Shown here piece after piece: positions 1 to 37,407 of a stretch of DNA of 37,407 nucleotides (the first letter of the stretch is position 1; each line of letters starts with the position of its first letter). Made by a program: the position numbers and the translations under genes. The DNA is taken from positions 1 through 37,407 of the forward strand of contig JAPUIX010000014.1 in the NCBI GenBank assembly GCA_027296625.1, given 5' to 3'. The stretch is from Gammaproteobacteria bacterium (lineage in GTDB: Bacteria > Pseudomonadota > Gammaproteobacteria > JAKEHO01). The notes below the pieces were generated by a model, which was not told where the DNA came from, searched no databases, and saw only the letters and a list, made by a program, of their open reading frames with translations.

Positions 1-1
1 C

Positions 2-205
2 GTATTAGAGGTTGATGACGTTATGCAGGGGCTCATCAAAAGTCTCGTTTTCGCAGCCATTATTGCCATGGTTGGGGTAACTAATGGATTCAATGTAACG
101 GGTGGCGCGGAAGGTGTTGGGCGGGCGACCACACGAGCGGTGGTGTTATCCATTTTATATATTGTGCTCGCTGATATGGTGTTTACCTACTTTCTGAATC
201 GTTGA
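2..205 (+). CDS. MlaE-like ABC lipid transporter permease (3' end only)
   Basis: This is the C-terminal 67 residues of an integral-membrane permease; the reading frame is open to the left edge, so the gene starts outside the window. It holds two hydrophobic segments. The Gly-rich stretch GFNVTGGAEGVG between them, followed by a last helix ending YFLNR, is typical of the MlaE/YrbE permease family that works with MCE proteins. The MlaF-like ATPase starts 3 bases after its stop, and an MCE protein follows, which supports the assignment strongly. It would sit in the inner membrane and move phospholipid between the inner membrane and the MCE shuttle. Only family membership can be judged, because most of the protein is missing. 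Confidence 0.85.
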   Translation, partial: VLEVDDVMQGLIKSLVFAAIIAMVGVTNGFNVTGGAEGVGRATTRAVVLSILYIVLADMVFTYFLNR

Positions 206-208
206 ACC

Positions 209-1018
209 ATGGCGACTGTGGGCACAACTGACCATGACCCTATGATTGAGGTGCGGGACTTAGTAACGCATTACGGATCAGTGAAGATCTTGCATGGGGT
301 CAGCATGAACGTGAGTCCGGGCGAGATCATGGTCATCATGGGCGCTAGTGGATCAGGCAAGAGTACCTTGCTGAGGTATGTCTTGGGGCTGCATCGCCCA
401 ACCAGCGGAACTATCCGGCTATTGGGATTGGACATTACCCGAGTAAGCGCTTCTGAGTTCTATCAGTTACGAAAGAATATGGGCGTTGCGTTTCAGGGTG
501 GCGCCTTATTTAGCTCCATGACCGTGGGTGATAACGTTCAGCTTCCCCTGCGCGAGCACACCAAATTGGATAAAAGGACGATGCAGATCATGGCGCGGAT
601 GAAGCTGGAACTTGTAAATCTTGGAGGCTTTGAGCATCTGATGCCATCGCAATTGTCGGGTGGCATGCTGAAGAGAGCTGCACTAGCACGCGCCATCATC
701 ATGGACCCGAAACTGTTGTTTTTTGATGAGCCATCGGCGGGTCTTGACCCGGTCGTGGCAGCGGAGCTGGATGAGTTGGTTTTGCGTCTTAGGGATGCGT
801 TGCAGACGACGATGGTTGTGGTGACGCACGATCTGGCTAGTGCATGTAAGATTGCGGACCGGATCATGGTATTGGATAGGGGCCACGTGCTCATGACGGG
901 GACCGTCGATGAAATACGAAACTCTGAGAATGAGCGTATTCAGGCGATGCTCCATCGACGACCGGGTAGTGAGGAAATTGACCCGGATGACTACATGCGG
1001 CGGCTCACCCACGACTAA
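209..1018 (+). CDS. mlaF: MlaF-like ABC transporter ATPase
   Basis: The ATP-binding subunit of an MCE-type lipid ABC transporter, 269 residues, cytoplasmic face of the inner membrane. Visible motifs in order are Walker A GASGSGKST (residues 45-53), Q-loop Gln96, signature LSGGM (149-153), Walker B LLFFDEP (169-175) with the D-loop SAGLD, and the switch His207. The order Walker A, Q-loop, signature and Walker B is complete, so it should be catalytically active. It follows the permease by 3 bases and precedes the MCE protein by 10, so the genes are one operon. The gene order here (permease, ATPase, MCE, lipoprotein) differs from the enterobacterial mlaFEDCB order, so the symbol denotes the family rather than strict orthology. 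Confidence 0.92.
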   Translation: MATVGTTDHDPMIEVRDLVTHYGSVKILHGVSMNVSPGEIMVIMGASGSGKSTLLRYVLGLHRPTSGTIRLLGLDITRVSASEFYQLRKNMGVAFQGGALFSSMTVGDNVQLPLREHTKLDKRTMQIMARMKLELVNLGGFEHLMPSQLSGGMLKRAALARAIIMDPKLLFFDEPSAGLDPVVAAELDELVLRLRDALQTTMVVVTHDLASACKIADRIMVLDRGHVLMTGTVDEIRNSENERIQAMLHRRPGSEEIDPDDYMRRLTHD

Positions 1019-1028
1019 GGGCTAGCGG

Positions 1029-2024
1029 ATGAAGCGCGAAAACCTTAATTACCTGGCCGTGGGGGCCTTTGTCCTGGCAATGATCGTGGTGTTTCTGATA
1101 TCGCTCTACAAGATCACCGGGCGGACGGGCCCGACTACGGAATACTACGTCTATTACGGCAATGTGTCCGGCATCAAGCAGGGTACGCTGGTCCTCTATG
1201 AAGGCTTTCAAGTGGGGCAGGTAGAGGGCATTGCTCCCGAATGGAATGCGGGTAGGGTGAGTTACCGTGTGGCGCTCGGAATACGTACAAATTGGCGCAT
1301 CCCGACGGATAGCGTCGCGAGGATTGTGACATCAGGACTGCTCGCTGCCGTGTCCATCGATATCCGCGAAGGAGAGAACGCGACTTATCTTAGTCCCGGC
1401 GATGCAATCCAAGGAGAGGAGGGTGTCAGGCTATTTGACACACTAGCTGACGTCGCTAAGGATTTTCGTCAACTTTCACATGAAGGAATTAAGCCGCTTC
1501 TTACGAATTTGAACGAGCACGTTACCATACTTGGCGAAGAATGGATGGTGCTGACGACCGACACGATCCGGCCGTTGCTTGAGAAAATTAATGAATTGGT
1601 AGACCAACCCGGGCTTATCGAGGATACGCGATCGCTATTGGCTAAGCTCAACGACAGTGCCGACAGGTTAAGAGAAGTACTTAATGATGAAAATCGGGAA
1701 ACGATAGCGAATATTCTGCAAAACGTCGAAGGGGCATCGAACAATCTCAATGCCTTGCTGGCTGGGATTACTGAGACAAGGCTGCTCATGGATGGGCTGC
1801 TGACTGATCTAGAGACACTGGTAGCGGAGAACCGGACAAACATTCGTCGGTCCATCGCCGATCTGCAGAAGTCGCTCCAGGTTGTTTCCGAGCACATCGA
1901 CGCTGTGGCATATCATCTAGAAGGCAGCACCCGAAACATCCATGAGTTTAGTCGCCAGATTAGAGAAAATCCGGCGATTCTTTTGCGCGGGGCACCGGCA
2001 TCGGACGAAGGAGTAACGAAATAG
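1029..2024 (+). CDS. MCE domain (MlaD-like) membrane-anchored lipid-binding protein
   Basis: A 331-residue protein with one N-terminal membrane helix (about residues 8-27) and then a single MCE domain (about 37-130), with the family's YYGNVSGIKQGT and YEGFQVGQVEGI elements. The remainder (about 135-320) is predominantly polar and helical-looking, rich in Leu, Glu, Asn and Asp, consistent with a long coiled coil. MCE proteins form hexameric rings in the periplasm and carry phospholipids between membranes. Escherichia coli MlaD is much shorter (about 183 residues) and lacks the long helical tail, so this protein may form a longer conduit. Its stop overlaps the start of the lipoprotein gene by one base, indicating translational coupling. 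Confidence 0.88.
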   Translation: MKRENLNYLAVGAFVLAMIVVFLISLYKITGRTGPTTEYYVYYGNVSGIKQGTLVLYEGFQVGQVEGIAPEWNAGRVSYRVALGIRTNWRIPTDSVARIVTSGLLAAVSIDIREGENATYLSPGDAIQGEEGVRLFDTLADVAKDFRQLSHEGIKPLLTNLNEHVTILGEEWMVLTTDTIRPLLEKINELVDQPGLIEDTRSLLAKLNDSADRLREVLNDENRETIANILQNVEGASNNLNALLAGITETRLLMDGLLTDLETLVAENRTNIRRSIADLQKSLQVVSEHIDAVAYHLEGSTRNIHEFSRQIRENPAILLRGAPASDEGVTK

Positions 2025-2629
2025 TGCGAAGGGGGATGCTCATTATACTGATCGCGAGCATCATTTCTTGCGCGCAGCAACAGCCAGTGCCCAGTGATCA
2101 TTTTTATCGCTTGCCTGACCCACAAAGTTCAAGTGTGCTCGATACGCCCCTCGTGAACGGCATGGTGCTTGTAAAGCAGTTTCAGACGGATGGCCTACAT
2201 ATAGAGCGGGCTATACTCTACACAAATGATGAGCAGTCGCTTGAACTAAAGCAGTATCGCTATCATTTTTGGCAAGATAGCCCAAGTCGACTCGTGCGGG
2301 ACCATCTAGTCGCCTACCTGCGAGATGCTAATATGGCGCCTATCGTAGTCACCGACAACGGCTCTGCGGCGGAGGTGGTCGTATCAGGTAAAATCAAACA
2401 GTTCGAGCAACGAATTTGGAATAACGACGCTGAGGCAGTCGTGGCATTGGAGCTTCGAGTGGATCGTGCCACTGAGGTTCAGCCAATACTATTAAAAGAC
2501 TACCGTACACAAGTTGCAGTCGACGGCGATTCGATGCGGGCTACTGTGACAGCCTTTGATAAGGCTTTACTCAAGTTATTTGAGGCATTTCTGGCGGACG
2601 CGGAGCGTGAATTAAACGCATCGCAATGA
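2024..2629 (+). CDS. ABC-type transport auxiliary lipoprotein (PqiC/DUF330-like)
   Basis: A 201-residue predicted lipoprotein. A GTG start shares its G with the TAG stop of the MCE gene. The N-terminus has two Arg, a hydrophobic core and a lipobox ending ISC, placing the lipidated Cys at residue 16. The next residues are AQQQ with no Asp at +2, so outer-membrane sorting is likely. The mature part begins with DHFYRLPDP, resembling the DxFYRLP start typical of the ABC transport auxiliary family (PqiC-like). In related systems such lipoproteins work with MCE proteins at the outer membrane. Here it is the last gene of the operon and probably receives or gates lipid at the outer-membrane end. The family call rests on the N-terminal motif and context. 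Confidence 0.8.
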   Translation: MRRGMLIILIASIISCAQQQPVPSDHFYRLPDPQSSSVLDTPLVNGMVLVKQFQTDGLHIERAILYTNDEQSLELKQYRYHFWQDSPSRLVRDHLVAYLRDANMAPIVVTDNGSAAEVVVSGKIKQFEQRIWNNDAEAVVALELRVDRATEVQPILLKDYRTQVAVDGDSMRATVTAFDKALLKLFEAFLADAERELNASQ

Positions 2630-2737
2630 AGCGCCGGTGACAGCGGTGAGCGGCGTAGGTTTGGGCATTGCATTTATCATAAGGCTTACTGCCAACGTAC
2701 TGGTGAATCTGCTTTCGTCCCAAACAACCAACAATAA

Positions 2738-4984
2738 ATGAAAACTTTCCTGCAACTCGTGAAGCGCCATCTCGTACGCGTAATCATCGGTTTACTCGTG
2801 ATGATTGTCTTCCTCATCCATGTTTCCGGATTACTGCATTGGCGTTTTATCGATCGAATGGAGAACATCGCCTACGATGCACGCCTGGTATTCACAATGC
2901 CCGACACGCAAGATCCTCGTATCGTCATTGTCGATATTGATGAAAAAAGTTTGGCTGAAGAAGGTCGTTGGCCTTGGAGCCGGGATCGGATGGCGCGCTT
3001 CTTGGATCAGCTGTTTGATCACTATCAAGTCACTCTTGTGGCCTTTGATATAGTTTTCGCGGAGCCGGATGAGAGTTCAGGTCTGAGCGTACTGGACAGG
3101 CTAGCAAACGATAGTTTCCGTGACGTACCGGAATATCGTGAGCGTTTGGAACGGATTCGACCAGAGCTCGATTACGACAAGCTATTCGCCGAGAGTATTA
3201 TAAACCGGCCGATCATATTGGGGTTCTACCTCAACGAGCCCAACGAAGACGGTGAAGTATCCAAGAGCGGTGCGCTGCCGCCGCCCACCTTTGTCAAGGG
3301 AAGTTTCAGACGGAAAGCGATTAATTTTGTCAAGGCTGCGGGTCATGGCGGAAACTTGCCCGAATTCCAACAGAACGCCATTGGCGGCGGACATTTCAAT
3401 CCTTGGGTGGATGAGGATGGCACGGTACGACGGGTTCCAATGCTATTTGAATATGAAGGCGCTTACTACGGTTCCCTCTCGCTTGAAGTGGCGCGTGTCA
3501 TTCTTGAGGTGGACAAGGTTGAACCGCATTATGCGTATACTTTCCCATGGGACAAGCGCTACCCCGGACTTGAGTGGTTGAGATTGGGGCACCATTTGGT
3601 TCCGGTTGATGAGCGCGTACGGACATTAATCCCTTATCGCGGTAGGCAGGGGAGTTTCCCCTATGTGTCGGCGGCCGACGTGCTTAATGGTCGAGTAGAC
3701 GTCGAGACATTGAAAAACGCCATTGTGCTGGTTGGGACGACCGCGCCGGGCTTGCTGGATCTACGAGCCACCCCGGTGCAGAAGACGTTTCCTGGGGTGG
3801 AGATGCATGCCAACCTCATTTCCGGAATATTGGACCAGACAATTAAAGAAAAGCCTGCCTACACGCTAGGGGCCGAGTTTGTCATTCTGCTCATCATTGG
3901 ACTGGTGATGGCGTTGATATTGCCATTGCTGACTCCGTTGTGGGCTACTATCGTGACCTTAGTTGTAACGGGTGTGTCCGTTGGCTTCAATTTTGCCATC
4001 TGGCATTTTGCCAACTTGGTTCTCCCTATCGCCTCGGGGGTCATCATGATCCTCGTGATGTACCTATTAAACATGACATATGGCTTCTTCGTGGAGACTC
4101 GGAGAGAGCGTGAGATTATGGGACTCTTCGGCCATTACGTACCGCCAGAACTGGTCAGCGAGATGAGCCACGATCCGGCGTCCTATTCGCTTGAACCAGA
4201 AAGCCGGGAATTGACCGTGTTATTTTCCGATGTTCGCGATTTTACGACTCTTTCGGAAGGGCTGAGTCCCAAGGAACTATCCCAGCTCATGAACGAGTTT
4301 TTAACGCCGATGACGCAAATTATCCATAAGCACCAGGGGACCATCGATAAGTACATGGGTGACGCTCTCATGGCATTCTGGGGTGCACCCGTTGAAGATC
4401 CGGAGCACGCGCGACATGCATTGATGGCTGGCATGGAGCTGCTCGAACGCATGTACTCCTTACAGAGCGAATTCCGCTCTCGTGGCTGGCCTCCATTGAG
4501 GATTGGTGTTGGAATCAATACAGGCATCATGAGGGTCGGCAATATGGGATCCGAGTTTCGAGTGGCCTATACAGTGATGGGGGACGCGGTTAACCTGGGA
4601 TCTCGACTGGAAGGTCTTACCAAAGAATATGGCGTTGCACTGATTGTGAGCGCGTCAACAAGAGACGCGGTACCCGAGTACTTCTACCGCGAGCTGGATC
4701 GGGTACGGGTGCTAGGCAAAGATGAACCGGTGGCGGTCTTTGATCCCATCGGGCTCGTTAACGGCATCGACAAGGCCACGCGAGATGAAAACTCTCTATA
4801 CGGGCAGGCATTAAGGTATTACCGTGCCGGGGATTGGGACAGGGCCGAGCTGCAGTTCCTCAATCTACAGAAAATGGCTCCTGAACGGGGCTTGTATAGT
4901 TTATACCTCAAGCGCGTCGTTCATTTCAGGAAGAATCCGCCTGAGCCGAGTTGGAACGGCGTGTTTACCTACACGTCAAAGTAG
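2738..4984 (+). CDS. CHASE2-domain class III adenylate cyclase
   Basis: A 748-residue membrane receptor cyclase. It has an N-terminal helix (about 13-33), a large extracytoplasmic CHASE2 sensor (about 40-370; VDIDEKSLAEEGRWPWSR is the usual CHASE2 opening), three further helices (about 380-445), and a class III cyclase domain (about 490-625). The metal-binding Asp residues are D498 (FSDVRDFT) and D542 (KYMGDAL). The adenine-recognising Lys is K538, and Thr612 sits where mammalian cyclases have Asp. N619 and R623 complete the active site. The Lys/Thr pair is typical of class IIIb adenylate cyclases, so the product should be cAMP. A C-terminal tail (about 685-735) looks like one TPR-type helix pair. 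It lies 108 bp after the lipoprotein gene and converges on the FHA gene, 76 bp apart. Confidence 0.9.
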   Translation: MKTFLQLVKRHLVRVIIGLLVMIVFLIHVSGLLHWRFIDRMENIAYDARLVFTMPDTQDPRIVIVDIDEKSLAEEGRWPWSRDRMARFLDQLFDHYQVTLVAFDIVFAEPDESSGLSVLDRLANDSFRDVPEYRERLERIRPELDYDKLFAESIINRPIILGFYLNEPNEDGEVSKSGALPPPTFVKGSFRRKAINFVKAAGHGGNLPEFQQNAIGGGHFNPWVDEDGTVRRVPMLFEYEGAYYGSLSLEVARVILEVDKVEPHYAYTFPWDKRYPGLEWLRLGHHLVPVDERVRTLIPYRGRQGSFPYVSAADVLNGRVDVETLKNAIVLVGTTAPGLLDLRATPVQKTFPGVEMHANLISGILDQTIKEKPAYTLGAEFVILLIIGLVMALILPLLTPLWATIVTLVVTGVSVGFNFAIWHFANLVLPIASGVIMILVMYLLNMTYGFFVETRREREIMGLFGHYVPPELVSEMSHDPASYSLEPESRELTVLFSDVRDFTTLSEGLSPKELSQLMNEFLTPMTQIIHKHQGTIDKYMGDALMAFWGAPVEDPEHARHALMAGMELLERMYSLQSEFRSRGWPPLRIGVGINTGIMRVGNMGSEFRVAYTVMGDAVNLGSRLEGLTKEYGVALIVSASTRDAVPEYFYRELDRVRVLGKDEPVAVFDPIGLVNGIDKATRDENSLYGQALRYYRAGDWDRAELQFLNLQKMAPERGLYSLYLKRVVHFRKNPPEPSWNGVFTYTSK

Positions 4985-5060
4985 GTCGTCCCGTCTCGTT
5001 AAACAAGACAGCGCAGGAGTCAAAAGGATATGGGTCTGACGAGGGGCCGATGGGGCCTTG

Positions 5061-5798
5061 CTAATTGTTGAGGGAAAATTCCATCTTGATCCCGGCCAGT
5101 TCGATGACGTCGTTGTTGCGCAACGCGTAGGCTTGGGGACCAATCGGCTGACCGTTGATCAGGGGGTACCGCTCGCTATCACCATCACCATCACCCTCGA
5201 TATGCGTGAGGAAATAACCCTGTGGGCGGCGCGAGATGACCGCCACCTGCACCCCTGGTTTGCCCAATGTGATCAGCGCTTTGGTCAGTTGGAGCTCTTT
5301 GCCGGCGATGGGGCCGTTAAGAACCCGCAACGATCCTAACGGCATGCTGCTGGCTGTGTCGGACAGTGAACTATCTTCCTTTGCCGGTGGGGCTGCGGGT
5401 TCTGCGGCTGCAACGGCCTCTTTAGCAGCGTGAGCAGCGGCTACAGCGGTCGCTACCGAGCTTGGTCGGATGATTAGGGTCTTTTCGAACTGCTCCTCAT
5501 CCGCCGTGGCGTGTTCGTTAATGTATTTCAGCTCATGTTTGCCAATGGTAAGGATGTCACCGTTTCTCAGCGCCTGTTTCTTGATCAGTTTGCCGTTGAC
5601 ATAGGTCCCATTGGTACTGCCCAGGTCTTCAAGGAACGAGTCGTCTAAGATAGTGATGATTAGCGCGTGTTGTCCGCTAACTGCCAGATTGTCTATTTGG
5701 ATGTCGTTATCGGGCCGTCTGCCGATGGTGAGGCGTTCCTCCTCGAGTGGGAACTCGCCCTGAACCACCGCATTCAGGCTCAGAATTAGCTTCGCCAT
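5061..5798 (-). CDS. FHA domain protein with a degenerate second FHA-like domain
   Basis: A 245-residue cytoplasmic phosphothreonine-reader protein. The N-terminal FHA domain (about 5-93) has the complete binding set: GRRPDND with Arg27, SGQH (Ser41, His44), STNGT (61-65) and NGK (68-70). An Ala/Glu-rich linker (about 110-150) follows, then a second FHA-like fold (about 157-243) with LNGPIAGKELQL at its start and NGQPIG near its end. That second domain reads LGKPG where the binding Arg would be and has no SxxH, so it probably does not bind phosphothreonine. It is the last gene of a minus-strand set with the PP2C phosphatase (22 bp upstream) and the CHASE2 kinase, so it most likely reads that kinase's phosphorylation state. 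Confidence 0.9.
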   Translation of the reverse strand: MAKLILSLNAVVQGEFPLEEERLTIGRRPDNDIQIDNLAVSGQHALIITILDDSFLEDLGSTNGTYVNGKLIKKQALRNGDILTIGKHELKYINEHATADEEQFEKTLIIRPSSVATAVAAAHAAKEAVAAAEPAAPPAKEDSSLSDTASSMPLGSLRVLNGPIAGKELQLTKALITLGKPGVQVAVISRRPQGYFLTHIEGDGDGDSERYPLINGQPIGPQAYALRNNDVIELAGIKMEFSLNN

Positions 5799-5820
5799 AG
5801 CTCGGTCCTATTCACTCACG

Positions 5821-6654
5821 TCAACTGAATAGCCCAAAACCCCTCCGCCACCAGCCACTTACACTTAATGCTGGAAATTGCTCCAGAGGGCGCGCCAGGA
5901 TAACAGAGGTGTTGTCATTGCCTCCTTTTTGGTTTGCTCGCTTAACCAATTCCTGGGCTGCACGTACAAGATTAGCACTATATTTACTGAGGGTTAAGTG
6001 AATTTCTTCATCATCTACCATATCATTGAGTCCATCCGAACAGAGGAGGTAGATGTCCCCCGGGCTGACCGGGTCCCTCTGAACGTCCACTTTGACGTCC
6101 GCTCTGACACCCAGCGCCCGGGTCACCAGATTCTTGGGCATGGACACCTCAGCTTCCTCCGGGGTGAACATGCCTCGGTCGATAAGTTCTTGTATTAACG
6201 AGTGATCTGTGGTGAGTTGCGTGAAGCTATCGCCACGAAGCCGGTAGAGCCTCGAATCACCCACATGGGCAATGGTGATTTGGTCATTATAGAACAGGCC
6301 CAGGACCACGGTGGTTCCCATGCCCTGGCACTGGGGCTCGTCCCGGGCGGTCTTGTAGATGGCCCAGTTCGCCTCGTTGATGGCTTCTTTAACGAGTAGC
6401 GACTCCGGGGAAGATTCGACAGAATCGCCATCCTTTTTCGGTCTGAGGTGTCCTACCTCGCTTTTCACGGTATTCATGATTGCTGTCACCGCGATACTAC
6501 TGGCTACCTCACCTGCTCTATACCCGCCCATGCCGTCTGCCAGCACAAGCAGTCCAAGACTGGAATCGCTGGCAGTACTATCTTCATTATGCTGCCGTTT
6601 CTTACCGACATCAGAGATGTTTGCGATTTCGAGCTTGCCGGTTAGGTCCATCAC
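5821..6654 (-). CDS. PP2C-family Ser/Thr protein phosphatase (PrpC/Stp-like)
   Basis: A 277-residue soluble PPM/PP2C phosphatase. Metal-binding motifs are intact: NED (23-25), LADGMGG with Asp40, CSDGLND with Asp207, and GGNDNTS with Asp247. GMGTT and HVGDSRLYRLR are further conserved segments of the bacterial PrpC/Stp1 group. The call includes a GTG at 6654; an ATG one codon later (6651) is equally likely. Either way it begins a few bases after the kinase stop, so the two are translationally coupled. Together with the kinase and the FHA protein it forms a kinase, phosphatase and reader module; its job would be to reverse phosphorylation by the CHASE2 kinase. A short C-terminal tail (WWRRGFG) is polybasic and aromatic and might touch the membrane; that is a guess. 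Confidence 0.93.
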   Translation of the reverse strand: MMDLTGKLEIANISDVGKKRQHNEDSTASDSSLGLLVLADGMGGYRAGEVASSIAVTAIMNTVKSEVGHLRPKKDGDSVESSPESLLVKEAINEANWAIYKTARDEPQCQGMGTTVVLGLFYNDQITIAHVGDSRLYRLRGDSFTQLTTDHSLIQELIDRGMFTPEEAEVSMPKNLVTRALGVRADVKVDVQRDPVSPGDIYLLCSDGLNDMVDDEEIHLTLSKYSANLVRAAQELVKRANQKGGNDNTSVILARPLEQFPALSVSGWWRRGFGLFS

Positions 6655-6657
6655 CGC

Positions 6658-9189
6658 TTACTTAGTTAGTGACCGCGCACAGGTACGCAGGTGCCGCGCC
6701 AACTCACTACCCGTCTGGTAGCGTGCATTAACTGACTTTTGTAACGCTTTGTTTATGATCGGTATCAAAAGCGGTGCTTCTTGAGCGAGTTCGGATCGCA
6801 GGTTCACAATGTTGGGATGTGGCTCGTTGGTGATCTTGTACATGAGTGTTGCCATGGAATCCCCTTGAAATGGCAACGATCCGCATAAAAGCTGAAACAA
6901 CATCACACCGAGTGAGAACAAGTCCGAACGCCCGTCTACCTTTTGTCCTGAAAGCTGCTCCGGCGACATATAGGAAGGGGTGCCAAGCACCATGCCAGTC
7001 TTGGTCCTACTGGCGTCAGTTATGCGAGCGATGCCGAAGTCAGTTAGTTTTATATTGCCTGTCTCGCGCTCCCACATGACGTTACCGGGTTTGATATCCC
7101 GGTGCACCACATTCTCCTTGTGTGCATAATCTAGTGCCTCCGCTGCTTGAATTATGATGTCGATGACCGTGGGCAACGGTAAAAGGTTGTCTCGATTGAT
7201 GTACGGCCTCAGGTCTTCACCCTTGAGGAATTCCATGGCGATGTAGGCCAAATCGTGTTCGTCACCGGCATCGTAGATCGTGACGATGTGAGGATGCGTC
7301 AGTCGACCCGCTGTTTCCGCTTCGCGGAAGAAGCGCATTTTAACTGCTTCCAGCTCATCTTCCTCGAACTCCTGGGACAGCGGCAAAGTCTTGATCGCTA
7401 CGATGCGGTTTATCTTGGGATCCCTACCAAGGTAAACGGTCCCCATGGCGCCCTTACCTAGTTCGCTTTCGATCTCGTAACGCCCTAGCATGGGCTTTTC
7501 CACGCCACCGGCGACGTCGAGCACCAGGGTGCCGGCGGCTGGGCCAGAGCCCGGCCCGCCGAGCATTACAGTTTCTTCCATGGCCTTCGCGCGGTTCATG
7601 CGCTCTTTAATGTCACGGAATTTCGCATCGTGCTGAGACATAGTTTGGTACGCAGCATTCGCCTTGCTGAACTGGCGCTTCCGTTCGTAGTCCAGAGCCA
7701 AGTTGTAGAGTGGATCCATGATCGAGTCGTCAAGAGGGCACTTGCGGAATTTTTCGAAGGCCATGTCCAGCTGGCCCTGTTGTTGGAACGCGAGGCCGAG
7801 CATCCGATTGCTCTCAGCCGATTCAGCCTCCGAGCGGAGCTTGCCCTTTTCAGTGACAAGATACCGTTTGGTTGTCAGCAGCAGGTGGCCGAAGAACAAT
7901 AAAGTCGCGGGCCACATCAGCTGTACCCACATCGCTTCACGCACCATCAGCGTGATCTCACTCCCTATCAACCCCACAAGTAGCAGCGCCGTGACGCCGG
8001 CTGCCATTCCTGCGTTGAGCCTGGGGAGTGCGAACATGAGATAAAGGGCAATCACGAGGAAGGCCAGAATACGTGCCAACCCTCCCCACTCAGGGACAAT
8101 AAAGAAATCTTGATTGAGGATACTGGCAATTGTATGGGCTAGGGTTACAACCGGCTCCATCGCAGAATAAATGGGTGTCACCTGGGGAGAGCCGAGACCA
8201 AAGGCTGTTGCACCGATGAGAACGATCTTGTCCCGGTACTTCTCGACCGGGATCTTGTCGGTATACACATCAAAGAAGGAATCTACCTCAAAGGCCGGTT
8301 CACCGTCGCGATCCGCGTAGAAAAAGGGCCGCATCTGCAGATAGGGGTCAGTTTTGATATTGAGTTGACCGAGTTTGATGCCCTCCCCAAGAACGACCTC
8401 GACATCGTCAAGCTCTAGATTGAGGCTCTTTGCCGCGAGCAACACTGAGAACGCAGGGAAAAAACGGTCATAGTAATCAAGTACCAAGGATTCTGTGCGG
8501 ACGCCTCCGTCGACATCAAGAGGAAAAGTAATATGGCCAATCCCAGTCGCTTGACGGCCAAGTTCTGGAATAGGTGGAATGGCAGCTAATGCAGGGCGCG
8601 GTTCAACACCCGTTCCTGAACTGATCGTCCGAAGAGCATATTTTGTGACGTAGTCTGGAAGCTCCTCGTCGGGGTTCCCAAGCGGTTGCCCGAGGACGAA
8701 TTGCATTGCCATGACGACATTATTCGCTTCTCTCATGCTATCAGCGAGTTTCTTATCGGTGTTGAGTGCGCTTTGGGCCTCGGTCAACATCGACTTCACT
8801 TCCGCGAGCAGCCCAATGGGCTGATTGGCAAGGCCGGAGGCTGTGTAGAAGTGGATTAGTTCATTGATATAGGCGAGCCCGGGATCGATCTGGGGTTCAG
8901 ACATGAATACCGTGTTACCGATAGCCTTCGCACCGCCGTCCGCGAGCTTATTAATCAGTTGAGCAAGTACGTCGCGAGGCCATGGCCAACGTCCTATGTT
9001 GGCGATGCTTTCGTCATCGATTGCGATGATAGCGACTTTATCGCCTGCCTCACCCGAGGATGCCCTAACGCCAAGGTCATATGCTGTACGTTCGAGGCTT
9101 TGGATGAGTGCGGTACTGGCGATGAGCAGGAAAATAATCGAGATCGCCAGACCGGCGAACCAGTCACGCTGCCAGAATGCCCGTTTCAT
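6658..9189 (-). CDS. CHASE2-domain transmembrane Ser/Thr protein kinase
   Basis: An 843-residue receptor kinase with the sensor at the N-terminus. Layout: membrane helix (about 10-30), extracytoplasmic CHASE2 domain (about 35-365, with AIDDESIANIGRWPWPRD), three helices (about 369-440), a TPR-like helical region (about 458-530), and a Hanks-type kinase domain (571-840). The kinase has GKGAMGTVY (578-586), VAIK Lys600, Glu623, HRD Asp698 with Asn703, DFG (717-719), and GTPSYMSPEQ closing the activation loop; all catalytic residues are present. The activation loop (about 720-740) has several Ser/Thr for autophosphorylation. This layout inverts the usual PknB order, where the kinase comes first and the sensor last. 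It is followed directly by PP2C and FHA genes. The ligand of CHASE2 is not known. Confidence 0.93.
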   Translation of the reverse strand: MKRAFWQRDWFAGLAISIIFLLIASTALIQSLERTAYDLGVRASSGEAGDKVAIIAIDDESIANIGRWPWPRDVLAQLINKLADGGAKAIGNTVFMSEPQIDPGLAYINELIHFYTASGLANQPIGLLAEVKSMLTEAQSALNTDKKLADSMREANNVVMAMQFVLGQPLGNPDEELPDYVTKYALRTISSGTGVEPRPALAAIPPIPELGRQATGIGHITFPLDVDGGVRTESLVLDYYDRFFPAFSVLLAAKSLNLELDDVEVVLGEGIKLGQLNIKTDPYLQMRPFFYADRDGEPAFEVDSFFDVYTDKIPVEKYRDKIVLIGATAFGLGSPQVTPIYSAMEPVVTLAHTIASILNQDFFIVPEWGGLARILAFLVIALYLMFALPRLNAGMAAGVTALLLVGLIGSEITLMVREAMWVQLMWPATLLFFGHLLLTTKRYLVTEKGKLRSEAESAESNRMLGLAFQQQGQLDMAFEKFRKCPLDDSIMDPLYNLALDYERKRQFSKANAAYQTMSQHDAKFRDIKERMNRAKAMEETVMLGGPGSGPAAGTLVLDVAGGVEKPMLGRYEIESELGKGAMGTVYLGRDPKINRIVAIKTLPLSQEFEEDELEAVKMRFFREAETAGRLTHPHIVTIYDAGDEHDLAYIAMEFLKGEDLRPYINRDNLLPLPTVIDIIIQAAEALDYAHKENVVHRDIKPGNVMWERETGNIKLTDFGIARITDASRTKTGMVLGTPSYMSPEQLSGQKVDGRSDLFSLGVMLFQLLCGSLPFQGDSMATLMYKITNEPHPNIVNLRSELAQEAPLLIPIINKALQKSVNARYQTGSELARHLRTCARSLTK

Positions 9190-9253
9190 TAGGCGTAGTA
9201 CTCTTATAGTTTTCTAGGTTTTTGCAATACTATACTTGCGGGTCACAAAATGT

Positions 9254-9808
9254 CTATTTGCACCAGTGTTCCACGGCTGCCTTTGCGTTAGCCTCAAGCT
9301 GCTGTTTTTCGGCATAACTTAGGCGGCGCTGGTTACCGTCGCCATCTTCCTCAAAGAGAAATCGCGAGTTTTGATATTGGGAGAGGCGCTCCTTCGCCAG
9401 AGTGCACATCTGCTGGTTTTGTGCCTGTTCCTCTTTTCCCCGGGCAGCCTGTTCCTGCTCTTTCTGACGCTCCTCTTCCATTATTCTTAGGAGTTTGTCC
9501 TGCTTTGCCCTGCGTGCTTGCAGCTCTTCGTCGGGCGCGGGAGCCTCGTCAAGTTCCAACTGTTCAGCAGTGCTGTGGCCGGCGCGATCACTATAGTGAA
9601 CATGACCATCCTCATCAACCCACTTATAGACGCCCCCGGCTAAACCCGCACTGCAGTACGCAAGCAACGTCAGGACAAACAGCAGCCGTTCGACCTGGTG
9701 ACTCGAACGACATAACGCCTTCCCAAATGATTCCCTAACTGGATACGTCTGAATCGGCATCGAGGAGGTCGTTGTGAGGGCCGTAGGGCGGTGAACGAGG
9801 TTACGCAC
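9254..9808 (-). CDS. DUF4124 domain protein, exported
   Basis: A protein of up to 184 residues. The recognisable part is YKWVDEDGHVHYSDRAG (about 61-77), the signature of the DUF4124 family of small periplasmic proteins in proteobacteria; its function is unknown. Just before it is a hydrophobic stretch LLFVLTLLAYCSAGLAGG (about 42-59) that looks like a signal peptide with cleavage after Ala57 or nearby. The start is uncertain: from the first ATG (9808) the export signal would be preceded by about 40 residues, so a later start, such as the ATG at 9760, is more plausible. After the DUF4124 segment comes a charged, Glu/Gln/Lys-rich region likely to be a coiled coil. It lies 27 bp after fdxA and 64 bp before the kinase gene, all on the same strand. 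Confidence 0.75.
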   Translation of the reverse strand: MRNLVHRPTALTTTSSMPIQTYPVRESFGKALCRSSHQVERLLFVLTLLAYCSAGLAGGVYKWVDEDGHVHYSDRAGHSTAEQLELDEAPAPDEELQARRAKQDKLLRIMEEERQKEQEQAARGKEEQAQNQQMCTLAKERLSQYQNSRFLFEEDGDGNQRRLSYAEKQQLEANAKAAVEHWCK

Positions 9809-9835
9809 GTCACGAGATGTGATAGGCGTTTCTAT

Positions 9836-10159
9836 TTAGCGCTCCAGGTATTGAAGCTTGTCGTCAACGTCTTTCCATTCGTCGGCGTCTGGCGGGGCCT
9901 CTTTCATCTGATTGATGACCGGCCAAGTCTTGGAAAGTTCCGCGTTGAGCTCAAGGTACTGTTTTTCGTCTTCGGGTAGATCGTCCTCTGAACAGATGGC
10001 GTCAACAGGACACTCTGGCTCGCAAAGCGTGCAATCGATGCACTCATCGGGGTCGATAACCAGCATGTTGGGGCCTTCATGGAAGCAGTCGACCGGGCAA
10101 ACTTCCACGCAATCCGTATATTTGCACTTGATGCAGGCGTCCTTTACGACGAATGTCAT
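9836..10159 (-). CDS. fdxA: 7Fe ferredoxin FdxA
   Basis: A 107-residue ferredoxin carrying one [3Fe-4S] and one [4Fe-4S] cluster. Cysteines fall at 9, 12, 17, 21, 25, 40, 43, 46, 50 and 56. The set C9, C17, C50 matches the three-iron cluster and C21, C40, C43, C46 the four-iron cluster of Azotobacter ferredoxin I, shifted by one. The C-terminal extension after residue 60 is the usual acidic cap of this family, and the length fits. It is a cytoplasmic low-potential electron carrier; the partner here is unknown. The upstream sequence has an AGGA ribosome binding site ten or so bases before ATG. It lies between mutS and the DUF4124 gene, on the same strand, 109 bp after mutS. Confidence 0.95.
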
Positions 10160-10268
10160 GTATCTGCGTTCCTAAAAATTCAATGGTTATTTATGCACGA
10201 TTTTATGCTGCTTTAGGGGATTTAGCGAACGACCCCCAAGCGAAGTGTAAGGGACACAACCCGCCTGC

Positions 10269-12836
10269 TCACTGTAACAACGACCGAAGCCGATAGAGTG
10301 TCTCCAGCGCCTCAATGGGTGTCATGCAATCCGGATCGATCAGCTTAAGCGCGTCAACGAGCGGATTGTGTTGCATTTGGGTGAAGAGATCACTTTGGTG
10401 CTCATTCACGGGTTGGGTTGGGGAAGCTTGCGGCGCCTCTAGCTCGTCCAAGCGCCGCCTCGCCTGGTCTACAACGGGGCGTGGCAGTCCCGCGAGCAGT
10501 GCGACTTGCAAGCCATAGCTACGATCGGCCGGGCCTTCTTTCACCGCGTGCAGAAACACAATCTTGTCGCCGTGCTCGATGGCATCAAGATGCACATTGG
10601 CCACACTGTCATCAATGGCCGGCAACGCCGTGAGTTCGAAGTAGTGGGTCGCGAAAAGCGTAAAGGCGCCAATTTCCTTGGCGAGATGTTCTGCTGCGGC
10701 CCACGCAAGTGCCAGCCCATCAAAGGTACTCGTTCCCCGGCCGACCTCGTCCATCAACACAAGACTCTCCCGGGTGGCGTTATGAAGGATGTTAGCCGTC
10801 TCCGTCATCTCGACCATGAAGGTGGAGCGCCCGCCCGCGAGATCGTCGAATGCGCCGATGCGCGTAAATATTCGGTCTACTGGACCAATGATCGCCGCCT
10901 TAGCAGGTACGAAGCTGCCGATGTGGGCGAGGATCACGATGAGCGCAGCCTGGCGCATATAAGTCGATTTACCGCCCATGTTTGGGCCGGTGATGATGAG
11001 CATGCGGCGCCCATCGGCAAGCTCTAGGTCGTTGGGTACGAAGGGCTCGGTTGCCGCATGTTCCACCACTAAGTGGCGGCCGGCCTCGATCCGGTAGCCC
11101 GGATCATCGGTGAGTTCGGGTGCATTGAGATTCAAGGTGTCTGCCCGTTCCGCAAGGGTGGTCAGAACATCCAGTTCTGCCAAAGCCGCGCTGCATGCCT
11201 GCAGCGCGGGCAGATCTCCAATTAACTGCTCCAGGAGATCGTCATAAAGGGCCTTTTCCTTGGCCAATGCGCGCTCTCGGGCGCTCAACACTTTATCCTC
11301 GAACGCCTTAAGCTCCGGGATGATAAAGCGCTCTGTGCTCTTGAGTGTCTGGCGGCGGGTGTATGTCGGCGGTATCCGGTGGCTCTGGCTGCGCGCTACC
11401 TCAATGTAATAGCCGTGCACCCGGTTGTATCCCACCTTGAGGTTGGAAATTCCTGTAACTTCCCGTTCCCGTGCTTCCAGTTCCACGAGGTAGTTGCCGG
11501 CTTCACTCGCAAGCTCTCGGAGTTCGTCCAGCTCGGCATCGAAGCCCGGTGCGATCACGCCACCGTCGCGTAACAGCACCGGTGGTGTCTCCACAATGGC
11601 ATCCTCCAGCAGGCGATGGAGTTCCGGGAATTCGCCCGCCTCGTCCCCCAAGGTCTGAATCAGGGGGCTGTCTAACGCGCCTAAGAGGGTGGCGAGCTCG
11701 GGGAGCGTGCCGAGGGAACTTCTGAGCTGGCCCAGATCCCTTGGGCGCGCCGATTTCAGGGCGATGCGCGCGAGTATCCGTTCCATGTCGCCAACGCGGC
11801 GCAGGACCCGGCGCAGTAGGTCAAATTGCTGCTGGGTGATAAGCGTATCAACGGCATGGTGGCGTAGTTTGAGGAGCTGTCGGTCTCGGATCGGGCGGTT
11901 CAGCCAGCGCCGGAGCAAGCGGCTACCCATGGCGGTCACCGTGGTATCCATGATCTGTCTGAGGTTGTTCTCCGAGCTGCCCACCAAGCTGCGGTCAAGT
12001 TCCAGGTTTCGACGGCTGATTGAGTCGAGGATGATGCTCTCATCCGGCAGTTCGACGCGAAGTCCGTGAATATGCGGGAGGTTTGCCTGCTGGGTGTCGT
12101 GCGCATACTGTAAGAGGCAGCCAGCCGCGCCAATTGCGAGCGGCATCGACTCGCAACCAAAGCCTGAGAGATCACGCACCCGAAACTGGCGGGTCAAAGC
12201 ACGCCGAGCGGCGTCGGAGTCGAAATACCAGGGTGGCTGACGGCGCAACCCGGGCCACGATTCGATGCTTGAGAGGCCATGATGATCTTCACTGATGAGA
12301 AGTTCGGCAGGTTTCAGGCGCTCGAGTTCGCTCATAAGTGCTTCGTTGCCCCTGACTTCCATAACGCGAAAGTGTCCGCTGCTGAGTTCGAGGGCTGCGA
12401 TGCCGAAGATCTCCCCGCCCGCGTTCACTGCGACCAAGAGGTTGTCCTCCCGATTGTCGAGCAAGGCCTCATCGGTGACAGTGCCGGGGGTGACGATGCG
12501 CACCACCTTGCGCTCAACGGGCCCTTTCGTAGTGCTGGGATCGCCGATCTGGTCGCAGATGACCACCGGTTCGCCGATGCGCACCAATTTTGCTAGGTAG
12601 GCGTCAACGGCGTGTGCGGGCATGCCGGCCATGGGGATAGGCTCACCGGCGGATTGCCCCCTTGACGTTAGCGCAATGTCCAGAAGCCGCGCGGCCTTGC
12701 GGGCGTCGTCATAAAACAGCTCGTAAAAATCGCCCATGCGGTAAAAAAGCAACATATCCGGATGCTCGGCCTTGATGCGCAGATATTGTTGCATCACTGG
12801 CGTGTGTTGCGACTGTGTCTTCGTCGGCGCGGACAT
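10269..12836 (-). CDS. mutS: DNA mismatch repair protein MutS
   Basis: An 855-residue MutS, close to the 853 of Escherichia coli. It recognises mispaired and looped bases and starts methyl-directed repair with MutL. The mismatch-reading FYE motif is at residues 37-39 ([12 protein letters not shown]). The Walker [10 protein letters not shown] and Walker [15 protein letters not shown] of the C-terminal ABC-type ATPase are intact. The frame stays open upstream to 12971, but that would overlap the htpG promoter and start, and the extra 45 residues are unlike MutS; ATG at 12836 (MSAPTKTQ) places FYE at the usual distance from the N-terminus. It is transcribed divergently from htpG with 133 bp between starts. 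It heads a minus-strand run that continues through fdxA to the FHA gene. Confidence 0.97.
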
Positions 12837-12881
12837 GCGGAAAGTGTAACGAAAGCTGGCAGGCAGGACTATGGCCAGGGA

Positions 12882-12909
12882 CTTGAAACTTTGCATCAAA
12901 AATCCCATA
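12882..12909 (+). promoter_or_regulatory. sigma-32 (heat shock) type promoter for htpG
   Basis: CTTGAAA at 12882-12888 matches the sigma-32 -35 consensus exactly. After 14 bases comes TCCCATAG (12903-12910), which matches five of six bases of the CCCCAT -10 core. The pair lies about 60 bp upstream of the htpG ATG and points toward it, as expected for a chaperone gene controlled by RpoH. Inferred from sequence alone. Confidence 0.7.
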
Positions 12910-12969
12910 GAATGATGTCGTGGCTTGGAGCCAAAAGTTCGGCCACGGTAGGTGAAGGAGTCAGCTAGC

Positions 12970-14883
12970 ATGAGCGTTGATACGAATAAAGAAACACTTG
13001 GTTTTCAGGCGGAGGTCCGGCAGCTGCTGGATCTCTTGATCCATTCGCTCTATAGCGAAAAGGAGATCTTTTTGAGGGAACTGATCTCCAATGCTTCGGA
13101 TGCGTGCGATAAGTTACGTTTTGAGGCGCTGTCTGATGAGAGCCTCTATGAGGGCGATGCAGAATTTAGGATCTACGTTGGTTACGATAAAAAGAAGAAG
13201 ACGATCACGGTGCGCGACAACGGCATCGGCATGTCCCGCCAGGAAGTCGTGGACGCCATTGGCACGATTGCCAAGTCTGGCACCCGTCAGTTTTTTGAAT
13301 CCTTAACGGGAGATCAAGCCAAAGATACTCGCTTGATCGGCGAGTTCGGTGTGGGCTTTTATTCTTCATTCATTGTGGCCGAGAGGGTTGTTTTAACTAC
13401 GCGTCGCGCGGGGCTATCGCCCAGTGAAGGTGTGCGGTGGGAATCGGAAGGCGAGGGCGAGTACACCGTGGAGGCTGTGGAAACACCGGATCGCGGAACG
13501 GAAGTGGTACTGCACCTTCGCAAAGGCATGGGTGAATTTCTGGACGGCGAACGGCTGCGCGCCATTATCCGTAAGTACTCTGACCATATCTCGTTGCCAA
13601 TCCTTATGCCAAAGGAGGGTGAGGATGCGCAGGGTGAGGAGACGGTGAACTCAGCCACAGCACTATGGACTCGCCCAAAGAAAGAGATCGCTGAAGAGGA
13701 GTACAACGAATTTTACAAGCACGTGGCGCACGATTTTGAGGCACCCTTGGCCTACATACACACTCAGGTGGAGGGGAAGCTGGAATACAGCAGCGTGCTA
13801 TTTATTCCATCGCGGGCCCCTTTCGATCTATGGGACCGCGAACACCGCCACGGAATAAAGCTCTACGTCCGTCGCATCTTCATTATGGATGATGCGGAAC
13901 AGCTTATACCGACCTACCTGCGCTTTGTACGTGGTGTGGTGGATTCGAATGACCTCCCGCTCAATGTCTCTCGGCAGATGCTGCAGCGTAACAAGGCCAT
14001 CGATGCTATCCGGGCTGCATCCGTTAAGAAGATACTGGGATTGTTGGAAACGATGGCTAAGAAGGACGCTGAAAAGTATGGGACATTTTGGAAACAGTTT
14101 GGCCGCGTCTTGAAGGAAGGTATCGTGGAAGATTCTTCCAACCGCGATCGAATTGCCAAGCTTCTGCGCTTTACGTCCACTCATGACGACAAAGCTACAC
14201 AAGCCGTTTCGCTTGAAGATTATGTAGGGCGCATGCAGGAGGATCAGAAGGCAATCTATTACGTGATTGCCGAAAGCTTCGACACAGCGAAGAACAGCCC
14301 ACATTTGGAGATTTTCCGCAAAAAAGGGATTGAGGTTTTGGTGTTATCTGATGGGATTGATGAATGGTTGGTGACGTATTTAACAGAATTCGATGGTAAG
14401 AACCTGCAATCGGTAGCTAAGGGGGAATTGGATCTCGGCGAAGTAGAGAGTAAGGACGAGAAGCAACAGGTTGATGACGCGAGCGATAAATATAAGGATC
14501 TGTTGGAGCGCATCAAAAATGAATTGGACGATAAAGTAAAGGAAGTACGTATAACGAATCGGCTGACTAGCTCTCCCGCGTGTTTGGTTACTGATGAACA
14601 CGAGATCGGCGGGCACCTACAGCGTCTTTTAAAGGCTGCCGGACAACAGGCCGATGCCATCAGGCCGATACTCGAAATAAATCCAGAACATCCCATTGTT
14701 GTACGGCTTAATGACGAAAAGAATGAGAAGCGTATCGCTGATTGGTCGCGTATTCTTTTTGATCAGGCTCTTCTAAGCGAAGGGGGCCAGCTTGATGATC
14801 CAGCAGGTTTTGTCCATCGGCTCAACGAGATCTTTCTGGTCATTAGCGGGGAGCAGGGCGGGGATCAAAAAAAGGGTGTTTGA
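12970..14883 (+). CDS. htpG: Molecular chaperone HtpG (bacterial Hsp90)
   Basis: A 637-residue ATP-dependent chaperone, cytoplasmic dimer, slightly longer than the 624 of Escherichia coli. The GHKL ATPase motifs are present near the N-terminus: [25 protein letters not shown], and [11 protein letters not shown], which closes the ATP lid. The middle-domain signature [10 protein letters not shown], containing the catalytic Arg, is present. An earlier GTG at 12952 is in frame, but the AAGGAG ribosome binding site ending 9 bases before the ATG at 12970 decides the start. It is probably heat induced, given the sigma-32-like promoter upstream. The next gene follows after about 60 bp on the same strand. 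Confidence 0.97.
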
Positions 14884-14946
14884 CCTATTCCCTAGACGGC
14901 CAATCGATTAGAATCGGTGCGGTACTGCGGTGAACGGCATTCCCGT

Positions 14947-16596
14947 ATGGACGCATCAAGCCCCGATCTCTTAAAGCTTCTACAAGAACTCAACGCCATT
15001 GGCATCGCTCTTTCTGCTGAGCAGGATCATAATCGCCTGTTGGAAATGATCCTGGTGCGAGCTAAAGAGATCACGCATGCGGATGGTGGAACGCTCTATT
15101 CTCGGACCGAAGACGATCACCTGAAATTTGAGATCATGCTTACTGAGTCACTGGGAATCACGATGGGAGGTACCAGCGGTGAGCCGGTCCCGTACGCACC
15201 TTTGCCCCTATACGATGAGGAAGGGCGCCCGAACAATCAAATGGTAGCTGCGTGTGCAGCATTAAGTGGAAAGACGATTAATATTCCGGATGCTTATGTA
15301 AATGAAGAGTTTGATTTTTCCGGTACCCGCAAGTTTGATGAGCAGACCGGCTACCGCTCTAAGTCGTTTCTTACTGTTCCGATGACCAATCATGAAAATG
15401 AGATCATCGGTGTTTTGCAACTCTTGAATGCAAGGGATCCAAAAACTGGGGAAGTAGAGACATTCTCTAAACTGCATCAACAGTTGGTGGAATCGCTGGC
15501 GTCCCAGGCGGCGGTGACCATTACTAATAAATCACTGATCGATGCGCAACGGAAACTGTTTGATTCACTTATCCAGTTAATCGCGAATGCGATTGACGAA
15601 AAATCTCCCTACACGGCGGGACATTGCCGACGCGTGCCTGTATTGGTCGAAATGCTCGCGGATGCTGCTTGCCGAATGAACGTTGGTCCACTAAAGAATT
15701 TTGATTTGACCGATGACGAGCGCTATGAGTTAAGCGTGGCCGCTTGGTTACATGACTGCGGCAAGATCACGACGCCGGAGCATGTCGTAGATAAGCCGAC
15801 GAAGCTCTCGACTCCGTTTGACCGTATAGATCTAGTAGAAACACGTTTAGAGGTGCTGAAGCGCGACGCTGAGATAACAGCGTTGCGACGTAAGCTTTCG
15901 GAAGCTGAGGGGGATAAAACGAAGGCGGATTTGTCGGATGATGAAGAATATCAGGCGCAACTCAAGCAGTTAGACGAAGATTTTGCGTTCTTACGCCGAT
16001 GCAATATTGGCGGTGAATCCATGTTGGATGAAGACAGAGAGCGGGTGACTCAGATCGGTCAGTATCGATGGGCCAATTCAAACGGTGACGAGATAACCTT
16101 TTTGAACGATGACGAAATCTATAATCTCCACATCGGTCGCGGTACCTTGACGGAAGAAGAAAGGGAGATCATCAATAATCACGTCGTTGTCACTATAAAG
16201 ATGTTGGAATCTCTTCCCTATCCCAAGCACCTCCGAAGGGTGCCAGAGTATGCAGGCGGCCACCATGAGCGTATGGATGGCACGGGATATCCGAACAGGC
16301 TGACTAAAGATGACATGTCAATTCCGGCAAGGATGGTAGCGATTGCGGATATATTCGAGGCACTCACGGCGCGTGATCGACCTTACAAGAACGCCATGTC
16401 GCTCTCAGAAGCCTTGGTTATCATGGGGCGCATGAAACAAAGTCATCACATCGATGCAGATCTGTTCGATGTCTTCGTGCGTGAGAGAGTATACGCCAGG
16501 TACGCGGAGCAATACCTCGAACCGCGCGAGATTGATGATGTGGACCTCAATAAAATCCCGGGATACAGTCCTTCCAAAGAAGAGCAAAGTGCCTAG
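14947..16596 (+). CDS. GAF domain / HD-GYP domain protein, probable cyclic di-GMP phosphodiesterase
   Basis: A 549-residue soluble signalling protein from the ATG at 14947 (a GTG at 14917 would add ten residues). The N-terminal GAF domain (about 25-195) includes KSFLTVPMTN and GVLQLLN. The C-terminal HD-GYP domain begins near 205: TAGH (His226), the HD pair 269-270 in WLHDCGKI, His412, the His439-His440 pair, and GTGYP with GYP at 447-449. These are the metal-binding and signature residues, so hydrolysis of cyclic di-GMP is expected. Between HD and the rest lies about 100 extra residues (about 300-398), charged and partly coiled-coil-like; ordinary HD-GYP proteins go from HDIGK to the next helix within about 30. 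The extra segment could be a regulatory insert. It sits between htpG and prmB. Confidence 0.88.
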   Translation: MDASSPDLLKLLQELNAIGIALSAEQDHNRLLEMILVRAKEITHADGGTLYSRTEDDHLKFEIMLTESLGITMGGTSGEPVPYAPLPLYDEEGRPNNQMVAACAALSGKTINIPDAYVNEEFDFSGTRKFDEQTGYRSKSFLTVPMTNHENEIIGVLQLLNARDPKTGEVETFSKLHQQLVESLASQAAVTITNKSLIDAQRKLFDSLIQLIANAIDEKSPYTAGHCRRVPVLVEMLADAACRMNVGPLKNFDLTDDERYELSVAAWLHDCGKITTPEHVVDKPTKLSTPFDRIDLVETRLEVLKRDAEITALRRKLSEAEGDKTKADLSDDEEYQAQLKQLDEDFAFLRRCNIGGESMLDEDRERVTQIGQYRWANSNGDEITFLNDDEIYNLHIGRGTLTEEEREIINNHVVVTIKMLESLPYPKHLRRVPEYAGGHHERMDGTGYPNRLTKDDMSIPARMVAIADIFEALTARDRPYKNAMSLSEALVIMGRMKQSHHIDADLFDVFVRERVYARYAEQYLEPREIDDVDLNKIPGYSPSKEEQSA

Positions 16597-16683
16597 CGTG
16601 TAACGTTTCTTTTGCACGTCGTTTTGTTGATTGATGCCGGTTGGCATTGCGCTTGTTTCAGGTGGTCTCAAACTCCAATCGTC

Positions 16684-17595
16684 ATGAGCACGCCAAGCAA
16701 CTTGAGTGCGGCACGTACGCCCCGTGAGCTGGTAGAGTGGGGCGCAAAGCGTTTCGAAGAAGCGGAACTCTGCTTCGGGCATGGTACAGACAACGCACAG
16801 GACGAGGCTCTGCTTCTGGTCTTGCATGCCTTGGGATTGGATTGGGGTGGTTCACACGACCAGTTTGACCGCCCGTTAGGGCATTCTGAGAAGCAGCGCG
16901 TGTTGGTACTCTTGAATGACCGCCTGAGTAGCCGCAAGCCGGCGGCCTATCTCACGCACTGCGCTCGATTTGCGGGTCTGCTGTTTTACGTGGATGAACG
17001 TGTGCTCGTGCCCCGATCGCCGATTGCCGAGTTGATCGAAGAACGTTTTGCTCCTTGGGTCAGCGTAGAGGATGTCCATCGTGTCCTCGATGTCGGTACC
17101 GGCAGTGGATGTATCGCGATTGCCTGCGCCCTGGCCTTTCCTAAGGCACGGGTGGACGCAGTGGATATCTCTTTGGATGCCCTTGAAGTTGCCAAGACGA
17201 ATATTAAAAAGCATGGGGTTAATCAGCGGGTTTCAGTGATTCATTCTGATCTTTTCGATGCGCTATCAGAGGATCGTTACGATTTGATTGTCTGTAATCC
17301 CCCTTACGTGGAAAGCGAAGCGCTTGCGCGGTTACCTGAGGAGTACCAGTGTGAGCCGGTCGTTGGGCTTGATGGAGGTGAAGACGGCCTTGAAATAGTC
17401 GATCGCGTGCTCACGCAATCAACAAAACACGTCAACAGCGGGGGCGTACTTGTTTGCGAAGTTGGTGAGGGGCATGCTGCGTTGGCTTGCCGCTATCCGA
17501 ATGTGCCGTTCCTCTGGCTGGAGTTTCAACGTGGTGGGGAAGGAGTTTGCCTGTTAACAGCCGAACAGGTGCTTGCGCATTTCAACAAACGTTAA
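16684..17595 (+). CDS. prmB: 50S ribosomal protein L3 N5-glutamine methyltransferase PrmB
   Basis: A 303-residue SAM-dependent methyltransferase that modifies a Gln of ribosomal protein L3. The SAM-binding motif [13 protein letters not shown] and the catalytic CNPPYVE motif are present. [18 protein letters not shown] is the feature that separates PrmB from its paralogue PrmC, which methylates release factors. The longest frame uses a TTG at 16612, but its first residues look unlike the family; ATG at 16684 (MSTPSNL) starts the protein where PrmB normally does. It is followed by aroC after 49 bp, a common gammaproteobacterial prmB-aroC arrangement. Confidence 0.93.
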
Positions 17596-17644
17596 CGCTT
17601 GGCGCCACGGGACGGCAGTCTTTTTAACGGCTACAATACGCCTC

Positions 17645-18742
17645 ATGTCAGGTAACGCTTTCGGAAAACTCTTTACGATCACCACGTTTGGTGAGAGTCA
17701 TGGTCCTGCCTACGGCTGTGTTGTCGATGGCTGTCCCCCGGGTATGGAGCTATCGGAAGCTGATCTGCAACGTGACCTCGACCGGCGCCGACCGGGTACC
17801 TCACGCCATACAAGCCAGCGCCGCGAGGAAGATAAGGTCCGAATCCTCTCAGGGGTGTTTGAGGGGCGCACACTCGGCACACCCATCGGGCTCTGGATCG
17901 AAAACACAGATGCCCGTCCCAAGGATTACACGAAGATCAAAGACGTATTTCGTCCTGGCCATGCCGATTACACCTATCAACAAAAGTATGGCTTTCGCGA
18001 CTACCGTGGCGGGGGTCGGGCTTCAGCACGCGAGACGTGTATGCGGGTTGCGGCTGGCGGCATCGCTAAGAAGTATCTTTACGAACAATATGAGATTGTA
18101 ATTCGTGGCTATCTTGCTCAATTGGGCCCATTTAAGATTGAAACACTTGATTGGGATGAAGTGGATAAGAATCCATTCTTCTGTCCCGATGCCGCAGTGG
18201 TGCCAAAGCTTGAGGCCTACATGGATGATTTGCGAAAGGAAGGCAACTCCATTGGTGCGCGTATCAACGTTGTTGCATCGAATGTCCCGCCCGGCCTAGG
18301 TGAGCCGGTGTTCGATCGCCTTGATGCCGATCTTGCCAAGGCGATGATGAGCATCAATGCGGTAAAGGGCGTCGAGATCGGTGCTGGTTTTGCCTCTGTG
18401 GAGCAAAAGGGGACTGAGCACCGTGATGAGATCACACCAAAGGGATTTCTAAGTAACGAGGCCGGCGGTGTATTGGGTGGCATCTCTACGGGTCAGGACG
18501 TCGTCGCCAGTATGGCGCTGAAACCTACATCAAGTATCCGGCTGACCGGGCGCACCGTGGATATTAAAGGTAAGGCGGCTGAGGTTGCGACGCATGGCCG
18601 CCACGATCCCTGTGTTGGGATCCGCGCAACACCCATTGCGGAAGCCATGATGGCGTTGGTGCTGATGGATCACGTACTGCGCCACCGGGCGCAGAACATG
18701 GATGTGACATCTGAAACCCCTGTTATTCCCGCTACCGGCTGA
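17645..18742 (+). CDS. aroC: Chorismate synthase
   Basis: A 365-residue enzyme of the shikimate pathway, converting 5-enolpyruvylshikimate 3-phosphate to chorismate with reduced FMN. The family signatures are easy to see: [10 protein letters not shown] near the N-terminus, [22 protein letters not shown], and [19 protein letters not shown] near the C-terminus. The frame is open upstream to 17573, but that would overlap prmB by 23 bp; the ATG at 17645 gives the conserved [20 protein letters not shown] start. The MFS transporter gene begins one base after the stop. Confidence 0.97.
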
Positions 18743-18743
18743 C

Positions 18744-19898
18744 ATGCCCCGCCACGGGCAGGTGCCGTACTGGCGTCTGTCGGGGTTTTATCTGTTTTAC
18801 TTCGCCACCCTCGGGGCGATGCTTCCCTACTGGTCGCTGTATCTCCGGTCTATCGGCTTTGATGCGGTGGAGATTGGGGAGTTAGTCGCCATTCTCGTCG
18901 CCACGAAGATCGTTGCACCCAACGTCTGGGGTTGGATCGCGGATCACCGCGGCAGCCGTATGGGGATCATCCGGCTCGCCTGTCTGCTTGCTTGTATCGC
19001 TTTTGCTGGTGTGTTGTTCGCCAGCTCTTTCTTCTGGCTCGCTCTCGTGATGGTGGTGTTTGGATTCTTCTGGAACGCCGCTCTCCCACAAATTGAAGCG
19101 ACAACCCTGACCCACCTCGGCGACTCGGTGCATGCCTATACGAACATCCGAGTCTGGGGGTCGATCGGATTCATCGTGAGTGTTTGGGCGCTGGGGCTGA
19201 TTTTCGATCGTTATAGCGTGGGCTTGCTACCCAAATTCGTCGTGGCGCTCATGGGACTCATCTGGCTCGCCAGCCTGCTGGTGCCGGAAGAAGCGGTAGG
19301 CCATCTGCCGCTGTCTCACGAACCACTGCGGAGTGTCCTTGTAAGGCCCCAGGTGCTCGCGCTCCTGGCTGTGTGCTTTCTGATGCAGGCAAGTCATGGT
19401 CCTTACTATGCGTTTTATTCTATTTACCTCGCCGATCAAGGGTATTCCCCGACGCTGATCGGTAAGCTGTGGGCGCTCGGCGTTTTAGCCGAGGTTGGCG
19501 TGTTTCTCGCCATGTATCGCCTCTTGCGATTATGGAGCTTGCGGACCCTGCTGCTTACGAGTCTTGCTCTGGCGACGCTGCGCTGGCTGCTCATCGGTTT
19601 TTATGTGGATAGCCTCCTTGTTCTCACTGTGGCCCAGCTTCTGCATGCGGCCACGTTCGGGGTCTATCACGCGGTCGCGATCCAGCTCATTCATCGCTAT
19701 TTCGTGGGACGACATCAGGGTCGCGGGCAGGCGCTCTACAGCAGCGTTAGCTTCGGTGCCGGGCTAGCGGTGGGGAGTCTGGTCAGCGGCTTCACCTGGG
19801 CCAGTATTGGACCGGAGCAGACTTATGCAATTGCGGGGGGCGTCAGCCTCGCCGGATTCATAGTTGCCTGGCGCTGGGTCCGCATGGAAGGGACTTAG
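18744..19898 (+). CDS. MFS transporter (MFS_1-like / HcaT type)
   Basis: A 384-residue inner-membrane protein with about 12 hydrophobic helices, resembling the MFS_1-like family that includes the 3-phenylpropionate permease HcaT. The N-terminus YWRLSGFYLFYFATLGAMLP and the loop WGWIADHRGSRMG between helices 2 and 3 fit this group. Proteins of this subfamily in many gammaproteobacteria have no known substrate, and nothing here points to one. Its start is one base after the aroC stop, so it is probably cotranscribed with aroC. It converges on tldD, with 35 bp between stops in which no terminator hairpin is obvious. Confidence 0.85.
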   Translation: MPRHGQVPYWRLSGFYLFYFATLGAMLPYWSLYLRSIGFDAVEIGELVAILVATKIVAPNVWGWIADHRGSRMGIIRLACLLACIAFAGVLFASSFFWLALVMVVFGFFWNAALPQIEATTLTHLGDSVHAYTNIRVWGSIGFIVSVWALGLIFDRYSVGLLPKFVVALMGLIWLASLLVPEEAVGHLPLSHEPLRSVLVRPQVLALLAVCFLMQASHGPYYAFYSIYLADQGYSPTLIGKLWALGVLAEVGVFLAMYRLLRLWSLRTLLLTSLALATLRWLLIGFYVDSLLVLTVAQLLHAATFGVYHAVAIQLIHRYFVGRHQGRGQALYSSVSFGAGLAVGSLVSGFTWASIGPEQTYAIAGGVSLAGFIVAWRWVRMEGT

Positions 19899-19933
19899 TT
19901 CAGAGCCTAGGGCGAATCCTTTTCAGCATCTGT

Positions 19934-21376
19934 TTAGGAAGCGACCCCTCCGACGGTGAGGCCGTCGATTCGAAGGGTTGGCTGTCCCACGCCAACGGGC
20001 ACGGTCTGTCCTTCCTTACCGCAGGTTCCGACACCCGGGTCGAGTTGGAAGTTGTTCCCGACCATGGTGACCCGTGTCAGAACGTCGGGGCCATTGCCGA
20101 TCAATGTAGCGCCCTTGACGGGCTGCGTGACCTTCCCTTTTTCAATTCGGTAGGCCTCGCTCGCGCTAAATACGAACTTACCACTGGTGATGTCCACCTG
20201 CCCGCCGGCGAAATTAACCGCGTAAAGACCCTTGTCGACGGAGGCAATGATCTCTTCAGGTGAGTGTTCACCCGCGAGCATGTACGTGTTCGTCATACGC
20301 GGCATGGGGAGATGGGCATAGGACTCCCTTCGCCCGTTGCCGGTGGGTTTCATTCCCATCAAATGCGCATTGTGTTTGTCTTGCATGTAACCCGTGAGGA
20401 TGCCTCGATCGATGAGGACCGTACATTCCGGGGGTGTGCCTTCATCATCGATGTTCAGCGAACCACGCCGATTTGCGATGGTGCCGTCGTCAACCACCGT
20501 ACAAATTGGCGTTGCGACGCGTTCACCCATACGCCCGGCAAATGCGGAGGTGCCTTTGCGGTTGAAGTCGCCCTCGAGTCCGTGGCCGATGGCCTCGTGC
20601 AGCAGAATACCCGGCCAACCCGGCCCCAATACGACCGTCATTGTTCCTGCGGGCGCGTCACCGGCTTCCAAGTTCACCAGGGCCACGCGCACCGCCTCGC
20701 GCGCGTAATCGAGTGCACGGTTATCCTCTAAAAACCAGTCATAGCCAAAGCGTCCACCTCCGCCGGCGCTCCCTTGTTCGCGCCGGCCGCCTTGCTCAAC
20801 GATGACACTGACATTGAGACGGACGAGTGGTCTGACGTCTGCTGAATACGTGCCATCGCTACCGGCGACCAACACCACCGTGTTGACACCGCCCAAGCCG
20901 ACCATGACTTCACTGACGCGTGGGTCCAAGCGTCTCGCCTCTGCGTCCAGGCGTTGCAACAGCTGAACCTTGTCCTTTTCAACCATCGTGGGTATCGGGT
21001 CCATGGGTTGGTAGAGCCGCAATCCTTCTTGTCGGTGCCACGCTTGAAGCTTTCCATGGCCGCCGCTCGTTGCGATCGCACGTGCCGCGTTTGCCGCCTG
21101 TGTCAACGCCGGTAGCACAATTTCATCTGAATAAGCCAACCCAACCTTCTCGCCACTGATGGCGCGCACGCCGACTCCCTGATCGATGCTGTGCGTACCC
21201 TCCTTGACGATGCCATCCTCCAGTGCCCAGGACTCGGAGCGCGTCATCTCGAAGTACAGATCGGCTGCATCGACCTGATAGGTAAGCAATTGGTCAAGAA
21301 CCTTTTGAATCTCATTCTCTCCCATCCCCCCCGGGGATAGGAGGTTCTGTTTGGCGATGTCGAGTGCCGTACTCAT
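19934..21376 (-). CDS. tldD: Metalloprotease TldD
   Basis: A 480-residue subunit of the TldD/TldE (PmbA) metalloprotease, which degrades unfolded peptides, matures some microcin-type peptides and processes CcdA antitoxin in Escherichia coli. The zinc motif HEAIGH puts the ligands at His260 and His265 with catalytic Glu261; a conserved Cys near the C-terminus (452, in VGTCGKEGQ) supplies a further ligand in the family. Length and motifs match throughout. It follows the Nit-type amidase by 4 bp on the same strand. The partner tldE is not in this window, which is usual because the two genes are normally unlinked. Confidence 0.96.
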
Positions 21377-21380
21377 GGGT

Positions 21381-22199
21381 TCAGTGTTTCAACTTGCGGT
21401 GGTCGATCGCAGGAAAGTTGCTGCGGGTCTGATGCAGATGTTCCGGATCTAGATCGGCCAACGCAACACCTGGGCCATCGGTAAGTGCCGCTGTGATTTC
21501 TCCCCAGGGATTGACGATCATGCTGTGGCCAAACGTGTCGCGCCCGTTTACATGATGGCCTCCTTGGTTGGATGCAATGACGTAGCATAAGTTCTCCACG
21601 GCGCGTGCTCTAACGAGCGGTTCCCAATGGGCTTTCCCAGTGGTGTAGGTAAAGGCTGAGGGGAGCGCGATGACGTTCATGTCTTCATCCAGCATGTGCC
21701 GGAAAAGTTCCGGGAATCGCAGATCATAGCAGACGGCCAAGCCAAGGTGTCCAAACGGTGTGTCGGCGACAACCACCTCCTCACCCGCCTGAATAGTGGC
21801 GGACTCTTGATAATGCTCATCCTCATTTTCGCTAAGCTGCACATCAAATAGGTGTATTTTATTGTAGTGTGCCACGCAACGCCCTGTTGGGTCGTACAAC
21901 AGACAGGCTCCGTACACCTTGTCCTTGTGTTGGGACGCCAAGGGGATGGTGCCGCCAACGAGCCAGATCTTATGCCGAGCCGCCTCCTTGGATAAAAACG
22001 CCTGAAGAGGTCCCGCCCCGTATTCTTCCTGTACGGTAAGCTTGTCCTCTTCATTTAGCCCGATGAATGCAAAGTTTTCAGGTAGCACGACGAGTTTGGC
22101 ACCGTCATCAACGGCCTGTTTGATCAATTCGCTTGCGGTATCCAGGTTTTCACCCACCTCGGGCCCCGATACCATTTGTATTGCTGCCACCTGAGTCAT
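21381..22199 (-). CDS. Carbon-nitrogen hydrolase, Nit1-type (deaminated glutathione amidase-like)
   Basis: A 272-residue nitrilase-superfamily amidase, cytoplasmic. The catalytic triad is visible: Glu41 (LPENFAFIG), Lys114 (YNKIHLFDV) and Cys157 ([13 protein letters not shown]). The NKIHLFDV and CYDLRFPE segments are those of the Nit1/YbeM group, whose members remove the amide of deaminated glutathione, a repair of a transaminase side product. The frame is open to 22298, but the extra 33 residues are unlike the family; ATG at 22199 gives MTQVAAIQM, the usual N-terminal strand. It is 4 bp upstream of tldD, a common gammaproteobacterial pairing. Confidence 0.88.
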
Positions 22200-22289
22200 G
22201 GCACTCGGGTGGTGTGCAAGCGGGTCAAAGCTGTTATGGAAATATGTGGCATCATTAAGAAGGCAGGGGATTCCGTTACCAAGTGGCGT

Positions 22290-22318
22290 TTGACACACAT
22301 GTGTCGCATCGGTAATGT
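22290..22318 (+). promoter_or_regulatory. Candidate sigma-70 promoter upstream of alaC-hom-thrC
   Basis: TTGACA at 22290-22295 is a perfect -35 element, followed after 17 bases by TAATGT (22313-22318), a moderate -10 match. The spacer contains the 10-bp palindrome ACACATGTGT (22295-22304), which could be an operator. It would give a leader of about 115 bases before the alaC start. Confidence 0.45.
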
Positions 22319-22438
22319 TTAATGACGTATACGGCCTTGTATCCTCACGACAATATGGACTCGATTCATGCAGGGAAGCCCGCGCAATGCAACTGAGCGC
22401 TGCGTCCTACAAACTTCCTAATCATTGACTTTACCCAG

Positions 22439-23629
22439 TTGAACGAAGAATTTTCAAGAATACAGCGCCTGCCGCCCTATGTCTTTAACATTGTGAATGA
22501 CCTCAAGCGTGAGGCACGCAGGCGCGGTGAGGACATCATCGACTTCGGCATGGGCAACCCTGATCAGCCTGCGCCCAAGCATGTCATCGATAAGCTGGTT
22601 GAAGCGGCGCAGCGCGCCGATACCCACCGCTATTCTGAATCCCGCGGCATCCCGCGGCTGAGACTTGCTATTTGTGATTGGTATAAGCGGCGTTTCGATG
22701 TTGATCTGGATCCCGAGACCGAGGCGATTGTCACCATCGGATCGAAAGAGGGGATCGCGCATCTTGCCATGGGGACGGTCGATCGTGGCGATGCCGTGTT
22801 GGTGCAAAGTCCCGCTTATCCGATTCATCCTTGGGGTTTTGTCATTGCCGGCGCCGATATTCGGCATGTACCGTTGGTCCCGGGCCTCGATTTTTTTGCG
22901 GAGTTGGAGAAGGCGATCAAGGATTCGTGGCCCCGTCCCAAGATGCTGGTGCTCAATTTCCCCGGCAACCCCACAACCGAATGTGTCGAGCTGCCGTTCT
23001 TTGAAAAAGTCGTGGACATTGCCCGTGAGAACCAGATCTGGGTCGTTCAGGATTTAACCTACGCCGATATCGTGTTCGATGGTTACACGGCGCCGTCTAT
23101 CATGCAGATCCCGAAGGCAAAAGAGGTCGCGGTTGAGTTTTTTTCACTGTCCAAGAGCTACAATATGCCGGGCTGGCGGGTTGGCTTCATGGTTGGCAAC
23201 GTGCAGCTCGTGTCTGCATTGTCCCGGCTGAAGTCCTATTTGGATTATGGCCTGTTTACCCCCATTCAGGTGGCTGCTATCACCGCCCTGAATGGACCGC
23301 AGGAGTGCGTCGAAGAGATTCGGACACTTTATAAAGAACGGCGAGACGTACTTTGCGATGGACTCAATGCCCTTGGGTGGCCGGTGCGGAAACCACTTGC
23401 CACCATGTTTGTTTGGGCTCCGATCCCTGAGCAGTATCGAGACATAGGTTCACTGGAGTTTTCAAAGAAACTCCTCATAGAGGCGAAGGTTGCAACGTCA
23501 CCGGGGGTCGGGTTTGGCAGCTACGGAGACGACCATGTCCGGTTTGCATTGGTCGAAAATAGACATCGTACCCGTCAGGCACTTCGTGGCATTCGTGAGA
23601 TGTTTAGACGGGACAACGCCAAGTCTTAA
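22439..23629 (+). CDS. alaC: Alanine-type aminotransferase AlaC
   Basis: A 396-residue class I/II PLP-dependent aminotransferase. It is very like Escherichia coli Ala[30 protein letters not shown] and the ESRGIPRLR stretch align from the start. The PLP Lys is Lys239 in [12 protein letters not shown]. AlaC makes alanine from pyruvate and glutamate. The start is TTG; an in-frame stop at 22394 leaves little room for any other start, and the homology begins right here. No clear Shine-Dalgarno sequence precedes it. It is 12 bp upstream of hom, and the alaC-hom-thrC order is common in beta- and gammaproteobacteria that keep this aminotransferase with the threonine branch. Confidence 0.93.
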
Positions 23630-23641
23630 GGTAAGCTGAAA

Positions 23642-24952
23642 TTGGAACCGGTTAAAGTTGGATTATTAGGTCTTGGTACTGTAGGTGGTGGCACCCTCAA
23701 CGTGCTACGCCGTAACGGCGCGGAGATCACCCGGCGTGCGGGGCGCGGGATTGAAGTGACTCACGCGAGCGCACGTGATCTAACCAAAGAGCGTATTAGC
23801 CCGACGGATGGCATTAAGCTTACTGACGACCCATTCGCGGTCGTGAAAGACCCTGAAACGCAGATCATCGTCGAATTGATCGGTGGCACAACACCGGCAC
23901 GGGAACTTGTGCTGGCAGCCATTGAGAGCGGCAAGCACGTGGTAACCGCCAATAAAATGCTCATTGCGCTCCACGGCAATGAGATCTTTGATGCGGCCCA
24001 AAGGAAAGGGGTGATGGTGGCCTTTGAGGCCGCCGTCGCTGGCGGGATCCCGATCATTAAGGTGATTCGGGAAGGGCTATCCGGTAATCGTATTGAAGGC
24101 TTGGCCGGGATAATCAATGGCACTGGCAACTTCATTCTCACGGAGATGCGTGCACAGGGGCGCGATTTTTCCGAGATTTTAGCGGAGGCGCAACGCTTGG
24201 GTTACGCTGAGGCGGACCCGACATTCGATGTGGAAGGGATCGACGCCGCGCACAAATTGACGATACTCGCCGCGATTGCCTTCGGCATTCCTCTGCAGTT
24301 TGACAAGGTCTACACGGAAGGCATCAGTCAGATTACCCCTGATGATTTAAATTACGCTGAACAACTCGGCTATCGCGTGAAACACCTCGGCATTGCGCGC
24401 AATGCGGAAGAGGGCATTGAGCTCAGGGTACACCCCACGCTGATACCCCAGCGGCGCCTGATCGCCAATGTCGATGGTGTTCTGAACGCCGTGTTGGTGA
24501 AAGGTGATGCCGTGGGCTCAACGCTTTACTACGGCGCTGGCGCGGGGGCGGAGCCCACTGCCTCTGCTGTTGTAGGTGACCTCGTGGATGTCGTGCGGGC
24601 ACTGACCTCCGATCCAGAGAATCGCGTCCCCCATCTGGCGTTTCAACCCCACGCCCTTTCCGACGTGTCCATTCTGCCAATGGAGGAGGTAGAAACGGCC
24701 TATTATCTGCGAATGAATGCCGTGGATCGCCCCGGGGTCTTGGCGGATGTCACTCGTATTCTTGGGGACCTTGGTATTAGCATTGAGGCGATTCTCCAAA
24801 AAGAACCAGCGCCCGGTGAGCGTCACGTGCCGGTGATCTTCTTAACACGTCGGATTAAGGAACGCTCCATGAACGAAGCGATTGCGGGCATCCAGGCGTT
24901 GGAGAGCATCAACGGATCGGTTATGCGCATCCGACTGGAGCCTCTAGATTAA
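23642..24952 (+). CDS. hom: Homoserine dehydrogenase
   Basis: A 436-residue enzyme reducing aspartate semialdehyde to homoserine, the branch point to threonine and methionine. The NAD(P)-binding motif GLLGLGTVGGGTL is at the N-terminus, followed by TANKMLIA, AAVAGGIPII and INGTGNFIL, and by GYAEADPTFDVEGIDAAHK with the catalytic residues. A C-terminal ACT domain (about 350-430, beginning YYLRMNAVDRPGVLADV) suggests feedback control by threonine. It is monofunctional: no aspartate kinase is fused. It starts with TTG 12 bp after alaC and is followed by thrC, so the three form one operon. Confidence 0.96.
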   Translation: MEPVKVGLLGLGTVGGGTLNVLRRNGAEITRRAGRGIEVTHASARDLTKERISPTDGIKLTDDPFAVVKDPETQIIVELIGGTTPARELVLAAIESGKHVVTANKMLIALHGNEIFDAAQRKGVMVAFEAAVAGGIPIIKVIREGLSGNRIEGLAGIINGTGNFILTEMRAQGRDFSEILAEAQRLGYAEADPTFDVEGIDAAHKLTILAAIAFGIPLQFDKVYTEGISQITPDDLNYAEQLGYRVKHLGIARNAEEGIELRVHPTLIPQRRLIANVDGVLNAVLVKGDAVGSTLYYGAGAGAEPTASAVVGDLVDVVRALTSDPENRVPHLAFQPHALSDVSILPMEEVETAYYLRMNAVDRPGVLADVTRILGDLGISIEAILQKEPAPGERHVPVIFLTRRIKERSMNEAIAGIQALESINGSVMRIRLEPLD

Positions 24953-24994
24953 GCACAGTTGGGAAATGATTTAGTAGAAACGGAGACGGAACCC

Positions 24995-26137
24995 ATGTCC
25001 CCCTTTTCCCGTAGTGCGGGTCTGATAGACCGTTATCGCAATCGATTGCCCATCGATGATGATGCCAACATCGTCAGTCTGGGGGAGGGCAATACACCCC
25101 TTTTGCAATTGCGCAATATACCGCGCCGTCTTGGTGGCGGGGCCGACATATATGTCAAGTATGAAGGTCTCAATCCCACGGGGTCCTTTAAAGATCGGGG
25201 AATGACCGTGGCGGTCACCCAGGCTGTGGGCGAGGGCAGCCGCGCCATTATTTGCGCATCTACAGGCAACACGTCGGCATCTGCGGCGGCGTACGCAGCC
25301 CGTGGCGGCTTGACTGCGTTTGTTGTGATCCCGGACGGCAAGATCGCTCAGGGCAAGCTCGCTCAAGCAATGATGGAAGGTGCCGTGGTGATCCAAATAA
25401 AAGGTAATTTTGATGATGGAATGCGGCTCGTGAAGGAAGTCGCTGAAGAAATATCGGTCACCATTGTGAATTCGATCAATCCCTATCGCCTGCAAGGTCA
25501 GAAGACGGCAGCATTCGAGATCGTAGATGATCTCGGCCGCTCGCCCGACTATCATTGTCTACCCGTTGGCAACGCGGGGAACATCACAGCCCACTGGATC
25601 GGTTATTGCGAATACTCGAGTGGCAAGAAGGATCATCTGACAGACGCATGCACCTTTTGTGGCGGTCAATGCAAATACGCGTCTGATGCGGTTGTTGATT
25701 CGCGCCCAGTCATGGTGGGTTATCAGGCCGCGGGTGCCGCACCGTTTATTCGGGGACACATGGTCGACGATCCCGAAACGGTAGCCACCGCAATCCGCAT
25801 AGGTCATCCGCAGTCGTGGGAACAGGCCTGGAAAGTCAAGGAGGAATCGGGCGGATGGTTTGACGAATGTACCGATGAAGAGATCCTTGCGGCGCAAAAG
25901 CTACTGGCTGAGGAGGAAGGGATCTTCTGCGAGCCGGCTTCAGCCGCGTCACTCGCCGGTGCCATGCGCGATATTAGGGACGGAAAAATTAAAGAGAGCA
26001 GTACGGTCGTCTGCACGTTGACTGGGCATGGCCTTAAAGATCCGGATATAGCGATTCGCCAGAGCACAACCGCTGTGGTCCGTGTGGACGCAAAGCTTAG
26101 TGAGGTGAAGGCGGCCATCTTGGATAACATGGCTTAA
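24995..26137 (+). CDS. thrC: Threonine synthase
   Basis: A 380-residue PLP enzyme converting O-phosphohomoserine to threonine. The PLP Lys is Lys66 in [11 protein letters not shown], followed by [19 protein letters not shown], the phosphate and substrate-binding loop; [12 protein letters not shown] binds the cofactor phosphate. The frame is open to a TTG at 24959, but the ATG at 24995 is preceded by GGAG nine bases earlier and matches the family start, so it is preferred. It is 42 bp after hom. It belongs to the shorter threonine synthase group rather than the longer enterobacterial ThrC. Confidence 0.95.
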
Positions 26138-26164
26138 CGTCAGGCGATAGTTATAACTACGACG

Positions 26165-27244
26165 ATGGGCCTACGCTACAGTGTGTCACTAATGGAAGAC
26201 GCACGATCCCGCCTTGCGCTTTTCATACCGGGTCTTTTTGGCCCCGTCGTCAAAACTGCCGGCGCTGACCTCGATGAGGGGTTGAGGCTTCGAGCACTCC
26301 CCATCCTGCTGGCGCGCGGCACTGCGACATCGCCGTTGGGTGATGTGACAGAGTATGCGCTCTGTCAGCTCTTTGGCGTACGTTGGCCCGAGGGATTGGA
26401 TCCCCCCATCGCTGCCCTAACTTGGCTCGTGGACGGCCCGAAGAGTGCCCGGGAGCCATGTGCATGGATGCGGGCAGACCCGGTGCATCTGAGTCCGGAC
26501 AGCCAGCGGCTTCTGCTCCTGGATTCTTCAGCATTTACGCTCCGTGACGATGAGGCACAGGCGTTGGCCGCGGAGCTTCAGCCGCTCATGCAGGATCTCA
26601 AAGGGCGGCTTGAGGTCGCTGTACCCGCGCGCTGGTATCTGGGCTTAGCGGATATTCCGCGTATTCGCACCCGAACCTTGACCGAGGCCCTCGGGCGTGA
26701 CATTCATGGCTTCATGCCCTCTGGGCCTGATCGCGAGCTTTGGCATCGGTTTATTAATGAGGTGCAGATGGTGTTACACGCAACTGCGGTGAATGCAGCG
26801 CGCGAGGAAAGAGGTGAGTTGCCCATTAATAGCCTTTGGTTTTGGGGGGCGGGTCGGCTGCCGGAAGTCCCCGAACGGCGGTGGGCACGGGTCTATAGCG
26901 ACGACCTCCTATCGCGAGGCTTGGCCGCGTTTACCCGAACGCCGATTGCGGGACTGCCCGATAGGCTCGAAGCGCTGCAAGCGGGGCTGAAGAGTGTAGG
27001 GAACGTGTTGGTTATCTTCAGTGAAGGACTTCGCTACAGTCATTACCCTGACATCGAGGGCTGGCGCGAATTTATCCTGAGGCTCGAACGCGACTGGTTT
27101 CAGCCGCTGTTGGTGGCATTGAAAACAAAACAGATCTCCGAGCTCACTATTCACACGGGCGACTCAAAAAGCTTTACGGTAAATCGGAGTGCGCTGTGGC
27201 GCTGGTGGCGGAGAGCAAAACCTGTCCGCCAATATGGGCTCTGA
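26165..27244 (+). CDS. RpfE-like regulatory protein (COG4255 family)
   Basis: A 359-residue soluble protein of the family that includes Xanthomonas RpfE. The diagnostic segment is CAWMRADPVHLSPD (about residues 99-112). Database entries often call relatives phosphoglycerate mutase-like, because parts such as the C-terminal region are reminiscent of alkaline-phosphatase-type folds, but the molecular function is not established. RpfE lies in the Xanthomonas rpf cluster next to recJ; here too it is directly upstream of recJ, 13 bp apart, with prfB and lysS following, so the block matches part of the rpf neighbourhood. No rpfF, rpfC or rpfG is in this window. An alternative start at 26192 would shorten it by nine residues. 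Confidence 0.75.
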   Translation: MGLRYSVSLMEDARSRLALFIPGLFGPVVKTAGADLDEGLRLRALPILLARGTATSPLGDVTEYALCQLFGVRWPEGLDPPIAALTWLVDGPKSAREPCAWMRADPVHLSPDSQRLLLLDSSAFTLRDDEAQALAAELQPLMQDLKGRLEVAVPARWYLGLADIPRIRTRTLTEALGRDIHGFMPSGPDRELWHRFINEVQMVLHATAVNAAREERGELPINSLWFWGAGRLPEVPERRWARVYSDDLLSRGLAAFTRTPIAGLPDRLEALQAGLKSVGNVLVIFSEGLRYSHYPDIEGWREFILRLERDWFQPLLVALKTKQISELTIHTGDSKSFTVNRSALWRWWRRAKPVRQYGL

Positions 27245-27257
27245 ACGTAGGGAAATG

Positions 27258-28991
27258 ATGAAAAAGACGATCATCCGTCGGAGTCCCCCCGAATACGCTC
27301 ACTTACCCGAGTCATTACATGATGTGCTAAGGCGCGTCTATGCGCTCCGCAATGTGACGAGTGCAGACGAACTCGACTATTCCTTGGAGAGACTTTTGCC
27401 CTATGAAGCCTTGTATGGGATCGAGCAAGCCGTTTCGCTTCTCGCGGAGGCCCTTGAACAAGGTCAACGGATCTTGATCGTTGCGGATTTTGATGCGGAT
27501 GGTGCGACGAGTTGTGCGGTGGCGATACGGGGGCTTCGTCTCCTTGGAGCGCAGGATGTGTGTTACGTGGTACCTAACCGATTTGAGCACGGTTACGGGC
27601 TAACGCCCGAAATCGTGGCCGTTGCGGCAGAGCAGAAACCGGATCTGCTTATCACCGTGGATAACGGTATCTCGAGCGTAGACGGTGTGCGAGCGGCGAA
27701 AGAATTAGGTTTTAAGGTATTGATTACTGATCATCACTTGCCGGGAAGCCAACTTCCCGAAGCGGATGTCATCGTCAACCCCAACCAGTCCGGTGATGCA
27801 TTTCCGAGCAAGCACCTGGCCGGCGTTGGGGTGATGTTTTATATCCTACTTGCTCTTCGTGCGCATCTTCGCCAAACAGGCTGGTTTGATACACGCAATG
27901 GGCCCGAGCCCAACTTTGCTCAGCTGTTAGATCTTGTGGCGCTGGGGACCGTCGCCGATGTCGTGCCCCTTGATCACAATAACCGGATCCTCGTGTTCCA
28001 AGGCCTTGAACGCATTCGCAGAGGCCGGTGTCAAGTAGGCATGCGCGCGCTGATTGCGGCATCAAAGCGAGATCCGGATCGAATTGCGGCCGGTGACCTG
28101 GCGTTTGCAATCGGACCTCGCCTCAACGCAGCCGGTCGTCTTGCCGATATGTCGCTTGGTATTGAGTGCTTATTGACTGATGATGATGCTTTAGCAATGC
28201 AGATGGCCCAGCAACTCACCAAGCTTAACCAGGAGCGACGCGAAATTGAAGGACAGATGCATGTCCAGGCTCTGGCGAGCCTGGATGAATTGAATCTTGA
28301 TGACGAAATCGGCTTGCCCTTTGGGATGTGTCTCTTTGATGAAGATTGGCATCAAGGTGTGATTGGAATTCTTGCGTCCCGAATGAAAGAACGGCTGCAT
28401 CGCCCGGTTATTGCGTTTGCACTGGATCGTGATGACGAACTAAGAGGTTCTGCGCGTTCGATTCGCGAGCTGCACATTCGTGATGTCCTTGATGCGGTCG
28501 CAACTCGTCATCCGGATTTGATTCTTCGATTTGGAGGTCATGCCATGGCTGCGGGGTTGAGCCTCCGTCGAAATCGGTTTGATGACTTTAAATCGGCTTT
28601 TGACGAGGAGGTGCGCAGACACCTGCGTGCGGAAGCGCTGCAAAATGTCATCTATAGTGACGGTGATCTCGAGCCGAAATTGATTTGCTTGGAACTCGCC
28701 GAATGCATACGGAATGGTGGTCCATGGGGTCAGGGATTTCCGGAACCCATCTTTGATGGCGAGTTTGAAATTATTAGACGCCGGATTGTCGGTAAGCGGC
28801 ACTTGAAGCTTCTTCTGCGTGCAGATCGTGGCTCCGACCCCGTTGATGCGATAGCGTTTAACACACTAGGCGATGCATGCCCTAACGACGTTCGCCGTGT
28901 GCACATTGCCTATCGATTGGATGTTAATGTTTATCAAGGACGCGAATCGCCGCAACTCGTTGTTGAACATATAGAGCCAGTGGGTGCCTAG
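27258..28991 (+). CDS. recJ: Single-stranded-DNA-specific 5'-3' exonuclease RecJ
   Basis: A 577-residue DHH/DHHA1 exonuclease acting in recombination and mismatch repair. Metal-binding motifs are DFDADG (77-82), TVDNG with Asp135 and DHH (158-160), followed by PRLNAAGRL and the DHHA1 motif RFGGHAMAAGLSL. The frame opens earlier (27189), overlapping the RpfE-like gene, but a ribosome binding site AGGGA lies just before the paired ATGs at 27255 and 27258; the second has the better spacing. The C-terminal OB-type domain of about 100 residues is present, and the length is normal. It is followed by prfB after 136 bp. Confidence 0.96.
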   Translation: MKKTIIRRSPPEYAHLPESLHDVLRRVYALRNVTSADELDYSLERLLPYEALYGIEQAVSLLAEALEQGQRILIVADFDADGATSCAVAIRGLRLLGAQDVCYVVPNRFEHGYGLTPEIVAVAAEQKPDLLITVDNGISSVDGVRAAKELGFKVLITDHHLPGSQLPEADVIVNPNQSGDAFPSKHLAGVGVMFYILLALRAHLRQTGWFDTRNGPEPNFAQLLDLVALGTVADVVPLDHNNRILVFQGLERIRRGRCQVGMRALIAASKRDPDRIAAGDLAFAIGPRLNAAGRLADMSLGIECLLTDDDALAMQMAQQLTKLNQERREIEGQMHVQALASLDELNLDDEIGLPFGMCLFDEDWHQGVIGILASRMKERLHRPVIAFALDRDDELRGSARSIRELHIRDVLDAVATRHPDLILRFGGHAMAAGLSLRRNRFDDFKSAFDEEVRRHLRAEALQNVIYSDGDLEPKLICLELAECIRNGGPWGQGFPEPIFDGEFEIIRRRIVGKRHLKLLLRADRGSDPVDAIAFNTLGDACPNDVRRVHIAYRLDVNVYQGRESPQLVVEHIEPVGA

Positions 28992-29127
28992 AAGGAGCAC
29001 AGGTTTGCATCTCGAGTGGCCTTTCCGAGGCGTTGTTTGCAGCAATTGTATCCCCTGTATGTCGTTGCGGCTCTGTAGTACGATCTTGTTAAATGGTCAA
29101 CCACCTGAGTGATGCATCGGCTCAAAC

Positions 29128-30226
29128 ATGATCGAAAGCAAACCTATCTTCGCGCGAATAACGACGATGCAGGGTCGGCTTACGGCGCTCAGGGGGTATC
29201 TTTGACTACGATAAAAAGCGTGAGCGATTGACTGAGGTCCATCGCGAGCTGCAAGACCCTGCCATCTGGAATAACCCCGAGCGGGCGCAAAAGCTTGGCA
29301 AGGAGCGAGCTTCCTTGGAGCAGGTGATTGAGTCCGTCGACGGTCTTGGGAGCGGGCTTGAAGATGCGAAGGGACTCCTTGAGCTGGCTAGGGAAGAAGC
29401 CGACACGAGCGCGGCTGAGGTGATCGTTAGTGACCTTGAGAGCCTGGAGAAACGGCTGCATGAGCTCGAGTTTCGTCGCATGTTTTCCAAGGAGATGGAC
29501 TCCAAGAATGCCTTCCTTGAAATTCAAGCGGGTTCAGGCGGCACGGAGGCTCAGGATTGGGCCAACATGTTGTTGAGGATGTATCTGCGTTGGGCTGAAC
29601 GGCGCGGTTTTAAGACGGAAATCATGGAGGCCTCACCCGGTGAAGTCGCGGGCATTAAGAGTGCGACTGTCAAGTTGGAGGGCGACTATTCTTTCGGCTG
29701 GTTGCGGACTGAAACTGGGGTTCATCGGCTAGTACGTAAATCACCGTTCGATTCGGGCGCCCGCCGCCATACCTCATTTGCATCAGTATTTGTATCACCT
29801 GAAGTGGATGAAAATATCGACATCGAGATCAATCCCGCCGACTTACGCATAGACACCTATCGAGCAAGCGGTGCAGGCGGTCAGCATGTGAACAGGACAG
29901 ACTCCGCGGTACGTATTACCCATTTGCCTACGAATGTTGTCGTGCAATGTCAAAACGATCGCTCGCAGCATAAGAACCGATCCCAGGCTATGAAGCAGTT
30001 GAAGGCAAAACTATATGAACTTGAAATGCTGAAACGCAGTGCAGAGAAACGCGCTCTGGAGGAAACCAAGGCGGATATTGGATGGGGTAGTCAGATCCGC
30101 TCATACGTTTTGGATCAGTCGCGCATCAAAGACCTGCGAACAGGTGTCGAAACAGGAAACGTGCAGGCGGTGCTAGATGGTGATCTTGATGAGTTTATGG
30201 AGGCCAGCTTAAAGCAAGGTGTATAA
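29128..30226 (+). CDS. prfB: Peptide chain release factor 2 (programmed +1 frameshift)
   Basis: Release factor 2, reading UGA and UAA stops. The 365-residue product comes from two frames: ATG at 29128 through CTT at 29200-29202, then, after skipping T29203, from GAC at 29204 to the stop at 30226. The first 25 codons encode [11 protein letters not shown] through LRGYL, joining [12 protein letters not shown], which aligns well with other RF2 proteins. The SPF stop-reading motif ([14 protein letters not shown]) and the catalytic GGQ ([16 protein letters not shown]) are present. Annotating only the long frame from 29228 would lose the N-terminus. It is 83 bp upstream of lysS, the widespread prfB-lysS pair. 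Confidence 0.95.
29191..29206 (+). promoter_or_regulatory. prfB programmed +1 frameshift site
   Basis: AGGGGG (29191-29196) is an internal Shine-Dalgarno-like sequence. It sits three bases before CTT TGA C (29200-29206). This is the classical RF2 autoregulatory site: when RF2 is scarce the ribosome pauses at the in-frame UGA and slips +1 to read GAC. All elements match the Escherichia coli site in order and spacing. Confidence 0.95.
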
Positions 30227-30309
30227 GCAATAGCATTGCCTGAAGCAATCTGACTATAAACAATAATTGTCGCCGAACGCTGGGGAATCATCTCTCATTT
30301 TTTTCAGCC

Positions 30310-31803
30310 ATGACTGAACACGAGTCAAAGGACCAGATAGCCCAACGCCGAGCCAAACTGGCTGCATTGCGGAAAGCCGGCCGCCCCTATCCGAATGATT
30401 TCAAGCGAGACGCGTTGGCTGCGGATCTACAGAGCCGTTTTGGGGAGAAGGATAACTTGGAGCTCACGGCAGAGCCCGTTCGTGTAAGGGTTGCCGGTCG
30501 AATGATGACGTGCCGGATTATGGGTAAGAGCGCATTTGCTCATGTTCAGGACATGTCGGGCCAAATCCAACTGTACTTAAAGCAGGAAAAATTGCCGAAG
30601 GGGCGTTTTGCGGACTTCAAGCATTGGGATCTTGGGGACATCGTCGGAGCCCAGGGGCAGCTCTTTAGAACGAAGACGGGTGAACTCTCTGTCATGGTGG
30701 ATGAGATAAGGCTATTGACGAAAGCACTTCGGCCTTTCCCGGAGAAGTTCCACGGTCTGGCGGATCAAGAAACGCGGTACCGGCAGCGCTACCTTGATCT
30801 AGTAATGAATGAAGAGACGCGCCGGACATTTCGGGTGCGTCATGCCGTGATTAATTTTCTCAGGCGATTTTTAACGGAACATGGTTTTGTTGAGGTGGAA
30901 ACACCGATGATGCATCCCATCCCGGGTGGTGCGGCGGCTCGTCCGTTCATAACCTACCATAACAAGTTGGATATGGAGCTGTATCTGCGTATTGCGCCCG
31001 AATTGTATCTAAAGCGGCTCGTCATTGGTGGCATGGAAAAGGTCTTCGAGATCAATCGCAGCTTTCGGAATGAAGGCTTATCAACGCGTCATAATCCGGA
31101 ATTTACAATGTTGGAGTTCTATCAGGCTTACGCGGACTACGATGACCTGATGGATCTGACTGAAGAGATGATACGGTCCCTTGTACAGGAGGTCGTGGGG
31201 AGCACTAAGTTGACCTACCAGGGTCAGCCGTGTGATCTCAGCGGACGCTTTGCAAGGATGACCGTTAAGGAGTCGATCCTGCACTTTAACTCTGAACTGG
31301 CTCCATCCGATTTGGATTCCCTGGACAGCGCACGCGCGGTGGCTAAGCGGCATGAGATCGCAGTGGGAGATAACTGGGGGCTCGGCAAGGTTTGGCTTGA
31401 GATTTTTGAGAAGACCGTGGAAGCGAATATTAAGGATCCGACATTTATTACGGCCTTTCCGACAGAGGTCTCGCCGTTGGCGAGGCGCAACGACAACGAT
31501 GCATTTGTTGCTGATCGCTTCGAGTTCTTCCTCGGTGGACGGGAACTCGCGAATGGCTTTTCCGAACTTAACGATCCGGATGATCAGGCAGACCGGTTTC
31601 AGCAACAGCTGCGTGAGAAGGAGGCCGGTGATGAGTTGGCGATGGAATTCGATGCCGATTTTATCTATGCGCTGGAGTACGGTATGCCACCTACCGCTGG
31701 GGAGGGAATTGGCATTGATCGGTTGGTGATGGTGCTTACCGATTCACCTTCGATCCGCGACGTACTGCTGTTTCCGCAGCTGCGTTCCAAGGATCCGGTC
31801 TGA
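30310..31803 (+). CDS. lysS: Lysyl-tRNA synthetase, class II
   Basis: A 497-residue class IIb aminoacyl-tRNA synthetase charging tRNA-Lys. It has an N-terminal OB-fold anticodon-binding domain (about 60-150, VRVAGRMMTCRIMGKSAFAHV). Class II motif 2 is in FEINRSFRNEGLSTRHNPEF and motif 3 in GIGIDRLVMVLTDSPSIRDV. Length and motifs match the family along its whole length. It follows prfB as in many proteobacteria. No stop-proximal terminator with a T-run is visible; the 201 bp after it holds several hairpins and leads into hvfA. Confidence 0.97.
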   Translation: MTEHESKDQIAQRRAKLAALRKAGRPYPNDFKRDALAADLQSRFGEKDNLELTAEPVRVRVAGRMMTCRIMGKSAFAHVQDMSGQIQLYLKQEKLPKGRFADFKHWDLGDIVGAQGQLFRTKTGELSVMVDEIRLLTKALRPFPEKFHGLADQETRYRQRYLDLVMNEETRRTFRVRHAVINFLRRFLTEHGFVEVETPMMHPIPGGAAARPFITYHNKLDMELYLRIAPELYLKRLVIGGMEKVFEINRSFRNEGLSTRHNPEFTMLEFYQAYADYDDLMDLTEEMIRSLVQEVVGSTKLTYQGQPCDLSGRFARMTVKESILHFNSELAPSDLDSLDSARAVAKRHEIAVGDNWGLGKVWLEIFEKTVEANIKDPTFITAFPTEVSPLARRNDNDAFVADRFEFFLGGRELANGFSELNDPDDQADRFQQQLREKEAGDELAMEFDADFIYALEYGMPPTAGEGIGIDRLVMVLTDSPSIRDVLLFPQLRSKDPV

Positions 31804-31828
31804 TCCCTCTATAAAAGGGGGATTATGG

Positions 31829-31898
31829 CAGGATCTCCTATGGGAACCTTTTATCCTGTGTGCGAGTCCATAGACCAGAGGCTTGGATTCCAGCCTGG
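31829..31898 (+). other. Paired hairpins between lysS and the hvfA-like gene
   Basis: Two inverted repeats can be read here. CAGGAT (31829-31834) pairs with ATCCTG (31853-31858). CCA-GGCT (31875-31883, with a two-base bulge) pairs with AGCCTGG (31892-31898). Neither is followed by a T-run, so they are not ordinary terminators. They may shape an mRNA leader or be regulator sites; function unknown. A shorter stem directly after the lysS stop (31804-31822) is similar in type. Confidence 0.4.
31843..31868 (+). promoter_or_regulatory. Possible ECF sigma-type promoter for the hvfABC-like operon
   Basis: GGAAC at 31843-31847 matches the -35 element of many extracytoplasmic-function sigma factors. 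About 17 bases downstream is AGTC (31865-31868), a partial match to a GTC-type -10. Operons of this kind are often under ECF sigma control in other proteobacteria. The -10 is weak and the match could be chance. Confidence 0.3.
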
Positions 31899-31951
31899 TT
31901 CATGCTGAGCCAATCACTAGACTTGGTTGTCTAACGTGGCTAATGTAACCG

Positions 31952-31979
31952 CGTCACCTATCAGGTGGCGTATTTTTAT
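31952..31979 (+). terminator. Intrinsic terminator-like hairpin upstream of the hvfA-like gene
   Basis: CGTCACCT (31952-31959) pairs fully, with one G-T pair, with AGGTGGCG (31963-31970) around the loop ATC. A T-rich tail TATTTTTA follows at once. It has the form of a Rho-independent terminator. It lies about 150 bp after lysS but only 34 bp before the hvfA ATG, so it may end lysS transcripts, attenuate hvfA, or both. Confidence 0.6.
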
Positions 31980-32004
31980 AACTGACCCGAGGAGGGAAGG
32001 CCAT

Positions 32005-32340
32005 ATGTCAACTAAAAAGACCTTGAAGCCCATCGTGGCGGCGATCGGTACCACGTTTGCTGTATCGCTCGCGGCATCACCGCTTGTAAGTGCTGAGGAG
32101 GATCCGTTCAGCATGACACAGTTCTCCAGCGGCTATATGGTTGCGGAGCATGGCGGTGAAAAGGGCGCGGAAGGAAAGTGCGGTGAAGCAAAGTGTGGTG
32201 AAGGGAAGAAAGCTGAGGAAGGAAAGTGCGGCGAAGGAAAGTGCGGCGAAGGGAAGAAGGCCGAAGGTGAAAAGAAGGCCGAAGGTACAAAGAAGGCCGA
32301 AGGCCAGTGCGGCGAGGGGAAGTGCGGCGCTAACAAGTAA
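32005..32340 (+). CDS. hvfA: HvfA-like secreted RiPP precursor with EGKCG-type cysteine motifs (probable copper-binding peptide)
   Basis: A 111-residue small exported peptide. Residues 1-30 are a Sec signal peptide (Lys-rich start, hydrophobic core, LVSA end). Then SMTQFSSGYMVAEHG (37-51) matches the conserved linker of the family. The rest is Gly, Lys and Glu-rich and has six Cys (59, 64, 75, 80, 102, 107), each in a five-residue motif: four EGKCG, one EAKCG and one EGQCG. In Haemophilus HvfA, and in the related bufferins, such cysteines are oxidatively remodelled by a DUF692 enzyme with a DUF2063 partner, and the product binds copper. AGGAGG ends nine bases before the ATG at 32005, which decides the start over an earlier in-frame one at 31927. 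The maturase gene begins 14 bp downstream. Confidence 0.88.
   Translation: MSTKKTLKPIVAAIGTTFAVSLAASPLVSAEEDPFSMTQFSSGYMVAEHGGEKGAEGKCGEAKCGEGKKAEEGKCGEGKCGEGKKAEGEKKAEGTKKAEGQCGEGKCGANK
32170..32328 (+). repeat. Imperfect coding repeats of EGKCG motifs in the hvfA-like gene
   Basis: Six 15-base units coding for E-G/A-K/Q-C-G are grouped as three tandem pairs (residues 56-65, 72-81, 99-108). Lys/Glu/Gly spacers of 6 and 17 residues separate the pairs. The units share GGAAAGTGCGGCGAA-like DNA. Such DNA repeats can expand or shrink by slippage or recombination. Confidence 0.9.
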
Positions 32341-32354
32341 GTTCTAGTCTCCCA

Positions 32355-33215
32355 GTGAAGCAGCACGAATTTCCTGTGCAAGGCGCAGGTATTGGTTTGC
32401 GGCGGGCCCTGATGGGCCCTTTTGCTGACCAGACGCCTTCACAGGTTGGTTTCATGGAAGTTGCACCTGAGAACTGGATCGATGTGGGTGGCCGCTTTGG
32501 GCGTACAGTGCGGGCCATCACCGAAAGAACACCCTTTGTATGTCATGGCCTGTCGCTTAACTTGGGCGGCCCTGCACCGCTCGATGAAGCGTTTCTCCAG
32601 CGCGTCAAGCAATTTCTGACTGAGCATAAGATTCGCTGTTACAGTGAACACCTGAGTTACTGTGCAGACGATGGCCACCTTTATGATCTATTGCCCATTC
32701 CCTTTACCGAAGACGCGGTGTATTACGTAGCGGCACGGATCAGACGGACACAGGAGATCCTGGATAGGCGCATTGCGATCGAAAATGTCTCTTACTACGG
32801 CGCCCCGGGACAAGAGATGCAAGAAATCGATTTTATCAATGCGGTCCTTACAGAGGCCGATTGTGATCTGTTGCTGGACATCAACAATATCTATGTCAAT
32901 AGCATCAATCATCGGTACGATCCGGAAACTTTTTTAAAGGCGCTCCCGGGTGAGCGGATCGCCTATGCGCACGTCGCCGGCCACTATGTCGAGGCCGAGG
33001 ACCTCAGGGTTGATACCCACGGAGCGGATGTCATTGACCCGGTATGGCGTCTGCTGGAGACGGCGTACCGGCATTTTGGCGTATTCCCAACGCTCCTGGA
33101 GCGCGATTTCAATATTCCGCCGGCAGAAGTTCTGCTCTCTGAGGTTGACATCATTGTCGGCTTACAGCGGAAATGCAGTGCTTCGGCTCCCCAAAACATT
33201 GTTCAGCATGGATAA
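32355..33215 (+). CDS. hvfB: HvfB-like MNIO (DUF692) RiPP maturase
   Basis: A 286-residue multinuclear non-heme iron-dependent oxidative enzyme of the DUF692 family, a TIM-barrel related to xylose isomerase-like proteins and to MbnB. Candidate metal-binding residues lie in the family's conserved segments: FMEVAPENW (33-41), CHGLSLNLGG (His64), YSEHLSYC (Glu98, His99), IENVSYY (Glu143, Asn144), LLLDINNIYVNS (Asp175), AHVAGHY (His206, His210), DTHG (Asp220, His222) and LERDFN (Glu249). In relatives it uses iron and oxygen to convert Cys of the precursor to a heterocycle. It begins with GTG 14 bp after hvfA and overlaps the hvfC start by 8 bp, so the three genes are coupled. No Shine-Dalgarno is evident before the GTG. 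Confidence 0.93.
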   Translation: MKQHEFPVQGAGIGLRRALMGPFADQTPSQVGFMEVAPENWIDVGGRFGRTVRAITERTPFVCHGLSLNLGGPAPLDEAFLQRVKQFLTEHKIRCYSEHLSYCADDGHLYDLLPIPFTEDAVYYVAARIRRTQEILDRRIAIENVSYYGAPGQEMQEIDFINAVLTEADCDLLLDINNIYVNSINHRYDPETFLKALPGERIAYAHVAGHYVEAEDLRVDTHGADVIDPVWRLLETAYRHFGVFPTLLERDFNIPPAEVLLSEVDIIVGLQRKCSASAPQNIVQHG

Positions 33216-33975
33216 GCGGCCTTCATTCACCGAGATCCAATACGCGTTTACGCGTCATATTCGCGATCCCGAAAATCAGCCTGCACCTGCCGACGTCGAA
33301 GATCGGTGTATGGGCATCTATCGTGAGCTCTTCTATAACAACGTGGAGAGTCTGCTCGCTAACAGCTTTCCCGTACTCCGAAAGGTCATGATTGATGAAG
33401 CGTGGCATGCGTTGATCCGGGATTACTTTGCGCACCATGAAGCGCATACGCCGCTCTTTCCCAAGATGCCGCAGGAGTTCCTGCAATATTTGGAGAAGGA
33501 ACGGGGGATGCATCCCACCGACCCGCCATTTTTGTGGGAGCTGGCGCACTATGAGTGGGTGGAAACCGCGCTTTCGCTTGATACGCGCGAGATTGACCTG
33601 GCTGGTATCGACCCGGAGGGGGATTTACTGGCCGGCGTCCCGGTGCTGAGCCCGCTGGCCTGGCCGCTCGCCTACCGTTTTCCGGTGCAGCGAATCAGCC
33701 CAAATGACAAGCCCCATCAGGCGCCCGAAGAGCCGACGTATTTGGTCGTGTACCGTGACCGGCGCGATGAGGTGGGTTTTATCGAGCTCAATCCGGTGGC
33801 TGCCCGGCTGCTTGAGCGAATTGCCGAAGAGCGGGATAAGTCTGGACGGGAATTGCTTGACGATATTGCAAAAGAATTACAACATCGAAACCCGGAGGCG
33901 GTTATCGATGGCGGGTTGGAGATCATGGCGCAGTTACGTGCCAAGGATGTCCTCCTCGGTATACGCATGACCTGA
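33208..33975 (+). CDS. hvfC: HvfC-like DUF2063 RiPP maturation partner
   Basis: A 255-residue protein. Its N-terminal part (about 5-95) is the DUF2063 domain, with CMGIYRELFYNN, LLANSFPVLRKV and YFAHHEAHTPLFPKMP. This all-helical domain was once called a putative DNA-binding domain, but in MNIO operons it acts with the DUF692 enzyme and probably recognises the precursor. The C-terminal part (about 140-255) is less conserved, mixed strand and helix, and could be the recognition element. The frame is open far upstream inside hvfB, but ATG at 33208 (MDKRPSF) fits the family start. It overlaps hvfB by 8 bp and is the last gene of the operon; a DoxX-type hvfD, common in related loci, is absent. 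Confidence 0.9.
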   Translation: MDKRPSFTEIQYAFTRHIRDPENQPAPADVEDRCMGIYRELFYNNVESLLANSFPVLRKVMIDEAWHALIRDYFAHHEAHTPLFPKMPQEFLQYLEKERGMHPTDPPFLWELAHYEWVETALSLDTREIDLAGIDPEGDLLAGVPVLSPLAWPLAYRFPVQRISPNDKPHQAPEEPTYLVVYRDRRDEVGFIELNPVAARLLERIAEERDKSGRELLDDIAKELQHRNPEAVIDGGLEIMAQLRAKDVLLGIRMT

Positions 33976-34250
33976 GTTTCTCGTCAGTAGAGCCAAGGCG
34001 ACGTTACAACCGTGGGTCGCTAGATCCGGCCGACACACGACTCGCCCGCACAGAAATACGAATAATAAGAGGTCGTCGTTGTTGTTTGTTCATTCAGGCC
34101 TGCCATCTTGTTTCGCGCGAAATTAGTTTTCTCGCGTCGGTAGCGGCGTTCGCCCATTGATAAACCGGGTAGCGCAACCCCTAGCAGGATGATTGAGGTA
34201 TCTATTTTGAAAACTTTATTCAAGATGCACTGGGTTGACCGGGAGGCCCA
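33976..34250 (+). other. Intergenic region between hvfC-like and acetolactate synthase genes
   Basis: 275 bp without a supported gene. It holds an imperfect 9-bp stem around TTAGT (34114-34136) with no T-tail, so not a standard terminator. GGGAGG (34241-34246) lies four bases before the next ATG and is that gene's ribosome binding site. A 67-codon minus-strand TTG frame (34020-34223) is judged spurious. The gap is enough for an independent promoter for the next gene, but none stands out. Confidence 0.6.
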
Positions 34251-35885
34251 ATGAAAGCCGCAGAATTACTCGTACGGTGCCTTGAGAACGAGCAGGTTGA
34301 CAGGATCTACGGGATCCCAGGCGAGGAGAATATCGACGTCATGGATGCGCTGCTGGACAGCACCATCCAGTTTGTGACGACGCGCCATGAGCAGGGCGCG
34401 GCCTTTATGGCGGATGTCTCCGGACGTCTCACCGGAAAGGCGGGGGTGTGTCTTGCCACATTAGGACCTGGTGCCACAAACCTGATCACGGGGGTCGCCG
34501 ATGCCAACATGGATAACGCGCCCGTCGTCGCCATTGCTGGGCAGGCGGCCACCACGCGACTGCACAAGGAAAGCCATCAGGTGCTGGATCTCGTCAACCT
34601 CTTTAAACCGATCTCGAAATACAGCACCCAGATCCGCGTACCCGAGGTCATCCCGGAAATCGTTCGCAAGGCATTCAAGGTTGCAGAAGCAGAGAAACCC
34701 GGCTGTAGTTTTTTTGGCCTGCCGGAGAACGTTGCGGGCGCCACGGTGGAGGGGAAGACACCGCTAAAGGTCCAAAGCCCGCTAACGCCTGCCCCGCCAG
34801 AAGAGAAGGTCGCTGAGGCGGTAAAGCTTATTTCTGATGCAAATTTCCCGCTCGTCATGGCCGGCAACGGGGTCATCAGAGCGGGCGCCTCGCACGAGTT
34901 AGTGCGCTTTGCCGAGACGCTCAATATTCCCGTGGCCAATACCTTCATGGCCAAGGGCGTCATTCCTTTTTCACACGAGCTCTCCCTGGGGGCTGTCGGT
35001 TTGCAAGCAGACGACTATGTGCAGTGTGGCTTTGACCGCGCCGATCTCATTATCTGCGTTGGCTACGATATCGTGGAATATCACCCCTATCTTTGGCACA
35101 AAGATAAATCCCGTCCCATCATCCATATTGATGCATCGCCTGCGGAGGTCGATGAACATTACATTCTGGCAAGCGGCGTTATCGGGGATATTGGTCAATC
35201 GCTCCGCAGAATCGCTGATGCGGCTGATCCCCACGAAAAATTTCTCGCGGCAAGTCTGCGCCGGACCATCGTGGATGAGATGGCCACTCATGCGGAAGAT
35301 GAGGGCTACCCCGTCAAACCGCAGAAGATCATGTGGGACTTAAGAAAGGCCCTGGAGCCGGAGGATATTGTTATTTCCGATGTGGGCGCCCACAAGATGT
35401 GGATGGCCCGTATGTATCAGGCGGAACAACCCAACACATGCATTATCTCGAATGGTTTTGCTTCCATGGGCATTGCGCTGCCCGGCGCCATCGCCGCGAA
35501 GCTGACCTATCCGGATCGTACAGCACTGGCAGTCACGGGTGATGCCGGCTTCATGATGAATTCCCAGGAAATCGAGACGGCGCTCCGCCTTGGGGTGGCC
35601 ATTGTCGTCTTGATCTGGACGGACTCCGAATATGGGCTCATTAAGTGGCATCAGCTCAAGGCATTCGGCCGGTCTTCACATATCAGCTTTACCAACCCGG
35701 ATTTTGTCAAGTATGCGGAGAGTTTTGGAGCCAAGGGTTACCGGGTGGAATCAACAAAGGAATTGCTGCCAACATTGAAACAGGCAATTAAAGATAACAC
35801 CGTGGTAATCATCGACTGCCCGGTTGACTACAGTGAAAATATGAAGTTAACGGAAAAGCTCGGCGAGCTGGTCTGCCCGATATAA
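34251..35885 (+). CDS. Catabolic-type acetolactate synthase (AlsS-like)
   Basis: A 544-residue ThDP-dependent enzyme joining two pyruvates to acetolactate with loss of carbon dioxide. The catalytic Glu is Glu47 (TTRHEQGAAFMAD). The ThDP/metal motif runs from GDAGF (430-434) to WTDSEYG (456-462), with Asp458 at the metal-ligand position as in Bacillus AlsS. GYDIVEYHPYLW (271-282) resembles the AlsS segment GYDPIEYDPKFW and replaces the FAD-binding region of biosynthetic AHAS. No regulatory small subunit (ilvN/ilvH) is nearby, fitting the catabolic group. No budA-type decarboxylase is nearby either; instead an aldehyde dehydrogenase follows after 25 bp, so the product's fate is unclear. Another ThDP-enzyme reaction cannot be excluded. 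Confidence 0.82.
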   Translation: MKAAELLVRCLENEQVDRIYGIPGEENIDVMDALLDSTIQFVTTRHEQGAAFMADVSGRLTGKAGVCLATLGPGATNLITGVADANMDNAPVVAIAGQAATTRLHKESHQVLDLVNLFKPISKYSTQIRVPEVIPEIVRKAFKVAEAEKPGCSFFGLPENVAGATVEGKTPLKVQSPLTPAPPEEKVAEAVKLISDANFPLVMAGNGVIRAGASHELVRFAETLNIPVANTFMAKGVIPFSHELSLGAVGLQADDYVQCGFDRADLIICVGYDIVEYHPYLWHKDKSRPIIHIDASPAEVDEHYILASGVIGDIGQSLRRIADAADPHEKFLAASLRRTIVDEMATHAEDEGYPVKPQKIMWDLRKALEPEDIVISDVGAHKMWMARMYQAEQPNTCIISNGFASMGIALPGAIAAKLTYPDRTALAVTGDAGFMMNSQEIETALRLGVAIVVLIWTDSEYGLIKWHQLKAFGRSSHISFTNPDFVKYAESFGAKGYRVESTKELLPTLKQAIKDNTVVIIDCPVDYSENMKLTEKLGELVCPI

Positions 35886-35910
35886 GAAAGCGAAGAGCGG
35901 GAAAAAGAAT

Positions 35911-37359
35911 ATGAATTCTAAGCTTCCCCATTATCCCGTGATGAGTCCTAGTGCAAACACTACCGACGGGGTGCTTGAGGTCACCGCGCCTTTTGATGGT
36001 TCCTTGATCGCGACGGTGGACACGGCGGATTGGAAAGCCGTCGATAAGGCCTTGCAGACGGCCCATGATCTATTTCTGGATCGGGACCATTGGCTGACGC
36101 CCACCCAAAGAATCGACATCCTGAAGAAGACGGCCGCCATGATGAGCGAGCGCGCCGAGGAATTGGCAGTGGAAGCCGCCCGGGAAGGGGGCAAGCCGCT
36201 GATTGATTCAAGAGTGGAAGTGGCCCGCGCCATCGATGGCGTCAATCTGTGTATTCGATTCTTGCAGAGTGGTGCGGGTGAGGAGATACCGATGGACATC
36301 AATGCGGCGTCGGCCCAGCGTATGGTGTTCACGCGAAAGGAACCCATCGGCGTGGTGGTGGCCGTCAGTGCCTTTAACCATCCACTGAATCTCATCGTAC
36401 ACCAGGTGGGGCCGGCGGTGGCGACCGGCTGTCCGGTCATCATCAAACCGGCCGAGGATACACCGCTGTCCTGTTTTCGCTTTGTGGAGATGTTGCGCGC
36501 AGCAGGCTTACCCCAAGCATGGTGCCAGTCGTTCATCGTCGAGGACCTGGACGTCGCGACGCGGCTTGTGGCTGACGCCCGGGTCGGCTTTTTCAGTTTC
36601 ATCGGAAGTGCCCGGGTAGGCTGGATGCTGCGATCCAAGCTCGCACCTGGCACGCGATGCGCGTTGGAACACGGTGGGGCGGCACCGGTGATATTCGCAG
36701 CCGATGCCGATCGCGACGAGGCACTACCGTTGCTGGCCAAAGGGGGCTTCTATCACGCAGGCCAGGTGTGCGTTTCGGTCCAACGCGTCTTCGCGCACAG
36801 CTCGATTGCCATGGAGGTGGCCGAAGAGCTTGCAAAGATTGCGAAGGCACTCAAGGTGGGCGATCCGACACGTGCGGACACAGAGGTCGGGCCATTGATC
36901 CGGGAACGCGAAGTCGATCGTGTGCATGAATGGGTCAGGGAGGCCAAGGCCGCCGGCGGGAATGTGCTGTCGGGCGGCGCGAAGTTGTCCGGTTCTTGCT
37001 ACGCGCCGACCGTTTTATTTGAGCCCCCGGATGATGCAAAGGTCAGCACGCTTGAGATCTTTGGCCCCGTCGTTTGTGTCTATCCCTATTCCGAGCTCGA
37101 TGAAGCCATCTCGAGGGCCAACGCCCTGCCGACTGCTTTCCAAGCGGCCGTGTTTACACGTGATTTGGACACGGCGCTCAGGGCTTACTCGCGGCTTGCC
37201 GGTAGTGCGATTATGGTCAACGACCACACGGCCTTTCGGGTAGACTGGATGCCATTCGCCGGGATCAAGCAGTCGGGGCTCGGCGTCGGCGGCATTCCGT
37301 ATACCATGCACGATATGCAGATTGAAAAGCTGTTGGTCCTGCGGTCTAAGGTGCTATAG
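35911..37359 (+). CDS. NAD(P)-dependent aldehyde dehydrogenase family protein
   Basis: A 482-residue cytoplasmic aldehyde dehydrogenase of normal family length. The oxyanion-hole Asn is Asn156 (SAFNHPLN), the general base Glu253 (LEHGGAAPV) and the catalytic nucleophile Cys287 (GQVCVSVQRV). EIFGPVV and PFAGIKQSGLG near the C-terminus are also conserved. The CxSxQR arrangement after the Cys is typical of the lactaldehyde, phosphonoacetaldehyde and sulfoacetaldehyde dehydrogenase branch rather than of betaine or retinal dehydrogenases. The real substrate is not evident. It lies 25 bp after the acetolactate synthase gene, so the two are probably cotranscribed and may share a pathway. The 48 bp left after its stop contain nothing recognisable. 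Confidence 0.88.
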   Translation: MNSKLPHYPVMSPSANTTDGVLEVTAPFDGSLIATVDTADWKAVDKALQTAHDLFLDRDHWLTPTQRIDILKKTAAMMSERAEELAVEAAREGGKPLIDSRVEVARAIDGVNLCIRFLQSGAGEEIPMDINAASAQRMVFTRKEPIGVVVAVSAFNHPLNLIVHQVGPAVATGCPVIIKPAEDTPLSCFRFVEMLRAAGLPQAWCQSFIVEDLDVATRLVADARVGFFSFIGSARVGWMLRSKLAPGTRCALEHGGAAPVIFAADADRDEALPLLAKGGFYHAGQVCVSVQRVFAHSSIAMEVAEELAKIAKALKVGDPTRADTEVGPLIREREVDRVHEWVREAKAAGGNVLSGGAKLSGSCYAPTVLFEPPDDAKVSTLEIFGPVVCVYPYSELDEAISRANALPTAFQAAVFTRDLDTALRAYSRLAGSAIMVNDHTAFRVDWMPFAGIKQSGLGVGGIPYTMHDMQIEKLLVLRSKVL

Positions 37360-37407
37360 CGTGATGAGCCTGCGAAATCATTCATCGACAGGGGTGCAGC
37401 GCGTTCT

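Follow-up and report, generated by a model that had tools for sequence, protein, structure and literature searches.

The captophorins are a young class of peptides, with structures settled in 2025-2026, yet a very widespread one, and their physiological role is still open according to the authors of PMC13097082. The chemistry of the relatives of the operon considered here has now been assigned as 5-thiooxazole formation with copper binding (PMC13097082; PMC13419390), and all three characterised EGKCG systems with a partner protein of the same kind carry 5-thiooxazole (PMC13097082). In FonB, residues R15, R16, and F250 mark the group acting on Lys-Cys (Gadgil et al., PMC13097082), while in Cys-Lys enzymes Asp replaces the Phe and in other groups the second Arg is absent (PMC13097082). 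As for regulation, hypochlorite induces the hvf/doxX operon of Haemophilus influenzae, and this operon requires the ECF sigma factor RpoE2 (PMC7907618).

The window (the whole stretch of DNA analysed, 37,407 nucleotides) very probably harbors an intact HvfABC-type captophorin operon of the EGKCG branch, an ordinary member of this known class, with the following features:

31843 to 31871, + strand: predicted sigma-E-type promoter, GGAACCTT-N15-GTCCAT (-35 box 31843-31850, -10 box 31866-31871)
31990 to 31995, + strand: Shine-Dalgarno sequence AGGAGG of hvfA, ahead of the first ATG, by direct reading of the sequence
32005 to 32340, + strand: hvfA, precursor gene, 111 aa, six Cys in EGKCG-type 5-mers (NF050137)
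32005 to 32094, + strand: predicted Sec signal peptide (residues 1-30), read by eye, A30 conserved
32101 to 32145, + strand: conserved leader box DPFSMTQFSSGYMVA (residues 33-47), from an alignment of 82 precursors
32170 to 32331, + strand: core repeats with Cys 59, 64, 75, 80, 102, and 107, from the sequence and NF050137
32355 to 33215, + strand: hvfB, MNIO (DUF692) maturase gene, GTG start, 286 aa (NF003818, fold match 3BWW, ligands intact)
33208 to 33975, + strand: hvfC, gene for a DUF2063 plus RRE-type partner protein, 255 aa (NF050145, PF09836, PF22106, 3DEE)

A sequence-only reading had proposed this three-gene layout, and its coordinates, start and stop codons, 14-bp gap and 8-bp overlap all proved exact; its family assignment of the three genes was likewise borne out by curated HMMs, by the nearest solved structures and by the fold match of a structural model. 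The E-values of the curated HMMs (4e-11 for hvfA, 9e-132 for hvfB, and 1e-93 for hvfC), together with a lysS-hvfABC gene order shared by 17 loci in other gammaproteobacterial genomes, indicate that these are not chance open reading frames. The expectation that the precursor would be labelled a low-complexity hypothetical protein is outdated, as NCBIfam model NF050137 names it above its cut-off. The presence of lysS upstream in the 17 relative loci, as in the window, points to a long vertical descent within this mostly uncultured group of Gammaproteobacteria; spread by plasmids was considered and set aside, with a single weak DUF692 match and no signs of mobility. On the same strand, 275 bp 3' of hvfC, the window carries genes for a TPP-dependent enzyme (acetolactate-synthase-like) and an aldehyde dehydrogenase (34251-37359), which probably form a unit separate from hvfABC.

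Among described systems, fontiphorin (fonABC, Fontimonas thermophila) shares with the window operon the minimal ABC organisation in a gammaproteobacterium, the EGKCG repeats, the lack of DoxX and the Arg-Arg and Asp-Phe residues of the active site, whereas FonA has seven modified sites against six Cys here, one of which lies in EGQCG. Oxazolin (hvfABCX, H. influenzae) has in common the signal peptide, predicted here from the sequence, six Cys in EGKCG repeats, HvfB, HvfC and control by an ECF sigma factor, here deduced from the promoter; it differs in possessing HvfX (DoxX), of which no gene occurs in the window operon, in its RpoE2 promoter, the one here being of the canonical RpoE type, and in its precursor, since the window protein falls under the HvfA equivalog cut-off. 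The EGKCG motifs match the fontiphorin and oxazolin precursors, both of which bear 5-thiooxazoles and bind Cu. The bufferins (Buf1/DUF2282 and Buf2), related to copper stress, also combine an MNIO enzyme, a DUF2063 partner and a Sec-exported Cys-rich precursor, as is predicted here, but with other precursor families and specificity residues, and both types occur elsewhere in this genome. Of the two relatives named in the earlier comparison, HvfABC and the bufferins, the precursor belongs with the HvfA/EGKCG branch; it is not of bufferin type and has no DUF2282/BufA2 signature. Methanobactin MbnABC shares the MNIO fold and the iron ligands, and departs from the window operon in its partner MbnC, its oxazolone/thioamide product and its role in copper uptake.

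The maturase scored 438.6 bits against the NCBIfam HvfB model NF003818 (cut-off 360) and the partner 313.4 bits against the HvfC model NF050145 (cut-off 142); Pfam matches were MbnB_TglH_ChrH, DUF2063 (PF09836), and NGO1945_C (PF22106), giving HvfC the DUF2063 plus RRE-type partner architecture (PME type 1). The nearest solved structures by sequence were 3BWW for HvfB and 3DEE for HvfC, and an AlphaFold model of HvfB (pLDDT 87.6, from a 21-sequence alignment) had as best fold match the HvfB-like 3BWW (E 5e-25, TM 0.79/0.89), followed by TglH and MbnB. None of the metal-ligand residues of the DUF692 protein, to which the sequence-only reading had drawn attention, was lost: all nine iron ligands (H64, H99, E143, D175, N178, H206, D220, H222, and E249) and the base D251 are invariant among the 21 aligned sequences, which take in both bufferin maturases of the same genome. 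These nine residues correspond by alignment to the ligands listed for VcMbnB (PMC8888699) and to the site 3 ligands N175, D242, and H244 of HvfB (PMC13419390), with a further list in PMC13097082, while D251 aligns with the catalytic base D249 of FonB. The protein reached neither the BufB maturase model (261.3 bits, cut-off 310) nor the MbnB model (35.7 bits, cut-off 325), and its partner is a DUF2063 protein, not MbnC.

With regard to specificity, R16/R17 and F252 of the window HvfB, within the motifs GLRR and ERDFN, match R15/R16 and F250 of FonB. The same 2.4-Mb genome encodes two further clusters: a Buf2 cluster on contig C116 (L004), with a precursor containing NACKGKGAC and an enzyme with GLRP and ERDDN, and a DUF2282 (Buf1) cluster on contig C99 (L005), with a DoxX-type gene and an enzyme with GLRA and EWDTE. 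The specificity residues of the three clusters differ as published, so that the published rule fits three paralogs within one genome, which offers a ready test of the fidelity between enzyme and precursor. These residues also bear on a different product. MNIO enzymes catalyse several reactions, the products of HvfA were initially assigned as oxazolone/thioamide, one core site is EGQCG rather than Lys-Cys and no copper gene lies near hvfABC; the operon could thus be real and its maturase make another change of Cys, for example a methanobactin-like oxazolone/thioamide, on a peptide involved in the uptake or buffering of a non-copper metal. We regard this as very unlikely, considering the 5-thiooxazole found in all three characterised EGKCG systems with such a partner (PMC13097082), the match of the HvfB specificity residues to FonB and the MbnB score, far below its cut-off. 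No metal-resistance gene adjoins the operon.

The precursor begins with a predicted Sec-type signal, MSTKKTLKPIVAAIGTTFAVSLAASPLVSA as read by eye, whose A30 is conserved at 95% in the precursor alignment. All six Cys lie in EGKCG-type 5-mers (four EGKCG, one EAKCG, and one EGQCG, the last at Cys102), interspersed with Cys-less EGKKA-type units that resemble copies of the same repeat. The protein scored 42.4 bits for the HvfA-type KCGExKCG domain (NF050137, cut-off 19.5) and 37.6 bits for the strict HvfA equivalog NF050188, below its threshold of 95; by these models it is a member of the family rather than an ortholog of the Haemophilus-type HvfA. In the alignment of 82 precursors, which were collected without using the leader box as a criterion, residues 33-35 (usually NPF, DPF here), 43-44 (GY), and 47 (A) are conserved at 90-99%, and most of the 80 loci of close HvfB relatives have, upstream, a precursor that shares this leader box and contains repeats of Cys-Gly units. 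Lying directly after the predicted Sec cut, the box, DPFSMTQFSSGYMVA, could plausibly dock the RRE-type domain, and we consider that it probably does so.

In the mechanism we propose, HvfC would bind the precursor, its RRE-type domain probably contacting the DPF...SSGYMVA box, and HvfB, as a multi-iron oxidative enzyme, would convert the Xaa-Cys pair in each of the six 5-mers into a 5-thiooxazole in the cytoplasm, removing 4 H per site. For Sec cleavage after A30, the predicted shift is -24.19 Da on a peptide with a monoisotopic mass of 8274.72 Da. The product would then be exported by Sec and bind Cu(I), perhaps other soft metals as well, in the periplasm, and transcription would most likely start from the sigma-E-type promoter, placing the operon within the envelope-stress response. 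Modification to 5-thiooxazole, copper binding and export are here transferred by analogy from the characterised relatives, and the sigma factor is inferred from the promoter.

That promoter, GGAACCTT-N15-GTCCAT, occurs in this exact form nowhere else in the genome. As compared with the published RpoE consensus (-35 GGAACTT, -10 TCAAA; PMC12153292), its -10 box (TCCAT) agrees only in part. A related pattern, GAAAC-TTT-N14-GTC, recurs upstream of hvfA in the relatives, with exact occurrences in 18 of 98 regions vs. 0.03 expected from shuffles. When regions were scored against the RpoE consensus, taking 10 or more of 12 as positive and other segments of the same loci as controls, the promoter class was found in 39 of 93 hvfA upstream regions and in 73 of 3720 control segments (2%); slightly narrower bounds in another run gave 35/93, and since the loci share ancestry and are not independent, the p-values of this enrichment are too small. 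Regions unseen before the motif was defined gave 24/69 (controls 52/2760) and loci from a separate search 7/16 (controls 15/640), the matches ranging over methanotrophs and several other lineages of diverse Gammaproteobacteria. Methylobacter marinus A45 (L082) is a culturable relative that has this promoter class. The genome encodes its own RpoE (TIGR02939, 302 bits, cut-off 236), with RseA adjoining downstream, and this rpoE-rseA pair is preceded by CGAACTT-N15-GTCTAT, of the same motif class and spacing, as autoregulation of sigma-E would predict. In the sister genome, hvfA is preceded by GGGAACCTT-N15-GTCAATAGA, where the boxes are kept and the spacer has diverged at the same length.

The promoter enrichment, its conservation in the sister genome, the boxes of the genome's own rpoE and the RpoE2 precedent point to envelope or oxidative stress as the likely inducer of hvfABC; copper excess may contribute to such stress and a response of the operon to metal is possible. 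Captophorin genes of other bacteria do respond to copper and gold (PMC5413113; PMC13097082) and the genome encodes several further ECF-type factors, besides a cut-off ECF gene start near the DUF2282 cluster, so the promoter might be used by another ECF or metal-responsive sigma factor and the operon answer metal rather than envelope stress, which we consider rather unlikely given the agreement of the hvfA promoter boxes with the published RpoE consensus and the presence of the same boxes and spacing before the genome's own rpoE. The apparent ECF gene start lies at the end of contig C99 (L005:4329-4547), cut by the contig end. A scan for sigma-70 promoters returned nothing above chance. Directly before hvfA, at 31951-31971 of the window, a terminator-like dyad, GCGTCACCTATCAGGTGGCGT, is followed by a T-rich stretch; it was discarded as a regulatory element, being absent from the sister genome, and an overlapping operator of the MerR family (metal type) was considered and set aside, as a -35 box is lacking.

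Induction by sigma-E remains the reading we prefer for this operon. Its extension to the whole branch, namely that the EGKCG captophorin operons of many Gammaproteobacteria belong to the classical RpoE (sigma-E) regulon and that their peptides provide a general periplasmic defence not specific to copper, is put forward tentatively, as an open prospect that we do not yet favour. If true, thiooxazole peptides would guard the periplasm against metal as well as oxidative or envelope damage. Three things are new here: the conserved sigma-E-type promoter, which offers the EGKCG branch a concrete signal that can be tested, the three clusters whose specificity residues agree with the published rule, and a sister species from which the maturase has been lost.

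The sister genome is the sole other genome of the genus compared. Its syntenic locus (L160 / L111, G001:C90), running from lysS and hvfA to the aldehyde dehydrogenase gene, has kept hvfA and its promoter. Missing from it are 458 bp across hvfB, roughly 350 bp of hvfC, and some 1.7 kb that extends into the TPP-enzyme gene downstream. The stretch contains no Ns, and an assembly error is possible. Having lost most of hvfB and hvfC, the sister genome suggests that the system is dispensable there, and the retention of hvfA alone could be taken to mean that the operon is decaying and the precursor, in unmodified form, is secreted as a metal-binding peptide of low complexity. We give this hardly any credence for the window, where the three open reading frames and the catalytic residues are intact, and where dozens of related loci preserve the three genes together.

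The sister genome has in addition another, intact HvfB-HvfC pair (HvfB 424 bits, HvfC 279), whose precursor (L087:1043-1420, G001:C76) joins an HvfA-type leader to a core of RCGTFCGG / KCANMCA / KCGTFCAG / KCGNICA, and whose HvfB has Leu in place of the specificity-site Phe. The same KCGxxCGG/KCAxxCA core type occurs in a second genome (L118, G091:C58), and no NCBIfam family covers a precursor with such a core. Several copies were found by a degenerate KCGxxCGG search in these two genomes only (G001 and G091), among 369 genomes of the class; single matches in the remaining genomes look like chance and were set aside. The HvfA-type leader and maturase family may have adopted a different core, made of KCGxxCGG units, in the sister species.

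Nine further loci (L019, L025, L029, L030, L031, L034, L043, L044, and L066) hold HvfB-HvfC pairs with no Cys-repeat precursor directly upstream. The substrate of these pairs must be of a different kind or located elsewhere. Most of the nine are near an endonuclease III gene, several are beside another small conserved gene and three have a DoxX-type gene downstream.
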